This document shows, piece by piece, positions 1 to 64,000 of a DNA stretch of 64,000 bases (position 1 is its first letter; every line of letters begins with the position of its first letter). The notes beneath the pieces were generated by a model, which saw nothing but the letters and a program-made list of their open reading frames with translations, did not search any database and was not told the DNA's origin. Source of the stretch: Haloarcula rubripromontorii (GTDB lineage Archaea > Halobacteriota > Halobacteria > Halobacteriales > Haloarculaceae); assembly GCF_001280425.1 (NCBI RefSeq), contig NZ_LIUF01000004.1, positions 186,001 to 250,000 on the forward strand. Direction: 5' to 3'. A program made the translations under genes and the position numbers.

Positions 1-282
1 GTAACGGAGGGCATCGATCAAGTCGAGACAGCAGCTGAGCGACTCGAAGAGATTGTTTCGGCGGTCAACGAGGCGTCACAGGGCATTCAGGAGGTTTCTG
101 CGGCGACCGACGACCAGGCGGCGTCGACAGAAGAAGTCGCCAGCATGATCGACGAGCTGTCGAGCGGAATCGACGACATGACCGCACAGCTCGACGACCT
201 TGCAGCGACGAACGAACGGCAGACAGAGAAGATTCAGGACGTGGCCGAGACCGCGCGCCGCCTCGATACAGATACGGCGTAA
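1..282 (+). CDS. Methyl-accepting chemotaxis transducer, C-terminal fragment
   Basis: This is the last 93 codons of a gene entering from the left edge and ending at TAA 280-282. The translation is a heptad-rich helix (EEVASMIDELSSGID and similar), rich in Glu, Asp, Ala, Ser and Gln, typical of the cytoplasmic signalling coiled coil of haloarchaeal Htr transducers. The segment VSAATDDQAASTEEVASM lies near the methylation and signalling helices of this family. Such proteins pass ligand or light signals to CheA. The sensor and membrane parts are outside the window, so ligand and localisation cannot be told. Confidence 0.85.
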   Translation, partial: VTEGIDQVETAAERLEEIVSAVNEASQGIQEVSAATDDQAASTEEVASMIDELSSGIDDMTAQLDDLAATNERQTEKIQDVAETARRLDTDTA

Positions 283-349
283 CTTCGATTCCCACTCAGC
301 CACGTATGCTGGTGGATACCCGGGTGGTACCCGCTCACACGCCCCCCAA

Positions 350-361
350 AGAGCTATTCCG
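350..361 (+). promoter_or_regulatory. TATA-like box for the methyltransferase gene
   Basis: The gctattcc element is centred about 26 bases before ATG 382, the spacing expected for a leaderless haloarchaeal transcript. The rest of 283-381 holds no gene I can see. Confidence 0.4.
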
Positions 362-381
362 GACCGTCGAGAGCACTGCGT

Positions 382-990
382 ATGACTCGACGCGACATCG
401 TCCGCGAGGGCTACGACGATATCGCCGCGACCTATGCGGCCGAGCGTGACGGTGAGGGTCACGAGCGCGATCTGGTCGCGCGCCTCGCGGATCGTCTGCC
501 TGCCGAGAGCCGGATTCTCGATGCCGGCTGTGGCGCTGGGACGCCTGCGATGGACGTTCTCGCAACCGATCACACCGTCACGGGACTGGATCTCTCTCGT
601 GAACAGCTACGAACGGCGCGCGAGCGGGTCCCCGGACCGCGGCTCTGTCAGGGGGACCTGGCAGCGCTGCCGTTCCCGGAAGACACGTTCGATGCGGTCG
701 TCTCACTGCACGCGGTCATCCACGTCCCGCGAGCGGAACACGCCGCCGTCTTCGCGGAGTTCGAGCGCGTTCTCGAACCGGGCGGTCGACTACTGGCCGC
801 GCTGGGCGACGACCAGTGGGAGGGCACCAACGAGAACTGGCTGGGGACCGATACCGAGATGGCCTGGAGCTTCCACGGCCGCGAACGTAATCGCGAGCTA
901 CTAACCGAGGCCGGCTTCTCCATCACCGGCGTCGAAACCGTCGACGACGAACTCGGTGGGGTGTTCGCGTTTTTCGAGGCGCGAGCGTAG
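382..990 (+). CDS. Class I SAM-dependent methyltransferase
   Basis: The 202-residue protein has the SAM-binding motif I ILDAGCGAGT at about residues 47-56, an acidic residue at the end of the next strand (VTGLDLS) and a motif near FDAVVSLHAVIHV, as in the Methyltransf_11/UbiE-like fold. ATG 382 is preceded by a TATA-like element at leaderless spacing. It ends 12 bases from the convergent helicase gene. The fold gives SAM-dependent methyl transfer to a small molecule or protein; nothing here identifies the acceptor. The family is certain, the substrate unknown. Confidence 0.88.
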   Translation: MTRRDIVREGYDDIAATYAAERDGEGHERDLVARLADRLPAESRILDAGCGAGTPAMDVLATDHTVTGLDLSREQLRTARERVPGPRLCQGDLAALPFPEDTFDAVVSLHAVIHVPRAEHAAVFAEFERVLEPGGRLLAALGDDQWEGTNENWLGTDTEMAWSFHGRERNRELLTEAGFSITGVETVDDELGGVFAFFEARA

Positions 991-1002
991 CCCCCTCCCT
1001 GC

Positions 1003-2895
1003 TCACTCCGTCTCGGCCGGCGGCTCGACGGCCTCGGCCTCCGTCTCGGTGACGCGGATGCCCTTCGAAGCGAGGTGGCGCATCTGTCGGCGGACGAAGT
1101 CCTCTTCGGTCGTCCCTCGCGTCGCGAGAATGACCATCCGGGCGTTGCCGGCGGGGCGCATCGTCCGCCCGGCCCGCTGTGCGCCCTGGCGGCGGGACCC
1201 GCCAAGTCCGGAGGCGACGATAGCGAGTTCGGCGTCCGGCAGGTCGATGCCCTCGTCGCCGACCCGGGAGACGACCAGCGTGTCCAGTTCGCCCCGGCGG
1301 AACTCGTCGAACAGCTTCTCTCGGCGAGCGTGTGGCGTCTCGCCGCTGATGAAGGGTGCGCCGATGGCCTCGCTGATGGCCTCTCCCTGATCGAGGTACT
1401 CGATGAACACCAGGGCCTTCGCCGCGGGGTTCTCGGCCAGGGCGTAGCGTATCTCGTCGATCTTCCCGGTGTTGCTTGCGGCGGCCTGCCGTCGGTCGTG
1501 GCCCGACGTGGAACTGTACTCGGACTGCTCGGTCTCGTCGCCCCACGGCACGAGGCGGATTTCGACCTCCGGCTCGGCGACGTAACCCTCGTCGAACAGT
1601 TTGCCCCAGTCGGTCCCGATTGGCGGGCCGACAAGCGTGAATATCTCCTCCTCGTCGTCGCTCTCTCTGGTCGGCGTGGCGGTCAGCCCCAGGCGGTGTT
1701 TAGTCTGGAGGTCCGCGCTCCGGCGGTGAATCGGCGACGGGACGTGGTGGACCTCGTCGTAGACGATGAGGCCCCACTTGCGCTGGTCGAACAGTTTCCG
1801 GTGGCGGTCCATCCCAGCGGTGCGGTAGGTGGCGATGGTGACCGGGCGGATGGACTTCTCGCCGCCGTGGTACTCGCCGATGTCGTCGTCAGTGAGCGAG
1901 GTATGGCGAACCAGTTCGTCGCGCCACTGGGAGGCAAGTTCGCGCGAGGGGACGAGAATCAGCGTCTCGCCGCCGATGGCGGCCATCGCCCCCATCGCGG
2001 CGACGGTCTTGCCCGAGCCGGGCGGGCCGACGAACACGCCCGATCCCTGCTCGGTGAACCGCTCCACCCAGTCTTGCTGGTAGTCCCGCAGGCGCAGGCG
2101 CAGATCCATCTCGATGGCGTCGCCCGTTTCGAGGTCGCGGTCGTCCCGGACCGGATAGCCCGCCTCGTACAGCGTCCGCTTGATTTCGGCGGTCGCGTCC
2201 TCGTTGACCCACGACTCCGAGTCCGAGATAGGGGCACGGAGGTGGTCGTCGTCGAGTTTCGGCCGGGCGACGTTGCCCATCAGGTCGTCGCTTTCGGCTT
2301 CGAGGACGACGTACCCGTCCTCGTGGGTCTTCAGGCGGAACTTCCGGGCGCGTTCCCACTGACTCGTCACCCACTCTTCGAGGTGGGGCGAGCGCTCGCC
2401 CAGCACGTCCCGCATCGTCGCGAGCAGGTCGTCCAGCGACTCGTGGGGCGCGGCCCAGATATCCTCCTCTCGGAGTTCGTACACGTAGCCGCCCGAGCGG
2501 TTGGTGTCCTGCAGGCGGGCGAACTGCGAGAGTTGCGCCCGGGTGAACTGGTCGGGGTGTTCGACCACCACTTCACGGCGGTCGGGAAACAGGACGACGC
2601 GCTCGCGGTCTGTCACCTCTGCGATGTCCGTCGGATACCATACAGACTCGACCTCGGACACGTCCTGGCGCTCGATGTCGCCATCGTCGGCGAGTCGCTT
2701 CAGCGCCGCCCGCGCCTCGTCTGGCGTCAGATCCGTTTTGCGGGAGAACTCCGTCGCCGTCAGATGTGGGCGGCCGACGGCGTCGATAGCGTCGTAGACG
2801 GCGTCGAGTTCGAGTTCCGTGGCGGGGTCCGAGTCGTCGTCTCGGTCGGCTGGCTCCTCGGCTGTCACTACCGAATGGAGGGTGTCGACGCTCAA
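1003..2895 (-). CDS. rad25: XPB/Rad25-type SF2 DNA helicase
   Basis: The 630-residue protein has Walker A GPPGSGKT at residues 290-297, DEVH at about 380-383, motif III in LTATPTRE, and a C-terminal helicase domain ending in motif VI QRAGRTMRP. The first 240 residues contain a winged-helix-like start (LTPDEARAALKRLADDGDI) and the region that carries the damage-recognition domain in XPB homologues. These proteins are 3'-5' ATP-dependent helicases thought to act in archaeal nucleotide excision repair. The start diverges from nhaC; no convincing TATA box was seen for this strand. Family assignment is firm, the repair role is from homologues. Confidence 0.9.
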   Translation of the reverse strand: MSVDTLHSVVTAEEPADRDDDSDPATELELDAVYDAIDAVGRPHLTATEFSRKTDLTPDEARAALKRLADDGDIERQDVSEVESVWYPTDIAEVTDRERVVLFPDRREVVVEHPDQFTRAQLSQFARLQDTNRSGGYVYELREEDIWAAPHESLDDLLATMRDVLGERSPHLEEWVTSQWERARKFRLKTHEDGYVVLEAESDDLMGNVARPKLDDDHLRAPISDSESWVNEDATAEIKRTLYEAGYPVRDDRDLETGDAIEMDLRLRLRDYQQDWVERFTEQGSGVFVGPPGSGKTVAAMGAMAAIGGETLILVPSRELASQWRDELVRHTSLTDDDIGEYHGGEKSIRPVTIATYRTAGMDRHRKLFDQRKWGLIVYDEVHHVPSPIHRRSADLQTKHRLGLTATPTRESDDEEEIFTLVGPPIGTDWGKLFDEGYVAEPEVEIRLVPWGDETEQSEYSSTSGHDRRQAAASNTGKIDEIRYALAENPAAKALVFIEYLDQGEAISEAIGAPFISGETPHARREKLFDEFRRGELDTLVVSRVGDEGIDLPDAELAIVASGLGGSRRQGAQRAGRTMRPAGNARMVILATRGTTEEDFVRRQMRHLASKGIRVTETEAEAVEPPAETE

Positions 2896-2938
2896 ACGGG
2901 TTTCGTCTGGACACTCCCTGAGACGGGCACGAATACAT

Positions 2939-2950
2939 ACCTTAATATGG
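2939..2950 (+). promoter_or_regulatory. TATA box of the NhaC antiporter gene
   Basis: The cttaatat element at 2941-2948 is centred about 27 bases before ATG 2971. It argues that the in-frame ATG at 2947, inside the box, is not the start. Confidence 0.55.
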
Positions 2951-2970
2951 CGCCACCTAGACCTGCCGGC

Positions 2971-4710
2971 ATGGTTGAGGGAATCGCGGCTGGACCGTGG
3001 TCGGTCGTCCCCGCGCTCGTCGCAATCGGGCTCGCCTGGTACACCCGGGACGCGCTTATCGGGCTATTCGTGGGCATCGTCATCACAGGCATGCTCGTCG
3101 GCGCGTTACACCCCCAAGCAGTCGGGGTCCCGTCGGACCTGATCACTGCCGGCGGGGAGGTGGCGACAGTCCAGCCACAGGCCGAGGACGGGAGTCCGTG
3201 GACGGTCGGCGTCGGTGGCATCGTGCTTGGAGGTATCTTCGGGCTGAAGCTCGTGCCGGAGATAATCGCGACGGCCCCGCTGTTTGGAGAGTGGTACGTC
3301 AAGAACGTCCTGCTCGCCATCTTCGCCATCGGCGGACTGATCGGGCTGATGATTCGAGCCGGTGCGATACAGGGCGTGCTGGAGGCGCTTGTGTCGCGGG
3401 CCGAATCTGCCGCAGACGCCGAGAAGGCCGCGTTTCTGGCCGGTATCGCCATCCACATCGACGACTACTTCAACTGCCTCGTGGTCGGCTCGATGATGCG
3501 GCCGCTGACCGACAAGTTCGACGTTTCGCGGGCCAAGCTGGCCTACTACGTCGACTCAGCGGGATCGCCGGCATCCCGGCTCGCGTTCTACTCGACGTGG
3601 GGCGCGGCGATGGTCGGCTTCATCGGTGGCGGCCTCGTCGAGGCACAGCAACAGGGGACGCTCCCGTCGGGCATGACCAACTTCGTCAACACCGGCGGCG
3701 AGCAGGTCACTGCGGCGACCGGGGCCGTCTGGCCGCTGTTTTTCAACACGCTGTTTACCGGCTTCTACTCGTGGATTGCGCTCGGCCTCGCTGGCCTTGT
3801 CGCGTGGCAAGTCGTCCCGAATATCTACGGGATGGGGACCGAAGAGTCCCGGGCGAGAAACGAAGGGAAGGTCGTCGGCGACGACGCGGACCCGATGATT
3901 TCCGCGGAGATGGACGAATACGAGGTGTCCGAAACCGCCACACCGGACTGGCGGAACTTCGCCTGGCCGATTCTCACGATGATTGTCGTCGGCCTCGGCG
4001 CGATGTTCTGGCGGGCCAGTCCCGTCATCTACGTCAAAGGGAAGGAAGGAATGGGGACCACACTGCTCCAGCTCGGCAGTTGGCAGCTAGTCACGCCGCC
4101 GAGCGGACCGTGGGCGTTCAATATCGGCGGCGTCCAGCTCGGTCTGGCCTCGTTCTCCGCGCTTATCGTCGCCTTCCTGCTGTATCGCTGGAAGGGCGAC
4201 ATCCCGTCCAACGACGACGCGACTGATGCGATGATGGTCGGCTTCAAGGGCATCCTTCTCGCGGCTGTCATCCTGATGTTCGCCAGTTCCATCCAGAACG
4301 CAGTGACGATACTAGGTATCTCGTCGTTCGTGACGAACGTCTTTGGCGGCGTGCCGGCGTTCATCATTCCAGTCGGGGTCTTCCTCGTAACCTCGTTTGT
4401 CAGCTTCTCTGACGGCTCCTCGTGGTCGACCTACGGCATCATGTTCCCCATCGCCATTCCGCTGGCGTTCTCGACTGGGGCGAACCTCCCGCTGGTCCTC
4501 GGTGCAGTGTTCAGCGGCGGCATCTTCGGCGACCACACCTCACCCATCAGCGACACGACCGTGCTGGCGTCGTCGACGAGCGGCAGCGACCACATGGTCC
4601 ACGTCAAGAGTCAGGCCCCCTACGCCCTCATCGCGGCTGGTGTCGCGGCCGTGTTGTTCCTCGTGTTCGGGTTGGTGCTTCCCGAAGGGTTCCGCGTCAT
4701 CCCGTACTGA
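2971..4710 (+). CDS. nhaC: NhaC-family Na+/H+ antiporter
   Basis: The open frame extends far upstream antisense to rad25, but the protein begins at ATG 2971 (MVEGIAAGPWSVVPAL), 27 bases after a TATA box. It is a 579-residue polytopic membrane protein with about 11-13 hydrophobic segments. The stretches GIAIHIDDYFNCLVVGSMM, YVDSAGSPAS and GIFGDHTSPISDTTVLAS are conserved NhaC/MleN landmarks, with buried Asp, His and Ser residues in the ion path. The expected role is exchange of cytoplasmic Na+ for H+ in salt and pH homeostasis. A large acidic loop lies around residues 300-330. A second, shorter NhaC is at 37940. Confidence 0.9.
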   Translation: MVEGIAAGPWSVVPALVAIGLAWYTRDALIGLFVGIVITGMLVGALHPQAVGVPSDLITAGGEVATVQPQAEDGSPWTVGVGGIVLGGIFGLKLVPEIIATAPLFGEWYVKNVLLAIFAIGGLIGLMIRAGAIQGVLEALVSRAESAADAEKAAFLAGIAIHIDDYFNCLVVGSMMRPLTDKFDVSRAKLAYYVDSAGSPASRLAFYSTWGAAMVGFIGGGLVEAQQQGTLPSGMTNFVNTGGEQVTAATGAVWPLFFNTLFTGFYSWIALGLAGLVAWQVVPNIYGMGTEESRARNEGKVVGDDADPMISAEMDEYEVSETATPDWRNFAWPILTMIVVGLGAMFWRASPVIYVKGKEGMGTTLLQLGSWQLVTPPSGPWAFNIGGVQLGLASFSALIVAFLLYRWKGDIPSNDDATDAMMVGFKGILLAAVILMFASSIQNAVTILGISSFVTNVFGGVPAFIIPVGVFLVTSFVSFSDGSSWSTYGIMFPIAIPLAFSTGANLPLVLGAVFSGGIFGDHTSPISDTTVLASSTSGSDHMVHVKSQAPYALIAAGVAAVLFLVFGLVLPEGFRVIPY

Positions 4711-4758
4711 CTGGCGGCAATTTGTCCGCGTCGTCAGCGCGGCTGCGTGCTGTTTCGA

Positions 4759-5817
4759 TTAGAGAAGCCCGGTCTCCTCGATTTGCTTCTCGTAGAGGTC
4801 CTCGTACGCTGCTCGGACCTGCGAATGGTCGAATTCGGCACAGGATTCGTCGACGGTCCGGCGCTCGAACCCGGCCGATTCAGTGATTTTGTCGGCGATT
4901 TCCTGCGGGTTCGTCACTCGAAACGCACGGTCGCGCTGCTCGATGAGTTCGTGGGCCGACGACTCGGCCTGGTACTCCACGATGCCGATACAGCCACAGG
5001 CCATCGCCCAGAGGAGGTCCGTGGCGAAACACTCCCGGAACGCCGTCTGGACGAACACGTGCGCGCCCTTGTAAATCGAGACGCGCTCCTCGACATCGCA
5101 CGCGCCGGCGAAGGTCACGCGGTCGTCGATGCGGAGGTCGGCCGCCTCCTGTTCGTAGTGCGCTCGCTCCGGGCCGTCGCCGATGATCGTCGCCGACCAG
5201 CCCTTCTGTCTGAGTTCAGCCAGACCAAGCAGGAGCGACTCGACGTTCGCGCTGCCGTCCAGTCGGTGGGCGTACACCACGTCGATTTCCTCGCCGGCAT
5301 CGGTCTCTCTAACGAGGTCCATGTCGATGCTCTGTGGGAGAATTGCGGTCTGGTCCGCTGTCGCTCCCCGCTCGCGGACTCGCGTGCGGACGAGTTCCGA
5401 CGGGGTGACGAGACAGTCCGACGCCCGGAGCGCGAGGGCGGCCCGGCGGCTCTCGGGCACGTCTTCGTCGCCGAACCACTCCGTGAGCATCGGGGCGCGC
5501 GACAGTGTTGCACCGGTCTTGGCCGCCAGCGCGACTGATGCCGGCGTCGGGTGGACGTGGACGACATCTGGACGGAACCGAGCGAGCATGACCGGCAGGC
5601 GGACACAGAAAGAGGGGACGGTCGGCGAGACGGTGACAGCACGGTACGTGACGCCGTCGCGCTCGCGCTGATTGTCGAACCCCTGCCACCACTGGGAACA
5701 GAACACGGTCACGTCGTGGCCGGCCGCGGCGAGTTCGGTAGCCACCCGCTCCAGCCGGGTTCGGCCCACTGTGTCCCGGTACTGACTCGTCTCCATGGCG
5801 ACGACCGCGACACGCAT
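4759..5817 (-). CDS. GT4-like glycosyltransferase
   Basis: I start at ATG 5817 (MRVAVVAMETSQYRDT). The longer frame adds 20 basic residues unlike the rest. The 352-residue protein has two Rossmann halves: an N-terminal acceptor domain (AAAGHDVTVFCS, PDVVHVHPTP) and a C-terminal nucleotide-sugar domain with IIGDGPER and an E-x7-E-like region around ECFATDLLWAMACGCIGIVE. This matches family-4 retaining glycosyltransferases that move sugar from an NDP- or GDP-sugar to glycans or lipids. It is divergent from the S9 peptidase gene and convergent with nhaC. The acceptor is unknown; surface glycan work is likely by family. Confidence 0.82.
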   Translation of the reverse strand: MRVAVVAMETSQYRDTVGRTRLERVATELAAAGHDVTVFCSQWWQGFDNQRERDGVTYRAVTVSPTVPSFCVRLPVMLARFRPDVVHVHPTPASVALAAKTGATLSRAPMLTEWFGDEDVPESRRAALALRASDCLVTPSELVRTRVRERGATADQTAILPQSIDMDLVRETDAGEEIDVVYAHRLDGSANVESLLLGLAELRQKGWSATIIGDGPERAHYEQEAADLRIDDRVTFAGACDVEERVSIYKGAHVFVQTAFRECFATDLLWAMACGCIGIVEYQAESSAHELIEQRDRAFRVTNPQEIADKITESAGFERRTVDESCAEFDHSQVRAAYEDLYEKQIEETGLL

Positions 5818-5875
5818 ACAGGGGCGACGACGTGGCCGCTCAAAAAGCCCTCGTTTGCAACAAAAGGTTTTGGCC

Positions 5876-7708
5876 ATGCCCGACCACCCTCCCGTTGTGA
5901 CTGCGTACGACCTCTCGCGCTATCTCAACGTCCGGAGTGCATACGGCAGTTCGTTCGCGCCGGACGGGACGCTCGCCTTCCTGATGAACACGACCGGCGT
6001 CGCCCAGCTCTGGTCGCTTACCGAACCACAGGGCTGGCCCGAACAACTGACCTTCTACGACGACACTGTGAGCTTCGTCGACTACTCGCCCGAGCGCCGG
6101 GAACTCGTCTTCGGCATGGACGAGGGCGGCAACGAGCGGGCGCAGCTATACCGGCTCGATACGGATGGACACGTCCACGAACTCACGGGGATGCCCGACG
6201 CGAAACACCGCTGGGGCGGCTGGTCGCCGGACGGCGAGCGCTTCGCCTTCGCGTCGAACCGCCGCGACGAGGCCGTCTTCGACATCTACGTGCAGGACCG
6301 CGACGCGACCGGCGACGACGCAGAACTGGTCTGGGAGGGCCACGGCTGGCTCTCCGTGGGCGGGTTCTCGCCCGACGGTGACCGACTGCTGGTCAGCGAA
6401 GCTCACTCCAGTTTCGACCAGGACATCTACGTACTTGACATCGACAACGAGGACCTCAGCCATCTCACGCCACACGAGGGGAAGGTCCGCTACACCAGCG
6501 CGTCGTGGGGGCCGGAAGGGGACGCGGTGTATCTCGTCACCGACGCCGAGAGCGACACGCTCGAACTCGCCCGCCTCTCGCTCGATGGCGGCCTCGACAT
6601 CGTGCGCTCGGACGACCAGTGGAACATCGACGGCGTCGCACTTGACAAGGACAGCGGCCGCCTCGCGTACTCGCGCAACGTCGACGGCTACAACGAACTC
6701 ACCGTCGGCGAACTGACGGGGACGGCGACTATCGAGACGTTCCCGACGCCGGACCTCCCGGGCGGGCTGGCCGGCGGCGTCTCGTGGGGACCCGACGCCG
6801 AGCGGTTTGCCGTCAGCGTCACCGGGCGGACAGTCAACACCAATGTGTTCGTCGTGGAGGCCGAAACCGGCGAGAGCGAGCAGTGGACGGCCGCCTCGAC
6901 GGCCGGCATCCCGCGTGAGACGTTTATCGAGTCCGAGGTGGTCCGGTTCGAATCCTTCGACGGACGGGAGATTCCGGCGCTGTTCTCGCTGCCGAACGGT
7001 GCAGCCGACGGGGCCAGCGCTGACAGCGACACGCCGGTCATCGTGGACATCCACGGCGGCCCGGAGAGCCAGCGCCGCCCGTCGTTTTCCGGCCTGACCC
7101 AGTACTTCCTCTCGCGGGGCTACGCCGTCTTCGAGCCGAACGTTCGCGGGTCGACCGGCTACGGGAAGGCCTACACCCACCTCGACGACGTGGAAAAGCG
7201 GATGGACTCCGTGAAGGACCTGCGGGCCGGCGTCGACTGGCTCCACGACCACCCCGCGGTCGACCCCGACCGCATCGTGGCGATGGGCGGCTCCTACGGC
7301 GGCTTCATGGTGCTTGCGGCACTGACGGAGTACCCCGACCTCTGGGCGGCCGGCGTCGACGTGGTCGGCATCGCCAACTTCGTCACCTTCTTAGAGAACA
7401 CCGGCGACTGGCGGCGCGAACTCCGCGAGGCCGAGTACGGCTCCCTGGAGTCGGACCGGGAGTTCCTCGAATCCATCTCGCCCATCAACAACGTCGACCG
7501 CATCTCGGCTCCGCTGTTCGTCCTCCACGGGGCCAACGACCCTCGCGTCCCGGTCGGCGAGGCCGAACAAATCGCCGAGCAGGCCGCCGAGCAGGGCGTT
7601 CCCGTAGAGAAGCTCGTCTTCGACGACGAGGGCCACGGCATCAGCAAACGCCAGAACCGCATCGAGGCGTACACCGCTGTCGTCGAATTCCTCGACGACC
7701 ACGTCTGA
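5876..7708 (+). CDS. S9-family prolyl oligopeptidase-like serine peptidase
   Basis: The 610-residue protein starts at ATG 5876 (MPDHPPVVTAYDL). Residues 30-350 form a repeated beta-propeller pattern (FSPDGDRLL, WSPDGERFA, WGPDAERFA). The C-terminal alpha/beta hydrolase domain has nucleophile Ser473 in GGSYGGF, the acid Asp in HGANDPRVP and the His in DDEGHGI, so the triad is complete. Such enzymes cleave short peptides after Pro or release acyl-amino acids. There is no signal peptide, so it is probably cytoplasmic. It is divergently transcribed from the glycosyltransferase. Confidence 0.9.
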   Translation: MPDHPPVVTAYDLSRYLNVRSAYGSSFAPDGTLAFLMNTTGVAQLWSLTEPQGWPEQLTFYDDTVSFVDYSPERRELVFGMDEGGNERAQLYRLDTDGHVHELTGMPDAKHRWGGWSPDGERFAFASNRRDEAVFDIYVQDRDATGDDAELVWEGHGWLSVGGFSPDGDRLLVSEAHSSFDQDIYVLDIDNEDLSHLTPHEGKVRYTSASWGPEGDAVYLVTDAESDTLELARLSLDGGLDIVRSDDQWNIDGVALDKDSGRLAYSRNVDGYNELTVGELTGTATIETFPTPDLPGGLAGGVSWGPDAERFAVSVTGRTVNTNVFVVEAETGESEQWTAASTAGIPRETFIESEVVRFESFDGREIPALFSLPNGAADGASADSDTPVIVDIHGGPESQRRPSFSGLTQYFLSRGYAVFEPNVRGSTGYGKAYTHLDDVEKRMDSVKDLRAGVDWLHDHPAVDPDRIVAMGGSYGGFMVLAALTEYPDLWAAGVDVVGIANFVTFLENTGDWRRELREAEYGSLESDREFLESISPINNVDRISAPLFVLHGANDPRVPVGEAEQIAEQAAEQGVPVEKLVFDDEGHGISKRQNRIEAYTAVVEFLDDHV

Positions 7709-7786
7709 GCGCTAAGACAGAAACCCGGCGACTGCGACGGCACGGCGTTTTTATAGGGGTGTTTCAAGCGACGAAAACGTTCAGGC

Positions 7787-7797
7787 GGCTTTATCAT
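7787..7797 (+). promoter_or_regulatory. TATA-like box deciding the NUDIX gene start
   Basis: The ctttatca element is centred about 27 bases before ATG 7819. A second AT-rich element (gtttttata, about 7746-7753) is further upstream. This supports 7819 rather than the upstream in-frame 7759 start. Confidence 0.45.
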
Positions 7798-7818
7798 GAT
7801 GCCGAAGCAGCGTTTCGT

Positions 7819-8337
7819 ATGGAGATAGCCGAGCGCTCGCGAGCGCGGGTCCAAGAGCGCCTCGCCCGCCTCGAACAGGAGTTCGGCTCGACACCGGTGG
7901 ACCAGACCACCTTTTCGGTGGGTGGGGAAGCGTACCAGCGTGCTGTCGAGCGCTCACGAGAGGGACAGGTGGACGTCCACGCGTTCGTCCACAACGAGTC
8001 GGGTGACGTGTTGCTGAGGGACACTGACGGGTCCTGGGAGGTCCCCAAGGGCCAGACGCAGGGGGCCGAGCGGCCGGCGGCAGCGGTCAAGCGGGTCGTC
8101 ACCGAAACCGCCGGCGTCGAGTGTACGGTTCAGGACGCGGTTCGGGCGACCATCTGTGGCGTGCGAAACGAGTCGGACTCGAACGCCGAGACGGTGTACC
8201 GACTCAGTATCGTGTTCAACGCCAAAATCAACGGTGCTGCGCTCGACGACGGCGACGGTACCGAGGCGGTCGACGAGACAGAAGCGTCGATTCGATGGGA
8301 CGACGCCAGCGACGTCGCGGTCGCGGAACTGGTTTAG
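7819..8337 (+). CDS. NUDIX-like protein with an imperfect NUDIX box
   Basis: The 172-residue protein starts at ATG 7819 (MEIAERSRARVQERL). It has an N-terminal helical segment, then a NUDIX-like fold: HAFVHNESGDVLLRD and GSWEVPKGQTQGAERPAAAV. Against the box G-x5-E-x7-R-E-U-x-E-E-x-G-U, the segment keeps the first Gly and Glu and the Arg, but has RV instead of RE and ET instead of EE, so metal ligands are missing. It may have lost hydrolase activity or use another metal site. Its stop overlaps by four bases the convergent glycerol-1-phosphate dehydrogenase gene. Confidence 0.72.
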   Translation: MEIAERSRARVQERLARLEQEFGSTPVDQTTFSVGGEAYQRAVERSREGQVDVHAFVHNESGDVLLRDTDGSWEVPKGQTQGAERPAAAVKRVVTETAGVECTVQDAVRATICGVRNESDSNAETVYRLSIVFNAKINGAALDDGDGTEAVDETEASIRWDDASDVAVAELV

Positions 8338-9392
8338 ATGACGCCGGTGACCGTCGCCGCCTCTATCGCCGCTTCCTCGCTCATCCCGTCGCCAAGCACC
8401 GTGTAGCGGTCGCGGATCTGGTGGGCCGTGGTCAGCGCTTCGATGACCGTCTCGTCGTCGATGCCGAGTTCATCCGCCGTCGTCGGCGCGCCGATAGCCG
8501 CCAGCGCGTCTCTGGCGTCTTTCCACTTGCCTTTCTGGCCGCTGTGGAGGTACTCGGTCATGATGGAGCCGACGCCGACCTGGTGGCCGTGAAGTGCGCC
8601 ATTGGGGACGAGACGGTCCAGCTGGTGGGAAAACAGGTGTTCCGCGCCACTTGCCGGCCGCGAGGAGCCGGCGATGGACATCGCGACGCCGGAGGAGACA
8701 AGTGCCTTCACGACTATCCAGGACGACTCCTCCAGCCCCTGTTTGATCGAATCAGCGCTCTCGACGAGCATCTCGGCGGTCATCTGGGAGAGCGCGCCGG
8801 CGTACTCTGAGTAGTGAACGTTTTTGAGACGGTGGGCGAGCTGCCAGTCCCGGACTGCGGTGTAGTTCGAGATTATGTCGGCACAGCCGGCGGTGGTCAG
8901 TCGCCAGGGGGCCTCAGCCAGCACCTCGGTGTCGGCGATGACGGCCAGTGGCGGCTCGGCGGCGACGCTGTGGCGCGTATCGCCCTCGGGAACGGACCCG
9001 CGGCCGGAGACGATGCCGTCGTGGCTCGCGGCCGTCGGGACCGAGACGAACCCCAGTCCGAGGTCGTCGGCCGCCATCTTCGTGATGTCGATGGCTTTCC
9101 CACCGCCGACCCCCAGCAGGAAGCCCGCGTCAATCTCCGACGCGTGGTCGATGACCTGCTGCACGGCGTCGAAACTGGCCTCCTCAATGACGATTTCCGA
9201 GGGGTCGTACCCCGCGTCCTCGAACTGTTCGACGACCCGCTTGCCGGCGACCTCGTGTGGCGTCGGACTGGAGACGACGAGCGGCCGGCCGGTCAGATGA
9301 AGCTCGCTCACGGCCTCGATTGTCCGGCCGAGGACACCGTGCCCGACCACGACGTTCCGTGGCAGGCGAATCCAGGTACGTTTCTCGAACAT
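8334..9392 (-). CDS. egsA: sn-Glycerol-1-phosphate dehydrogenase
   Basis: The 352-residue protein shows GVGGGKAIDITKMAA (NAD(P) binding), SVPTAASHDGIVSGRGSV and the metal-ligand histidines in SGAEHLFSHQLD and LHGHQVGVGSIM, the pattern of EgsA/AraM. It reduces dihydroxyacetone phosphate to sn-glycerol-1-phosphate with NAD(P)H and Zn2+, the first committed step of archaeal ether lipids. Length matches the family (about 350). It overlaps the end of the NUDIX gene tail-to-tail. This gene alone argues that the window is archaeal. Confidence 0.95.
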   Translation of the reverse strand: MFEKRTWIRLPRNVVVGHGVLGRTIEAVSELHLTGRPLVVSSPTPHEVAGKRVVEQFEDAGYDPSEIVIEEASFDAVQQVIDHASEIDAGFLLGVGGGKAIDITKMAADDLGLGFVSVPTAASHDGIVSGRGSVPEGDTRHSVAAEPPLAVIADTEVLAEAPWRLTTAGCADIISNYTAVRDWQLAHRLKNVHYSEYAGALSQMTAEMLVESADSIKQGLEESSWIVVKALVSSGVAMSIAGSSRPASGAEHLFSHQLDRLVPNGALHGHQVGVGSIMTEYLHSGQKGKWKDARDALAAIGAPTTADELGIDDETVIEALTTAHQIRDRYTVLGDGMSEEAAIEAATVTGVI

Positions 9393-9481
9393 GGTTGCCT
9401 GTCCCCGGGCACGCGTGAAAACAGTTTAGGTGCAGATGAACTGAGACCGGGTATTTTGTTTCATGCAGCCGAGCGTAGCGG

Positions 9482-10465
9482 TCACTCGGTCAGACGGTCA
9501 ATGAGCGCAGTCTCCGTGTCTCGGTCAGGGCCGAACTCCCGGCCGGTTCGCTCGTTCTCCCGATGTTCAGCGACGGTCACGGCCAGTGCCGTGTCATGCG
9601 GCGTCGACGACCAGCCCAGGTCGCGGAGCTTCGCCGTCGACAGCAGATGCGGCGAGTCGCGATACATGGGAAAATCGTCGGGGTCCAGCCCCGCGGTCGC
9701 GAGTTCACGCTCGCCGACGCCGATTGTCTCGATGTCCGTCTCGTGTACGCCGGCGAGCAGGTCGATCCACTCACGGAGCGTCGGCGCGTGTTCGTCGCCG
9801 ACGTTGTACGCCTCGCCGGCCGTCCCTCGTTCCGCGACGAGACGGAGCGCACTCGCCACGTCCTCGACGTAGGCCATCTGCCACAGACTGAGGCCGTCGC
9901 TGGGAACGACAACGCGGTCGTACTCGGCCACGCGGTCGACCCAGTAGGCGAAGCGTTCGGTGTAATCGTAGGGGCCGTACACGACGGTCGGCCGGACACT
10001 CATCGCCCGCACGCCGTCCGCCGCGGCGGCGAACACCTCGCGGTCGCCCTCGGCTTTCCGCGGGCCGTAGGTCTCGCGGCTGTCAGTCGTCGCCTGCGCG
10101 TCGGTACAGCCCGCAAGCGGCGTCTCGCCCTCCCGCTTTGGCGTCCGCTCGACGCCGTAGGCCGCGCCGCTTGAGACGTAGACGTACGCCTCGGCGTCGG
10201 CGAACACGTCGGTCGCTTCCCGCACGTCGCGCGGGAAGTACGCCACACAGTCAACGACTACGTCCGGGTCGACCCGCTCGCGAGCGGCTTCGAGTGTCTC
10301 CCGGTCGTTTCGGTCGCCTCCCACGTGGGCGACGTTGGTGTCCGCGAACGGGTTCGGGCGCTGTCCGCGGGTGAGCATCGTCACGTCGTAGCCTGCGTCG
10401 CGGAACTCTGTGACTGTGTGCCGGCCGATGAACCGCCCACCGCCGATGACGAGGACACTGTCCAT
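9482..10465 (-). CDS. NAD-dependent epimerase/dehydratase (extended SDR)
   Basis: The 327-residue protein begins MDSVLVIGGGRFIGRHTVTE, a Rossmann GxGxxG-like turn (here GGGRFIG). VDCVAYFPRDVREA and YVSSGAAYGVE follow. The usual YxxxK is approximated by TYGPRKAEGD. Family members oxidise, epimerise or dehydrate NDP-sugars; chloroplast RNA-binding-like atypical SDRs have a similar start. No sugar genes flank it, so the substrate is open. It is divergent from the pilin gene across a 211-base intergenic region. Confidence 0.8.
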   Translation of the reverse strand: MDSVLVIGGGRFIGRHTVTEFRDAGYDVTMLTRGQRPNPFADTNVAHVGGDRNDRETLEAARERVDPDVVVDCVAYFPRDVREATDVFADAEAYVYVSSGAAYGVERTPKREGETPLAGCTDAQATTDSRETYGPRKAEGDREVFAAAADGVRAMSVRPTVVYGPYDYTERFAYWVDRVAEYDRVVVPSDGLSLWQMAYVEDVASALRLVAERGTAGEAYNVGDEHAPTLREWIDLLAGVHETDIETIGVGERELATAGLDPDDFPMYRDSPHLLSTAKLRDLGWSSTPHDTALAVTVAEHRENERTGREFGPDRDTETALIDRLTE

Positions 10466-10642
10466 ACACCGTACTCGGACGGGATCCGCAAAACAGTGTG
10501 GCTCACCGTGGGCGTCTGCCGCGGGTCCGTCGATTGATGCCGTTTATCTGTTGGAGCGACTGGGAACCGATTTTTCCGCAGAACGGCAAGCTAGGTCTCG
10601 AATTCTCCGTTCAGAGTGACATCTCACGACGCTCCCGTTGCG

Positions 10643-10655
10643 GATATTTTTACGT
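10643..10655 (+). promoter_or_regulatory. TATA-like box for the pilin-like gene
   Basis: The gatatttttac stretch is centred about 27 bases before GTG 10677. It lies inside the longer TTG-initiated frame at 10638, which is therefore unlikely to be the real start. The remaining 10466-10642 shows no gene. Confidence 0.5.
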
Positions 10656-10676
10656 AGCCAGCGAGTAATAGATCCA

Positions 10677-11237
10677 GTGGCAGGTGAGTTTCGTGCTGTC
10701 TCCTCGGTCATTTCAGTTATCCTCCTCGTGGCGGTAACTGTCGTTCTTGCAGCGGTGCTGTCAGTGGCGACGCTTGGCCTCGCGGAGAAACTGGATGACA
10801 CCGCGCCTGTGGTCGGCCAATCGGCGGGTGAGTTCGCCGCACAGGATGGGTTCGACGGGGGTATCGTCCGTATCACGCACGTCGCTGGAGATGTCGTCCG
10901 TGTCGCGGAGATCGAAGTAGCAGTCAGTGCCGAATGTAGCGGCGACGGGGCTGAAAAGAACGGGCGGTTAGTCGATCTCCCGGCGAAATCCGGTGACCGG
11001 CCACAGAGTGACAACATCGAAGGCGACGATATCTTCGACGAGAGTACTGGCTCGCTCACGGAACGCGGTGCCGACGATACCGGGGCACTGGTCACAGATG
11101 AGTTCCGCCCCGGAGACGTGATCGTCTTCCGGATCGCAGGCGGTGACTGTGACTTGCAGTCGGGCGACACGGTGACCGTCCGAGTTGTACACACCCCGTC
11201 AAACGCGGTTATTATTCGACAGCAGTTAACTGCCTGA
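10677..11237 (+). CDS. Archaeal type IV pilin-like protein
   Basis: I start at GTG 10677 (MAGEFRAVSSVISVILLV), 27 bases after a TATA-like element. The 186-residue protein has the archaeal Pilin_N signature: a short charged head, then the 20-residue hydrophobic helix of RAVSxVIxVILxVAVTV type that serves as the prepilin signal and the filament core. The rest is an acidic soluble head with paired cysteines (AECSGDG, AGGDCDLQ). Such proteins are processed by prepilin peptidase PibD and form adhesion pili or minor pilins. No pilus assembly genes lie nearby, so it would use a system encoded elsewhere. Confidence 0.8.
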   Translation: MAGEFRAVSSVISVILLVAVTVVLAAVLSVATLGLAEKLDDTAPVVGQSAGEFAAQDGFDGGIVRITHVAGDVVRVAEIEVAVSAECSGDGAEKNGRLVDLPAKSGDRPQSDNIEGDDIFDESTGSLTERGADDTGALVTDEFRPGDVIVFRIAGGDCDLQSGDTVTVRVVHTPSNAVIIRQQLTA

Positions 11238-11361
11238 TTCGACGGGGCTGTGCCCGGCCTGTCCCGATATCGCTACCATGCCGTGCAAGGACCGGTGGTC
11301 CTCAGCGACAGGTGACACAGCGAAATAAAAGACGAAACGAGGCGTACCCTCGCGTCTGCGG

Positions 11362-12333
11362 TCAGTTGCCGCCCGTCGCGTTCGTCACGTTTGTCGAGAA
11401 CCCGGTATCGGCACTCGAAGTGTTGCCACCGCTGTGCCTGCCAGTCTGCAGGATGATCGGTGTCCCTTCGTCGTCAGTCGCCAGAATGACCTTATCCGAA
11501 TCGTCGATGCTCTGGACGTACTGCTGTTTCAGCACGACCGGATTGTCCCGCAGCGCCTCACCGCGAATTTCGATGACCCGGGCGTCGGCTTCGGCCCGAA
11601 TCTCCTGTCGTTCCTTTTCGCGTTCGGCCTGTTGAATCTCGAATTTCTTCTCTTCGACGCGCTGCTTTGCAATTTCTTTGTCGTTGAGCGCCTGGTCGTA
11701 CGAGTCCGGGAGGTCGACGTCACGGACCTGCACCTCTTCGAGGACGAGCGCTTCGCCCTCGAACGCTGATTTGAGCTTTTGCTGTGCTGCCTCGCCAAGC
11801 CGCTCGCGGCCGCTGCTGGTGTATATTTCACTGGTCTGGATACCGGCAGCCTCGTCGCGGAGTTGCGACCGGACGGACGGTCGGATGAGTCGCTCTTCTG
11901 CCTGTTCGACGGTCCGCCATTGAACGACGAACCCTGACGCGTCCGCTTCATCCACCTTGTATCGGACGGTGATGTCGATGTCGACCGTCGTTCCGTTGAC
12001 CGTCTGGACGGTCACTGCATCCGATTGTGTCGCCCTGTCTCCTTCGCCCTCGGTGTTGGCCATGGTGTAGGTCCGCGGCCGGATTTCCACGTCCTGGACG
12101 GTGTCCCTGACAGGCACAATAATGTGTGCGCCCGGTTGGAGTTCGGCGCCAGTTACCGCACCGAACGATTTCTGGACGCCGACGTGGCCTTCCGGGACCT
12201 GGTGATAGCCGCCAAACAGCGCCGTTGCGACGGCGAGGGCGACAACGACGCTGGCGGCGATGCGAAGGCCTCGGCTGACATCGATGTCGATGTCCGACCC
12301 GGAATCGGGATCGGGCCCGGGGATGTCACTCAT
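11362..12333 (-). CDS. SPFH/prohibitin-family membrane-anchored protein
   Basis: The 323-residue protein has one N-terminal membrane helix (residues about 22-44), then an SPFH domain: VPEGHVGVQKSFG, LQPGAHIIVPVRD and VRYKVD. A long charged coiled coil follows (EEKKFEIQQAEREKERQE). HflC/prohibitin relatives scaffold membrane microdomains and modulate proteases. The C-terminus is Ser/Thr/Asn-rich (GGNTSSADTGFSTN). It is downstream of gltB on the same strand with 181 bases between, and that gap has a T-rich tract that could end gltB transcription. No partner protease gene is adjacent. Confidence 0.88.
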   Translation of the reverse strand: MSDIPGPDPDSGSDIDIDVSRGLRIAASVVVALAVATALFGGYHQVPEGHVGVQKSFGAVTGAELQPGAHIIVPVRDTVQDVEIRPRTYTMANTEGEGDRATQSDAVTVQTVNGTTVDIDITVRYKVDEADASGFVVQWRTVEQAEERLIRPSVRSQLRDEAAGIQTSEIYTSSGRERLGEAAQQKLKSAFEGEALVLEEVQVRDVDLPDSYDQALNDKEIAKQRVEEKKFEIQQAEREKERQEIRAEADARVIEIRGEALRDNPVVLKQQYVQSIDDSDKVILATDDEGTPIILQTGRHSGGNTSSADTGFSTNVTNATGGN

Positions 12334-12464
12334 GCTGTGCTCCGATGTGATACGGCGGCGGTTGTACGGGGACCATGTCCAGCACTTTGGCCCGACAGCT
12401 ATAGAGCCAGCGGTTGCGTGTCACGGGTTCGCATCGCGGCTGCTGGAGTCCCTTCGAATCATGG

Positions 12465-12482
12465 TCACAAGAAAAGTAGCTA
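12465..12482 (-). terminator. Possible U-rich terminator after gltB
   Basis: On the minus strand, about 35-45 bases after the gltB stop, the RNA would contain a CUUUUCUU-type run. Haloarchaeal termination often uses such U-tracts. The SPFH promoter must lie in the same gap, but I see no clear TATA box. Confidence 0.3.
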
Positions 12483-12514
12483 TGGCGTGTACGAAAGCGC
12501 CGACCGGCGGCGCT

Positions 12515-15500
12515 TCAGTCGTCGGTGGAGGCGATGAAGTCAGTCTCGGCGGCTTCAGCGCTCGGCGCGGCCTTGGCCGGCGGTTCGTTGCGCACGTCAT
12601 CGCGCTCGCGGTCGGCGATGACCTCGGCGTAGGCGTCGGGCATCACCTTCGTGAAGTTCTCCAGTTCGGCGTCCCAGTCATCGAGGAGTTCCGCCGCTCG
12701 GTCTGAGTCGGTGTAGGCGGCGTGGTTCTCGACGAGTCGGGTGATCATCTGGCGGTCCTTGCCCTCCAGCGTGTCGGACAGGGACACCATGCCGGTGTTC
12801 GCCTTCTCTTCGAACTCGCCGTCGGGGTCGTAGACGTAGGCGACGCCGCCGGACATCCCGGCCGCGAAGTTCTTGCCGGTCTCGCCCAGCACGACGATGG
12901 CGCCGCCGGTCATGTACTCACAGCCGTGGTCGCCGACGCCCTCGACGACGCCCTTGACGCCGGAGTTGCGGACGGCGAAGCGCTCGCCGGCCATGCCGTT
13001 GACGTAGGCCTCGCCCTGGGTCGCGCCGTACAGCGCGACGTTGCCGATGACGATGTTCTCCGTCGGGTCGAACGGGGCGTTGTCCGGCGTGTTCAGGATG
13101 AGCTTCCCGCCGGAGAGGCCCTTGCCGACGTAGTCGTTTGCCGTCCCGGTCAGCTCCATCGTCACGCCCTGTGCGAGGAACGCGCCGAAGGACTGGCCGG
13201 CCGTGCCGTCGAAGTCGACCCGGATGGTGTCGTCCGCGAGGCCCTCGCTGGCGTGCTCGCGGGAGATGCGGTTCGAGAGCGTCGCCCCGACCGCGCGGTC
13301 GACGTTGCTGATGTCGGCGTCGATTGCGACCGGGTCGCCGCTGTAGATAGCGTCCTCGGCGGCGTCGATGAGGTCCCAGTCGAGTTGCTTGTCGACCTCG
13401 TGGGTCTGCTCGCGTTGTTTGTAGCGGCCGTCGTTGTCGGCCGGCTCGGCGATGACCGAGGAGAGGTCGAGCTTCTGGGCCTTGGGCTGGCTCACGTCGT
13501 CGCGCTGTTGCAGGACGCTCGGCCGGCCGATCATCTCGTCGATGGTCTCGAAGCCGAGTTCGGCCATAATCTCGCGCAGTTCCTGTGCCACGAACGTCAT
13601 GTAGTTGACGACGTGCTGTGGCTCGCCGGGGAACCGCTCGCGGAGGTTCTCGTTCTGGGTGGCGATGCCGACCGGACAGGTGTTCTCGTGGCACTGCCGG
13701 GCCATCACGCAGCCGGAGGTGACCATCGAGGCGGTCCCGAAGGTGTACCCCTCCGCGCCGAGCAGCGCGGCGACGGCCACGTCGCGGCCGGTCTTCATGC
13801 CGCCGTCGGTCGTAACCTTGATGCGCGAACGCAGGCCGGTCGCCCGGAGCATCTGGTTGGCCTCCGAAACACCGAGTTCCCACGGGAGGCCGGCGTTCTT
13901 GATGGAGGTCTTCGGCGACGCGCCGGTCCCGCCGTCGTGGCCCGAGATGTGGACCACGTCGGCGTTGGCCTTGGCGACGCCGGCCGCGATGGTCCCGATG
14001 CCGTCCTCGGAGACCAGTTTGACGTTGATGTCGGCCTCGGGGTTGGAGGCTTTCAGGTCGTGGATGAGCTGCTTGAGGTCCTCGATGGAGTAGATGTCGT
14101 GCAGCGGCGGCGGCGAGATGAGGCCGACGCCCGGCGTCGCGTACCGGACGTGGGCGATCATCTCGTTGACCTTCTTGCCGGGCAGGTGGCCACCCTCGCC
14201 GGGTTTGGAACCCTGGGCCATCTTTATCTGGAGTTCGTCGGCCGACGCGAGGTAGTCGGAAGTGACGCCGAAGCGGCCGGAGGCGACCTGCTTTGTCGTA
14301 CACTCCTTCTCGGTGTCGAACCGCTCGGGCGGCTCGCCGCCCTCGCCGGTGTTGGCGTTGGCCCCGAGCCGGTTCATCGCGATGGCGTTGTTCTCGTGCA
14401 TCTCGGGCGACAGCGACCCGAGCGACATCGCCGCCGTCTCGAAGCGCTCGACGATGTCCTCGACCGGTTCGACCTCCTCGATGGGGATGGACTCGCGGTC
14501 GGAGTCGAACTCAAGCAGCCCCCGGAGCGTCTGGAGCTCCTCGTTCTGGTCGTTGACCAGCTCGGCGAACTCCTTGTAGATGTCGTAGTCGCCCATCCGG
14601 ACGGCCTGCTGAATCTTGCCGACCGTGTTGGGGTTCCACTGGTGGTGGATGCCGTTCGAGCGGAACTCGTACTCGCCCTGGCGGGGCATGTCGGGCTCCT
14701 CCTCGCTCCAGGCGACCTCGTGACGCTGGGTGAGATCGTCCTCGATTTCCTCGATGCCGATGCCCTCGGTCCGGCAGGTCGTCCCCTCGAAGTACTCGGC
14801 GACGAAGTCCGAGGAGAGGCCGACGGCCTCGAAGATCTGGGCACCCTGGTAGCTCTCGACCGTGGAGATGCCCATCTTGGCCATCGTCTTCAGGAGGCCG
14901 TCCTCGACGGCGGTGATGTAGGCGTCGATGGCGTCGGCCAGGTCCGCGCCGTCCGGGCCGGCCACCAGGTCCTCGATGGTCTGGTAGGCCAGGTAGGGGT
15001 TGACGGCTCCGGCCCCGTAGCCGATGAGCGTCGCGAAGTGGTGCACCGCACGCGGGTCGCCGGACTCGAGGACGATGCCGACGTGGTTGCGGAGGCCGTT
15101 GCGGACGAGGTGGTGGTGGATGCCACCGACGGCCAGCAGGCTCGGAATCGGCACACGGTCCTCGTCCGCGCCACGGTCCGAGAGGACGAGGATGTCGTGT
15201 TCCTTGGCGGCGGCGTCAGCCTCGGCCCGTACGTCTTCGACGGCCTGGCGAAGGTCGCTGCCCTTCTCGTAGGTGATGTCGATGACCTTCGTAGACATGC
15301 CGTTCGCGTCCAGGTCCTTGATCGACTGGGTCTCCTCGTCGGTGAGGATCGGCGAGTCCAGGACGAGCTGGCGGGCGTGGCCTTGGCTCTCGTCTAGGAT
15401 GTTTCGCTGATGGCCCAGACGGGACTCCAGTGAGGTGACGAGTTCCTCGCGGATGTAGTCAAGCGGCGGGTTCGTCACCTGGGCGAACAGCTGCTTGAAA

Positions 15501-17062
15501 TAAGTAAACAGCGGGCGGTTGAACTGTGAGAGGACCGACAGCGGCGTGTCATCGCCCATGGAGCCGACGGGGTCTTTCCCCTTCTCGGCCATCGGCTCGA
15601 TGAGGTGGTCCACCTCGTCGTACGTGTAACCGTACATGGCCTGGTGGCTCCGGAGCGCGTCTGACGGGTCCCGTGGCGCGTTGTCCTCACGGTCGGCCAC
15701 GTCGTCGATATCGACCTGTTCCTCGGCGACCCACTCGCCGTACTTGTCGTCGGTGATGTCATCGAAGACTTCCGCGTCGGGGATGACCCGTCCCTCCTCG
15801 GGGTCAGCGAGGAAGCACTGTCCGGGCTGGAGCCGGCCGCGCTCTTGAATCTCGCTTGCGTCGTGTTCCAGCGCGCCAGCTTCCGAGGACATCACGAGCG
15901 TATTGTCCTCCAGCACGTCGTAGCGGCACGGGCGGAGGCCGTTGCGGTCCAGCACCGCGCCGATGCGGTCGCCGTCGGTCGCGGCGACGAGCGCTGGCCC
16001 GTCCCACGGCTCGACGAGCGAGGCGTGGTAGTCGTAGAAGTCGCGTCGGTCGCCGGTCACGTCGTTCATCTCGCCGCGCCATGCCTCGGGGATGAGCATT
16101 CGGAGCGCGTGCGGGAGGTCGCGACCGCCCTGAAGCAGGAGTTCGAGCGCGTTATCGACGCTCGCGGTGTCCGACTGCTCGGGGTCGTCGATGATGGGCT
16201 TGATCTTCTCTAGGTCCCCCTCGAACTCGTCGCTCTGGATGTCGGTCTCCCGAGCGCGCATCCAGTTGATGTTCCCCTGTATCGTGTTGAACTCGCCGTT
16301 GTGGATGACGCGACGATACGGGTGCGCGAGGTGCCACGCACCGAGGGTGTTCGTCGAGAAGCGGGCGTGGACCATCGCGAACGTCGACTGCATCCGCTCG
16401 TCACCGAGGTCGGGGTAGTAGTCTTCCAGCTGTTCGGCCTTGAGCAGGCCCTTGTAGACGACGACATCGGTTGCGAGCGAGACGACGTAGAACCGCTCGT
16501 GGCCCGGCGGTTTCTCTTCCTCGACGGTGTTTTCAAGCGCCCGGCGGCCGATGTATAGCTGATTCTCGAAGGCATCACCGGTCTTGCCCGTCGCGGAGGT
16601 GACGAAAAACTGGACGATGTCGGGCTCGGATTCCAGCGCCGTTGCGCCGAGGTCGCTGTTGTCCGTGGGAACGTCGCGCCAGTCAAGGACATCGAGGCCC
16701 TCAGCGGCGAGTTCCGCCTCGACGAGATCTTTCAGACTCTCCGCGACCTCGTCGTCTTCCGGGAGAAAGAGCGTGCCGACGGCGTACTCGCCAGCGGGCG
16801 GCAGGTCGGCGTCGACTTCGGCAGTGAAAAACTCGTGTGGAATCTGGAGCATGATGCCCGCTCCGTCGCCCGTATCTTGCTCGGCTCCTGTCGTCCCTCG
16901 ATGTTCGAGGTTGTCGAGGAGTTCGAGTCCGTCCGATACAACCCAGTGGTCGCTGTCGCCGTCGAGGTCCATGACGACCCCGACACCACAGTTCGACCGT
17001 TCGTCCGTAGGTTCTGCAAGCCCGGCGTCGCCTGCAGAGAGACCTGTCTGTCGCTCAACCAT
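12515..17062 (-). CDS. gltB: Glutamate synthase, large subunit type
   Basis: I start at ATG 17062 (MVERQTGLSAGDAG), 26 bases after a TATA box; an upstream in-frame start at 17086 is less likely. The 1515-residue protein has the class II glutaminase domain with nucleophile Cys25 (SNCGVGVV) after a 24-residue propeptide. Next come the central domain, the FMN barrel (KPGEGGHLPGKKV, SGHDGGTGASP), the 3Fe-4S cysteines in CVMARQCHENTCPVGIA and a C-terminal GxGxG helix (GKGLSGGKL). It makes two glutamates from glutamine and 2-oxoglutarate. No small-subunit gltD gene is adjacent. An inverted repeat lies upstream of the TATA box. Confidence 0.95.
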   Translation of the reverse strand: MVERQTGLSAGDAGLAEPTDERSNCGVGVVMDLDGDSDHWVVSDGLELLDNLEHRGTTGAEQDTGDGAGIMLQIPHEFFTAEVDADLPPAGEYAVGTLFLPEDDEVAESLKDLVEAELAAEGLDVLDWRDVPTDNSDLGATALESEPDIVQFFVTSATGKTGDAFENQLYIGRRALENTVEEEKPPGHERFYVVSLATDVVVYKGLLKAEQLEDYYPDLGDERMQSTFAMVHARFSTNTLGAWHLAHPYRRVIHNGEFNTIQGNINWMRARETDIQSDEFEGDLEKIKPIIDDPEQSDTASVDNALELLLQGGRDLPHALRMLIPEAWRGEMNDVTGDRRDFYDYHASLVEPWDGPALVAATDGDRIGAVLDRNGLRPCRYDVLEDNTLVMSSEAGALEHDASEIQERGRLQPGQCFLADPEEGRVIPDAEVFDDITDDKYGEWVAEEQVDIDDVADREDNAPRDPSDALRSHQAMYGYTYDEVDHLIEPMAEKGKDPVGSMGDDTPLSVLSQFNRPLFTYFKQLFAQVTNPPLDYIREELVTSLESRLGHQRNILDESQGHARQLVLDSPILTDEETQSIKDLDANGMSTKVIDITYEKGSDLRQAVEDVRAEADAAAKEHDILVLSDRGADEDRVPIPSLLAVGGIHHHLVRNGLRNHVGIVLESGDPRAVHHFATLIGYGAGAVNPYLAYQTIEDLVAGPDGADLADAIDAYITAVEDGLLKTMAKMGISTVESYQGAQIFEAVGLSSDFVAEYFEGTTCRTEGIGIEEIEDDLTQRHEVAWSEEEPDMPRQGEYEFRSNGIHHQWNPNTVGKIQQAVRMGDYDIYKEFAELVNDQNEELQTLRGLLEFDSDRESIPIEEVEPVEDIVERFETAAMSLGSLSPEMHENNAIAMNRLGANANTGEGGEPPERFDTEKECTTKQVASGRFGVTSDYLASADELQIKMAQGSKPGEGGHLPGKKVNEMIAHVRYATPGVGLISPPPLHDIYSIEDLKQLIHDLKASNPEADINVKLVSEDGIGTIAAGVAKANADVVHISGHDGGTGASPKTSIKNAGLPWELGVSEANQMLRATGLRSRIKVTTDGGMKTGRDVAVAALLGAEGYTFGTASMVTSGCVMARQCHENTCPVGIATQNENLRERFPGEPQHVVNYMTFVAQELREIMAELGFETIDEMIGRPSVLQQRDDVSQPKAQKLDLSSVIAEPADNDGRYKQREQTHEVDKQLDWDLIDAAEDAIYSGDPVAIDADISNVDRAVGATLSNRISREHASEGLADDTIRVDFDGTAGQSFGAFLAQGVTMELTGTANDYVGKGLSGGKLILNTPDNAPFDPTENIVIGNVALYGATQGEAYVNGMAGERFAVRNSGVKGVVEGVGDHGCEYMTGGAIVVLGETGKNFAAGMSGGVAYVYDPDGEFEEKANTGMVSLSDTLEGKDRQMITRLVENHAAYTDSDRAAELLDDWDAELENFTKVMPDAYAEVIADRERDDVRNEPPAKAAPSAEAAETDFIASTDD

Positions 17063-17082
17063 GTGTTTCACGACTGGGGATG

Positions 17083-17094
17083 CCACTATAAGAG
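17083..17094 (-). promoter_or_regulatory. TATA box of gltB
   Basis: On the minus strand the sequence reads cttatagt, centred about 26 bases before ATG 17062. This supports a leaderless gltB transcript. Confidence 0.55.
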
Positions 17095-17100
17095 GGTAAT

Positions 17101-17136
17101 CCTAATGGTATTAGTGTTGTTTAACCCCACATTAGG
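17101..17136 (-). promoter_or_regulatory. Inverted repeat upstream of the gltB TATA box
   Basis: CCTAATG at 17101-17107 is matched by CATTAGG at 17130-17136. A shorter taat-ggt-atta symmetry sits inside the left arm. The block lies about 40-75 bases before the gltB start, where an archaeal activator or repressor such as an Lrp-type protein would bind. The symmetry is seen; the binding is inference. Confidence 0.4.
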
Positions 17137-17217
17137 GAGTATATATCCTTCATGATTGTTTGAACTGTATCATCATTTATAAACCGTTGTCCGAGAGCAG
17201 GCGGTTTTACACGGTGT

Positions 17218-17631
17218 TCAACCGAGCACAGGTGCAGCTGACTGCTCGATACCCGAAACGTAGGCCGTCATGTCAGTTGTCGTTAACATTCCGACGACAC
17301 CTTCTGTCTCGTCGACGACCGGGAGATGGTGGACAGTATGGTCCAGCATCAGACTTGCGGCCGCCTCGACGGAGTCGTTTGCCGTTACTGTAACCAAGTC
17401 CGTCGTCATGTAGTCAGAGACGGCTAACTCCGTCGTATCGCCGCCCTCCGCGGCGATTTCGACGAAGTCCGTAGAGGTGAGAATCCCCTGCAACTCTCCA
17501 TCGGCGGCGGCGACAACAACAGAACTGATGTTCTCGTCGAGCATCCGCTTGGCGACCGTTTTCGCGTTCGCATCGGCGGCAACAGTGGTGACAGGCGATG
17601 ACATAATCCGTCCGACAAATACGTCGTCCAT
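17218..17631 (-). CDS. Two-CBS-domain protein
   Basis: The 137-residue protein starts at ATG 17631 (MDDVFVGRIMSSPVTTV), 27 bases after a minus-strand TATA box (ttatatca). It consists of two CBS motifs: VGRIMSSPVTTVAAD to LQGILTSTDF, and VSDYMTTDLVTVTAND to VVGMLTTTDM. Paired CBS domains form a Bateman module that binds adenosyl ligands (AMP, ATP, SAM) and regulates partner proteins. It has no attached catalytic domain. It lies 155 bases upstream of gltB on the same strand, but gltB has its own promoter, so a link to nitrogen control is only a possibility. Confidence 0.88.
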   Translation of the reverse strand: MDDVFVGRIMSSPVTTVAADANAKTVAKRMLDENISSVVVAAADGELQGILTSTDFVEIAAEGGDTTELAVSDYMTTDLVTVTANDSVEAAASLMLDHTVHHLPVVDETEGVVGMLTTTDMTAYVSGIEQSAAPVLG

Positions 17632-18118
17632 GATAGCAGATAACATGGGCCATGATATAACCGTGTTGGTTCCGGATATCTGTCGGTTCCACCAACTGAG
17701 AAATATATAAGGTCTTAATATTCTACGGTTGCCGCGACGAATCCGCCGTCCGAGAAGTCGCCCGCTATCCTTGATGGCCCACGCCTGCTGGTCGACCACC
17801 ACAGGGATATCGAGGTCGCACTGCTGTCGGAAACTATCGGCTGGATTATGGTTCCCACGACGGTATCTGTTCGCCGTTTGGCGTTTGTATGACCCTAGTC
17901 TGACGGCGATTTATATACATAGGGACAGCAGTGGTCATCGGGGGCACGGAGGAAAATGTCACACGCTCCCCGACCCCATCCTTCCTTCATACTACTGGCT
18001 GTGCCGTGATGAAGACGCGTGCCACCTCTCGGTAGCAACACATTTTCACGGGCGGACAGCCGGCAGTATCGGTGGGCCGGCACTTATCTATGCAAGCTCT
18101 TCCTATATGAATTAAACC
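17632..18118. other. 487-base gap with promoter signals and no supported gene
   Basis: The gap holds the TATA box of the CBS gene (about 17652-17662) and another strong AT-rich box (ttatataca, 17911-17919) usable on either strand. Downstream of it on the plus strand, GGAGG at 17948-17952 sits just before ATG 17956, which opens an 18-codon ORF ending at 18009. On the minus strand, GTG 17858 opens a 47-codon GC-rich ORF ending at 17715 (...SDGGFVAATVEY). I recognise neither. They may be leader peptides or a decayed gene. Confidence 0.4.
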
Positions 18119-19078
18119 ATGTCTGGTCATGGCCCCAGCGTCGCCATCGCCTGTCAGGGCGGCGGCAGCCACAGTGCGTTTACCGCCGGTGCGCTGCAGC
18201 GACTCCTGCCAGCGGTCGACACAGAGTACGATCTCGTTGGACTGAGTGGCACCTCCGGCGGCGCTCTGTGCGCAGTCAGGGCTTGGTATGGCCTGCTCAG
18301 TGACGGCCCCGACCATGCCGGGGAGCTACTCGAAGATGTCTGGTGTGATGTCGCCGCAACAACACCGCCTTCGTTCCTGCTGAACGAATCTCTCGTGTGG
18401 CACAAACGACTGCAGAACCGAATGCTCCCCGCGGCCGATATCTCGCCCTACGCGACGCCGGGCGCTGTCGGCCACGATTGGTACCTGTCGCTGCTTGACC
18501 GCCACATCGCGTTCGAGGAGTTCGACAGCCTCACCGACGAGGCACCGCCACATGTGACCATCGGCACGGTCAACGTCAACAGCGGCGTGTTCGAGACGTT
18601 CACCGACGATGCCATCACGCCGAAAGCGGTGCTTGCCTCGGCCGCGTTCCCGCTGCTGTACGAGGCCGTCGAACTGAACGGCCACTGGCACTGGGACGGC
18701 CTGTTCTCGCAGAACCCGCCGATTCGGGAGTTCCTGACCAGCGACCGGCCGAAACCGGACGAGATCTGGGTCATCCAGATCGAGCCACAGACCCGCGACG
18801 ACCGGCCGACATCGCTGGCAGAGATCACCGACCGCCGGCAGGAACTATCCGGGAATCTCTCGCTGAATCAGGAGCTGTTCTTCGTCCGGAAAGTCAACGA
18901 CTGGGTGGAAAAAGGGTATCTCCCGGACGATTTCAAACACGTGGAGATACGGCGACTGCAACTCGATAAAACGCTGACAGCAGCCTCGAAACGCGACCGC
19001 GACCCCCGGTTCATCGAAGATCTCATGGAAACGGGCCGGGCCGAAGCCGACGCGTTTCTGGACCGATTGCCGGAGTAG
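18119..19078 (+). CDS. Patatin-like phospholipase
   Basis: The 319-residue protein has the patatin hallmarks: oxyanion-hole glycines in CQGGGSHSAF near residue 15, nucleophile Ser in GLSGTSGGAL (GxSxG) and the catalytic Asp in the DGL motif of WHWDGLFSQNPP. The Ser-Asp dyad is therefore complete. Family members hydrolyse acyl chains from lipids. In an archaeon with ether membranes, the natural acyl substrate is not obvious; imported fatty esters or polyesters are possible. There is no signal peptide. It is convergent with proS, three bases apart. Confidence 0.88.
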   Translation: MSGHGPSVAIACQGGGSHSAFTAGALQRLLPAVDTEYDLVGLSGTSGGALCAVRAWYGLLSDGPDHAGELLEDVWCDVAATTPPSFLLNESLVWHKRLQNRMLPAADISPYATPGAVGHDWYLSLLDRHIAFEEFDSLTDEAPPHVTIGTVNVNSGVFETFTDDAITPKAVLASAAFPLLYEAVELNGHWHWDGLFSQNPPIREFLTSDRPKPDEIWVIQIEPQTRDDRPTSLAEITDRRQELSGNLSLNQELFFVRKVNDWVEKGYLPDDFKHVEIRRLQLDKTLTAASKRDRDPRFIEDLMETGRAEADAFLDRLPE

Positions 19079-19081
19079 ACC

Positions 19082-20536
19082 TCAGTAACTCTTCGCGAAG
19101 TACGCCGTCTCTTCTGCGTCCTCGCCGCAGATAGCGCAGTCGTCGTGGATCGGCTCCTCGTCGCGGTCCAGCGGGACCATCACGATTTCGGCCGCGATGG
19201 CCTCCTTGATCGGCTCCTCGCAGTCCTCGTCGCCACACCAGCCACATTTCACGTAGCCGCCGTGCTGGCCGATGGTGCCGAGAATCTCCTCACGGGACTC
19301 CGCCTCTCGGATTTCGCCTTCCAGCGTCTCCTCGGCCTCGGCGTACAGTTTGGCGTGGACGGTGTCGAGGTGCTCCTCGACCGTCTCGGCGATGCCCTCG
19401 CGGTCGACCGTGGCGTTCTCGCCGTCGGGGCGGTGAACGAGCGTCGCTTCGCCGTCCTCGACCTCGTGGGGGCCGATTTCGACGCGGAGCGGGACGCCGT
19501 GGAGTTCGTGCTCGTTGTACTTGAAGCCGGGATTGCGGTGTTCGCGGTCGTCGAGTTCGACGCGGACGCCGGCCTCGTCGAGTTCGGCGGCGAGGTCCGC
19601 GGCGTAGTCGATGACCTCGTCCTTGTTGTCCTCCTGCCAGATGGGGACGACGACGACCTGGTCGGGTGCGAGCGCGGGCGGGAGCACGAGGCCTTGGTCG
19701 TCGGAGTGGGTCATGATGAGCGCGCCCATCGCGCGCCAGGACAGGCCCCACGAGGTGGTGTGGGCGGTGTTCTCCTCCTCGTCGGCGTCGGCGTAGGTGA
19801 TGTCGAACGCCTCGCCGAAGGAGGTCCCGAGGTAGTGGGAGGTGGCCGCCTGCACGGTCTTGCCGTCGGGCATCAGCGTCTCGATGGTGGTCGTGGTGTG
19901 TGCGCCGGGGAACTTGTCGTGGGGCGGCTTGCGGCCCTTCAGCGGCGGCATCGCCATGACCTCCTCGTAGAGGCGGGCGTACTGGTCGAGGCGGGTCATC
20001 GTCTCCTCCCACGCGCCGTCCTCGTCGGCGTGGGCGGTGTGGCCCTCCTGCCAGAGGAACTCCTTGGTGCGGAAGAACGGCTTCGTCTCGGTGGCTTCCC
20101 ACCGGACGACCGAACACCACTGGTTCAGCCGCATCGGGAGGTCCCGGTGCGAGCGGGTCCACTGCGCCATGAACGGGGCGATGATGGACTCGCTGGTGGG
20201 CCGGACGGCGAGGCGCTCTTCGAGTTCGTCGTGGCCGCCGTGGGTCACCCACGCGACTTCGGGGTCGAACCCCTCGACCACGTCTTTCTCTTTCTCCAGA
20301 TAGCTCTCGGGAATAAACAGCGGGAAGTAGGCGTTCTGGACGCCGGTGTCCTTGAACCAGCCGTCGAGGTTGTCCTGGATGCGCTCCCAGATGGCGTAGC
20401 CACGGGGACGCGTGACGATGAACCCGCCCATGGGGGCGTAGTCCGCGAGGCCGGCCTTCTGGACGACCTCGGCGTACCACTCGCCGGGTGAATGCTCCTT
20501 GCTCTCGGTGATGCCGAGTTCCTGCTCGCCACTCAT
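19082..20536 (-). CDS. proS: Prolyl-tRNA synthetase, archaeal/eukaryotic type
   Basis: I start at ATG 20536 (MSGEQELGITESKEHS), 28 bases after a minus-strand TATA-like element. The 484-residue class II synthetase shows motif 2 in VVRWEATETKPFFRTKEF and motif 3 near the centre. The anticodon-binding domain is followed by the archaeal C-terminal zinc region with CGWCGDEDC and CAICGEDAEE, ending in Tyr. It charges tRNA-Pro. The length fits the archaeal form, without the bacterial editing insertion. The SAM-hydroxide adenosyltransferase gene lies upstream in the chromosome on the same strand. Confidence 0.96.
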   Translation of the reverse strand: MSGEQELGITESKEHSPGEWYAEVVQKAGLADYAPMGGFIVTRPRGYAIWERIQDNLDGWFKDTGVQNAYFPLFIPESYLEKEKDVVEGFDPEVAWVTHGGHDELEERLAVRPTSESIIAPFMAQWTRSHRDLPMRLNQWCSVVRWEATETKPFFRTKEFLWQEGHTAHADEDGAWEETMTRLDQYARLYEEVMAMPPLKGRKPPHDKFPGAHTTTTIETLMPDGKTVQAATSHYLGTSFGEAFDITYADADEEENTAHTTSWGLSWRAMGALIMTHSDDQGLVLPPALAPDQVVVVPIWQEDNKDEVIDYAADLAAELDEAGVRVELDDREHRNPGFKYNEHELHGVPLRVEIGPHEVEDGEATLVHRPDGENATVDREGIAETVEEHLDTVHAKLYAEAEETLEGEIREAESREEILGTIGQHGGYVKCGWCGDEDCEEPIKEAIAAEIVMVPLDRDEEPIHDDCAICGEDAEETAYFAKSY

Positions 20537-20558
20537 TAGGTGTGTCGTGGCCCACGGC

Positions 20559-20569
20559 GGTAATAAACT
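20559..20569 (-). promoter_or_regulatory. TATA-like box of proS
   Basis: On the minus strand the sequence reads gtttatta, centred about 28 bases before ATG 20536. It decides the start against a longer frame that opens at 20596. Confidence 0.5.
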
Positions 20570-20623
20570 CCCCGAAGGGTGCTGAGACGCTGGCACGCCG
20601 ACCGGAGCCGGCGTCCGGGAGTG

Positions 20624-21400
20624 TCAGGCCCGGACCGCGAGTTCGTCGCCCGGTTCCGGCTGGCCGAAGGCCGCCGCCGCAGAGCCGCCACGCAGGAACA
20701 GTTCCTGGTAGGGGTCCCCGCCGCCCGCGGAACCGGGCACGACGGCGAGTGCCCCCTCCGGGACCGCCGAGACGGCGTCCCTGACAACGACCTCACGGGA
20801 CTCGCCGTTGAGTTCGACGACGACCGTGTCGCGTCCCGGGTCGAACGCCGAGGTCCGAATCGAGGTCTTGACGTTCCCGTAGCCGTCGACGTGACAGACC
20901 ACGGATTCGGGCGGGGCCGGCACGTCCGCGAGCGACCGCTCCGCGCCCAGCGACGAGCGGTTCCCGTTCGCGATTTCGGCGACGCGCCGCGGGAACAGGT
21001 CTCGCGAGCGGAACTGGCCGGTGTCGGCCGGCAGTTCGACCTCGCGGAAGGTCGTGGCGTGGTCGGCGATAAACGAGAGGTTGTAGCCGGCGTCGACAGC
21101 GACAACGGGAACGCCGTTGTCCAGTTCGAGGTAGCACAGCGGGCCGCCGGTATCGGCCCGTTCTGGCGTTGATTCCGTCGTTCGCGGTGCCGTATTCGAG
21201 TAAATCAGCAGGTCGTCGAAGGAGGGGTTGTGGACGCCGAGCTGTGCGAGCCAAAAGCCCGTCGCGACGGTCGAGAACGGCTGGACCTCCGTCGACTGGA
21301 CGGTCATCGTCGGGTCGGCGGCAGTGAGACGGTGGACGACCTCCGAAAAGGCCGGGTCAGCCGGGCCGTAATCCGCGACGAGATGGACGAACGTGCTCAT
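20624..21400 (-). CDS. SAM hydroxide adenosyltransferase (DUF62 family)
   Basis: The 258-residue protein begins MSTFVHLVADYGPADPAFSE, where family members have a TDFG-type aspartate site. The internal stretch VCHVDGYGNVKTSI matches the conserved DxxGNxxTN region that contacts SAM. DUF62 enzymes, related to fluorinase and chlorinase, cleave S-adenosylmethionine with water to give adenosine and methionine. No halogenase-specific insertion is evident, so hydrolysis is the likely activity. Its place beside proS suggests housekeeping rather than secondary metabolism. The in vivo role of these archaeal enzymes is still uncertain. Confidence 0.85.
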   Translation of the reverse strand: MSTFVHLVADYGPADPAFSEVVHRLTAADPTMTVQSTEVQPFSTVATGFWLAQLGVHNPSFDDLLIYSNTAPRTTESTPERADTGGPLCYLELDNGVPVVAVDAGYNLSFIADHATTFREVELPADTGQFRSRDLFPRRVAEIANGNRSSLGAERSLADVPAPPESVVCHVDGYGNVKTSIRTSAFDPGRDTVVVELNGESREVVVRDAVSAVPEGALAVVPGSAGGGDPYQELFLRGGSAAAAFGQPEPGDELAVRA

Positions 21401-21495
21401 GTGAAGCTCCGGTCGCTACCACGTCGGTGCGCCTGTATAATCTTGTGCCTTGATGACAGGGAACGGTGTCGAATGTGTCCGGCGGCACCGTCCGC

Positions 21496-22218
21496 TCAGG
21501 CCCCAATCGTCGTCAGCGAGGCGATAGAGTCGGCGACGCGGCGTTCCATGCCGGTCCCAGTGAATCCCGGAACGGGGTCGACAGCCTGTGCATACACTTC
21601 CGATTCGCTTTCGACGAACTCGACGCAGAGCGCCCGCGCGCCAAAACGGTCCAGCAGCTCCCGGACGCGGGCCGCGAGCGTCACCTCGACAGTTTCCTCG
21701 TTGATGACGCAGTCCAGCCCGGACACCTCCGACCGGACCTGAATCGCTCGCAGATGAGTCTCGCGGCCGTCATTGACGGCGAAGTACTTGTACTCGACCG
21801 GTTCCTCCCGAACACAGGCCTGATAGAAGTCGCCCTCGTCGCTGTCCGCTGGCACACCGTCCCACGAGTAGCGAGTCCGGGCAATGTAGTCACAGTTCGG
21901 CTTCTCGAACCAGACGGTTGGGACCTGACAACCGACCTGCTCCAGTCCGTGCAGGGCAACGAGCCGGCAGGCAAGCGCCGTTGTCGGCAGGAAGCCGTTC
22001 CACGTCTCGATACCAGTCCTGTCAGCGTACCACAGTGCGCTGAACGACTCGGGCCGAAGCGTCGTGTTGACAAGTGCAGCCAGATCGTCGATATCGGCTT
22101 TGGCCACCGGGTTTCCGGGGCGGAGAAACTGGATGTCGAACCCCCGGGCGGAGAGCCGCTCTGCGACGGCACCAAACACCGGGTGTTCAGGCTCGCAGAT
22201 GAAGCCGATGCAGTCCAT
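21496..22218 (-). CDS. ATP-grasp-like (RimK-related) protein
   Basis: I start at ATG 22218 (MDCIGFICEPEHPVFG), 26 bases after a poly-A/T TATA box (tttttatc on the minus strand). The 240-residue protein has an N-terminal Rossmann-like half and a C-terminal part with VEYKYFAVNDGRETHLRA and ALCVEFVESESEVYAQAVDPVPGF, recalling the ATP-grasp end seen in RimK-like ligases. It is shorter than RimK, and the central ATP-clamp lysines are not obvious. It may be a degenerate ligase or a sensor. It is divergent from the 22300 gene set. Confidence 0.55.
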   Translation of the reverse strand: MDCIGFICEPEHPVFGAVAERLSARGFDIQFLRPGNPVAKADIDDLAALVNTTLRPESFSALWYADRTGIETWNGFLPTTALACRLVALHGLEQVGCQVPTVWFEKPNCDYIARTRYSWDGVPADSDEGDFYQACVREEPVEYKYFAVNDGRETHLRAIQVRSEVSGLDCVINEETVEVTLAARVRELLDRFGARALCVEFVESESEVYAQAVDPVPGFTGTGMERRVADSIASLTTIGA

Positions 22219-22238
22219 ACCGCCACGTCTCAGCGGTC

Positions 22239-22249
22239 CGATAAAAAAG
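22239..22249 (-). promoter_or_regulatory. TATA box of the ATP-grasp-like gene
   Basis: The element reads cttttttat on the minus strand, 26 bases before ATG 22218. The divergent promoter for the gene starting at 22300 must share this 81-base space, but it has no clear TATA. Confidence 0.5.
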
Positions 22250-22299
22250 TCGCGCAAAACCGAACAACTGAGGCGTCGTGACTCCGAAGTAGACACCTG

Positions 22300-22635
22300 A
22301 TGAAACCGCTCAGTACTGGGGGCCACCTCGGCACCGGGAGCTGGGACATTGCCGCCGTTATTGTCCTCTCTGCTGTGGCCGGCGCAGTCCTGTGTGGGCT
22401 CGCTCTGGCCGCGTACCGACAGCGCGGAACGCGTGCATATCTGCTGATTGCACTCGCGCTCGCCGCGCTGTTTGCCCGCCCGCTCGTCGCGTTGCTGTCG
22501 GGGTTCTCGCTGGTCTCGGGACCGACACACCACTTCCTCGAACACGCGCTGGATACCCTCTTCGTCGCTCTCGTCCTCGGCGCAGTGTACTACGCGCGAA
22601 CAGTCGAGAAGCGCCTCGACGAGGAGGGACTATGA
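22300..22635 (+). CDS. Small three-helix membrane protein
   Basis: The 111-residue protein has three hydrophobic stretches (about residues 15-38, 45-68 and 80-103) and a charged C-terminal tail (EKRLDEEGL). I do not recognise a catalytic motif; it resembles conserved haloarchaeal integral membrane proteins of unknown function. It overlaps the next gene by ATGA (stop TGA 22633-22635, next start ATG 22632), so the two are probably co-translated. The genes that follow suggest a part in a regulated envelope or metal process; that is inference. Confidence 0.72.
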   Translation: MKPLSTGGHLGTGSWDIAAVIVLSAVAGAVLCGLALAAYRQRGTRAYLLIALALAALFARPLVALLSGFSLVSGPTHHFLEHALDTLFVALVLGAVYYARTVEKRLDEEGL

Positions 22636-23135
22636 ACGACACCAGAGCGCGGATTTACCGGCATATCAACGCCAACCCAGGCGTCCACTTCCGAGAGCTA
22701 ACACGGGCGCTGGACCTCGCAACGGGACAGGTCCAGTACCACTTGGCTCGACTCGACTGCGTTCACAGTGAGTCGGTCAACGGGCGCACACACTACTACA
22801 CATCGTCGTTCGACCCCTGGGAGCGCCACGCCATCGCCTTTCTCCGGCGGGAGACGGCGAGAGATGTTCTCGTCGCGCTCATGGAGTACGAAACCGCTCG
22901 CCCCGGCGAAGTCGCCGACCACCTCGACATCGCGCGGAGTACGCTCGAACACCATCTCAGCGGCCTGATCGAACACGATATCGTCGAGAAGCGTCGGAGC
23001 GAGGGACGAGTGACGCTGGCGCTCTGCCGGCCGGACTCGACTGTCGAGCTGCTCGCAGCGGTCGACCCCACGGCATCGGACCGCCTGTCGGATCGCTTCA
23101 CCCGGTTACTCGACCGCCTCTTGGATGGCGGCTAG
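22632..23135 (+). CDS. Tandem winged-helix transcriptional regulator
   Basis: The 167-residue protein carries two winged helix-turn-helix domains. The first (residues 1-55) includes VHFRELTRALDLATGQVQYH. The second (about 73-130) includes PGEVADHLDIARSTLEHHLS. This is a common haloarchaeal layout of ArsR/MarR-like repressors with a basic recognition helix in each half. It overlaps the preceding membrane-protein gene by four bases. It precedes the DyP-like gene by 75 bases, so it likely controls this locus. No ligand-binding cysteine cluster is visible. Confidence 0.85.
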   Translation: MNDTRARIYRHINANPGVHFRELTRALDLATGQVQYHLARLDCVHSESVNGRTHYYTSSFDPWERHAIAFLRRETARDVLVALMEYETARPGEVADHLDIARSTLEHHLSGLIEHDIVEKRRSEGRVTLALCRPDSTVELLAAVDPTASDRLSDRFTRLLDRLLDGG

Positions 23136-23210
23136 CTCGACTGCCCGGGCAGGGGTGCTTTCGAGTCCCGTACCACAATCCAATTGGACAAGCAGGCCAT
23201 AGAATGGGTG

Positions 23211-24479
23211 ATGACTGAACGCGGGATTTCCCGACGCGAGTTCGCCAAAAGCGCCGTCGCCATCGGCGGCACCGCGGCGCTGGCCGCCTGTCTCGACCGC
23301 GGGTCGGGAACGATACCCGAAGGAACCGACGACCCCACGTCGCTCCCGGACCGCCAGCACGCCTGGGACGCGTTGCTGGCGACCGACGACGCGGGGAATC
23401 ATCGGCTGTCGCGACACCACGTCCTCTTGCTACTGGACTACACCGGGGACGGGACACCGTCGGCTGGCGACCGCGAGCAGGTCGAAACGGCGCTTCGAGA
23501 CCTCGAACGGGCCTACGAATGGAGCAACGAGGGGCTGCTGTTCACGCTCGGGTACAGCCCGGCTTACTTCGACCGCTTCGAAGCCGACGTGGCTGGCGTC
23601 GACCTGCCAGAGCCGATGGCGCTTGCCCCCTTCGAAGACCCCGAACTCGACACGCCCGACGCGCTACTGCATCTCGCCAGTGACGACGAGCGAGTCGTCA
23701 TCGAGGCCGAGGAGGCGCTGAAAGGCAATCGCGACAGCGCCAACGACCATGAAATGAGCGCGACCTTCGAAGGCGTCCTTCGTGAGGCGGAGCGCCGGAC
23801 GGGGTTCGTCGGGGCCGGCCTGCCCGCCGAGAATCAGGATGTCGACGGGATTCCGGACTCCGACCCGGTCCCCGAAGATGCGCCGCTTTTCATGGGATTC
23901 AAGTCCGGGTTCAAGGAAAATCAGGCCTCAGAGGACCGAGTGACGGTCGATTCGGGACCGTTCGCCGGCGGCGCGACTCAGCACCTCTCGAAGATCCGAC
24001 TGCAACTCCAGCAGTGGTACGAACAGGATTCCCGGGACCAGCGCGTCTCGAAGATGTTCTGTCCGGCCCACGCCGCCGAAGACAAAGTGGAGGGCGTCGG
24101 CGAGAACCTCGGTACGGACAACGGTGCCGGCGAGTGTCCCGAGGACGTGGTCGACAGCGGCCGGCGGGAGGGCGTCGTCGGTCACGCACAGAAGATGTCC
24201 CGCGTCAGGGAAGACGGAACACCGACCATTCTCCGCCGGGACTTCGATTCGACCGACGGCGGCGAAGCGGGACTGCACTTCCTCTCGCTGCAGCGCTCTA
24301 TCGCCGACTTCGTCGCCACGAAACAGGCAATGAACGGAACGGACGTCGCTAACGAGTCCGCCGTCGGTCAGCAGGTGAACAACGGCATTCTCCAGTACAT
24401 GACGGTCACGCGGCGCGGGAACTACCTGCTCCCGCCGCGGTCACTACGTTCCCTGCCCCGAGCGAACCCGGACGCGTAA
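23211..24479 (+). CDS. Tat-exported DyP-peroxidase-like protein
   Basis: I start at ATG 23211 (MTERGISRREFAKSAV). The upstream in-frame TTG at 23184 would only add to the signal. The 422-residue protein has a twin-arginine signal (SRREF plus a hydrophobic stretch), so it is exported folded. DyP-like landmarks include PLFMGFKSGFKEN, in the place of the family GxxDG motif but with Ser-Gly instead of Asp-Gly, and GLHFLSLQRSIADF near the end, like the EfeB C-terminal region. A His in FCPAHAAED may be relevant. Haem binding is plausible, but peroxidase activity is doubtful without the Asp. Confidence 0.72.
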   Translation: MTERGISRREFAKSAVAIGGTAALAACLDRGSGTIPEGTDDPTSLPDRQHAWDALLATDDAGNHRLSRHHVLLLLDYTGDGTPSAGDREQVETALRDLERAYEWSNEGLLFTLGYSPAYFDRFEADVAGVDLPEPMALAPFEDPELDTPDALLHLASDDERVVIEAEEALKGNRDSANDHEMSATFEGVLREAERRTGFVGAGLPAENQDVDGIPDSDPVPEDAPLFMGFKSGFKENQASEDRVTVDSGPFAGGATQHLSKIRLQLQQWYEQDSRDQRVSKMFCPAHAAEDKVEGVGENLGTDNGAGECPEDVVDSGRREGVVGHAQKMSRVREDGTPTILRRDFDSTDGGEAGLHFLSLQRSIADFVATKQAMNGTDVANESAVGQQVNNGILQYMTVTRRGNYLLPPRSLRSLPRANPDA

Positions 24480-24558
24480 GTGGGAGGCGGAGCCACGCAG
24501 TCCTGCTTTCGGCCACCGTACCAGAACGGTCTTTCAGATGAGGACCCAAAGGCGGTCC

Positions 24559-25617
24559 ATGAATCGACGACAGTTCCTCGCCAGTGCCGGCCTCGCCGGC
24601 ACGACGGTCCTGGCGGGGTGTGGTTCGCTGAGTTCCCAGTCGACACGCGCCCCACCGCTGGTCGAGAACCGCCCCGATGCAACGTACCGCCCCACGCACG
24701 CCGAGGGAATGGGGATGGCCGGGATGGCACAGGCTGGGGAGTACATGGTCGGACTGAGCTACTCCTTCCCCCACCGCTTCTGGACGGTGACCGGGACGAC
24801 GGCCGAAAAGGTCGACATCCGGAGCGAGGACAGCGTCCACCTGATGGCGACCGTCTGGGACCCCGAGACCGAGATGGTCCTCCCGGTGTCGGCCGGGCTC
24901 TCGATTACCATCGAGCGTGACGGCGAGACGGTTGCCGACAAATCCCCGTGGCCGATGATCTCCCAGAACATGGGCTTTCACTACGGCGACAACTACGCGC
25001 TCGATGGCGACGGCGTCTACCAGCTCTCGGTTCGCGTCAACGGCATGAATGAGCGGAGGCTCGGAGCCTTCGACGGTCGATTCGGCGAGGCCGGCGAGGC
25101 CACCGTTGAATTCGACTTCGCACAGAGTACCCGCGATCAACTCTCCTTCGAACAGTTCCCGGAGACGCAGGGCGAACGCGCGGCAGTCGACCTGATGAAC
25201 ATGGACATGGTGCCGACCTCACAGGTCCCTGAAGTGTCTGCGCTGCCCGGAACCGTGCTTGGGACAGACAAAGGAAGCGACGGCGTTTATGCCGTCACGT
25301 GGCTGCAGGACGCCGCATTCCTCGCCGAGGGGGAGTCGTATCTCGCCGTCTCCGCCCGGACGCCGTACAACCGCGTTCCCATGCCAATGATGTCTCTCGA
25401 CGGAACCGTAGAGGCCGACGGCGAGACGGTGTTTGACGACGCGCTGACCGCCGCGGTTCACCCCGAACTCGGCTATCACTACGGAGGCATCGTCGAGACA
25501 ACAGCGCAGGAGCCGTCTGTCGGTGTCGACGTCATCGCCCCGCCACAGGTGTCCCGTCACGAGGGATACGAGACGGCGTTCCTGACGACGCCGTCGTTCT
25601 CATTTTCGGGCACCTGA
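24559..25617 (+). CDS. Exported P19/Tp34-like metal-binding lipoprotein
   Basis: I start at ATG 24559 (MNRRQFLASAGLAG). The 352-residue product has a Tat signal and a lipobox (VLAGC), so it is membrane-anchored outside the cell. The mature protein has a Met/His-rich segment (HAEGMGMAGMAQ) and two related beta-rich halves, each with a YHYG/FHYG-type motif (NMGFHYGDNYAL, ELGYHYGGIVE). This recalls P19/Tp34 periplasmic proteins that bind Cu and Fe. It follows the DyP-like gene by 79 bases. Metal identity is inference; the outer-face location is well supported. Confidence 0.7.
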   Translation: MNRRQFLASAGLAGTTVLAGCGSLSSQSTRAPPLVENRPDATYRPTHAEGMGMAGMAQAGEYMVGLSYSFPHRFWTVTGTTAEKVDIRSEDSVHLMATVWDPETEMVLPVSAGLSITIERDGETVADKSPWPMISQNMGFHYGDNYALDGDGVYQLSVRVNGMNERRLGAFDGRFGEAGEATVEFDFAQSTRDQLSFEQFPETQGERAAVDLMNMDMVPTSQVPEVSALPGTVLGTDKGSDGVYAVTWLQDAAFLAEGESYLAVSARTPYNRVPMPMMSLDGTVEADGETVFDDALTAAVHPELGYHYGGIVETTAQEPSVGVDVIAPPQVSRHEGYETAFLTTPSFSFSGT

Positions 25618-25623
25618 CCACGA

Positions 25624-25779
25624 TCAGTCGATCCATTCGACGTAGTCCTGACAGTCGTCGCATTCCGTGCGAGTCGCCCATCCGTCACCACGGTCGTGGT
25701 CCGACGGTGCCACCTTGATTACGGTGACGTTCACCGAGCCACACCTCGGGCACTGGCCTGGTATTTTGGAGTTAGACAT
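25624..25779 (-). CDS. 51-residue CPxCG zinc-finger protein
   Basis: The minus-strand ORF runs from ATG 25779 to TGA 25624. It encodes 51 residues with CPRCG (Cys10, Cys13) and CDDC (Cys40, Cys43), a two-knuckle zinc ribbon. Such CPxCG micro-proteins are abundant in haloarchaea and often regulatory. It is convergent with the P19-like gene, six bases from its stop. Codons are G/C-ending as in neighbouring genes. Function is unknown. Confidence 0.78.
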   Translation of the reverse strand: MSNSKIPGQCPRCGSVNVTVIKVAPSDHDRGDGWATRTECDDCQDYVEWID

Positions 25780-25907
25780 CAGATGTTATTACCTATTTGA
25801 GACATATTTTCCAGCTGTCACTAAGGTATTTTCCCTCAGTCAGGCTCAGCAGCGTGCGACGCAAATGACAGCAATCCCTGATGTAAGTACACGCAACAAG
25901 GCCGACC

Positions 25908-26390
25908 TCACTCTACAGCGAATGGGCTCTCGGTCTGTTGCCACGGCCAGCCCGGGACCCGCGTCTGGACCCCGGCCGCGAGCGCGGCATCGAGATCGTC
26001 AGTACCCGCGGTCGCTGTATCGGCTCCGTGGGTTCGCACGTCCGCGACGTGGAAGGTCGCTTCCGCAAGCAGCCGGAGCGGCTGTTCGCCGGCGATCATC
26101 GCTGCTAACTCGCGGCCGAGGAGTTCGTCGACAACAAAGCCCGGGTAATCGCCTGCAACGTCCAGCTTTCGGAGTAAGCGGACCAGCGCGGCGACGTTGA
26201 CCGCCCGGTCGCCGTCGGCGAACACCCCGTCGATGGCGGCCGTGTAGGCGTCGTCTGTAAGCGTGTCAACGTCGACGCCGAACTGCGAGCCCAGGTGGGC
26301 TCTCGTTTCGTTTATCAGCGGGACGACCTCGCCACTCCGTTCCTGCACCCAGTCGTACTCTTCACGGACGGTTTCAGGTGTCAATCGCAT
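25908..26390 (-). CDS. Haloarchaeal hypothetical protein
   Basis: The 160-residue protein (MRLTPETVREEYDWVQE) is mostly helical and acidic, with no signal peptide or membrane segment. Repeated helical segments (DDAYTAAIDGVFADGD, AALVRLLRKLDVAGD) suggest a compact helical bundle. I do not recognise the family. The 128 bases between it and the zinc-finger gene are AT-richer and contain TATA-like elements. The downstream neighbour, on the other strand, is aCPSF1. Nothing in the context fixes a role. Confidence 0.65.
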   Translation of the reverse strand: MRLTPETVREEYDWVQERSGEVVPLINETRAHLGSQFGVDVDTLTDDAYTAAIDGVFADGDRAVNVAALVRLLRKLDVAGDYPGFVVDELLGRELAAMIAGEQPLRLLAEATFHVADVRTHGADTATAGTDDLDAALAAGVQTRVPGWPWQQTESPFAVE

Positions 26391-26658
26391 GCCGGCGTCT
26401 CACGTGGAGGCCGCTTACCACTTGTGGGCACACGCAACGGCGGCTGCGGGACAGGTCCGACCTCCGTATTGCGAAGGCTTTTATAACACGAGGGGAATAC
26501 TGAGAAATAGAGGACGGTTTTCCGGACATCTCTCCACGTCCGGAGGCAACTCACCGATAACTGATGACTTTATTAGAGAGCGTACATCCCGCGGCACCAG
26601 GTCAGCCCGCACCAGCCGTGGACGGCCCCGCTACCGGGATGACACCCCGTTTTGAGCT
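26391..26658 (+). promoter_or_regulatory. Leader region of aCPSF1 with a possible upstream ORF
   Basis: A strong TATA-like element (cttttataac, about 26478-26487) would start transcription near 26507, leaving a leader of about 150 bases. That is unusual beside the mostly leaderless genes here. In the leader, ATG 26564 opens a 32-codon ORF whose TGA (26660-26662) overlaps ATG 26659 of aCPSF1. A second promoter closer to 26659 is not evident. The arrangement is seen; translation of the small ORF is inference. Confidence 0.4.
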
Positions 26659-28575
26659 ATGAGCACTGTAGACAAGCAACTCGAAGACGTGAAGGCAACG
26701 ATCGACGAGGAAGTCCCGCGCCGGATCTCCGTCTCTGATGTCACGTACGAGGGACCGGAACTCGTTATATACACGCGGGACCCGAAGGAGTTTGCCGCGA
26801 ACAGCGACCTCGTTCGCCGGCTCGCATCGAAACTCCGCAAACGCATCACTGTTCGTCCGGACCCGGACGTGCTGGCCCCGCCAGCCGAGGCCGAGGAGGC
26901 GATTCGGGACCTCATCCCCGAGGAAGCCGGCGTCATGGACCTGAATTTCCACGCTGACACCGGCGAAGTCGTCATTCAGGCACAGAAGCCCGGCGTCGTC
27001 ATCGGTCGGCGCGGCGCGACCCTGCGTGAGATCACACAGGAGGTCGGGTGGACCCCCGAAGTCGTTCGTACGCCACCAATCGAGTCCTCGACAGTCGAGA
27101 ACGTCCGGAACTTCCTCAAGCAAGAGCGCGAAGACCGTCGTGACATCCTCGAACGCGTCGGCCGGCAGATCCACCGCGAGCCGATGTCCGACGACGAGTA
27201 CGTCCGCATCACGACGCTTGGCTGCTGTCGTGAGGTCGGCCGCGCCGCGTTCATCCTCTCGACGCCGGATACGCGAATCCTCATCGACTGCGGGAACAAG
27301 CCCGGCGCGAACGGCGAGCAGCCGTATCTGGACATCCCGGAGGCGTTCGGGGCCGGGACGAACGGTATCGACGCCGTCGTCCTGACCCACGCACATCTGG
27401 ACCACTCCGCGCTGGTCCCCTTGCTGTTCGAGTACGGCTACGACGGCCCCATCTACTGTACCGAGCCGACGCGGGACCTGATGGGCCTGCTGACGCTCGA
27501 TTACCTCGATACCGCCGCGGACGACGGCCGGACCCCGCCGTACGACTCCGAGATGGTCCGGGAGGCCATCAAACACACCATCCCGCTGGAGTACGGCGAC
27601 GTGACCGATATTGCACCCGATATCAAACTGACGCTGCACAACGCCGGCCACATCCTCGGCTCGTCGGTGTGTCACTTCCACGTCGGCGACGGGCTGTACA
27701 ACGTCGCTTTCTCCGGCGACATCCACTACGACGACACGCGGCTGTTCGACGGCGCTGTCAACGACTTCCCGCGGGTGGAGACGCTCGTGCTGGAGTCGAC
27801 ATACGGCGGCCGCAACGACTACCAGACCGACCAAGAGGACTCGGAGCGAAAGCTCAAGCAGATCGTCCAGAACGCCTACGACCGCGACGGGACGGTTCTC
27901 ATTCCGACCTTCGCTGCGGGGCGGTCGCAGGAACTCATGCTCGTCCTCGAAGAGGCGATGCGGAACGGCGACATCCCCGAGATGCCGGTCCATCTCGACG
28001 GGATGATCTGGGAGGCGACAGCCGTTCACACGACCTACCCCGAGTATCTCCGCGACGGCCTGCAGGACCGCATCTTCGACGAAGACGAGAACCCGTTTCT
28101 GGCTGACCAGTTCAACCCGATCGACGGCGGCGACGAGGAACGGGCGGAAATCGCTGACGGCGACTCTGCCATCATCCTCTCGACGTCCGGGATGCTCACC
28201 GGCGGCCCGGTCATGTCCTGGCTCGAACAACTCGCCCCCGACCCGGACTCGACGCTTACCTTCGTCGGCTACCAGGCACAGGGGACGCTCGGTAAGCGAA
28301 TCCAGCGCGGCATCGACGAGGTGCCCGTCGGCCGTAGCGGGCACAGCGAGACTGTCCCGATGGAGATGAACGTGGAAACGGTCGACGGCTTCTCCGGCCA
28401 CGCCGACCGCCAGGGGCTAGAGAACTTCGTGAAGACGATGAACCCCCGGCCCGAGAAAATCCTCTGCGTCCACGGCGACGAATCCGCGACACAGGACCTC
28501 TCCTCGTCGCTGTACCACGACCAGAACATCCGGACCTTCGCGCCGGAGAACCTCGAAACGTTCCGCTTCCGCTGA
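26659..28575 (+). CDS. Archaeal CPSF1 / FttA beta-CASP ribonuclease and termination factor
   Basis: The 638-residue protein starts with two KH-like RNA-binding regions (residues about 1-145; VIGRRGATLREI is a GxxG loop). A metallo-beta-lactamase domain follows with LTHAHLDHSAL (HxHxDH), GHILGS and FSGDIHYDD. The beta-CASP part has TFAAGRSQE and a C-terminal HADRQGL/ILCVHGDE region. It is a zinc-dependent endo- and exoribonuclease that cuts nascent RNA and drives transcription termination, as shown for aCPSF1/FttA in other archaea. All zinc ligands appear intact. The leader upstream may allow autoregulation. Confidence 0.95.
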   Translation: MSTVDKQLEDVKATIDEEVPRRISVSDVTYEGPELVIYTRDPKEFAANSDLVRRLASKLRKRITVRPDPDVLAPPAEAEEAIRDLIPEEAGVMDLNFHADTGEVVIQAQKPGVVIGRRGATLREITQEVGWTPEVVRTPPIESSTVENVRNFLKQEREDRRDILERVGRQIHREPMSDDEYVRITTLGCCREVGRAAFILSTPDTRILIDCGNKPGANGEQPYLDIPEAFGAGTNGIDAVVLTHAHLDHSALVPLLFEYGYDGPIYCTEPTRDLMGLLTLDYLDTAADDGRTPPYDSEMVREAIKHTIPLEYGDVTDIAPDIKLTLHNAGHILGSSVCHFHVGDGLYNVAFSGDIHYDDTRLFDGAVNDFPRVETLVLESTYGGRNDYQTDQEDSERKLKQIVQNAYDRDGTVLIPTFAAGRSQELMLVLEEAMRNGDIPEMPVHLDGMIWEATAVHTTYPEYLRDGLQDRIFDEDENPFLADQFNPIDGGDEERAEIADGDSAIILSTSGMLTGGPVMSWLEQLAPDPDSTLTFVGYQAQGTLGKRIQRGIDEVPVGRSGHSETVPMEMNVETVDGFSGHADRQGLENFVKTMNPRPEKILCVHGDESATQDLSSSLYHDQNIRTFAPENLETFRFR

Positions 28576-28623
28576 CCGGGTTGCTGTTCTGGGTTCGTTC
28601 ACTCTCCCCGATAGCCAGACGAA

Positions 28624-28635
28624 CCTCTATACGGC
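28624..28635 (+). promoter_or_regulatory. TATA box of the 51-residue membrane-protein gene
   Basis: The tctatacg element is centred 27 bases before ATG 28656 and decides that start over an in-frame upstream start at 28581. Confidence 0.5.
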
Positions 28636-28655
28636 AGGCGGGTGAACTACCGCGT

Positions 28656-28811
28656 ATGGACATCACCCAGTATCTCGACGAGCTCGAACCGGTCGGGATG
28701 GTACTCATCGGACTCGTGCTGTTTATCATCCCGGAGCCTGCGACGTCGACACTCGGAATCGGCCTGATGGTGCTCGGTGGGGCATGGTGGTTCTACGAGT
28801 GGAACCGCTGA
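28656..28811 (+). CDS. Small membrane protein, 51 residues
   Basis: The protein MDITQYLDELEPVGMVL... has an acidic amphipathic head and two hydrophobic runs separated by a Pro-Glu-Pro turn (FIIPEPATST), ending in a charged WNR tail. It looks like a helical hairpin in the membrane. Start ATG 28656 has a TATA box at leaderless spacing. I do not know the function. It follows aCPSF1 on the same strand, but with its own promoter. Confidence 0.65.
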   Translation: MDITQYLDELEPVGMVLIGLVLFIIPEPATSTLGIGLMVLGGAWWFYEWNR

Positions 28812-28831
28812 GATAACTCGGAGCAGTCGTC

Positions 28832-29080
28832 ATGAATCACGACCGCATTCACGCACAGGAGCCGTCACACCACCGCGACCGCTGGACGGTCGGCACAATC
28901 GCCGAGCTAGCGGAGCGAGACGGCCACTGTGTCGTCACTGTGGAAGACGAGTCCGGCGAGCCAACCGAACTCATCGTCACCATGGCCATTCGTGACCTGT
29001 TCATCAGTCGGCTGGACATCGATGCCGACGAAAATCCGGTCGGCGAGCGCGTCTGGTTCCGGAAACGTGGCGGACAGTAG
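28832..29080 (+). CDS. Haloarchaeal hypothetical protein, 82 residues
   Basis: A small acidic protein with predicted short beta strands (CVVTVEDESG, TELIVTMAIRD, GERVWFRKRG), consistent with an OB-like or small barrel fold. The end VWFRKRGGQ is basic. No motif identifies a reaction. The start ATG 28832 is 21 bases after the stop of the 51-residue membrane protein on the same strand, so the two may be one transcript. Function unknown. Confidence 0.62.
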   Translation: MNHDRIHAQEPSHHRDRWTVGTIAELAERDGHCVVTVEDESGEPTELIVTMAIRDLFISRLDIDADENPVGERVWFRKRGGQ

Positions 29081-29109
29081 CTAATGCATTTGCTCCGGTT
29101 TGACCGTCG

Positions 29110-29661
29110 CTACGACAGGTCGACGGTCCGGTCGGCAAAGCGCCGGAGTCGGTCGAGCGCGTCCCGCTCGGCCCGTGACACCGGGTCGTCGACGCCCAGT
29201 TCGTCGCTGTCGAAGGCGTTGAGGACGGCCACATCCGCCACGTCACAGTAGTCGATGAGCCGGTCGACTGCGGCGGCCTCGTGCTGGAACGGAATCGTCG
29301 CGTCGTTGACGAACACCGCTCGCGGGTTCGCCGGAAGCGTGGCCATCTGTCGCTCGGCGCGGCGCGCGTTCTCGCGGGCGAGCGCGACCGCCCCGTCGGC
29401 CGTCTCGCTCTCGGCGCGGGGGGCGCTGGCGTCGATGCGACCGACCCAGACCGCCTCGGGCAGCGTGACGAATCGGTCGAGGCGGCCGCCAAGGATGGTC
29501 CCGTCCCGTTCGAGTTCCGGTGCGAAATCGAGGACGACGCCGTCGGTTCCCTCGCGGTCGAGCCAGGCGTCGAGGGCGGCGGCGGTCGTCTGCGTCTTGC
29601 CGGCGTTCGAGGGGCCGGTGACGAGCGTCGACCCGGACAGCGGGAACTCGACGCCGGTCAC
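29110..29661 (-). CDS. Small P-loop NTPase next to an Nramp-like transporter
   Basis: The gene starts at GTG 29661, sharing GTGA with the transporter's TGA, so it is translationally coupled to it. The open frame runs upstream antisense, which is not coding. The 183-residue protein has Walker A TGPSNAGKT (residues about 15-23), a possible Walker B (GVVLDFAPE) and VFVNDATIPF. Later, YCDVADVAVLNAFDSDELG resembles an NTPase sensor or switch region. It may be a cytoplasmic ATPase or GTPase that regulates or services the transporter. The pairing is striking; the function is inference. Confidence 0.7.
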   Translation of the reverse strand: MTGVEFPLSGSTLVTGPSNAGKTQTTAAALDAWLDREGTDGVVLDFAPELERDGTILGGRLDRFVTLPEAVWVGRIDASAPRAESETADGAVALARENARRAERQMATLPANPRAVFVNDATIPFQHEAAAVDRLIDYCDVADVAVLNAFDSDELGVDDPVSRAERDALDRLRRFADRTVDLS

Positions 29662-30983
29662 GCGAGGAGTTCCTCCCGCAGGAACTTCCCGCCGAGGCCG
29701 GCCATGGCGAGAGCGAGCGCGACAGCGAAGGCCAGCACGAACCCGGAGAGCGGGCCGACACCGCCGCCGAGCTGTTCGACGACGAAGTTCGCGGCGAGTC
29801 CGCCCGAGACGGCGACGAGCGCCAATCCGCCGACGTTGGCCAGCGTCGAGTTCTGTTCCGGGACCGCGTCGGAGTTCAGGAGGTAGAGGACGAGGGCGAT
29901 GACAAACGGTGTGCCGACGGTGCCGAGGGCGAGGACGAGGACGAGCTGGCCGAGTACGTTCCCGCCGATGAACGCGCCGGGTGCGGAGAGCAGCGCGACA
30001 GCGACGAGGAGCCCGCGGTAGCGGCTGTCCTCGATAGTAGTGCCCCACCCGAGCTTGTCGGCGAGCAGGAACGGCGGGACGATGGTGTTGCCCCCGAGCG
30101 TCGACACGGCAGCGCCCCAGAGGCCGAGCAGGAACAGCCAGCGGGCGCTGTCGCCGACGAGCGGCCCCAGCGCCTCCGCAGCGCCGACCGTCGTCAGGTC
30201 CCCGGAGGTGAGCACGCTCGCGGTCACCAGGAAGATGGCGAGGCTGTAGACGCCGAAGGCCACCAGCATGGACGCCCCGACGTCGACCGTCGCGAGGTCG
30301 TAGTCCTCGCGGGTCCAGCCACGGGCCCGCATCGTGTAGGAGTGCATCGTGATGAGCGTGATGTGGACCGCGCCGCCGAGGATGCCGGCCGCGACCAGCG
30401 CGCTCCCGGACGGGACCGAGGGGACCAGCCCGGTCGCCGCCGCGCCGGCGTCGATGGGGACGACGAACAGGCTGGCGACGAACGCGACGACCACGAGCAA
30501 GACGAGGACTTTCGCGGCCAGTTCCAGGAAGCGGTAGCCGCCGCCGGCCAGCCCCACGGCGAGGAGGAGCGCCCAGGCGACGCCCCAGACCCGCGCGTCG
30601 ATGCCCGTCACCGTCGCCGAGACCGTGGCGACGGTCTTCATGATGACCAACTGTGCCACGCCCGCGGCCAGCACCGCGTCGCCGACCAGCAGCCAGGCCC
30701 ACATTTCGCCGAGGTGGTCCTCGACGACGGCGACGATGCCCCGCTCGGTCAGCAGTCCCAGCCGCATCGCGAGGTACTGGGCCAGCGCCCCCGCCCCCGC
30801 GGAGAGGACGACGACCCACAGGAGGCTGTAGCCGAACGCCCCGCCCGCGGTGACGAGGCTGGCAATCGTCGCCGGGCCAGCGGCGATTGCGCCCGCAATC
30901 CAGGACGGGCCCATGGCTTCGACGTAGTCACCGATTGTCTCCCTGCTAACAGCCGAACTATCGACAGTTTCGGTCGAACTCAT
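29658..30983 (-). CDS. Nramp-fold membrane transporter with altered metal motifs
   Basis: The 441-residue protein has about 11 transmembrane segments and an Nramp-type arrangement. TM1 reads GPATIASLVTAGGAFGYS. In TM6 the region ILGGAVHITLITMHSYTMRARG replaces the canonical metal-coordinating MPH. True Nramp metal transporters use DPGN in TM1 and MPH in TM6; here both are gone, so Mn2+ or Fe2+ transport is doubtful. Related proteins outside the canonical group move other cations or Mg2+ in some cases. A partial palindrome lies 36-51 bases upstream. Confidence 0.75.
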   Translation of the reverse strand: MSSTETVDSSAVSRETIGDYVEAMGPSWIAGAIAAGPATIASLVTAGGAFGYSLLWVVVLSAGAGALAQYLAMRLGLLTERGIVAVVEDHLGEMWAWLLVGDAVLAAGVAQLVIMKTVATVSATVTGIDARVWGVAWALLLAVGLAGGGYRFLELAAKVLVLLVVVAFVASLFVVPIDAGAAATGLVPSVPSGSALVAAGILGGAVHITLITMHSYTMRARGWTREDYDLATVDVGASMLVAFGVYSLAIFLVTASVLTSGDLTTVGAAEALGPLVGDSARWLFLLGLWGAAVSTLGGNTIVPPFLLADKLGWGTTIEDSRYRGLLVAVALLSAPGAFIGGNVLGQLVLVLALGTVGTPFVIALVLYLLNSDAVPEQNSTLANVGGLALVAVSGGLAANFVVEQLGGGVGPLSGFVLAFAVALALAMAGLGGKFLREELLA

Positions 30984-31018
30984 ACCTCCGGCTTGGGAGA
31001 GGCCCCCTCAAAACACTG

Positions 31019-31034
31019 CCGACATATTGTTCGG
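31019..31034 (-). promoter_or_regulatory. Partial palindrome upstream of the Nramp-like gene
   Basis: The sequence ccgacatattgttcgg has symmetric CCGA/TCGG ends with inner ACA/TGT. It lies 36-51 bases before the transporter start, just upstream of where the TATA box is expected. It could be an operator for a metal regulator. Symmetry is imperfect. Confidence 0.25.
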
Positions 31035-31151
31035 TGGTATTCTGCGGTAATTCGACTTCAGTACAGCGATTACGCCGAGACAGTGTGTTGGACAGGCGAC
31101 ACACCATCCGCCAAGTGGGAGCCGTCGAAAGCGGGAGAACCGCCCCTCTGC

Positions 31152-31874
31152 TCAGAGCTCGATGGTTCCGAGGTCCGATTCCAGGTCCTCGACGTGCTCG
31201 TTGTAGGCGTCGACGAAGTCCGCGAACTGCGGGGCGTACTCGCGGATGTCGGCCGCCGACGGCGGTTCGTACTGCGAGAGGAGATACAGGCCGCTGCTCC
31301 CGCCGACCCGGAGATACGACGCGCCGTCGGTGTCCCACTTCAGTTCCCAGCGCGTGCCGTTGATTCTCTCGGTGAACGTGCCGTAGTCGCCGCCCTCGTA
31401 GCGCTGGAGTTCCCGGGCGATCCGGTCACAGACCTCGCGGATGCGGCCGAGGACGCGGTCCCGCTCGGCCACGACGCCGTCGGTCGTCGCAATTTCCGGG
31501 AACTCTGTCGACACGTCGTCGAGGACGCCGTCGAGCGAGGCGACGTAGTCGTTGAATCCCGCAACGAAGGCGTCGTAGTCGGCGAGCGCGGCCGCGAGTG
31601 GCTCCGGCTCAGGGGGCTGTTTCGTCGAGATGACGTAGGTGTCCGAGCCGCGCGAGGGTGAGAACCGGAGGTACTCCAGGTCGCCGCCCTCGTATTTCAC
31701 GGTCCACTCGCCGCGGTCGGTCTCGATGTCCGCCTGCCCGTAGTCGCCACCCTCCAGTCGAGCAAGCTGGTAGGCGACCTGTCCGGCGTGGTCCCGGACC
31801 GCCGCGACCAGTTCGTCACGCTGCTGTGCAACGGCCGATGCGTCGGCGGGGTCCGCCGGTGGCCACTCAGTCAC
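31152..31874 (-). CDS. Haloarchaeal protein of two repeated domains
   Basis: The 240-residue acidic protein is an internal duplication. QLARLEGGDYGQADIETDRG and ELQRYEGGDYGTFTERINGT start two matched halves. Each goes on with a beta region (GEWTVKYEGGDLEYLRF; RWELKWDTDGASYLRV), a YxISTKQ/YLLSQYE strand and an FVAGFNDYVASL/FVDAYNEHVEDL helix. Each half could fold as a small alpha/beta module. There is no signal peptide. A minus-strand TATA-like element (tgttattg) lies about 25 bases before ATG 31874. Function unknown. Confidence 0.7.
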   Translation of the reverse strand: MTEWPPADPADASAVAQQRDELVAAVRDHAGQVAYQLARLEGGDYGQADIETDRGEWTVKYEGGDLEYLRFSPSRGSDTYVISTKQPPEPEPLAAALADYDAFVAGFNDYVASLDGVLDDVSTEFPEIATTDGVVAERDRVLGRIREVCDRIARELQRYEGGDYGTFTERINGTRWELKWDTDGASYLRVGGSSGLYLLSQYEPPSAADIREYAPQFADFVDAYNEHVEDLESDLGTIEL

Positions 31875-31916
31875 AGTAGACGGAAGCGACGGGACAGCAA
31901 TAACAGGCTCGGTCGG

Positions 31917-33029
31917 CTACTCGGACTCCAGGAGCGCGTCGTCGCCGTGGCGCTCTCGGAGCGCCTCGAAGTACTCACGTTGCTCGTCGATGTTCGGCGT
32001 CGACTCGGCGTACACGTCGACAAAGAGGTCCGTCGGCTCGGCGGCGTGAGACTCAGCGTTGTCGATAATCTCGCCGAGGCGCTCGTCGATGGTGTCGTCC
32101 ATCACGTCGAGTTTCCGGTCGTCCAGTAGATTGCAGTTCCGGAGGAACGCCTCCATGCGGTCCAGCGGGTCGCGCTCGCGCCACGCCTCGACCTCCGCGT
32201 CGTCGCGGTACACGTCCGGGTCGTCGGCGGTCGTGTGCGCGCCGAAGCGGTACTGTACCGCCTCGATGAAGACCGGCTCTGGCTCGCTTCCGTCGGCCCC
32301 AACTGCCCGCTCACGGGCAGCCTCGGTGACGGTGTGGGTCGCGAGCGGGTCCATGCCGTCGACCTGCACGCCGTCGAAGCCGTAGGCATCGGCTTTCTGC
32401 GCGAGCGTCTCGCTGGCGGTCTGGCGCTCCCGGGGCACGGAGATGGCCCACTGGTTGTTGTTACAGAAGAACACTGTCGGCGTCTCGAACACGCCGGCGA
32501 AGTTCATCGCCTCGTGGAAGTCGCCCTCGCTGGTGGCCCCGTCGCCGAAGTGGACGACACCCGCCCGCTCGTCGCCCTTTTTCTTAGCCGCCCACGACCA
32601 CCCCACGGCGTGAGGGAGGTGCGCGCCGATGGAGATGTTCAGCGGGAACACGTTCACGTCGCCGAGAGCGGCGTTACCCCCTTCGTGGCCCATCCAGTAG
32701 AGAACGTACTCCCAGGGGAGCCCACGGGCGACGAGCGAACCGTGTTCCCGGTACTGGTAGAAGATGGTGTCTTCGTCGGCCAGCGCGTACGTCGACCCGA
32801 CCTGTGCCCCCTCCTGACCCGCCAGCGAGGAGTAGGTGCCGAGCCGACCCTGTCGCTGGAGGCTTATCATCCGCTCGTCGAACCGGCGGGCAAAACGCAT
32901 ATCGCGGTACATCGACACCAGTTCCGCATCAGAGAGGTCCGGGATGAGGTCCGGGTCGACGATCTCACCGTCTGAATCGAGCGCCTGTATCCGGTCGTCG
33001 GGCGCTCGATTGAGAACGTCCTGTGTCAT
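31917..33029 (-). CDS. Pyruvate/2-oxoacid dehydrogenase E1 alpha subunit, unpartnered
   Basis: The 370-residue protein carries the thiamine diphosphate motif of E1-alpha, GDGATSEGDFHEAMNFAG followed by TVFFCNNN, with FARRFDERM and YREHGSLVARG nearby. E1-alpha normally pairs with E1-beta, then E2 lipoyl transacetylase and E3. None of those genes is next to this one: neighbours are a repeat protein and a small membrane protein. It may pair with a beta subunit encoded elsewhere, perhaps for branched-chain or acetoin substrates. A minus-strand TATA-like element (gctttttga) lies 27 bases before ATG 33029. Confidence 0.88.
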   Translation of the reverse strand: MTQDVLNRAPDDRIQALDSDGEIVDPDLIPDLSDAELVSMYRDMRFARRFDERMISLQRQGRLGTYSSLAGQEGAQVGSTYALADEDTIFYQYREHGSLVARGLPWEYVLYWMGHEGGNAALGDVNVFPLNISIGAHLPHAVGWSWAAKKKGDERAGVVHFGDGATSEGDFHEAMNFAGVFETPTVFFCNNNQWAISVPRERQTASETLAQKADAYGFDGVQVDGMDPLATHTVTEAARERAVGADGSEPEPVFIEAVQYRFGAHTTADDPDVYRDDAEVEAWRERDPLDRMEAFLRNCNLLDDRKLDVMDDTIDERLGEIIDNAESHAAEPTDLFVDVYAESTPNIDEQREYFEALRERHGDDALLESE

Positions 33030-33154
33030 TTCGTACCCTACCCTCGGAGAGGACCGTCAAAAAGCTGTGTTCGGATCTGGTCAGTCGAGCCACTCCAGCA
33101 CGCACCGACAGTCTGGCCCGAGTATTCATGCCGTTTCCGGCCAACGTGTCCATA

Positions 33155-33544
33155 ATGCTCGGCAAGGAGGGTCCGGAGACAGACAGTGAGAGGGAGACGA
33201 TCTGGCGAGAACACCACCTGTCGCCTACGCATGCGGTACTCTGGACTGTCGTCCTCGTCGCAACAGTCGGTGACGTCCTCCTGACGATGACCGGCCTCAC
33301 AGTCGGCCTGCAGGAGGGCAACGTCGTCGTCAGCGCGATGCTTGCGGAGTTCGGGCTGGCGGGCCTCTGGCTCGTGAAGTTCGGGGCAATGCTGTGGCTG
33401 GTCGTCGGGTGGCGACTGCTCTCCGAGCGCAACGCGACGGTCTTTCTCGCCCTGTTCGCGGTGGTGACGCTCGCGGTCGTCGCCTACAACTCAGTCACCA
33501 TCCTGCAGTACCGCGGGATAATAACGGCCGCTGCAGGTATTTGA
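33155..33544 (+). CDS. Membrane protein of DUF5658 type
   Basis: I start at ATG 33155 (MLGKEGPETDSERETIW); ATG 33128 in the same frame is a possible alternative. The 129-residue protein has four hydrophobic stretches. The first contains a conserved-looking motif, VGDVLLTMTGLTVGLQEGNV, with a buried Asp and Glu as in DUF5658 proteins. The last two helices flank RLLSERNATVF. Function of the family is unknown. It is divergent from the E1-alpha gene and precedes the thiamine ABC genes by 64 bases. Confidence 0.7.
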   Translation: MLGKEGPETDSERETIWREHHLSPTHAVLWTVVLVATVGDVLLTMTGLTVGLQEGNVVVSAMLAEFGLAGLWLVKFGAMLWLVVGWRLLSERNATVFLALFAVVTLAVVAYNSVTILQYRGIITAAAGI

Positions 33545-33608
33545 AGGCCTGATACCTTAGAATTCAGGAACACCGGGGTTAAGTACCACTGGGTGTGACC
33601 ACGGAGTA

Positions 33609-34721
33609 ATGGATAGACGTTCCTTCCTGACAGCGGCCGGCGCGACGGTGTCCGCCTCGGTTGCCGGCTGTGCCGGGCTGGGCGGCGGTGGCGAGGAATC
33701 GAGCACGGACGAGTCGACGGGCACCGGAACGAGCACCGGCGACGCCGGGGGTGCCGACGAGACGCTGGTCGTCGGGACGTACAGCGCGTTCGTCGACTCC
33801 CCGTCGACGAGTCCGGGCGCGTGGGTGAAACAGCGCTTCGAAGAGGAGTTCGACGCCCGCCTGATCTGGCAGACGCCGAGCAACGAGGTCAACCACTACA
33901 TCGAGCGCCGGAACGCCGGCGTCGACATCGAGGCCGACATGTATCTCGGGCTGAACACGGACCACCTCGTCCGGGTCGACGAGAACCTCGACGACGGGCT
34001 GTTCGCCGAGGTCGGCGACGTGGCCGGGCAGGACGACATCAAGCCCGGCCTGCAGTTCGACCCCGACGGGCGGGCGATTCCCTACGACACCGGTTACATC
34101 AGCCTGGTGTTCGACGGCACAGCCACCACCGCGCCGGAGACCTTCGACGGCCTCCTCGCTGACGAACACGCCGGCGACCTCATCACGCAGAACCCCGCGA
34201 GTTCCGCGACCGGGCGGGCGTTCCTGCTGCACACGGTCAAGCAGTTCGGCCCGGACGGCTACCTGGACTACTGGAGCGACCTGCAGGACAACGACGTTCG
34301 GGTCCTCGGGTCGTGGAGCGACGCCTACAGCGCGTGGTCGGGCGGCGAAGCGCCGATGGTCGTCTCCTACTCCACGGACCAGGTTTTCGCCGACCGGAAC
34401 GACGCGAACATGGAGAAACACCAGATTCGCTTCCTGAACGACCAGGGCTACGCCAATCCCGAGGGGATGGCGGTGTTCGAGGGCGCGGACACGCCCGACC
34501 TCGCCCGGGAGTTCATGGGCTTCCTGCTGCGGCCGGAGATTCAGGGCGAAATCGCCGTCCGGAACGTCCAGTTCCCGGCGACCGAATCGGCCGACCTCCC
34601 GGCGGACTACGCCGAACTCGCACAGGAGCCCCCGGAGCCGGTCACGTTCGGCTACGACGAGCTCAGGGGCTCGGTTTCGGGCTGGATTTCCGACTGGGAG
34701 CGGCAGTTCGCCTCGAACTAA
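33609..34721 (+). CDS. Thiamine-type ABC transporter substrate-binding lipoprotein
   Basis: The 370-residue protein has a Tat signal with twin arginine (MDRRSFLTAAG), a lipobox (SVAGC) and a Ser/Gly/Thr-rich linker. The binding domain starts ETLVVGTYSAFVDSPS and continues with PYDTGYISLVFDG, WSDAYSAWSGGEAP and VVSYSTDQV, as in ThiB/TbpA and iron-binding relatives. It would capture thiamine at the outer membrane face and deliver it to the permease encoded next. A TATA-like ttaagta lies 27 bases before ATG 33609. Thiamine fits better than iron because the permease is a fused ThiP type. Confidence 0.82.
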   Translation: MDRRSFLTAAGATVSASVAGCAGLGGGGEESSTDESTGTGTSTGDAGGADETLVVGTYSAFVDSPSTSPGAWVKQRFEEEFDARLIWQTPSNEVNHYIERRNAGVDIEADMYLGLNTDHLVRVDENLDDGLFAEVGDVAGQDDIKPGLQFDPDGRAIPYDTGYISLVFDGTATTAPETFDGLLADEHAGDLITQNPASSATGRAFLLHTVKQFGPDGYLDYWSDLQDNDVRVLGSWSDAYSAWSGGEAPMVVSYSTDQVFADRNDANMEKHQIRFLNDQGYANPEGMAVFEGADTPDLAREFMGFLLRPEIQGEIAVRNVQFPATESADLPADYAELAQEPPEPVTFGYDELRGSVSGWISDWERQFASN

Positions 34722-34733
34722 CGACCACGGACT

Positions 34734-36599
34734 GTGGCCCGAGATGTCGACGGCGGCGCGGCTGGTGCTGGCAGTGACGACAGCGAAACGGCGACAGAGA
34801 CAGCGAGTCGTCCGTCCGGCGAGCAAGGCCGGAGCGTCCGGACCACTATCGAGCGTCGGGGGGTCGTCGGACTCGCAGTCGCCACCATCGCGCTGTTGCT
34901 CGGCATCTTCTACTACCCGGTGGCAACGGTGTTCGTCGACAGCGTTCTCGTCGACGGCCGCTGGACTGCCCAGGTGTTCGTCTCGATACTGCAGGACCCG
35001 TTCTACTTCGGCGAACTGGCCCGGTTGCTCTCCGGCGAACCAGTGAGAGCTGTCATCGAAAGCATCCGCTCGCCGGACCGGCGGCTGGGCGTCATCGGCT
35101 TCACGACGTATCAGGCGGCCCTCTCGACCGTCGCCAGCGTTGCGCTCGGCCTGCCAGCGGCGTATCTGCTGGCCCGGTTCGAATTCCCGGGACGACGCAC
35201 ACTCCGGTCGCTGACGATTCTCCCGTTCGTCCTCCCGTCGATAATGGTCGCCGTCGGCTTCGTCGCGACATTCGGTCAGAACGGAACGCTCAACGCCGTG
35301 CTCGGCGCGCTCGGTCTGGGAGAAGTCAATCTCCTGTTCACGCTGGAAGCCGTCGTCATCGCCCATGCCTTCTACAACGCGCCCCTCGTCGCCCGAGTGA
35401 CCACCGCCGCCTGGGAGTCCGTCGACGCCAGCGCGGTCGAGACGGCTCGGAGCCTCGGCGCGAGTCCCCTCCGGGCGTTCCGGGACGTGGTCGCCCCCCA
35501 GCTCGTCCCATCGGTGCTGATGGGCGCGGCGCTTACCTTCGTGTTCACCTTCTCGACGTTCCCAATCGTCCTCGCGCTCGGCGGCTTCCAGCTTGCGACC
35601 GTCGAGGTGTTCGTCTACCGGCTCATCCGCGACCTGGAGTACGCGGAAGCGGCCGCCCTCGCGCTCATCGAACTCGGCATCTCACTTGGCTTGCTGTACG
35701 CATATCTCCGGTACGAGGCCAGACACACCGTTCAGTCACGAGGGATACGGCCGCTCCCGCGGCGGCCACTGACGCCCCCGTCGTTTTCCATCCGGGAACT
35801 GCTCCCCAGAGCCGGGCTCGCCGCCTACGCCGTCGTCGCGCTGGCGGTGTTCGTCGCGCCGATAGCGAGCATGGTACTGGCCAGCCTCAGCGGGCCGGAG
35901 GGGCTGACGCTGGCAAACTACCGGTTCCTCGTCGACCGCCAGACGACCGGCGCGTCGTTCCAGGTCCAGCCGTGGGATGCGGTCAGGAACTCACTGCTGT
36001 TCGGCGTCGCCTCGCTCGCCGTCGCGCTCCCGATGGGCGTCGTCGTCGCCGTCCTCACCACGCGGGACTACCGCGGCCGGAAGGTCGTCGACGCGGTGGC
36101 GATGGCCCCGCTGGCCGTGTCGGGTATCGTCGTCGGCCTCGGCCTGCTCCGGGGCCTCGTCTTCGGGTTCGAAATCGGCGGCACCCGTCTCGCCGTGGGC
36201 GGCGGCCTCGCCATCGTCGCCGCCCACGCCGTCGCCGGCTATCCGTTCGTCGTTCGGACGGTCGCACCCGGGCTGGAAGGCATCGACCGCACGCTGGTCG
36301 AATCAGCCCGCGCGCTCGGCGCGCCGCGTGCCAGAGCGCTGCTGGACATCGAACTCCCCCTCGTGTGGCCAGCCGTCGTCGCCGGCGCGGCGTTCGCCTT
36401 CGCCATCTCCATCGGGGAGTTCTCGGCGACGATTGTGCTTGCCTCGGGGACGAACCAGTTCACGATGCCAATCGCCATCGAGCGGTTCATCGGTCGCCGC
36501 CTCGGCCCCGCGACAGCGATGGGTGTCGTTCTGCTCGTGGTTACCAGCGCGAGCTTCTTGCTCATCGACCGGCTGGGGGGTGACGACGTTGGGTTCTAA
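34734..36599 (+). CDS. Thiamine-type ABC permease with two fused membrane domains
   Basis: The 621-residue protein starts at GTG 34734, 12 bases after the binding-protein stop. It contains two BPD-type permease halves (about residues 60-320 and 350-615), each with an EAA loop: ESVDASAVETARSLGASPLRAF and EGIDRTLVESARALGAPRARAL. About 12 membrane helices are evident. One-polypeptide fusion of both halves is typical of ThiP, and of FbpB for iron. The acidic Ser/Thr/Glu-rich first 40 residues are cytoplasmic. It overlaps the ATPase gene. Confidence 0.85.
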   Translation: MARDVDGGAAGAGSDDSETATETASRPSGEQGRSVRTTIERRGVVGLAVATIALLLGIFYYPVATVFVDSVLVDGRWTAQVFVSILQDPFYFGELARLLSGEPVRAVIESIRSPDRRLGVIGFTTYQAALSTVASVALGLPAAYLLARFEFPGRRTLRSLTILPFVLPSIMVAVGFVATFGQNGTLNAVLGALGLGEVNLLFTLEAVVIAHAFYNAPLVARVTTAAWESVDASAVETARSLGASPLRAFRDVVAPQLVPSVLMGAALTFVFTFSTFPIVLALGGFQLATVEVFVYRLIRDLEYAEAAALALIELGISLGLLYAYLRYEARHTVQSRGIRPLPRRPLTPPSFSIRELLPRAGLAAYAVVALAVFVAPIASMVLASLSGPEGLTLANYRFLVDRQTTGASFQVQPWDAVRNSLLFGVASLAVALPMGVVVAVLTTRDYRGRKVVDAVAMAPLAVSGIVVGLGLLRGLVFGFEIGGTRLAVGGGLAIVAAHAVAGYPFVVRTVAPGLEGIDRTLVESARALGAPRARALLDIELPLVWPAVVAGAAFAFAISIGEFSATIVLASGTNQFTMPIAIERFIGRRLGPATAMGVVLLVVTSASFLLIDRLGGDDVGF

Positions 36600-37737
36600 G
36601 GGACCCCGATCAGACAGTGCTGCCGTGAACCGGACTGCCCCGCCGGCGGTCGAACTCGACGGTGTCACCAGACGCTACGGCGAGACGACCGCCGTCGAGG
36701 ACCTGTCGCTCTCCGTGCAAGAAGGCGAGTTCTTTACGCTGGTCGGTCCCTCCGGCTGTGGGAAGACGACGACGCTCCGACTTATCGCCGGTTTCGAGGA
36801 CCCGACGCGGGGCACGGTCCGGTTCGGCGGCGAGTCCGTCACCGGCGTCCCGCCGGAGGACCGCGACGTGGGCGTCGTCTTCCAGAACTACGCGCTGTTC
36901 CCCCACATGACCGTCGGGGAGAACGTCGCCTACGGGCTCCAGTTCTCCGACCCGCCGGGCGGCGGCAGCGACGAGGCTCGGGTGCGTGAACTGCTTGAGC
37001 TGGTTGACCTCGGCGGCATGGCGGACCGGGACCCGGACACGCTCTCGGGCGGCCAGCAACAGCGGGTGGCGATGGCCCGCGCACTGGCTCCCGGCCCCGA
37101 CGTACTCTTGCTGGACGAGCCGATGAGCGCCCTCGATGCGAAGCTCCGGGAGCGCCTCCGCGTGCAGGTTCGCGAGATTCAGCAGGAACTGGGTATTACG
37201 ACGATTTACGTCACCCACGACCAGGAGGAAGCCCTGGCCGTGTCCGACCGCGTGGCAGTCATGCGCGACGGGACGCCGGAACAGGTCGCGCCACCGCGGA
37301 CCATCTACCGCGAGCCGGCGACTGAGTTCGTCGCCACCTTCGTCGGCGACAACAACGTTCTCAGTGGTGCGGTAACGGCGGTGCGGTCGGCCGATGCCCC
37401 CGACGGTTCTGGGGCTGAGAGGGGACACCCTATCGCGGACGTGACGGTCGACGGGACGACGCTCTCAGTGGCCCTGGAGGGCGACAGCGACCCGGCGGCT
37501 GTCTCGTCTGGAGATCGACTCACGTTCTGCGTTCGGCCGGAACGGCTTGCTGTCGACGCCGACCGAAACGCGCTGACGGCGACCGTCACGAGCGCGGAGT
37601 TCCTCGGGGAGACCACGCGTGTACACCTCGAATGGGAGGGCCGAGAACTCCTGTTGCGAGCCGAAGACCCGCCGACCGGCACCGTGACAGTCGGCTTTGC
37701 CCCGACTGACGCACACATCGTCGACAGGCAGTCGTAA
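36580..37737 (+). CDS. ABC transporter ATPase of the thiamine-type system
   Basis: The open frame runs far upstream through the permease in another reading; coding starts at GTG 36580 (overlapping the permease by 20 bases) or GTG 36625 (MNRTAPPAVELDG). The ATPase has Walker A GPSGCGKTT, a Q-loop region around VFQNYALFPHM, the signature LSGGQQQR, Walker B LLLDEPMSALD and H-loop THDQEEAL. A C-terminal TOBE domain begins near VGDNNVLSG. It powers the permease encoded just upstream. The TOBE tail often senses regulators. At 385 residues it is longer than bacterial ThiQ and nearer PotA/FbpC ATPases. Confidence 0.86.
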   Translation: MTTLGSKGPRSDSAAVNRTAPPAVELDGVTRRYGETTAVEDLSLSVQEGEFFTLVGPSGCGKTTTLRLIAGFEDPTRGTVRFGGESVTGVPPEDRDVGVVFQNYALFPHMTVGENVAYGLQFSDPPGGGSDEARVRELLELVDLGGMADRDPDTLSGGQQQRVAMARALAPGPDVLLLDEPMSALDAKLRERLRVQVREIQQELGITTIYVTHDQEEALAVSDRVAVMRDGTPEQVAPPRTIYREPATEFVATFVGDNNVLSGAVTAVRSADAPDGSGAERGHPIADVTVDGTTLSVALEGDSDPAAVSSGDRLTFCVRPERLAVDADRNALTATVTSAEFLGETTRVHLEWEGRELLLRAEDPPTGTVTVGFAPTDAHIVDRQS

Positions 37738-37939
37738 GGTACCAACCCTCACGCCCACACCGGAATGGAGTCTGTTTTAACCCACCTGTGGCTATCGCCG
37801 ATATCAGTATGACACGCAGTGCCGTCGCAACTGTTCGAAACGGGTGTATCGGAGCGTGTCGACAGGGTTTGCGAAAATCACCGGCCCCAGACCAGAGCCA
37901 TGCCGGAGTCCTGCCGGATAGGCGCGACGGGGTGCGGTG
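37738..37939 (+). promoter_or_regulatory. Leader of the second NhaC gene with a possible upstream ORF
   Basis: ATG 37809 opens a 43-codon ORF whose TGA (37938-37940) overlaps ATG 37940 of nhaC2. A T-rich tctgttttaac element at about 37771-37781 could be a promoter or the end of the ABC transcript. Codon use in the small ORF is not strongly G/C-ending, so it may be noncoding. Confidence 0.3.
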
Positions 37940-39415
37940 ATGGTCGAGTTCGAACCCCGGCTGTTCGACGATATCGACCCGTCTGAGCGGCCGTCGCTGG
38001 GTGCCGCGCTCGTGCCTATCGCGGGAATGATCGTATTCCTCAGCGTAGGCCTCATTGCCTTCGATCTCGACCCACAGTTCCCGCTGTTCTGGGGAATTGC
38101 CTTCACCGGCCTGTTCGCACGGTATCACCTCGGGCTGTCGTGGGAAGACCTGTACGACGGCATCGCCAGTAGCCTGCTCATGGGGATGCGGGTGATTCTC
38201 ATCATGTTCACCGTCTATGCACTCATCGCGTCGTGGATTCAGGCGGGCACGATTCCCGGCCTGATGTACTTCGGGCTGGAGTTGTTCACTCCGACAGTGT
38301 TTCTCCCGGTGGCGGCGATTCTCTCTGCCATAATCTCTTTCGCCGTTGGGTCCTCGTGGACGACGGCCGGGACGCTCGGGGTGGCGCTCATCGGTATCGG
38401 TTCGGGCCTGGGTATTTCCGAGCCGATGACTGCCGGCGCAATTCTCAGCGGGGCATACACGGGAGACAAGCAGTCCCCGCTCTCGGATACGACGAACCTC
38501 GCCGCCGCAGTGACAGACACGGACCTGTACGAACACATCAATGCGATGCGGGCCGGCACGCTCGTCGCGTTCACGATTGCCGTCCTCCTGTACGCCGGCC
38601 TCGGACTGCGGGCCGCTGGGGCTATTCCCGCTGACCGCGTTGCGTCCATTCAGGCGGCCATCGAAAGCACGTACGTCGTCTCACCGCTCGTGTTTTTGCC
38701 GGTCGTCGTGACCTTTGGACTTGCACTGCGGGGCATCCCCGCCCTGCCGACGCTCGGAACAGGCGTCTTCGCGGGCGTCGGGACCGCGATGCTTGTACAG
38801 GGAACCGGATTCGCCGCTGCCTGGTCGGCGGCACAGTCCGGGACGGCCCCAGAGACGGGCATGGAACTCGTGAACGGCCTCTTAGAGAGCGGCGGGCTGA
38901 TCGGCGGCGCGTGGATCGTGACAATCGCGATTGCCGCACTCGCGCTGGGTGGCCTGCTCGAACGTGCTGGCGTGCTCGCGGTGCTTTCCCACCATCTCGG
39001 ACGACTCTGCCACAATGTTGCGAGCCTCACGGGCGTGACCGCTGTGTCCGCTGTCTCGATGAATATTCTCGCGGCGGAACAGTATGTGAGTATCGTGGTG
39101 CCGGGGATGACGCTCGGGAATCTGTACAACGAACAGGGACTCAAGAGCCAGAACCTCTCCCGGGCCATCGAAGCGTCGGGGACGACGACGAGTGCGCTTA
39201 TCCCGTGGAGCAGCGGCGGGCTGTTCATGGCCGGGACGCTCGGCGTCCCGACGCTTTCCTACGCGCCGTACTACTTCTTCGGCTTCCTCTCGCCGCTCGT
39301 GTTGCTGTTCATGGGGGTGACCGGCTGGCAAATCGTCTATGCGGACCGAGCTGACGCCCAAGACACGGCCGCGAAGTCCGGCGGTGCCGGGTCAGTGACA
39401 GCGGGCGAGGACTAA
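37940..39415 (+). CDS. NhaC-family antiporter, second copy
   Basis: The 491-residue polytopic protein shows NhaC landmarks: AVGSSWTTAGTLGVALIGIG, GAILSGAYTGDKQSPLSDTT and the later SVSMNILAAEQY with IPWSSGG. It is shorter than the first NhaC at 2971 and lacks its large acidic loop. It likely exchanges Na+ for H+, or malate/lactate with Na+ like MleN. I use ATG 37940 rather than the adjacent GTG 37937. Two NhaC types in one window suggest different pH or ion niches. Confidence 0.86.
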   Translation: MVEFEPRLFDDIDPSERPSLGAALVPIAGMIVFLSVGLIAFDLDPQFPLFWGIAFTGLFARYHLGLSWEDLYDGIASSLLMGMRVILIMFTVYALIASWIQAGTIPGLMYFGLELFTPTVFLPVAAILSAIISFAVGSSWTTAGTLGVALIGIGSGLGISEPMTAGAILSGAYTGDKQSPLSDTTNLAAAVTDTDLYEHINAMRAGTLVAFTIAVLLYAGLGLRAAGAIPADRVASIQAAIESTYVVSPLVFLPVVVTFGLALRGIPALPTLGTGVFAGVGTAMLVQGTGFAAAWSAAQSGTAPETGMELVNGLLESGGLIGGAWIVTIAIAALALGGLLERAGVLAVLSHHLGRLCHNVASLTGVTAVSAVSMNILAAEQYVSIVVPGMTLGNLYNEQGLKSQNLSRAIEASGTTTSALIPWSSGGLFMAGTLGVPTLSYAPYYFFGFLSPLVLLFMGVTGWQIVYADRADAQDTAAKSGGAGSVTAGED

Positions 39416-39454
39416 TCGACCCTGCACCACCGACAGTGATCGCAGGCTCGCGTT

Positions 39455-39472
39455 CGCGTGCGCGTGCGCGCG
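39455..39472. repeat. Alternating purine-pyrimidine tract
   Basis: An 18-base uninterrupted C/G/T alternation (cgcgtgcgcgtgcgcgcg) lies about 10 bases before the TATA-like element of the flavoprotein gene. Such tracts are prone to Z-DNA. Confidence 0.7.
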
Positions 39473-39475
39473 AAG

Positions 39476-39487
39476 CCCTGATAAGTC
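39476..39487 (+). promoter_or_regulatory. TATA-like box of the flavoprotein gene
   Basis: The ctgataag element is centred about 26 bases before the tandem ATG codons 39505 and 39508. Confidence 0.4.
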
Positions 39488-39504
39488 CACAGCCCCTACA
39501 GTAT

Positions 39505-41331
39505 ATGATGACACCACAGAAGCCATCCGCTGACGGCGAGCAGGCTGCCGACAGTCGGGCGAGCGACGCAGGCCCGGCAGTCGACTACGAGACGGTGTCG
39601 GTCCCAGTGCTGGTCGTCGGCGCTGGCGCTGCCGGGGCGCGGGTCGCCATCGGGCTTGCCGAGAACGGTGTCGAACCGCTGGTCATCGGCAAGCGGGACC
39701 ACGGTGACGCCCACACGACGTGGGCGGCCGGCGGTATCAACGCCTCGCTGGGGTCGCTGGACCCCGAGGACGACTGGACCATCCATGCAGCGGATACGCT
39801 TGACGAGGGGCATTTCATCAACGACCCGAAAGCGGTCGAGCTAACGGCCAAGCACATGCCCGACCGCATCCGGGAACTCGACGACTGGGGGATGCCCTTC
39901 GACCGAACCGACGACGGGAAGATCAATCAGCGGTACTTCGGCGCGCAGTCGTTCCGCCGGACCTGCTTCGTCGGCGACCGCACGGGCGAGGCGATGCTGA
40001 ATACGCTCGTCGACAAGGCTCAGTCCCTCGAAATTCCCTATCGCGACAACGTGATGATTACGCGCCTGCTGTCGGACGGCGACCGCGTCTACGGCGCGGC
40101 CGGCTACGACATGGAGAGCGGCGAGTTCATCCTCTTCGAGTCGGACCACGTCGTTCTGGCGGCGGGTGGCTCCTCCGCGCTGTACAACCGCCACTCCTCG
40201 CGCGACGAGGAGAACAACGGCGATGGCCCGGCACTGGCGCTCGACGCCGGCGCGTCGCTGCTGGACATGGAGTTCGTGCAGTTCCACCCGACGGGGATGG
40301 TCGGCGACCGCTACGGCGAGGACTGGGACGGCCGCCTCGTCACCGAAGCGGTCCGCGGGGAAGGCGGTCGGCTGCTCAATGCCGATGGCGAGCGATTCAT
40401 GGAAGAGTACTCGCCCGACCAGATGGAACTCGACGCGCGGGACGTGGTGGCCCGCGCCATCGCACAGGAACTCCGCGAGGGCCGTGGAACGGAGAACGGC
40501 GGGGTCTATCTGGACATCTCCCATCGCGACGACGAGTACATCAAATCGCGGCTCCCGCGGATGTACGAGCGGTTCATGGACCTCGGCGTCGACATCACAG
40601 AGCAGCCCATGGAAGTCGCGCCGACCGCCCACTATTCGATGGGCGGCGTCGACATCGACTTCGAGACCGGCGAGACGGGCGTCGATGGACTCTACGCCGT
40701 CGGCGAGACGGTGGCGGGCGTTCACGGCGCGAACCGGCTCGGCGGGAACTCGCTGGCGGAGACGGTCGCCATCGGCGCGCTCGTCGGCGACCACGTCACG
40801 GCGCAGGTGACAGATGACGACCGCGACGACGCCCTGCCGGCTGGTCAGCGTGCCATCGCAGAGCGCGAGTTCCGGTCGCTGCAGGAACTTGCGGCGTCGG
40901 ACGGCGACGAGACCCCCGAAGAACTCCTCGCGGACCTCGGCGACTTGCTGTGGGCACACGCCGGAATTCTCCGTAACGAGGAGTCGCTGTCGGTCGGGCT
41001 GAAGAAACTCCGAGACCTCCGCGAGCGGACGGGAGACATCGGCGTCGACGGCGACCGGACAAGCCTGTCGTTCGAACTCGCTGTCGACCTCTCGTTCAGC
41101 CTCACGGTCGCTGAGGCCCTGCTGCTGAGCGCACGCGAGCGCGACGAGTCACGCGGCGCACACTACCGCACTGACGCCTCCGACGTGGAGCCCGACTGGC
41201 GGAGAAACATCCTCGTGAACCGCGGCGACACCGGCCTCGAACTGACGACCCGCGGCGTCGCCGAGCCGAGCGAAGCCGTCAGCGAGGCGGTCGACGTCGG
41301 CTACGAACTCGACTACCACCACCTCGAATAG
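39505..41331 (+). CDS. SDH/FRD-type FAD flavoprotein, unpartnered
   Basis: I start at ATG 39505 (MMTPQKPSADGEQA). The 608-residue protein has the FAD motif VLVVGAGAAGARVAIGLAE (residues about 35-53), then AHTTWAAGGINASLG, where the His aligns with the residue that covalently holds FAD in succinate dehydrogenase. QFHPTGM, EAVRGEGGRLL and HGANRLGGNSLAE follow, covering the active-site His and Arg. L-aspartate oxidase normally lacks that His. There is no iron-sulfur or membrane-anchor subunit gene nearby, so it could be a soluble fumarate reductase or an aspartate oxidase variant. Confidence 0.82.
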   Translation: MMTPQKPSADGEQAADSRASDAGPAVDYETVSVPVLVVGAGAAGARVAIGLAENGVEPLVIGKRDHGDAHTTWAAGGINASLGSLDPEDDWTIHAADTLDEGHFINDPKAVELTAKHMPDRIRELDDWGMPFDRTDDGKINQRYFGAQSFRRTCFVGDRTGEAMLNTLVDKAQSLEIPYRDNVMITRLLSDGDRVYGAAGYDMESGEFILFESDHVVLAAGGSSALYNRHSSRDEENNGDGPALALDAGASLLDMEFVQFHPTGMVGDRYGEDWDGRLVTEAVRGEGGRLLNADGERFMEEYSPDQMELDARDVVARAIAQELREGRGTENGGVYLDISHRDDEYIKSRLPRMYERFMDLGVDITEQPMEVAPTAHYSMGGVDIDFETGETGVDGLYAVGETVAGVHGANRLGGNSLAETVAIGALVGDHVTAQVTDDDRDDALPAGQRAIAEREFRSLQELAASDGDETPEELLADLGDLLWAHAGILRNEESLSVGLKKLRDLRERTGDIGVDGDRTSLSFELAVDLSFSLTVAEALLLSARERDESRGAHYRTDASDVEPDWRRNILVNRGDTGLELTTRGVAEPSEAVSEAVDVGYELDYHHLE

Positions 41332-41367
41332 CCCGGTCGGCGGCGGGGCGTACCCGCGGGCACGACT

Positions 41368-41739
41368 TCAATCGCGGTACGCGCAGTGGAAGCCGGCGAC
41401 CTGCTGGTAGAAGGTCGGAAGCACCTCCGTCCGGAGGTCCGCGTCGGGGTCGTTCTCGAACTCCTGGCGCGTGAACTCCCGGGCGTCCTCGATAGCCGCC
41501 TCGACGTGGGGCGGGACGCCGGGTTCGTCAATCGTACCGATGTAGGCCCAGATGAACGCCGCCTCCAGCGTGTCGAAGAACTCCGGCGTCGGTTCGAACG
41601 CGGGTTCACCGTCCGCCGCGAGTCGGTTGTACGTCCGGCTGATGAGGACGCTCCCGTCGTCGAGGCCGTGGTCTGCGAACGACTCCGTGGTCGTACACTC
41701 CTCGTCGCCGTCGCGGTCTGGCGTGGTGTCACTCGGCAT
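41368..41739 (-). CDS. Haloarchaeal hypothetical protein, 123 residues
   Basis: The acidic protein MPSDTTPDRDGDEECTT... is mostly helical after a disordered Asp-rich head. The segments FFDTLEAAFIWAYIGTIDEP and EAAIEDAREFTRQEFEND suggest a compact bundle, and FHCAYRD closes it. I do not recognise a fold with a known reaction. A minus-strand TATA element (ttactttta) lies 26 bases before ATG 41739. It is divergent from the CapA-like gene. Confidence 0.62.
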   Translation of the reverse strand: MPSDTTPDRDGDEECTTTESFADHGLDDGSVLISRTYNRLAADGEPAFEPTPEFFDTLEAAFIWAYIGTIDEPGVPPHVEAAIEDAREFTRQEFENDPDADLRTEVLPTFYQQVAGFHCAYRD

Positions 41740-41757
41740 ACCTCGACAGAGGGTAGG

Positions 41758-41772
41758 TAACTAAAAGTAACC
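41758..41772. promoter_or_regulatory. Promoter element between the divergent 41739 and CapA genes
   Basis: The AT-rich ggtaactaaaagtaacc-type block (about 41755-41771) is near-symmetric and sits about 26 bases before ATG 41739 on the minus strand. A second box, tttttta at about 41811-41817, serves the plus strand. The near symmetry could let one factor act on both directions. Confidence 0.35.
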
Positions 41773-41860
41773 AACCGGAGTGTGTCCAGTAATGACACAC
41801 CCCAGACGCTTTTTTACCACACCGAGATTCAAGCCGGTTCCAGTCGACGCTCTATTCACT

Positions 41861-42985
41861 GTGGTACCGACCCGCCGAACCGTCCTCGCCCGCGGTGGCT
41901 CCGCACTCGCCGGTCTCACCGCCGTTTCAGGCTGTCTGGGTGCCGACGACGCGGACGTGTCGTGTCCGCTCTCAGTCCCGACAGACGCGTCCCTGCGCAT
42001 CGGCTTCGTCGGCGACGTGATGCTGGGCCGGAGCGTCGACGAACGCTGGCGCGATGCCCCCGACGGACCGACCGCCGTCTGGGGGTCGATGGTCGACCAA
42101 CTCCAGTCACTCGATGGGCTGGTAGCGAACCTCGAATGCTGTCTCTCGGACCGCGGCGAACCACGGCCCGGCCGTCGGTTCCACTTCCGGGCGAGCCCCG
42201 ACTGGGCCGTGCCCGCGCTGGAACGTGCCGACGTCTCCTGTGCCGGACTGGCGAACAACCACCTGCTCGATTTCGGCCCGGCGGCGCTCGCGGACACGCC
42301 GGCCACCCTCGCCGACGCTGGCATCGCCTCGACCGGCGCTGGTGAGACCCGGAGCGCCGCGTTCGAGCCGGCGGTCGTCGAGATCGGCGGGCTCTCGGTC
42401 GCCGTCGTTGCCGTCACTGACCAGTCGCCCAGCTACGCAGCCGACGGCGACAGCCCCGGCACGGCCTACACACCGCTTGACCCGACCCACCCGCTGACTC
42501 GCCGCCGCGTCGGGGGCGCGCTGGCGGGGGCTCGCGAGGCCGACCCGGACCTGCTCGTCGTCACTGCCCACTGGGGGCCAAACTGGGTGACAGAGCCGGC
42601 TGAGACACAGCAGGCATTCGCCCGCTGGCTGATTGACAACGGGGCTGACGTGGTCCACGGCCACAGTGCCCACGTCATTCAGGGCATCGAGGTGTATCGC
42701 GGTCGCCCAATCATGTACGACACCGGCAACTTCGTCGACGACTACGCGGTCAAGGACGGCTACCGCAACGACCGGAGCTTCCTGTTCGAACTGCACATCG
42801 AGGCCGGGCGGCTGGCCGCGCTCGAACTGACGCCGGTCGAGAACGCGTACACCCGGGTCAGGCACGCGGACGAGGCAGTGGCTGAGTGGCTTCGTGAGAC
42901 AGTACGTGAGCGCTCACGGCCTTTCGGAACCGGTATCGAGCGTGCCGGCCGGGGACTCCGGGTCCCGCTGTCGTGTCCGGCATAG
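41861..42985 (+). CDS. Exported CapA-family protein (poly-gamma-glutamate synthesis type)
   Basis: I start at GTG 41861 (MVPTRRTVLARGGSALAG). ATG 41792 in frame, 27 bases after an AT-rich block, is an alternative. The 374-residue product has a Tat-like twin Arg and a lipobox-like Ala-Val-Ser-Gly-Cys. The CapA domain follows with GFVGDVMLGRSVDERW, ANLECCLSD, LANNHLLDFG, TAHWGPNW and VHGHSAHVIQGIEVY, the metallophosphoesterase-like pattern of this family. CapA helps to make or anchor poly-gamma-glutamate capsule. Its partners CapB/CapC are not here. Confidence 0.82.
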   Translation: MVPTRRTVLARGGSALAGLTAVSGCLGADDADVSCPLSVPTDASLRIGFVGDVMLGRSVDERWRDAPDGPTAVWGSMVDQLQSLDGLVANLECCLSDRGEPRPGRRFHFRASPDWAVPALERADVSCAGLANNHLLDFGPAALADTPATLADAGIASTGAGETRSAAFEPAVVEIGGLSVAVVAVTDQSPSYAADGDSPGTAYTPLDPTHPLTRRRVGGALAGAREADPDLLVVTAHWGPNWVTEPAETQQAFARWLIDNGADVVHGHSAHVIQGIEVYRGRPIMYDTGNFVDDYAVKDGYRNDRSFLFELHIEAGRLAALELTPVENAYTRVRHADEAVAEWLRETVRERSRPFGTGIERAGRGLRVPLSCPA

Positions 42986-43024
42986 CATCTGTTGTGCGTT
43001 TCCGGTTCGGCGCGGGTTCGGCTG

Positions 43025-43744
43025 CTACCTGTCAACAGCCACAACCGCGGCCATTATTTCATCGACGAGCTGTGGGTTGTACGTCCAGAGGCCCCGGAAC
43101 GGGCCATCGTCCGTTTCTTCGGCGACGAGCGCGCACTTGTTCTGGTCGTCACCCGCAGCGTCGAACGCCAGCAACCACACCTGTTCGAGGGCGGTATCTG
43201 TGAGCGGATGGAAGGTGATGCCGGTAGTCGGCGGCGGCTCCCAGTCGTCCTGTCCGTAGACGTGGATATCGAGGGTCGTGTCGCTGGCAAGCGTCTCATA
43301 CCGGGCGCGCTGAGAGCGGAAGATCGACAGCGACTGGAAGCTCACTCGAAGGACTCCTTCTCCGACGCGGTAGGCCCGGTCCTCGAACTCGTGGGACGTT
43401 GCGAGCAGCTGTGCCGGCGTGAGCGATGCCAGAAGCGTGTTCGCAAGCGCCGAGTGGAGAAGCTGTCTGCCCGGATCACTGTCAGGCGGTCCGTTATCAT
43501 CGGACCCGACCGTCGGCTTGCATAAGAATGCCTGCAGCGCGGTGAGGGGGATAGTCTCGGCGAACACGCCGTCCCGCCGGATGACGGCAAACGCATCTTC
43601 ATGGCCGGTCGGGAGTTTCCGCCAGGTGGCGTCGATGCCCTGGCTTTCGAGACGCTCGACCACAGCCGTCGCTTCGGATGGGCCGTACACAGTCATGGTC
43701 ACATCCGAGCGCTCAAACCGTCTGAGAAGCGTGCTGACGGTCAT
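43025..43744 (-). CDS. DICT-domain sensory protein
   Basis: The 239-residue protein starts at ATG 43744 (MTVSTLLRRFERSDVTM). Longer in-frame starts would overlap the HTH gene. It resembles haloarchaeal DICT sensory-domain proteins: an N-terminal module (TVYGPSEATAVVERL), the middle DAFAVIRRDGVFAE, and a C-terminal DICT-like half with SHEFEDRAYRVGEGVLRV and IHVYGQDDW. DICT domains occur with light- or signal-sensing proteins and diguanylate systems. The HTH gene just upstream, 10 bases away, suggests a sensor and regulator pair. Confidence 0.72.
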   Translation of the reverse strand: MTVSTLLRRFERSDVTMTVYGPSEATAVVERLESQGIDATWRKLPTGHEDAFAVIRRDGVFAETIPLTALQAFLCKPTVGSDDNGPPDSDPGRQLLHSALANTLLASLTPAQLLATSHEFEDRAYRVGEGVLRVSFQSLSIFRSQRARYETLASDTTLDIHVYGQDDWEPPPTTGITFHPLTDTALEQVWLLAFDAAGDDQNKCALVAEETDDGPFRGLWTYNPQLVDEIMAAVVAVDR

Positions 43745-43754
43745 CGGCAGCTCG

Positions 43755-44132
43755 TCAGTCTCCGTGGTCTGTCTCACCATCCAGTTCGAGTATCGTTGCA
43801 AGAACCTCGGCTGTCGACGGCGGCAGCGACACCAGCGTCGCGGTCTGCTGGTCAGCATCGTAGCTAACAATGCCAGCAGCGGCGAGAACGGGAAGGTGGC
43901 GGTGGTGGAGCGCGGTGCGGGTTTCGTCCCAGTTGCAGGCGTCGGTGGCTCGCCCACGCGCTTTCGTCCAGCCCACGACCACGTCAGTGAGTTCCGCGAT
44001 CGTGGCCGAGTCGTGTTCGGCGAGGTAGGTGTATATCATCCGCCGCGGCTCGGCTGCCAGCGCGCGCAACAGCGTATCGAGTTGCTCAGACGAGAGTTGC
44101 GGCGTCTTTGCAGGCTGTTCGTGCTGATTCAT
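43755..44132 (-). CDS. Winged-helix regulator of DUF7344 type
   Basis: The 125-residue protein starts at ATG 44132 (MNQHEQPAKTPQLSS), 26 bases after a minus-strand TATA box (atattaat). The core LSSEQLDTLLRALAAEPRRMIYTYLAEHDS and ATIAELTDVV form the helix-turn-helix; HHRHLPVLAAAGIVSYDAD forms the wing. It ends 10 bases before the DICT gene on the same strand. A related HTH protein is encoded at 62802. It likely regulates the DICT gene or its targets. Confidence 0.78.
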   Translation of the reverse strand: MNQHEQPAKTPQLSSEQLDTLLRALAAEPRRMIYTYLAEHDSATIAELTDVVVGWTKARGRATDACNWDETRTALHHRHLPVLAAAGIVSYDADQQTATLVSLPPSTAEVLATILELDGETDHGD

Positions 44133-44152
44133 ATCAACCAATTATCCACTCG

Positions 44153-44209
44153 CAGTATTAATATCATTTGTCGAGAACTAGTCACAGATGTGACGGAATC
44201 CATTTACGT
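44153..44209. promoter_or_regulatory. Divergent promoters for the HTH gene and aIF2-beta
   Basis: The minus-strand TATA (atattaat, about 44154-44162) is 26 bases before ATG 44132. The plus-strand box (ccatttac, about 44200-44207) is 27 bases before ATG 44230. Confidence 0.5.
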
Positions 44210-44229
44210 GCCAGCACCGTCTAAAATGT

Positions 44230-44841
44230 ATGAACTACGAGTCCGCTCTACAGCGTGCGTATGACGTGCTACCAGACCAGCCCCGGGAAGCCGGTGAACG
44301 GCTCTCGATTCCGGACCCCGAAGGCCAAACGGACGGTGCATTCACACGCCTGACAAACTTGGAGGCAGTCGCTGACGCCGTCTCACGGGACGCCCAGCAC
44401 CTCCACCGAGCCATCCAGCGCGAGTTCGGGACCAACGGCCAGTTCGACGGCGGCGAAGCCCGCTACAACGGTTCGTTCGACACCGCTGACTTCGAGGCCG
44501 CCATCGACGCGTACGTCGCCGAGTACGTCACCTGTTCGGAGTGTGGCCTGCCCGACACCGTTCTCAAGAACGAGGACGGCGTCGACATGCTGCGCTGTCA
44601 GGCCTGTGGTGCGTTCCGCCCGGTCGCCAAGGGTGCGAGTTCGAACACGCAGCAGGACCGACCGACGCTCGAAGAGGGCGAGACCTACGAAGTCAAGATC
44701 ACCGGCACCGGCCGCGAGGGTGACGGTGTCGCCGAAAAGGGCAAGTACACCATTTTCGTCTCCGGAGCGCGCGAGGGACAGGTCGTCGACGCCTACATCG
44801 AGAGCATCAGCGGCACGCTAGCGTTCGGCCGCGTTCAGTAG
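44230..44841 (+). CDS. Translation initiation factor aIF2 beta with C-terminal TRAM domain
   Basis: The 203-residue protein starts with the aIF2-beta core (residues 1-135): alpha helical start, the middle region HLHRAIQREFG and the zinc ribbon CSECGLP...CQACGAF. After a short linker, residues about 145-203 form a TRAM domain (EEGETYEVKITGTGREGDGV, GQVVDAYIESIS, FGRVQ). aIF2 brings initiator tRNA to the ribosome; TRAM binds RNA. The fusion is found in haloarchaea. A TATA-like box at leaderless spacing precedes it. Confidence 0.93.
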   Translation: MNYESALQRAYDVLPDQPREAGERLSIPDPEGQTDGAFTRLTNLEAVADAVSRDAQHLHRAIQREFGTNGQFDGGEARYNGSFDTADFEAAIDAYVAEYVTCSECGLPDTVLKNEDGVDMLRCQACGAFRPVAKGASSNTQQDRPTLEEGETYEVKITGTGREGDGVAEKGKYTIFVSGAREGQVVDAYIESISGTLAFGRVQ

Positions 44842-44902
44842 GCCGTCCACCGGACAGGAGACACCACAGAAAGCATTTATTTCGCCTGCTCAGTGTCGTA
44901 GT

Positions 44903-45316
44903 ATGCTCGACAATCACGGCGAGGCGGGCCTGTACGCCGTCGCACTGCTAGCCCTCGGCCTCGGTGGCGTCCACGTCCTCTCAGGGGGACTGACACTCGT
45001 CTCGCTCGGCTCAGCAGGAGCAATGATCCGTGCGGGCAGTCAGGCCGTGCTGGGACTGCTCCTCGTTCCCACCGGCGTCGCGCTCGTGTTCCGGAAACCG
45101 TGGAGCCGCTGGGTCGGCGTCGTCGCGTTCGGCGGTATCGCCGTCGTCCAGTTGCTCCCCCTCGTGACGGGCACCACGTTCGCGGTCCCGCTCGCGGGCG
45201 TCCTCCTCGCTACTGGGTGCTCGCTGCACCTTCTGCTGGCGGGTGAAGCGTTCGAGACGGAGGCCGACGACCGGGCGCTGACCGAGGACACGAACCCTCA
45301 CGAGTTCGTCCGGTGA
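44903..45316 (+). CDS. Four-helix membrane protein
   Basis: The 137-residue protein has four hydrophobic segments (about residues 10-34, 42-62, 72-90 and 95-115) and an acidic tail ending TNPHEFVR. A TATA-like catttatt at about 44876-44883 is 26 bases before ATG 44903. I do not recognise a motif; it resembles haloarchaeal proteins of unknown function. It lies after aIF2-beta but with its own promoter, and is convergent with cysK. Confidence 0.65.
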   Translation: MLDNHGEAGLYAVALLALGLGGVHVLSGGLTLVSLGSAGAMIRAGSQAVLGLLLVPTGVALVFRKPWSRWVGVVAFGGIAVVQLLPLVTGTTFAVPLAGVLLATGCSLHLLLAGEAFETEADDRALTEDTNPHEFVR

Positions 45317-45323
45317 AGCCCGC

Positions 45324-46310
45324 TCAGTCGCCGTCCCAGAGGTCCGTCGAGAGGTAGCGCTCGCCGGTGTCCGGCAGGACGACGACCACCGTCTCGTCGG
45401 GGTTCTCGCCCGCGTACTCCGCGGCCGCGTGCAGCGCCGCTCCCGACGAGATGCCGACCATTATTCCTTCCTCGCCGGCGAGGCGGTGGGACGCCGCCAT
45501 GGCGGCCGCTTTGCTAGCGGTCCGCACCTCGTCGATGAGGTCCCGCCGGAGGATGTCCGGAACAAACCCGGGACCGATACCCTGGATGTCGTGACTGTCC
45601 GGGTCGTCCGCCGAGAGCAGTTGCGACTGTTCCGGTTCGACGGCGACCGAGGTGAGGTCCGCGCCGACCTCCTCCTCGATGTACTCCGAGATGCCGGTAA
45701 TCGTGCCGCCGGTCCCGACGCCGGCGACGACGGCGTCCACATCGCCGCCCGTGTCAGACCAGATCTCCGGACCCGTCGTCTCGCGGTGGGCGCGCGGGTT
45801 CGCTTCGTTCTCGAACTGCCGGGCGCGGACGGTCCCGGGCGCGTCCGCGAGTTCGTTTGCCCGCTCGATGGCCCCGCTCATCCCGCCGTCGGCCGGCGTG
45901 AGTTCGAGGTCCGCACCCAGCCCCGACAGCAACTGCCGGCGCTCCTCGCTCATCGATTCGGGCATCGTCAGCACGCAGTCGTACCCCCGTGCAGCACAGA
46001 CAGCGGCCAGTCCGATACCAGTGTTACCGCTGGTCGCCTCGACGACCGTCCCGTCATCCGGGAGGTCGCCGGAGTCGGCGGCCGCTTCGACCATGTACAG
46101 CGCGATGCGGTCCTTGACTGAGTAGGGATTTGCCGCTTCGACCATGTACAGCGCGATGCGGTCCTTGACTGAGTAGGGATTTGCCGCTTCGACCTTGCCG
46201 AGTAGATTGTCTGCGAAGCTGTCGAGACAGACCAGCGGCGTCTCGCCGATGAGGTCAGTCACGCTGGCCGCGACAGTGCCGTCATCATCTCGCTTGGCGT
46301 ACGACTGCAT
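45324..46310 (-). CDS. cysK: Cysteine synthase with an internal 51-bp duplication
   Basis: The 328-residue protein is O-acetylserine sulfhydrylase-like: GETPLV, the PLP-lysine motif NPYSVKDR, TSGNTG at residues 93-98, and GTGGTITG. It would make cysteine from O-acetylserine and sulfide. The segment VEAANPYSVKDRIALYM occurs twice in a row, giving Lys49 and Lys66. Lys66 has the usual 27-residue spacing to TSGNTG; Lys49 has roughly the usual spacing to GETPLV. The extra 17 residues therefore sit in the active-site helix and probably disturb activity. Either this copy is damaged or there is a sequencing or assembly error. Confidence 0.9.
   Translation of the reverse strand: MQSYAKRDDDGTVAASVTDLIGETPLVCLDSFADNLLGKVEAANPYSVKDRIALYMVEAANPYSVKDRIALYMVEAAADSGDLPDDGTVVEATSGNTGIGLAAVCAARGYDCVLTMPESMSEERRQLLSGLGADLELTPADGGMSGAIERANELADAPGTVRARQFENEANPRAHRETTGPEIWSDTGGDVDAVVAGVGTGGTITGISEYIEEEVGADLTSVAVEPEQSQLLSADDPDSHDIQGIGPGFVPDILRRDLIDEVRTASKAAAMAASHRLAGEEGIMVGISSGAALHAAAEYAGENPDETVVVVLPDTGERYLSTDLWDGD
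46081..46194. repeat. Exact 51-bp tandem duplication with a 12-bp flank
   Basis: The unit at 46081-46131 is repeated without change at 46132-46182, then 12 bases (gccgcttcgacc) occur a third time at 46183-46194. The 12-bp direct repeat at both edges explains the duplication by slippage or unequal recombination. Frame is kept. Confidence 0.97.
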
Positions 46311-46397
46311 ACATCGGGAGAAGAACAGTGGTCCCCGTAACGGAGTACCCAGAATACTGTGGGTCGAATAGATTCACTCGATTCCGAGTCTCCAGAA

Positions 46398-46408
46398 GCT
46401 TATATCGG
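46398..46408 (+). promoter_or_regulatory. TATA box of the 41-residue gene
   Basis: The gcttatatc element is centred 26-27 bases before ATG 46430, which marks the start and rejects the longer frame from 46328. Confidence 0.55.
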
Positions 46409-46429
46409 CCCCATCCGATGTGTCCAGTA

Positions 46430-46555
46430 ATGCCCGAGATTACCGTCTCAGAAGGCCTGTACCGACAGCTATCCGCCGCGGAAAATCAGGTCGACGAAGA
46501 GACGCTCTGGAAAATGCTGCACCAGTTCAAGCGCCAGAACACGCCGAGCGAGTAA
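46430..46555 (+). CDS. 41-residue haloarchaeal protein
   Basis: The protein MPEITVSEGLYRQLSAAENQ... is a short strand followed by two helices, with a basic end (HQFKRQNTPSE). The ITVSEGLYRQL start resembles the ribbon of ribbon-helix-helix or antitoxin-like proteins that act as dimers on DNA. No toxin gene is adjacent. It is convergent with the SRAP gene and divergent from cysK. Function is unknown. Confidence 0.6.
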   Translation: MPEITVSEGLYRQLSAAENQVDEETLWKMLHQFKRQNTPSE

Positions 46556-46563
46556 CCCCGTCA

Positions 46564-47265
46564 CTACCCGGCCGGTTCGATGAGTTCCGGCGAGTCGTTG
46601 GCCGGACTGTTGACCGCTGACGAAACCGGATAGGTCTGCATGGGCCCGTCGTACGGGTCAAGCAGTGCCGATACGTCGTCGGTGCTACCTTGGAGCCACG
46701 TCGACTCCTCGTCGGGGTCGAGGATGACAGCCATCCGGTGATGGAGGTCAGCAACAGCCTCGTTTGGCTCGGTTGTCACTATCGTGAACGACTCGACGAT
46801 ATCGTCTTCGCCGCCCGAATCGCCGCCGCTTGCACCGAACTCCCCCAGTCCGGTCTGGCGCTGTGGCGGCTCCCACCGCTCGTACAGCCCCGCCATCGCG
46901 AACAGGTCGTCGTCCGGCAGCGCCACGCGGTACGGTTGCTTGCCGTCGCTCGTCTCGACCCACTCGTAGAACCCATCAGCGGGAACCAGACAGCGCCGGG
47001 ACTCGTAGGCATCGGCAAACGAGCGTTTTTCCGAGAGAGTCTCGGCGCGGGCGTTGATATGCCCGTGGTCTGTTCGGCTGTCGGCCCAACTCGGAATCAG
47101 TCCCCACTCCAGCCGCTGGATTGTTCCGGGCGACTCGCCAGTGATGACCGGCAGGTCCTGACTCGGAGCGGCGTTGTATCGGGGCTCGTGGTCGAAGCTA
47201 AATTCGGCATCAAATCGCGCCTCGATGTCTTCGCGGGGGGAAAACAAACTGTAGCGGCCACACAT
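46564..47265 (-). CDS. SRAP-family abasic-site protein (YedK/HMCES)
   Basis: I start at ATG 47265 so that Cys2 (MCGRYSLF) is the N-terminal catalytic cysteine; a minus-strand TATA (gtttatcc) lies 27 bases upstream. The 233-residue protein also has NARAET, FYEW and LHHRMAVIL, covering the conserved Asn, Arg, Glu and His. SRAP proteins form a thiazolidine crosslink with abasic sites in single-stranded DNA and protect replication. An insertion of Gly/Ser/Asp (SGGDSGGED) lies in a loop. Placement gives no operon partner. Confidence 0.92.
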   Translation of the reverse strand: MCGRYSLFSPREDIEARFDAEFSFDHEPRYNAAPSQDLPVITGESPGTIQRLEWGLIPSWADSRTDHGHINARAETLSEKRSFADAYESRRCLVPADGFYEWVETSDGKQPYRVALPDDDLFAMAGLYERWEPPQRQTGLGEFGASGGDSGGEDDIVESFTIVTTEPNEAVADLHHRMAVILDPDEESTWLQGSTDDVSALLDPYDGPMQTYPVSSAVNSPANDSPELIEPAG

Positions 47266-47285
47266 GGCCTGTTCTTGTCGCGCCT

Positions 47286-47297
47286 GGTGGATAAACC
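47286..47297 (-). promoter_or_regulatory. TATA box of the SRAP gene
   Basis: On the minus strand gggtttatcc is centred about 27 bases before ATG 47265. It lies a few bases from the end of the TPP enzyme gene. Confidence 0.5.
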
Positions 47298-47299
47298 CA

Positions 47300-48949
47300 T
47301 TACTCGCGCATCCACTCGCTTGCCTGTGGCTCCGTCGGGTCGGTCCTGACCTCGACGAGCGTCGGCGCGTCCGTCTGAACCGCCTCGCGAGCCGTCGTCC
47401 GGATTTCAGACGGCGTGTTGGCCTGCATGGCCTCCATCCCCATCCCGGCAGCGATAGTCCCGAAATCAATCGGCGTCTTGCTCCACCCGTACGCCTGCTG
47501 GTCGAGGTCGTAGCTGCGCCCGGCCTCCTCGCTGATAATCGCGTAATCGTCGTTGTTGAGGACGATCACGGTGATCGGGAGGTCTTCGGCCACCGCAGTA
47601 TGAAGCTCGTGAACGCACATCATGAGACCGCCATCACCTGTCAGCGCAACGACGGGCGTGTCCGGGTTCGCTAGCTGTGCCCCAATCGCCGACGGCAGTC
47701 CCGTCCCCATCGTCGCCCACGACCCGGGGTTGACGTAGCTGCGTGGCCCGTGCGCCTCGAACACATTTAGCGCCCAGACGCGGAATCCGCCGGCGTCGAC
47801 GGCTGTAATGGCATCCGCAGGGAGTGCGTCTCGAAGGATTTGCAGCACATGGACGGAGGTGAGTGGGGGTTCCGAATCCACCAGCGGTTCGATTCGACGC
47901 GCAGTGGCAGCACGGACGGCCTGTGCGCGTTCAGTGCCGTCCGTCTTCGGGACGGGAGCGGTGTCAGCCGCCGCAATTTTGTTCTCAATCGCCGCCATCG
48001 CCTCCGCAGCATCCGCGAGGATGCCGACGGTCGGGTTATACCCCGTTCCGAGGTCGTCAGCGTCCATGGTGACGTGAACGAGCGTTTCAGGCAGTTCGAC
48101 GGACCACCCGCGTGTCCCGTGTGCGTCAAGGTCGGAGCCGACGGCGAGGAGGGCATCGGCCTCGGCGAGGCAATCCAGTAGCTCTGGGCTCGCGCTTCCG
48201 GCCAACACGCCGGCGCTGAGAGCGTGGTCCTCCGGGAACACGCCTTTGCCTTTGTACGTCGTCACGACGGGCGCAGCAAGTCGCTCGGCGAGGCTTCGGA
48301 GTGCCGCCGAGCCCTCCGACGCTCGCACACCGCCGCCGGCCAGAATAAGCGGCCGCTCGGCCGCGAGCAGGTGCTCGGCGACTCTCGAAACCGCTTGCTC
48401 CGGGACGGTGCTGGGAGACGGCGTTGCGGGTGTACTTGCACCAGCGAGCGGCACATCCATCTGCAGATAATTCTTGGGGAGTCCGACCCTGACCGGCCCC
48501 TTCGGGGGTGTTTGAGCGACCTGCACCGCCCGGTCGATCGTCGCCGCCGTCGTTTCGGGATTTTTCAGCAGGATGTTCTCTTTGACGACGTTGTCGTAGG
48601 TGTCCGGTGGGGTTTCGTGAATCGCATCACCGCCCCGGAGTGCCGGCTCGGTTTCGATAGCGAAATGCACCAGCGGCGTACAGTCGTTCAGCGCGTTTTT
48701 CAGGCCGTTCATCGCGTTCATATCGCCGGGGCCGGGGACGACGACAGTACTCGCTATCTCTCCGCTCGTCTCTGCATAGCCCCAGGCCTGGTGTGAGACC
48801 GCAGTTTCGTGTCGTGCCACGACGAAGCGGATATCGTCTCGCTTGCCGATGGCTTCGTTCAGCGGGAGGGACTGCTTTCCGGGGATTCCAAAGACGGTAT
48901 CGATACCGTTCGCGACGAGACGGTCTACCACCGCCAGACTAACGCGCAT
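47300..48949 (-). CDS. Thiamine diphosphate-dependent decarboxylase/synthase family enzyme
   Basis: The 549-residue protein has all three domains of the acetolactate synthase/benzoylformate decarboxylase group. The PYR domain has the catalytic Glu in RHETAVSHQAWGYA. The middle Rossmann domain has PLILAGGGVRAS. The PP domain has TGDGGLMMCVHELHTA and NNDDYAIISEE (GDG-N motif). Substrate is not clear; no ilvN or ilvC gene is near, so it is not the biosynthetic operon copy. A minus-strand gttacgcg element precedes ATG 48949. The thiamine transporter at 33.6 kb could supply its cofactor. Confidence 0.86.
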   Translation of the reverse strand: MRVSLAVVDRLVANGIDTVFGIPGKQSLPLNEAIGKRDDIRFVVARHETAVSHQAWGYAETSGEIASTVVVPGPGDMNAMNGLKNALNDCTPLVHFAIETEPALRGGDAIHETPPDTYDNVVKENILLKNPETTAATIDRAVQVAQTPPKGPVRVGLPKNYLQMDVPLAGASTPATPSPSTVPEQAVSRVAEHLLAAERPLILAGGGVRASEGSAALRSLAERLAAPVVTTYKGKGVFPEDHALSAGVLAGSASPELLDCLAEADALLAVGSDLDAHGTRGWSVELPETLVHVTMDADDLGTGYNPTVGILADAAEAMAAIENKIAAADTAPVPKTDGTERAQAVRAATARRIEPLVDSEPPLTSVHVLQILRDALPADAITAVDAGGFRVWALNVFEAHGPRSYVNPGSWATMGTGLPSAIGAQLANPDTPVVALTGDGGLMMCVHELHTAVAEDLPITVIVLNNDDYAIISEEAGRSYDLDQQAYGWSKTPIDFGTIAAGMGMEAMQANTPSEIRTTAREAVQTDAPTLVEVRTDPTEPQASEWMRE

Positions 48950-49108
48950 ACTGATTCCTCACGCGTAACTCAAGTCACGCTCATGTCTTTAGTTCGCCGC
49001 CGGCCATGCTAGACCGCATGGGGTCACCACAGCCGCGGGGAGGGCAGATACAACTGAAGTCTGCATGGCCCGCGAATTTAAATCCGAAAGCGCCCAACTA
49101 CGTGACAG

Positions 49109-49495
49109 ATGACCACGGACCCCTCGTTCAGCATCCCCGCACACCCACAGCGGCGCTTTCCCCACGGGAGCGGGGTCGAATACGAGGGCGGGACGGAGTT
49201 CCGACTCATCCCGGAACAGGAGCAGGCGACGCCGGACCTCGCCGAGACGGTCGCCAATATGCTTGAGGCGGGGCCGTACCGTTTCGGTGATTTCCACGAC
49301 CTGCCGATGCCGCTGTGGCTGGTCCGCGACGAGGAGACGACCGACGTGTTCCGCGTCGCGGTCCGCGACGGGACGGTGCGACTGCACGTCCTGCCCACCA
49401 CTGAGTCTGCCGGGCTACAGCGCTTCTTCGAGCGCCTGTCTGAGACCAGCACAGCAGGGTCGTGGGCGGTGCAGCGACACGTCGACGGGCAGTAA
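49109..49495 (+). CDS. Haloarchaeal hypothetical protein, 128 residues
   Basis: The protein MTTDPSFSIPAHPQRRF... is an alpha/beta protein with MPLWLVRDEETTDVFRVAVRD and TVRLHVLPTT strands and an end helix (GLQRFFERLSE). A TATA element (aatttaaat, about 49077-49085) lies 27 bases before ATG 49109. It precedes the LOR/SDH gene by 62 bases on the same strand and may be cotranscribed. I do not recognise the family. Confidence 0.65.
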   Translation: MTTDPSFSIPAHPQRRFPHGSGVEYEGGTEFRLIPEQEQATPDLAETVANMLEAGPYRFGDFHDLPMPLWLVRDEETTDVFRVAVRDGTVRLHVLPTTESAGLQRFFERLSETSTAGSWAVQRHVDGQ

Positions 49496-49557
49496 CCGGA
49501 CGGCCGAGGGAGTGCAGACCCAAAACCGTCTTACACACCTGCCTCCATGTGTTCGCC

Positions 49558-50787
49558 ATGACCGTCTCTCGCGAAGTCGAGCTAGAGGGCCACATCATCG
49601 ACTCCGGGATGATGCAGTCCTGTTTCGGCATCATCATGGACCTGGGCGGCTCCTTTTCCGTCCAGGAGTTCGATATCGGCCGCCACAAGGACGAGGAGTC
49701 CTACGCCCGGATGCTCGTCGAGGCCGACGACGAGGACCAGCTCCAGTCGATTGTCCACGAACTCCACCAGCACGGCGTCAACCCCTCGGACCCGAAAGAC
49801 GCCACGCTCGTCCCCGCGCCCGACGACCAGGTCGTCCCGCACGGCTTCTACTCGACGACGAACCACCCGACGTACATCCGTCACGACGGCGAGTGGATCG
49901 AAGTCGAGGACATGGAAATGGACTGCGCGGTCGTCGTAGAGGACGGCGACTCCCCTCAGGCATACACCAAGGTCCTCAACGCTATCGAAGAGGGCGATCT
50001 GGTCGTCACCGACGAAACCGGCATCAAGGTCCAGCCGCCGGAGCGCCCGCGCGACTCCGGCGGCGCGTTCGGCTTCATGCAGGGCGGGGTCTCCTCGGAG
50101 CGACCGTCGGAGTCGACCATCCGCAAGATAGCGAACGCCATCCGTGAGACAAAAAAGGAGGGCGGCAAGGTGCTGGCCGTCTGCGGCCCGGCGCTCATCC
50201 ACTCCGGCGCGCGCGAGGACCTGGCGCGACTCGTCCGCGAGGGCTACGTCGACATGCTGTCGGCGGGCAACGGCTTCGCCGTCCACGACATCGAGCGGGA
50301 CATCTACGGCACGTCGCTCGGGATGGACACCGAGAGCCTGGACCACCCCCGCCACGGCCACAAGCACCACATCTACACCATCAGCGAGGTCATCCGCGAG
50401 GGCGGTATCGAGGAAGCCGTCGAGTCGGGAACCATCGAGTCCGGCGTCATGTACGAGTGCGTCGACAACGACCGGCCGTTCGTGCTGGCCGGGTCCATCC
50501 GCGACGACGGCCCGCTGCCTGACACCATCACCGACGCCGTCGAGGCCCAGAACGCCATCCGCGAACAGGCTCACGAGGCAGATATGGTGCTGATGCTCTC
50601 GACGCTCCTCCATTCGGTCGCCGTCGGGAACTGCCTCCCGTCGACGACGCGGGTCGTCTGCGTCGACATCAACCCCGCGACGGTCACGCAACTGCTCGAC
50701 CGCGGGTCCGCGCAGGCCGTCGGGATGGTCACGGACATTGGGACCTTCGTGCCGATTCTGGCCGAGCAGTTGCTCGACGAGGAGTAG
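49558..50787 (+). CDS. LOR/SDH-domain protein (TIGR00300 type)
   Basis: I start at ATG 49558 (MTVSREVELEGHIIDSG). The 409-residue protein has the N-terminal LOR/SDH conserved domain (GIIMDLGGSFSVQEFDIG, HQHGVNPSDPKDATLVPAP) and a C-terminal Rossmann-like part (GKVLAVCGPALIHSG, VVCVDINPATVTQLLDRGS). Related C-terminal modules in ArgZ/AgrE-type proteins cyclise ornithine to proline. It could thus be an ornithine cyclodeaminase-like enzyme using NAD+. No arginine genes flank it. The name is by family; activity is not proven for archaeal members. Confidence 0.82.
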   Translation: MTVSREVELEGHIIDSGMMQSCFGIIMDLGGSFSVQEFDIGRHKDEESYARMLVEADDEDQLQSIVHELHQHGVNPSDPKDATLVPAPDDQVVPHGFYSTTNHPTYIRHDGEWIEVEDMEMDCAVVVEDGDSPQAYTKVLNAIEEGDLVVTDETGIKVQPPERPRDSGGAFGFMQGGVSSERPSESTIRKIANAIRETKKEGGKVLAVCGPALIHSGAREDLARLVREGYVDMLSAGNGFAVHDIERDIYGTSLGMDTESLDHPRHGHKHHIYTISEVIREGGIEEAVESGTIESGVMYECVDNDRPFVLAGSIRDDGPLPDTITDAVEAQNAIREQAHEADMVLMLSTLLHSVAVGNCLPSTTRVVCVDINPATVTQLLDRGSAQAVGMVTDIGTFVPILAEQLLDEE

Positions 50788-50945
50788 GGCGACCCGAGTG
50801 GCTAACTCTCCGCCCGAATTTGTGTACTGATTCTGGACAGACAGTCGTTTCAGGCAGATAAACACCGACCACAGCACTTCAAACAGCACCATAGCCGCAA
50901 CTACTGTTTCGCGCGTCACCGATTATCACTCGCTGACCTCTCGCG

Positions 50946-50960
50946 AGATGCTTATTATCC
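50946..50960 (+). promoter_or_regulatory. TATA-like box of the KaiC/kinase operon
   Basis: The cttattat element (about 50951-50958) is centred about 26 bases before ATG 50980. The rest of 50788-50945 holds no supported gene. Confidence 0.5.
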
Positions 50961-50979
50961 CCCATCCGATACTCCATCT

Positions 50980-52470
50980 ATGTCCTCTTCCGAGCGGCAG
51001 TTCACGCAGCTTTCTAGCGGTATCTCTGGCCTTGATTCGCTTCTCAGAGGTGGACTGGTCGAAGGGCGACTCTATCTCGTTATCGGGCCGCCCGGAACCG
51101 GTAAAACACTGCTTGGCACGCAGTTTCTCGAAGCAGGGCTCGAAGCTGGCGACGACGTGCTGTTCATTCATGCCGAAGAGTCTGCTTCCGACCTGCTCGC
51201 GAACACTGCCGAACTCGGTATCGATATCAGCGACGCGACGTTTCTCGACGTCGGCCCCGACTCGGAGTTCTTCGAGGAGGCCGAGTCATACGACGTGGTC
51301 AAGCCGCGCGACGTCGAAGACGGACATCTGATTTCGGATATCCGCGAGGCTATCGAGCGGGTCGACCCGGACCGCGTCCTCATCGACCCGATAACGCACT
51401 TCCAGTATCTCGAACCAACCGAGTACCAGTTCCGCAAGCGCGTCATCTCCTTCGCACGCTTTCTGCAGGACAGGGAGACGACCGTGCTGGCGACCAAGAC
51501 GCCGAGCAATCAGATGGACAGCCAACTCAGGTCGCTCAGCGACGGCATCATTTCGCTCAGCTACGGCGACGAGAAGGCGGGGCGGCGGATTCGACTGCGA
51601 AAGCATCGCGGCATCGGCCAGCAGGACGGTTCACACGGAATGGAAATCCGAGAGTCCGGCGTCAAAGTCTACCCGGCGCTCGAACCGGAACAGCGGGCCA
51701 GATCGTTCGACCCGACGCAGTTTTCCGCCGGGGTCCCGGAGCTAGACGCGCTTCTGGATGGCGGACTCGAACGCGGGACAGTGACGATTCTCAGTGGCCC
51801 CGCTGGAGTTGGCAAATCGACGACAGCAACGGAGTTTCTGGCCTCCGCAGCGGCGGACGGGTCCCCGGCGCTCGCCTACCTGTTCGACGAATCAATCGAC
51901 ACGTTCACACACCGGTGTGAGACGTTTGGAATGCCACTCTCGCGATTACGCGACGAGGGAACGCTGCTCGTCGAGGAGGTCGAATCGCTGGCGCTGTCGC
52001 CCGAGGAGTTCGCCAACCGCGTCAAGACCCAGACCGAGGAGCGCGGGGCCGAACTCGTCGTCATCGACGGCATCGCAGGCTACAAGAACGCCATCAAACA
52101 CGGACAGGACGGCGTGGAACTGCGCCGGCGGCTCCACGCCTTGACACAGTATCTCACGCGCGAGAACGCCGCCGTCATCCTGATAGACCAGCGCAGAGAC
52201 GTGACAGGCCTGCACGAACCGACGAGTGAGAACGTCAGCTACCTCGCGGACAACATCGTCTTCGAGAACTACATCGAGGTCGAGGGGGAACTCCAGCGCG
52301 TCGTCGGCGCGCTGAAAAAACGCGTCGGCGGGTTCGAGACGGTGCCGCGCCGGTTCGAGATAACCACCGACGGCCTGCAGGTCGGCGATCCCGTCTCAGG
52401 GATGCACGGCGTGTTCGAGGGCGTTCCTGAACAGCATGGAGACAACGACAGGCACTCGTCCACTCGCTAA
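50980..52470 (+). CDS. KaiC-like double RecA-fold ATPase
   Basis: The 496-residue protein has two KaiC domains. The first has Walker A GPPGTGKT (residues about 36-43) and a FIHAEES turn in place of the catalytic Glu pair. The second has GPAGVGKST (about residue 270) and YLFDESIDTF. In cyanobacterial KaiC these domains handle ATP hydrolysis and autophosphorylation. KaiA and KaiB are absent, so a full circadian clock is not expected. The kinase encoded six bases downstream is the likely partner. Confidence 0.9.
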   Translation: MSSSERQFTQLSSGISGLDSLLRGGLVEGRLYLVIGPPGTGKTLLGTQFLEAGLEAGDDVLFIHAEESASDLLANTAELGIDISDATFLDVGPDSEFFEEAESYDVVKPRDVEDGHLISDIREAIERVDPDRVLIDPITHFQYLEPTEYQFRKRVISFARFLQDRETTVLATKTPSNQMDSQLRSLSDGIISLSYGDEKAGRRIRLRKHRGIGQQDGSHGMEIRESGVKVYPALEPEQRARSFDPTQFSAGVPELDALLDGGLERGTVTILSGPAGVGKSTTATEFLASAAADGSPALAYLFDESIDTFTHRCETFGMPLSRLRDEGTLLVEEVESLALSPEEFANRVKTQTEERGAELVVIDGIAGYKNAIKHGQDGVELRRRLHALTQYLTRENAAVILIDQRRDVTGLHEPTSENVSYLADNIVFENYIEVEGELQRVVGALKKRVGGFETVPRRFEITTDGLQVGDPVSGMHGVFEGVPEQHGDNDRHSSTR

Positions 52471-52476
52471 CGACCG

Positions 52477-53874
52477 ATGGCTGACATCCAGTTACTGCTG
52501 GCCGGCGATGGCAACCGGGAGGCACTCGCCTCCGTCGTCGCCGAACACCACACGCCGCTCACGGACGACGAATTCCGGGAGGCCGACCTCCACATTGTCG
52601 ACGAGTCGTCGTTTCCGAAATACAGAGCGGCGATAGAGGCGTACAAACAACGGGCAGATCCGGTGTTCTGTCCCGTAATTCTGGTCCGTCGCGAGGGGTC
52701 CAAAGCAAGGGTCGACCTCCCCGATATCGACGCTGCCGAGCAGCCACTCGTCGTGAACGACATCGTGACAGCACCGATTGACACGCAGGCGCTCTTTCGA
52801 ACTATCGTGAACCTCCTCGCGCGCCGGCGTCACACTGAGGACCTCGTCGAGGACCTCAGAGAGCAAAACAGCGAACTCCGGCGGTTCAGAAACGCCGTCG
52901 AACACGCGGGCCACGCGATTCTGATAACGGACACGAACGGCGTCATCGAGTACGTCAACCCGGCATTCGAAGAACTCACCGGATTTAGCGCCGACGAGGC
53001 GATCGGCCGAACGCCGCGGATACTCAAGTCCGGTGAACAGGGCGAGCAGTTCTACGAACGCCTCTGGGACACGATCTGTCGCGGCGAGGTCTGGACGAGC
53101 GAGATCGTAAACGAGCGAAAGTCCGGCGAGCGGTTCATCATCAACCAGACCATCGCACCGATTCAGGATGCGGATGGAACGATTCAGGGATTTGTCGGGA
53201 TGCAGGACGAAATCACTGGTCGTCGGCTGCGCGAGCAACAACTCACCGTCTTTCATCGGATTCTCCGGCACAATCTCCGGAACAACGGCACGACGATCAG
53301 CGGACGCGCAGATATCTTGTCAGGGTTAGTCGAGGACGACGATGCTCTCGACCATCTTGAGACGATCAAAACGAACGTGCAGTCCCTGCTCGATATCAGC
53401 GAGAAAGCCCACCACGTACAGGAACTGCTCGCGGACTCGCTGACCGACGATGTCGAACGGGAACTCGAAGCCGTGCTCAGTGACATTACGGACGGGCTGG
53501 CCGCAGCGTACCCCGACGCCGAGTTCGTCGTCGAAAGCGACTCCGAGCCGTCGACGATAGACGCAAAGGTCGTCCCCGCGTTGCAGGAACTCATCGAGAA
53601 CGGTATCAAGCACTCGGACGCCTCGGCACCGCGGGTCGACGTCCGGACGGAGCGCCACGGCTCGACAGCGACGGTGACGATTGCGGACAACGGACCGGGC
53701 GTCCCAGATCAGGAGCGGCGAGTCATCGAAGCCGCAGAGGAAAAGCCGCTCGAACACGGGTCCGGGCTTGGCCTGTGGTTCGCGTACTGGCTTATCAGCT
53801 ACGTCGGTGGCGATATCGACATCCAGACCGATGGTGACGGGACGAGAATTGCCGTGACTATCCCCGTGCGGTGA
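52477..53874 (+). CDS. PAS-domain histidine kinase paired with the KaiC-like ATPase
   Basis: The 465-residue protein has a receiver-like N-terminal region (residues about 1-110, without a clear phosphorylatable Asp), a PAS domain (about 135-245; ILITDTNGVIEYVNPAFEEL, INQTIAPIQDADG), the H-box HRILRHNLRNN with the phospho-His, N-box ELIENGIKHS, G1 IADNGPGVP and G2 GSGLGLWFAYW. It is soluble. It starts six bases after the KaiC gene ends, so both are one operon. The PAS domain could bind a cofactor such as haem or flavin. Confidence 0.9.
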   Translation: MADIQLLLAGDGNREALASVVAEHHTPLTDDEFREADLHIVDESSFPKYRAAIEAYKQRADPVFCPVILVRREGSKARVDLPDIDAAEQPLVVNDIVTAPIDTQALFRTIVNLLARRRHTEDLVEDLREQNSELRRFRNAVEHAGHAILITDTNGVIEYVNPAFEELTGFSADEAIGRTPRILKSGEQGEQFYERLWDTICRGEVWTSEIVNERKSGERFIINQTIAPIQDADGTIQGFVGMQDEITGRRLREQQLTVFHRILRHNLRNNGTTISGRADILSGLVEDDDALDHLETIKTNVQSLLDISEKAHHVQELLADSLTDDVERELEAVLSDITDGLAAAYPDAEFVVESDSEPSTIDAKVVPALQELIENGIKHSDASAPRVDVRTERHGSTATVTIADNGPGVPDQERRVIEAAEEKPLEHGSGLGLWFAYWLISYVGGDIDIQTDGDGTRIAVTIPVR

Positions 53875-53883
53875 CCGCGAGCG

Positions 53884-54708
53884 TTAGATAGCGACCCATG
53901 CCAGCACAATGACAGCAGCTCCGACCGCCGTTGAGCCGACGGCGTGCGTTCGGAGTTCGTCGAGGAGGTCGTGGGAGTGGTCGTGGAGTTCACAGACTTC
54001 ATCGATCTCGCTGCCGGCCTCGCAGTTCGGCAGGAAGTCCATCGCGACGTGGAGGAAGATGCCGGCGGCGAACCCGAAGATGACTGCGTTGAGGAGCGCA
54101 GACTCCGGAACTGGTAGCAGCGCGGACGGAATCGCCGTCAGACCGACGCCGGCCGCGGGGAGCAGCAGTGCCGTGGCGGACTTGTCGCTACGTCCGAGCC
54201 GTCGGGCGGCAGCGTAGCCGGCCGGGCCTTTGTGCGAGACGATAGCGAGTCCGAGCAGGATACCCAGTTCCGGCATCGAGGCGTAGACCAGCCCGATGAC
54301 CAGCCCGGCCGAGAGCGCGTGGGCGGTAATAGCCAGTGTCGTCATGTCGAAAGACGTCTCGACGTGGGTGAGCCGGTGACCGATGGTGTGGGTGCCGTAG
54401 CCGACGACCAGTCCGGCGGCGATGCCGACGCCGCCGATTCGCGCGGCACCGGCTTGCCCGCCAAGCCCCATCGCCTGCGGGACCAGGAACATGGCCGCCG
54501 ACGTGACCATTGCCCCACTCGCGAGCCCGTAGCCCCAGACCAGTCGGTAGGGATTCGTCTTGTCAGCCCGCGAGCCGAGCCACGCGCCCGCTGCCATTGC
54601 AACAAACGCAACCCAGGAGATAACGAGTACTTTGCTCGCTCCGCCGGTGACTGCGATGGCCGACAGGAGCAGCAGGCCGACGACACTCGCGAGGCCAGTG
54701 GCGGACAT
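53884..54708 (-). CDS. ZIP-like metal transporter
   Basis: I start at ATG 54708 (MSATGLASVVGLLLLSA). The upstream in-frame ATG 54750 adds 14 residues with AT-rich codons. The 274-residue protein has about eight membrane helices. It has ZIP-like motifs ITAHALSAGLVIGLVYA and GLAIVSHKGPAGYAA (family HxxxxEGxA, with Glu replaced by Ala), and a His-rich segment (ELHDHSHDLLDEL) near the end. ZIP proteins bring Zn2+ or Fe2+ into the cytoplasm. The missing Glu may change specificity. Confidence 0.75.
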   Translation of the reverse strand: MSATGLASVVGLLLLSAIAVTGGASKVLVISWVAFVAMAAGAWLGSRADKTNPYRLVWGYGLASGAMVTSAAMFLVPQAMGLGGQAGAARIGGVGIAAGLVVGYGTHTIGHRLTHVETSFDMTTLAITAHALSAGLVIGLVYASMPELGILLGLAIVSHKGPAGYAAARRLGRSDKSATALLLPAAGVGLTAIPSALLPVPESALLNAVIFGFAAGIFLHVAMDFLPNCEAGSEIDEVCELHDHSHDLLDELRTHAVGSTAVGAAVIVLAWVAI

Positions 54709-54795
54709 ACTCCCATTATTATTAAAAACCGAGATTGAGTTAATAGACATTATCTATAATCACCGGCCTATTGCCAATAAACCCATCGATGGCGG

Positions 54796-55491
54796 TTACC
54801 GCGTCGCTGACCGATAGTCGCCCCAGTCGAGGACATCACCGTCCAGCGCTGACGGGTCCGCATCACGGAGCGCCCAGAGAACCATTTCGGCAACGGATTC
54901 CGGGTCACGGCCACCGTCACCGGAGAGGTCAGTCGCGACCTGTCCGGGGTCGACTGCACCGACCGGCGTATCGAGTTCGGCCGCGAATCCGCGAGTGACA
55001 GCCTCCGCAGCAGCCTTCGAAACGGCGTAGGAGCCGTAGCCGGGCATCCCCTCGCGAGCGACGACGCCCGTCGGGACGACGATGCGGGCATCCGGACCGA
55101 GGTGTGGAACGGCTTCCCGGATCGTCGAGAACACGCCACGGGCGTTCGTCCGGAGGTGGTCGTCAAAGGCGGTGTAGGATTCTTCTGTGAGCGGCGTCTC
55201 GCCGGCGGTTCCGTGGTAGACGCCAGCGTTGGCGACGACGTACTGTATTGCACCGTTGCCGGCGCGCGTGGCAGTCTCGACCAGCCGTTCCACGTCGTAC
55301 TCGTCGCGCACGTCCGTCCGAATCGCAGTCACGGAGCCGCCAGCGTCCCGGATGTCGGTTGCGACCGCGTCGAGCGCCTCGGCGTCGCGGGCACAGATGA
55401 CCGTCTGTGCGCCCGCACCCGCTACCGCGTGGGCTATCTGCTCGCCGATACCTCTGCTCGCACCCGTGACAACAGCGGTTGCGCTGTCCAT
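54796..55491 (-). CDS. Short-chain dehydrogenase/reductase
   Basis: I start at ATG 55491 ([16 protein letters not shown]); ATG 55503 adds four residues. The 231-residue classical SDR has the TGASRGIG cofactor turn, NAG ([10 protein letters not shown]) and YxxxK (SYAVSK). The serine usually 13 residues before the Tyr is not visible ([18 protein letters not shown]; Thr-14, Gly-13), so the catalytic tetrad is incomplete. The substrate is unknown. It is divergent from aroA. Confidence 0.85.
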
Positions 55492-55596
55492 CGCTGGGAC
55501 CATAGCGGGGGTACCGGTGCCAGCCACAAGGTCGTTGCTCAAACTCGGTTGGGTGGGAGCGGTAGTCTCTTGTCGAACGCCCGCTACCGACCGGGC

Positions 55597-56886
55597 ATGG
55601 ACATCACCATTGCCGAGTCGACGGTCGAGGGGACAGCGCAAGCGCCGCCGTCGAAGAGCTACACGCACCGAGCGGTGCTGGCCGCGGGCTATGCGGATGG
55701 CGCAGTAGTCCGCGACCCGCTCGTGAGCGCGGACACGAAGGCCACGATGCGAGCGGTCGAGGCCTACGGCGGCGATGTCTCGCTGGCCGACGACGGATCG
55801 ACGGTCGAGGTGACGGGCTTCGACGGCCGACCGGAGACGCCGGACGATGTCATCGACTGTGCCAACAGCGGGACGACGATGCGACTGGTCACCGCAACAG
55901 CCGCCCTGCAGGACAAGCTCGCGGTGCTGACTGGTGACGAGTCCCTCCGGTCGCGCCCGCAGGGGCCGCTGCTCGACGCCATCGAACAGCTGGACGGCGA
56001 CGCCGAGTCGACTCGCCGGAACGGGCAGGCCCCGCTCGTGGTTGGCGGTGGCATCGACGGCGGCGCAGTCGAGATTCCCGGCGACGTGTCCTCGCAGTAC
56101 ATCACTGCGCTGGTGATGGCAGGTGCCGTCTCGCCGGAGGGCATCGACATCGATCTGACAACCGGCCTGAAGTCGTCGCCGTACGTCGATATCACGCTGG
56201 AGGTGCTCGCCGACTTCGGCGTCGACGCCGAGAAGACCGACGACGGGTTCACCGTGGAGGGCGGCCAGTCCTACGCGCCCGACGGCGGCGACTACAACGT
56301 CCCCGGGGACTTCTCGTCGATGAGCTACCTGCTCGCGGCCGGCGCGCTTGCCGCCGAGGACGGCCTGCGCGTCACGTCGGCGTTCCCCAGTGCACAGGGC
56401 GACGCCGCCATCGTCGACATCCTCGACCGGATGGGCGCAGACCTCGACTGGGACAGGGAAAACGGCGAAATCACCGTCTCGAAATCCGAACTGACCGGTG
56501 TCGAGGTGGGCGTCGAAGACACGCCAGACCTCCTGCCGACCATCGCGACGCTAGGGGCTGTAGCTGACGGCGTCACGCGGATTACCGACGCCGAGCACGT
56601 CCGGTACAAGGAGACCGACCGCGTGAGCGCCATGGCCGAGGAACTGACGAAGATGGGTGCCGAGGTAGAGGAACACCAGGACGAACTCATCGTCTACGGC
56701 GAAGACAGCGACCTCGTCGGCACGACCGTCGAGGGTCGCGTGGACCACCGCATCATCATGTCACTGGCCGTCGCCGGACTCGTCGCCGACGGCGAGACGA
56801 CGGTGACCGGCGCGGAACACGTCGACGTGTCTTTCCCTGAGTTCTTCGACGCGCTCGAATCGCTCGGTGCGGCCATCAAGCGGTAG
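55597..56886 (+). CDS. aroA: 3-Phosphoshikimate 1-carboxyvinyltransferase (EPSP synthase)
   Basis: Coding starts at ATG 55597 ([15 protein letters not shown]); the longer open frame upstream is antisense to the SDR. The 429-residue protein has [15 protein letters not shown] at the N-terminal active-site Lys, NSGTTMRL (Asn-Ser-Gly-Thr), [12 protein letters not shown] and [11 protein letters not shown]. It joins shikimate-3-phosphate and phosphoenolpyruvate to EPSP in the cytoplasm. A hairpin plus T5 follows the gene. It forms a loose shikimate cluster with aroC. Confidence 0.95.
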
Positions 56887-56888
56887 GC

Positions 56889-56915
56889 CCGGCGGTCACC
56901 GACGCGCCGGTTTTT
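56889..56915 (+). terminator. Hairpin and T-tract after aroA
   Basis: CCGGCG (56889-56894) pairs with CGCCGG (56905-56910), followed at once by TTTTT (56911-56915). It begins three bases after the aroA stop, and is likely an intrinsic-like terminator. Confidence 0.55.
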
Positions 56916-56934
56916 GCGACGAAAGACAGTTATA

Positions 56935-56959
56935 TATCTGATAGATAGGTGCGCTTATA
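56935..56959 (+). promoter_or_regulatory. Palindrome and TATA-like box upstream of the receiver-like gene
   Basis: TATCT-GAT-AGATA (56935-56947) is a perfect 5-3-5 inverted repeat. The cttatac element at 56953-56959 lies about 30 bases before ATT 56986. The palindrome directly upstream of the box looks like an operator. Confidence 0.4.
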
Positions 56960-56985
56960 CTACGTGAAGAGTATTTACAACACAC

Positions 56986-57384
56986 ATTGTAAACAAACCG
57001 GACGACGCCACGCGGCCCCCCGCGGAGGCCGCGAGAGTCCTCTACGTCGACGACGACCAGCTGCTGCTTGACCTGCAGGCCGACATCGCCGCCGAACGCG
57101 AGGCAATCGAACTCGTAACGACGACGGACACCGACCGGGCGAAGGCGCTGCTGGACGACCGCGAGTTCGACTACGTCGTCGTCGGTGGCAAGCGCACTGT
57201 CACGGCAGCGTGCAGATTTGCCCGCGAGGTCCGGGCGGCACATCCCGACACGCCCCTGGTACGGTATGACTGGGAGGCCAGTGGAGATGACGTAGACGCA
57301 GTATTCGATTCGGTTCTGGAAAAACAGGTCGAAGCGACGGGGACGGTACAGCTCCTCGACCGCGTCAGGTGGCTCGACGACTGA
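56986..57384 (+). CDS. Receiver-like protein with an apparent ATT start
   Basis: The frame from TGA 56965-56967 to TGA 57382-57384 codes for about 132 residues, but contains no ATG, GTG or TTG before the conserved part. The best start is ATT 56986 (then VNKPDDATRPPAEAARVLYVDDDQ), which would be at leaderless spacing from the TATA-like box. The domain is receiver-like: VLYVDDDQLLL holds the acidic pocket. The phospho-acceptor strand reads FDYVVVGGKRT, with Gly where Asp is expected, so it is a pseudo-receiver. It lies between aroA and aroC. It could be damaged or be a non-canonical start. Confidence 0.6.
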   Translation: MVNKPDDATRPPAEAARVLYVDDDQLLLDLQADIAAEREAIELVTTTDTDRAKALLDDREFDYVVVGGKRTVTAACRFAREVRAAHPDTPLVRYDWEASGDDVDAVFDSVLEKQVEATGTVQLLDRVRWLDD

Positions 57385-57432
57385 GGGGCGCATCTACAAG
57401 GTTCAAATGCCCGCAACCCCGACACCACTGTA

Positions 57433-58632
57433 ATGAACGGCAACGAGTTCGGTCGTCTGTTCCGCATGACGACCTACGGCGAGTCTCACGGGGATGCGAT
57501 GGGCTGTACCGTCTCCGGTGTTCCAGCGGGCGTCGAACTCTCGGAAGCGGAGATACAGAAGGACCTCGACCGGCGCAAGCCCGGCCAGTCGATGATTACC
57601 ACCTCGCGGGGGGAACCCGACAAGGTGAGCATCCAGTCCGGGATTCAGGACGGCTACACGACCGGGACCCCCATCGGCATGGTCATCCAGAACAAGGACG
57701 CCCGCTCGGGCAAGTACGAGCCGTTCATCACGGCTCCGCGGCCCTCCCACGGCGACTACACCTACTCCGCGAAGTTCGGCACGCGGAACTGGGGCGGCGG
57801 CGGCCGCTCCTCGGCCCGCGAGACGGTCAACTGGGTCGCCGCCGGCGGCGTCGCCAAGCAGGTCCTCGAACAGTCCGACTACGACATCCAGATAAAGGCC
57901 CACGTCTGCCAGATCGGCGACGTGGTCGCCGACGACGTGACCTTCGAGGAGATGCTCGAACACAGCGAGGAAAACGAGGTCCGCTGTGGCGACCCCGAGG
58001 CCGCCGAAGAGATGCGGGAACTGGCCGACAAGTACCAGAAGGAGGGCGACTCCATCGGCGGGGCCATCTACTTCGAGTGTCGCGGCGTCCCCCGCGGGCT
58101 GGGCGCGCCTCGCTTCGACTCAATTCCCTCGCGGCTCGGCCAGGCGATGTACTCCATCCCGGCTGTCACCGACTTCGAACTCGGCATCGGCCGCGAGGCC
58201 CGCACTGCCACCGGGTCGGAGTACACTGAGGACTGGGAGTTCTCGGCCGACGGCGACCCGGTCCCCGTGGGCAACGACCACGGTGGCCTCCAAGGCGGTA
58301 TCACGACGGGCGACCCCATCTACGGCGAGGTCACCTGGCACGCGCCCGTCTCCTTCCCGAAGACTCAGAAGACCGTCGACTGGGAGACGGGCGAGGAAAA
58401 GGAGATCACCGTCACCGGCCGGCACGACCCAGTCCTGCCGCCGCGAGCCGTCCCGGTCGTCGAGGCCATGCTCGCCTGTACGATACTAGACTTCATGCTG
58501 CTCGGCGGCCGCATTAACCCCGACCGACTCGACGGCCGGCCGGGCGAGTACGACACCGACTACCACCCGTCCAGCCCGCAAAACGACCCGGAAGACGCGG
58601 ACACCCACGCGAAAACCATCGACGACGACTAA
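57433..58632 (+). CDS. aroC: Chorismate synthase
   Basis: The 399-residue protein has the family hallmarks GRLFRMTTYGESHG at the start, RSSARETVNWVAAGGVAK (basic FMN/EPSP contacts), GNDHGGLQGGIT and RHDPVLPPRAVPVVEAM near the end. It converts EPSP to chorismate using reduced FMN. The start at ATG 57433 is 48 bases after the receiver-like gene. aroA lies upstream, so two consecutive late shikimate steps are here. Confidence 0.96.
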   Translation: MNGNEFGRLFRMTTYGESHGDAMGCTVSGVPAGVELSEAEIQKDLDRRKPGQSMITTSRGEPDKVSIQSGIQDGYTTGTPIGMVIQNKDARSGKYEPFITAPRPSHGDYTYSAKFGTRNWGGGGRSSARETVNWVAAGGVAKQVLEQSDYDIQIKAHVCQIGDVVADDVTFEEMLEHSEENEVRCGDPEAAEEMRELADKYQKEGDSIGGAIYFECRGVPRGLGAPRFDSIPSRLGQAMYSIPAVTDFELGIGREARTATGSEYTEDWEFSADGDPVPVGNDHGGLQGGITTGDPIYGEVTWHAPVSFPKTQKTVDWETGEEKEITVTGRHDPVLPPRAVPVVEAMLACTILDFMLLGGRINPDRLDGRPGEYDTDYHPSSPQNDPEDADTHAKTIDDD

Positions 58633-58633
58633 C

Positions 58634-59260
58634 ATGGACGCACATCAGGAGTCCAAGTCGAACCCGTTCGGGATGGACGAGGAGTGCCAGAACTGCCCCG
58701 CGCTCTGTGAGACGCGCGCGAACGTCGTCCACGGCTACGGCGACGTGGGTGCCGAGTTCATCGTCCTCGGTGACTCGCCCGCAGTCGGCACAGACGAGTC
58801 TGGCATCCCCTTCACCGGCGAGCGCGAGCGCGAACTGCTCGATATTCTCGCGGCGGTCGACATGTGTTCGGACCCGGACGCCGACAGACCGCAGTTAGAG
58901 AATGCCTTCCTGACCTACGTCACGCGCTGTCGGCATCCCGACCGGGCCGCGACCGACGAGGAAGTCGTCAACTGCGAACCGTACCTCAACAGCGAGATAC
59001 GGATGATAAATCCCGAGATTCTGCTGCCAGTTGGGCAGCGCCCCCTCGAAGAGCTGGCCTTCGAGTACACGACAATGAGTGAAGACGAACTCGACATCGA
59101 AGACCGACATGCGACGACGATTCGCGGCCGCGGGTTCGAAATCCTGCCGATGCTCCCGCCCGCCGAACAGACCGACGCGGAACGGACGGCGTTTCTGGAA
59201 CACTTCAGCGAGACGCTCGGACAGGACTACCGGCAGACGAAGGGCCGACGCGGGCGGTAG
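58634..59260 (+). CDS. Uracil-DNA glycosylase superfamily protein (Fe-S type)
   Basis: The 208-residue protein starts one base after the aroC stop. It has motif A-like VLGDSPAVGTDESGIPFTG, where family 4 has GEAPG...G.PF.G. Cysteines in ECQNC, then TRC and VNC with 14 residues between, match the family 4 Fe-S ligand pattern. The C-terminal motif reads ILPMLPPAE instead of the usual HPS/HPA with His, so catalysis may be altered. It would excise uracil from deaminated DNA. Probable cotranscription with aroC is from spacing alone. Confidence 0.82.
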   Translation: MDAHQESKSNPFGMDEECQNCPALCETRANVVHGYGDVGAEFIVLGDSPAVGTDESGIPFTGERERELLDILAAVDMCSDPDADRPQLENAFLTYVTRCRHPDRAATDEEVVNCEPYLNSEIRMINPEILLPVGQRPLEELAFEYTTMSEDELDIEDRHATTIRGRGFEILPMLPPAEQTDAERTAFLEHFSETLGQDYRQTKGRRGR

Positions 59261-59803
59261 TCAGGTGTCAGACTGGACTTCGGTGTCAGCATTTTGAATG
59301 CACTCGTCCGGGCTCGACACTGTTCCGTACTCTGTGGCTGCCTGTAGCCGGTTTTCGGCGTCATGGCGGTACTGGCTCGCCTGTGTCGATTCGCCCTGTT
59401 CGCTGGCGTAGGTCATCCCGCTGAGCCACTCGGCCGCCTGCCAGAGACAGGTCGCTTTCTTGCGCGCTCGTTCCGACAACTCTGCCAGCCCGTTGTCGTC
59501 TGCTTCACGGACAGCCGTCGTAAACTCCTCGACGCTTTCCTCGAAGTCCGCTGCGGCACTGTCGAACCCGCCTCGAGCCAGCGCCATCTCTCCGTCTTCG
59601 ACAGTCTCCAGTGCGTCGGATAGCTGACGGCGCGCCTCACGATACCGGATGTAGCCGACATGGTACGCCCGCTGGGCCGCTGCGGTCCCGGACAGCGTGG
59701 CTTCGCGTTCGCAGTCGCGGCACACGATCTTCGGTTGCGACTCTCCAAGAACACGGTACTCCGACCCACATCCATCACATTTGTAGGTCTGGGATTGCTC
59801 CAT
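59261..59803 (-). CDS. Zinc-finger plus helical-repeat protein
   Basis: I start at ATG 59803 (MEQSQTYKCDGCGSEY), 26 bases after a minus-strand TATA-like element; ATG 59824 is an upstream alternative. The 180-residue protein has a treble-clef-like CDGCG...CRDC finger (residues about 9-30). A long helical part follows (REARRQLSDALETVEDGEMA, DSAAADFEESVEEF), TPR-like in pattern. Such haloarchaeal finger proteins may bind nucleic acid or protein partners. Function unknown. It is convergent with the UDG gene. Confidence 0.7.
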   Translation of the reverse strand: MEQSQTYKCDGCGSEYRVLGESQPKIVCRDCEREATLSGTAAAQRAYHVGYIRYREARRQLSDALETVEDGEMALARGGFDSAAADFEESVEEFTTAVREADDNGLAELSERARKKATCLWQAAEWLSGMTYASEQGESTQASQYRHDAENRLQAATEYGTVSSPDECIQNADTEVQSDT

Positions 59804-59903
59804 ATAGTTTCTCTTAGTTATCAAATACTACTCACATCTTATAATTGTTCTGTCGCTGCACGGGAACACAAGGGACTAATCACAGTCGGGCCGAGAAGAC
59901 AGT

Positions 59904-60656
59904 ATGACTACGGTAACTGTGCTGGCTGACCCGCCAGTCGAAGGGTTCGTGTTACAGGATCTGGCTGGCGGCATTGTAGACGACGCCGAGGCTGCTGAGC
60001 TATACGAGGCCATGTTGCTCGACGTCTGTCGTGCAGTGGAGATCAGCGGTGCCGAGTTGTTGGTGAACTACCGACCCTCGGAACAGGTCCCGGACGGCGT
60101 CGACCCCGAGGCCGCGGTGCGGGAGCCGGTGACGGAGGCCCTCGAATCACCGAGCAACGCTCGGTTTGAGGTACAGGTCGGGTCGACGTTCGCGGGTCGA
60201 GTCGGCAACACAGTGACGCACCTCCTTACCCGGGAAGACGTCGCAACTGTCGCCGCCGTCGAACCGACAGCGGTGCTGTTGACACGCCAGCTTATCGACA
60301 GTGCGGCGATGAAACTTCGATCCAGCGGCGTGGTTCTCGGCCCCGCTTCGAGCGGCCGCGTGTACTACGCCGGCTTCGGCGAACCGATAGATTTCGAGGA
60401 CAGTTACGCTACCCCGGCAATCGAAACTATCGGTGAGCGTGCTGCCGACGCCGGTCTCGATGTCGACTTTCTCCCATCGGCACCCACTCTCGAAACACAA
60501 ACCGATCTCAAGACCATCGTGCCGCTGCTACGCGCCCGAAACCGGGCTGGCCGGGTCGTACCGCAACGGACGATGGCCTTTCTCGATGACCTCGGAATAC
60601 GCGTTGTCGACGACGATGGCGAGCCGAGCGTGGTCCGAGAGACCGACAGGCCTTAG
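59904..60656 (+). CDS. DUF2064-like nucleotide-sugar-transferase-fold protein
   Basis: The 250-residue protein (MTTVTVLADPPVEGFVL) is Rossmann-like: a first strand TVTVLAD, later GAELLVNYRPS, TAVLLTRQLID, VLGPASSGRVYYAGF and a C-terminal helix/strand pair. The pattern VLGPxxxGxxYxxGF is seen in DUF2064 proteins, which resemble glycosyltransferase A-fold enzymes (cofactor or sugar-lipid related). The usual DxD is not clear. It precedes the tRNA-Ser gene by 26 bases. Family assignment moderate, activity unknown. Confidence 0.68.
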   Translation: MTTVTVLADPPVEGFVLQDLAGGIVDDAEAAELYEAMLLDVCRAVEISGAELLVNYRPSEQVPDGVDPEAAVREPVTEALESPSNARFEVQVGSTFAGRVGNTVTHLLTREDVATVAAVEPTAVLLTRQLIDSAAMKLRSSGVVLGPASSGRVYYAGFGEPIDFEDSYATPAIETIGERAADAGLDVDFLPSAPTLETQTDLKTIVPLLRARNRAGRVVPQRTMAFLDDLGIRVVDDDGEPSVVRETDRP

Positions 60657-60682
60657 AAGGCCCACCGAATATGCTTGACTGC

Positions 60683-60766
60683 GGTGGGATGGCAGAGCGG
60701 CCTATTGCGCCTGCCTTGAAAGCAGGTATCCTCACGGATTCCTGGGTTCAAATCCCAGTCCCACCG
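60683..60766 (+). tRNA. tRNA-Ser (anticodon UGA)
   Basis: An 84-base class II tRNA. The acceptor arms ggtggga and tcccacc pair, with discriminator G at 60766. The anticodon stem cctgc/gcagg encloses cttgaaa, anticodon TGA. A long variable arm (tatcctcacggatt) follows. The T arm is ctggg-ttcaaat-cccag. CCA is not encoded. No integrase gene flanks it. Confidence 0.95.
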
Positions 60767-61018
60767 TATTTTCCCACGAACAAACCGTGAGTGGCAGGTA
60801 CGCCAGCTGAGATTCGAACCCGAAAAGTTCCGTCGCAGGAACACAGTGAGTGATCCGCCTTGCTCTGGAGCGAATCGGGTCTAAAGCACCAGACTGCGCG
60901 TGCAACAACACCGCAATGTGGGACCACAGAATTCGCCTCCTTCTGAGTCGTAAGGACAGTTTACTGGATCGAGGCAATCGGGCGGTTTTATGTCGATGGT
61001 CCGGATTATATCCGTATA
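60767..61018. other. Gap after tRNA-Ser with a T-loop-like motif and promoter
   Basis: No gene is supported. On the minus strand, gggttcgaatctc (about 60810-60822) looks like a tRNA T-loop core, but the flanking stem does not pair. It could be a decayed tRNA or attachment relic. The T-rich gttttatg element at about 60986-60993 is the TATA box of the surface protein gene. Confidence 0.35.
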
Positions 61019-62401
61019 ATGGTACGTGAAGAGAGGTCCCCAAAGCAGCACCTTCCGAGCCTCCTCTCGGTCTGCGTCGTTGTCCTCCTCCTTGCAGCGA
61101 CGGCAGCAGGGCCCGCTGTCGCTGAACCGAGTCTATTCGTGTCCGGTGCGTCAAAGGACGCAAATACGATACTTGCCGGTGACTCAGTGAACGTCACCGC
61201 GACAGTCCAGAACACCGGCAGTTCGGGCGGTGCAATGAACATTGAGTACGTAGTAAACGGCACAACTAGAGTGACTGAGCGGGTAGTCGTCGACGCCGGT
61301 TCTTCAGTTGAGCGAACACAGGCGTTGAAGTTGAATACTCCCGGAACATACAGAATTAAAGTCCAGAGTCCGGGGAAATCAGCCGGACGAGTCAGAGTCA
61401 AGCCCGCAATTGTAGAGACGACTAGGATGGACCCGACTACGCGGCAACTCAAGATACGAGGTGGGATGGTCCCGACGAACGAACCCTACGTCATGAACGC
61501 CTCGGGGCCAGCGAACCGATCATTCACGCTCCAGTCTTGGACAGTCAACGCGTCACGAGAGGCGTTCGCGCAGGATGTGACGGAGTACACCGATCCCAGC
61601 GCGGTAGACATCTCAGTGCCATCCGGTGACGACGCAGCAGTGTTTGGCGTGGTTACCGTCGGATCGTCGGCAGGGGTCCAGCCGTCGTCGATGCAGTTCG
61701 TGTTGAACCGCTCGAATCTCCAGTCGGCCGGCATAGACGCTTCGGCGGTCCGCGTGTATCACCGTGTGAACGGATCATGGCGAGCCGCCGAAACGAGCGT
61801 TGTCGAGGAGCGGACCGAGCAAGTCGTCTACCAGGCGGACACGGCGGGGGCATCGGCCTACGCGATTGGGAAGATCGAACCTGCATTCAGCATCACGCGA
61901 ACCTCAGTTGTCAGCGAGCAAGTTTCTGAGGGGCAACAGGTCGTCGTTGAAGCAACGGTCTCCAACAGCGGCGGTATCGAAGGGACCTACGACGCGCAGA
62001 TGCAGGTGGACGATGAAGTCGTCAATCAGACATCGGTAACTGTGCCAGCAGACGCCGAGCGGACAGTGACGCTGTCGACGGTCGTGACGACGCCGGGACA
62101 GTTCCAGATCAAATTCAACAACGTCAACGCCGGCGATATTCGGGTGACTGAGAGCGAGGTCCAGACCGACGGAAACGGCGGCGCCGAACCAGAGGCGGAA
62201 CCGACGGACACGGAGCCAGCGGTCCAGACTGAACCCGCGGTCGGCGGTGGCGGCGGACTCGGACCGCTCCCGGCGACAGTCATGGGTATCAGTACGATGC
62301 TGGTCATCGGCGGACTGCTCGGTGCGTTCCTCCTGTTCGGCATCGTCATCGCAATCCTCCGACGGGGCGGCAGCCGGAACGACAGCGGCTTCGAACTGTA
62401 G
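61019..62401 (+). CDS. Cell-surface protein with CARDB-like and PGF-pre-PGF domains
   Basis: The 460-residue protein has a Sec signal (VVVLLLAATAAGPAVA, cut near residue 35). A first CARDB-like domain is at about 38-135 (VNVTATVQNTGSSGG). A PGF-pre-PGF-like middle domain is at about 140-285 (MQFVLNRSNLQSAGIDASAV, VRVYHRVNGSW, GASAYAIG). A second CARDB-like domain is at about 290-375 (VVVEATVSNSGGIEG), then an acidic linker and a C-terminal membrane helix with a basic tail. It is anchored with the bulk outside. TATA-like box and ATG 61019 are at leaderless spacing. Confidence 0.78.
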   Translation: MVREERSPKQHLPSLLSVCVVVLLLAATAAGPAVAEPSLFVSGASKDANTILAGDSVNVTATVQNTGSSGGAMNIEYVVNGTTRVTERVVVDAGSSVERTQALKLNTPGTYRIKVQSPGKSAGRVRVKPAIVETTRMDPTTRQLKIRGGMVPTNEPYVMNASGPANRSFTLQSWTVNASREAFAQDVTEYTDPSAVDISVPSGDDAAVFGVVTVGSSAGVQPSSMQFVLNRSNLQSAGIDASAVRVYHRVNGSWRAAETSVVEERTEQVVYQADTAGASAYAIGKIEPAFSITRTSVVSEQVSEGQQVVVEATVSNSGGIEGTYDAQMQVDDEVVNQTSVTVPADAERTVTLSTVVTTPGQFQIKFNNVNAGDIRVTESEVQTDGNGGAEPEAEPTDTEPAVQTEPAVGGGGGLGPLPATVMGISTMLVIGGLLGAFLLFGIVIAILRRGGSRNDSGFEL

Positions 62402-62411
62402 ACGGGGAGAG

Positions 62412-62424
62412 AAACCCTTTTTAT
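62412..62424 (+). promoter_or_regulatory. TATA-like box of the 62447 gene
   Basis: The cctttttatg element is centred 27 bases before ATG 62447. It supports 62447 over the in-frame 62423 start. Confidence 0.5.
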
Positions 62425-62446
62425 GCCAGTGTCCAGAGAACCGCGT

Positions 62447-62746
62447 ATGGATTGGCCACACGATCCGGACGGTGAGGAAGGAAGCGAGGGCCGGCGCAAG
62501 TACGGTCACGCTGTGCTGGCGAAGAAAGTCGACGAAGACGAGGACTTCCCACTGACCGCCGAGGAATACGTCGAACAGTACGGCGACCACCCGGTTCGGA
62601 TCGACTACGAGACGGTCGTTAGCGTGGCGGACATCTTCGACCATGTCGACCAGGAGGAGTTCGAGGACTTCCCGGACTTCCACAAATCGCTCGGGCGCGC
62701 GCTGCGCGAGGCGGACTGGTGGCCGTACAGACTCGAACAGGCCTGA
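62447..62746 (+). CDS. Haloarchaeal hypothetical protein, 99 residues
   Basis: The acidic protein MDWPHDPDGEEGSEGRRK... has one strand-helix run (YGHAVLAKKVDEDEDFPLT, AEEYVEQYGDHPVRIDYETV) and an end with FHKSLGRALREADWWPY. The Trp-rich tail is unusual. It looks like a DUF5785-like haloarchaeal small protein, though I am not sure. The function is unknown. It follows the surface protein on the same strand. Confidence 0.65.
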   Translation: MDWPHDPDGEEGSEGRRKYGHAVLAKKVDEDEDFPLTAEEYVEQYGDHPVRIDYETVVSVADIFDHVDQEEFEDFPDFHKSLGRALREADWWPYRLEQA

Positions 62747-62801
62747 CTGTGTAGTGTGTGGGCACGACACATACTTGTGGGTGGCCGGTGTAGCGTCGCG
62801 T

Positions 62802-63137
62802 ATGGCGACGACATCTTCAAATGGCGATACCGGACAGGGGCTTCCCGAAGAAGTTATTGCTGACCTGTTGTCGAACGACACTCGCCGTCGCGCGCTGTCG
62901 ATACTGGCTGACCGCGATGAGCCAGTCGTCGTGTCTGACCTCGCCGCGGCGGTTCTGGCGGCCGAGCGTGACATCAAGCCGGCAGCAGTCCCGGACACTG
63001 CGAGAGCCGAACTCACCGAGGAACTGTTCACCGAACACCTTCCAAAGCTGACGGCAACAGACATCGTTGCGTACAACTCGATGGTCGGGACCGTCGAGAT
63101 ACAGCAGCGCGACGTAGTACCGACTGACCACTGTTGA
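62802..63137 (+). CDS. Winged-helix regulator of DUF7344 type, second copy
   Basis: I start at ATG 62802 (MATTSSNGDTGQGLPEE). The 111-residue protein has the same fold pattern as the 43755 gene: LSNDTRRRALSILADRDEPVVVSDLAAAV (helix-turn-helix) and a HLPKLTATDIVAYNSMVGTVE wing. A TATA-like acatactt lies 28 bases before it. No DICT gene is next to this copy. It is likely a DNA-binding regulator; targets are unknown. Confidence 0.72.
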   Translation: MATTSSNGDTGQGLPEEVIADLLSNDTRRRALSILADRDEPVVVSDLAAAVLAAERDIKPAAVPDTARAELTEELFTEHLPKLTATDIVAYNSMVGTVEIQQRDVVPTDHC

Positions 63138-63244
63138 TACTGGTTCGCGTCCGAAATCCGAGACTGATGGGACCGGGTTACAGTCCCCGCTGCCGGTACA
63201 TTTCGATAGAGCAATACCCGTTGCTTCCAAACTGTCGATGGACA

Positions 63245-64000
63245 GTGACTAACACCCAGATAACCCATATACAGATAGACAACTACGGCCCGTGGACCGT
63301 GACGCCGGAACCCCGCCGTGAAGTCGATCTTCAAACACTCCAATCTCGGCTGTACGCTGACCTCGCACAACTGTTCGGGAACCGCGACGGCTACATCTTC
63401 TTCTCGCGGTTCGACAACATGATCGCCGTGACGAACGGATTGGACGAGGCGGCACACGCACTCATTCAGGAGTCTGTCGGTAACCGCTACCCGGTGACGA
63501 TGAGCCTCTCTGTCGCGACGGGAACGACACCCGTTTCGGCGCTGGGGACGGCGACGGAACAACTTCAGGAGGCCGGTAGTGCGCAGGACAAGGGGCGGCG
63601 AGAAGTGCTACGCGGCCAGACGATCGACGATGAGTTCCGGAAGCCCACAGACGTACAACTCGCGCACTTCGATGTCGACGACGCCACCGAAAAGTACACC
63701 GACCAGCTCAACGAGTTTGACACGTTCATCCAGATAGAGCAGGGGTACGCGGCGCTCATGAAGTATATGCGTGAGGCCCACGACTCGCTGTCGTTTTTCG
63801 TCGGCGGCGATAACGTCATCGCAGTCTGCCCGGACTTAGACGAGGCGGACTACCACGATGCAATCGACCACGTCCGCGACGCCGTCGACGTGGAGCTGAA
63901 AGTCGGCGTCGGACGCGGACGGACGGCAGCGACGGCCGGGATGGACGCTAAACACGCGTTAGAGACCTGTCGGGCGACCGGCGAGGCCGTCACCATCGAA
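63245..64000 (+). CDS. GTP cyclohydrolase III (partial at the right edge)
   Basis: Starting at GTG 63245, 252 codons are visible without a stop; the frame runs to the last base. The protein MTNTQITHIQIDNYGPWTVT has the family start (QIDNYGPWT) and two related ferredoxin-like halves (GYIFFSRFDNMIAVTNG, LSFFVGGDNVIAVCP), the second with GGDN as in nucleotide-cyclase-like active sites. GTP cyclohydrolase III opens GTP to the formylamino-pyrimidine intermediate for riboflavin and F420 synthesis in archaea. The expected end is only a few residues outside. Confidence 0.9.
   Translation, partial: MTNTQITHIQIDNYGPWTVTPEPRREVDLQTLQSRLYADLAQLFGNRDGYIFFSRFDNMIAVTNGLDEAAHALIQESVGNRYPVTMSLSVATGTTPVSALGTATEQLQEAGSAQDKGRREVLRGQTIDDEFRKPTDVQLAHFDVDDATEKYTDQLNEFDTFIQIEQGYAALMKYMREAHDSLSFFVGGDNVIAVCPDLDEADYHDAIDHVRDAVDVELKVGVGRGRTAATAGMDAKHALETCRATGEAVTIE

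Follow-up and report, generated by a model that had tools for sequence, protein, structure and literature searches.

In Haloferax, GUG as a start codon on leaderless or short-leader mRNA is weaker than AUG by a factor of 5–37, and from UUG no product is detected (PMC4574771). A GUC start on a leaderless mRNA was reported in Halobacterium salinarum (Srinivasan et al. 2006, as cited in PMC4574771). Among prokaryote start codon switches, the recorded changes from GUG lead to AUG, UUG, CUG or AUU, the last of these once among 5,080 ancestral GUG starts; GUA is not among them (PMC5622118).

Receiver domains that lack the phospho-acceptor aspartate (aspartate-less receivers, ALRs) constitute up to 10% of archaeal receivers. 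Glycine is the substitute residue in 11% of ALRs, and ALR numbers are highest in Halobacteria and Methanomicrobia (PMC4395418).

A small open reading frame of Haloarcula rubripromontorii is related to both subjects. With ALR or pseudo-receiver domains (PMC4395418; also PMC12632262) it has in common an acidic DDD pocket and the lack of the phospho-acceptor Asp, and its predicted fold, modelled with low confidence, arranges strands and helices in a receiver-like order. It differs from them in that the protein is stand-alone, is restricted to the genus and is encoded between aroA and aroC, and the copy in Haloarcula rubripromontorii also has no start codon. The GUC start of Halobacterium salinarum, as cited in PMC4574771, is similar in being a GUN-type non-standard start on a leaderless haloarchaeal mRNA; there, however, initiation was demonstrated, whereas the Haloarcula case is a natural GTG-to-GTA change read from the sequence alone. 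As in the prokaryote switches (PMC5622118), an ancestral GUG has been replaced in one lineage, but the GUA outcome is unrecorded there.

The locus and its distribution

The window (the whole stretch of 64,000 nt that was analyzed) lies in contig 4 of one Haloarcula rubripromontorii genome, a draft of 3.97 Mb in 18 contigs. Three genes follow each other in the same direction:

55597–56886, plus strand: aroA (EPSP synthase), upstream neighbour; the 3′ end is certain (stop codon 56884–56886) and the start is taken at the ATG of MDITIAEST
56989–57384, plus strand: aspartate-less receiver open reading frame, 131 codons and a stop codon when the count begins at the ancestral start; nine orthologues align without gaps
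57433–58632, plus strand: aroC (chorismate synthase), downstream neighbour, with its ATG at 57433

The two neighbours are presumably aroA and aroC, names that follow the first-pass annotation and general knowledge of these families.

Orthologues were sought in 32 Haloarcula genomes. The receiver protein is present in ten, this one included, and the nine others (among them H. vallismortis, H. sebkhae and H. argentinensis) are 60%–76% identical to it. All ten carriers have the same distance between the end of the frame and the aroC ATG; between the end of aroA and the start position, eight share one distance and two have one base more. Thus orthology and register are secure. Twenty-two of the 32 genomes are non-carriers (18 of 28 when near complete, clean genomes are counted), and in the aroC tree some non-carriers are nested among carriers. 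Judging from this pattern of absence and nesting, the receiver gene is dispensable. No relatives of the protein were found in plasmids or viral contigs.

The Haloarcula rubripromontorii lineage is placed differently in the aroC tree and in the receiver tree. Compared with the closest relative (G027), AroC shows 98.5% identity and the receiver (56989–57384) just 74%, a gap that suggests recombination or very uneven rates across the locus. Given the conflict of the trees and this gap, recombination here is likely, and it limits the reading of gains and losses.

The receiver frame and its lost start codon

The receiver-like frame (56986–57384) is open between an in-frame TGA at 56965–56967 and the TGA at 57382–57384. 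The first-pass annotation stated that no usual start lies between the preceding stop and the conserved core. This is an understatement, as a scan of the whole frame finds no ATG, GTG or TTG at any codon. The nine orthologue frames have 3–10 such codons each. At the codon usage of this genome, a 130-codon stretch free of all three has a probability of about 0.005, a value that is low partly because the frame has no GTG and GTA is common among its valines.

The two codons of interest are:

56986–56988, plus strand: ATT, the start proposed by the first-pass annotation; GTT in 9/9 orthologues, where it is the codon just before the ancestral start
56989–56991, plus strand: lost start codon; GTA here, GTG in 9/9 orthologues

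All nine orthologues read GTT-GTG-AA(C/T), and Haloarcula rubripromontorii reads ATT-GTA-AAC. Both differences (GTTGTG to ATTGTA) are G-to-A changes, in codons that begin three bases apart. In eight of the nine orthologues the GTG is the sole ATG, GTG or TTG from the upstream stop to the receiver core; the ninth has an extra ATG 14 codons past the GTG and two ahead of the core. This makes the GTG at the position equal to 56989 the family start, and the alignment indicates that this ancestral start is lost in Haloarcula rubripromontorii through a single G-to-A change.

Three readings had been put forward earlier: a mutated start codon, use of ATT, or decay. The mutated start holds, as the GTG-to-GTA change at 56989; its placement at 56986 does not. 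An orthologue comparison between aroA and aroC had been suggested for an ATG at 56986, and 0/9 have ATG there. Since all nine have GTT, the ATT described as the probable start is not that of the family.

Six of the 16 valine codons in 56989–57384 are GTA (5.7% expected in the genome) and none is GTG. The GTA codons 1, 105 and 120 stand at GTG positions of most relatives. Nothing beyond chance and transition bias explains the excess of GTA.

A 165-codon open reading frame beginning with ATG lies antisense to the receiver gene (56896–57393, minus strand), and an annotation program may call this frame instead. As a real gene the antisense frame (57393–56896) was rejected; it is open in this genome only and is closed in the relatives.

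The aspartate-less receiver protein

The Pfam Response_reg profile (PF00072) matches the receiver frame with E = 0.046 and 14.3 bits, below the curated cut-off of 30.2. Alignment to the genome's own receivers gives a clear match, with the acidic DDD on DDD/DDE and Gly on the phospho-acceptor Asp. The DDD, an acidic pair at the end of beta1, is invariant in 10/10 orthologues. The position of the substitution is:

57184–57186, plus strand: Gly codon GGT, residue 66 (GTA = 1), in place of the phospho-acceptor Asp; invariant in 10/10

The Asp-to-Gly replacement noted in the first-pass annotation is confirmed by this alignment, but it is a family trait, found in all ten species, and not a sign of decay. 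At the position aligned with the beta4 Thr, seven relatives have Thr, two have Ala and this genome has Asp.

The AlphaFold model shows the order beta1-alpha1-beta2-alpha2-beta3-alpha3-beta4-alpha4 with a mean pLDDT of 59.7, and its C-terminal part is unreliable. Nearly all top matches of this low-confidence model in the PDB are receivers (best E = 4.2e-4). The assignment as a receiver is clear by alignment, is supported by a low-confidence predicted fold and is weak by profile. The family resembles an orphan aspartate-less receiver, stand-alone and limited to some Haloarcula. It may have a phosphorylation-independent role, acting through protein contact alone.

Putative promoter and conserved block at the start

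The elements upstream of and around the start are:

56935–56947, no strand: TATCTGATAGATA, a 5-base inverted repeat (TATCT/AGATA) with GAT at its centre, ahead of the TATA box; relatives conserve it in part
56955–56959, plus strand: TATA-like box TTATA, at a distance of 31 nt from ATT and 34 nt from GTA; the block from −36 to −31 is conserved
56977–56990, plus strand: conserved imperfect palindrome, ACAACACACGTTGT in most relatives and ACAACACACATTGT here, within the most conserved block

The spacing of TATA-like boxes was calibrated on ATG genes in 20 stretches of 20 kb of this genome and in the window. The 5′ base of the box has a mode at about −29 and a spread of about −27 to −33. A TATA-like box at leaderless spacing from the ATT had been reported; the 31 nt from TTATA to the ATT lie inside this spread, and the 34 nt to the GTG/GTA position lie just beyond it. 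The spacing points to a transcript start at about 56984 (range 56982–56988) and a leader of about 0–6 nt; for the relatives it predicts a leader of a few bases before the GTG. A perfect 13-base palindrome had also been described upstream of the promoter, but TATCTGATAGATA is imperfect, with 5-base arms around an unpaired GAT.

A conserved block, ACAACACACGTTGTG, spans the start region, and this genome alters two of its bases, both G-to-A. Positions −12 to +5 (ACAACACACGTTGTGAAT) are the most conserved stretch of the locus, with a mean pairwise difference of 0.07–0.11; in the same block comparison the receiver core gives about 0.18 averaged over codon positions, i.e. it is less conserved. In the seven species with the exact ACAACACACGTTGT, the pattern ACAACACRYGTTGT matches this locus only, genome-wide. 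The block probably has a local regulatory function at the start of the transcript.

Another Haloarcula genome, termed G014, has a divergent receiver-like gene between aroA and aroC (L067:2698–3318), 27% identical to the receiver of the window and with Ala at the phospho-acceptor site. A perfect 14-base palindrome, ACAACACGTGTTGT, stands at the same place before this gene. After the palindrome comes GTA, and seven codons later an in-frame GTG can serve as start.

Selection on the frame

A codon model was fitted to the ten sequences with the start codon left out. Omega (dN/dS) is 0.38 overall and 0.30 on the Haloarcula rubripromontorii branch, where omega = 1 is rejected (2ΔlnL = 5.7, p = 0.017); the branch value does not differ from the background of 0.39 (p = 0.61). 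The core codons alone give an omega of 0.23 on this branch (2ΔlnL = 7.8), with values above about 0.61 excluded at 95%. The branch length is about 0.11 substitutions per site, and the linker of the receiver is fast-evolving.

The frame in Haloarcula rubripromontorii has no stops and no indels, and its GC3 is similar to that of the relatives. The absence of stops is weak evidence by itself, as its probability under neutrality is 0.15–0.45 for 30–79 substitutions. The intact frame together with the rejection of omega = 1 indicates that any silencing is not old, and the suggestion that the gene has been decaying over a long time is disfavoured by the same data. Purifying selection is a branch average, and a recent loss would leave no mark in it.

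Origin and outcome of the missing start

The reading that we consider probable is that the gene lost its start recently and now yields little or no product. The small orphan aspartate-less receiver would be transcribed between aroA and aroC from its own promoter, with no leader on the mRNA or a very short one. The relatives start at GTG; here this codon has become GTA by one transition, probably recent in evolutionary terms, and no in-frame codon can replace it as a usual start. The outcome would be little or no protein, from a start-loss allele of a dispensable gene. As GUG is weak and UUG nil in Haloferax, GUA is expected to be weaker still. The second G-to-A change, 3 nt upstream of GTA, is inside the same conserved block. 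Two points stand against start loss: the GUC precedent cited for Halobacterium salinarum suggests that a near-miss codon may work, and nothing in the signal of purifying selection points to loss.

The gene might instead still be translated weakly from a non-standard start, either GUA at the old position or AUU one codon upstream. We think this rather unlikely. The frame is intact, with an omega of 0.23–0.30 on this branch, but selection averaged over the branch would look alike after a recent loss. The ATT stands at a TATA spacing of −31, inside the −27 to −33 of the genome and better placed than the old GTG. In codon-anticodon pairing AUU has one mismatch to the initiator anticodon, at the third base only, and GUA has two; thus ATT may be the rescuer, if there is one. 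The GUC start in Halobacterium (cited in PMC4574771) and the one GUG-to-AUU switch among 5,080 ancestral GUG starts (PMC5622118) are precedents. Against such a start are the very weak GUG and the nil UUG of Haloferax (PMC4574771) and the absence of GUG-to-GUA from the recorded switches (PMC5622118). In one form of this explanation, GTT-to-ATT and GTG-to-GTA changes would together have moved the start one codon upstream to AUU, with the gene still made; so specific a relay is quite improbable.

The remaining explanations have little weight. A single base decides the matter, and it is read from one draft genome in 18 contigs, so that a base error in the assembly, with GTG in the living strain, has to be considered. 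Typical consensus error rates are far below the approximately 0.11 substitutions per site of this branch, a second change lies 3 nt away and no other sign of poor sequence is seen nearby; an error is thus very improbable. An old pseudogene drifting without constraint would fit the lost start, the patchy occurrence in the genus and the fast linker, but it is hard to reconcile with the rejection of omega = 1 (p = 0.017; core 2ΔlnL = 7.8), the absence of stops and indels and a GC3 like that of the relatives, and we give it only slight credence. It could also be proposed that the GTG seen in the relatives belongs to a DNA element, the true family start being elsewhere and nothing having been lost here. 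The stretch from −12 to +5 is indeed the most conserved of the locus, and in the divergent receiver of G014 the position is likewise GTA, seven codons ahead of an in-frame GTG. This proposal is scarcely tenable, as in eight of the nine relatives that GTG stands alone as a usual start codon from the upstream stop to the core, the ninth adds just an ATG 14 codons on, and the frame of Haloarcula rubripromontorii has none.

If the start-loss reading is correct and the protein is not made, the locus cleanly shows gene loss at its very beginning, for a gene missing altogether from several relatives. Should the protein be made, this is a natural non-standard start on a leaderless archaeal mRNA, a question approached so far mostly by reporters; and if the relay to AUU is true, a natural haloarchaeal gene depends on a start codon outside the set of ATG, GTG and TTG. 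The protein family is ordinary, though lineage-specific, and the case is valuable as a clean test case provided by nature. A pipeline restricted to ATG, GTG and TTG starts would miss the receiver gene, and comparison with relatives alone reveals the event.

Palindromes elsewhere in the genomes

The palindrome at the start was rejected as a genome-wide operator; ACAACNNNNGTTGT is found at three places in the genome, no more than the reversed control. Similar palindromes of the form TTTA(A)CAACA..GTTGT are present in two other Haloarcula (L097:330 and 1501; L105:271 and 1501). These are near likely promoters of unrelated genes, at apparently homologous places, and possibly represent a wider motif.
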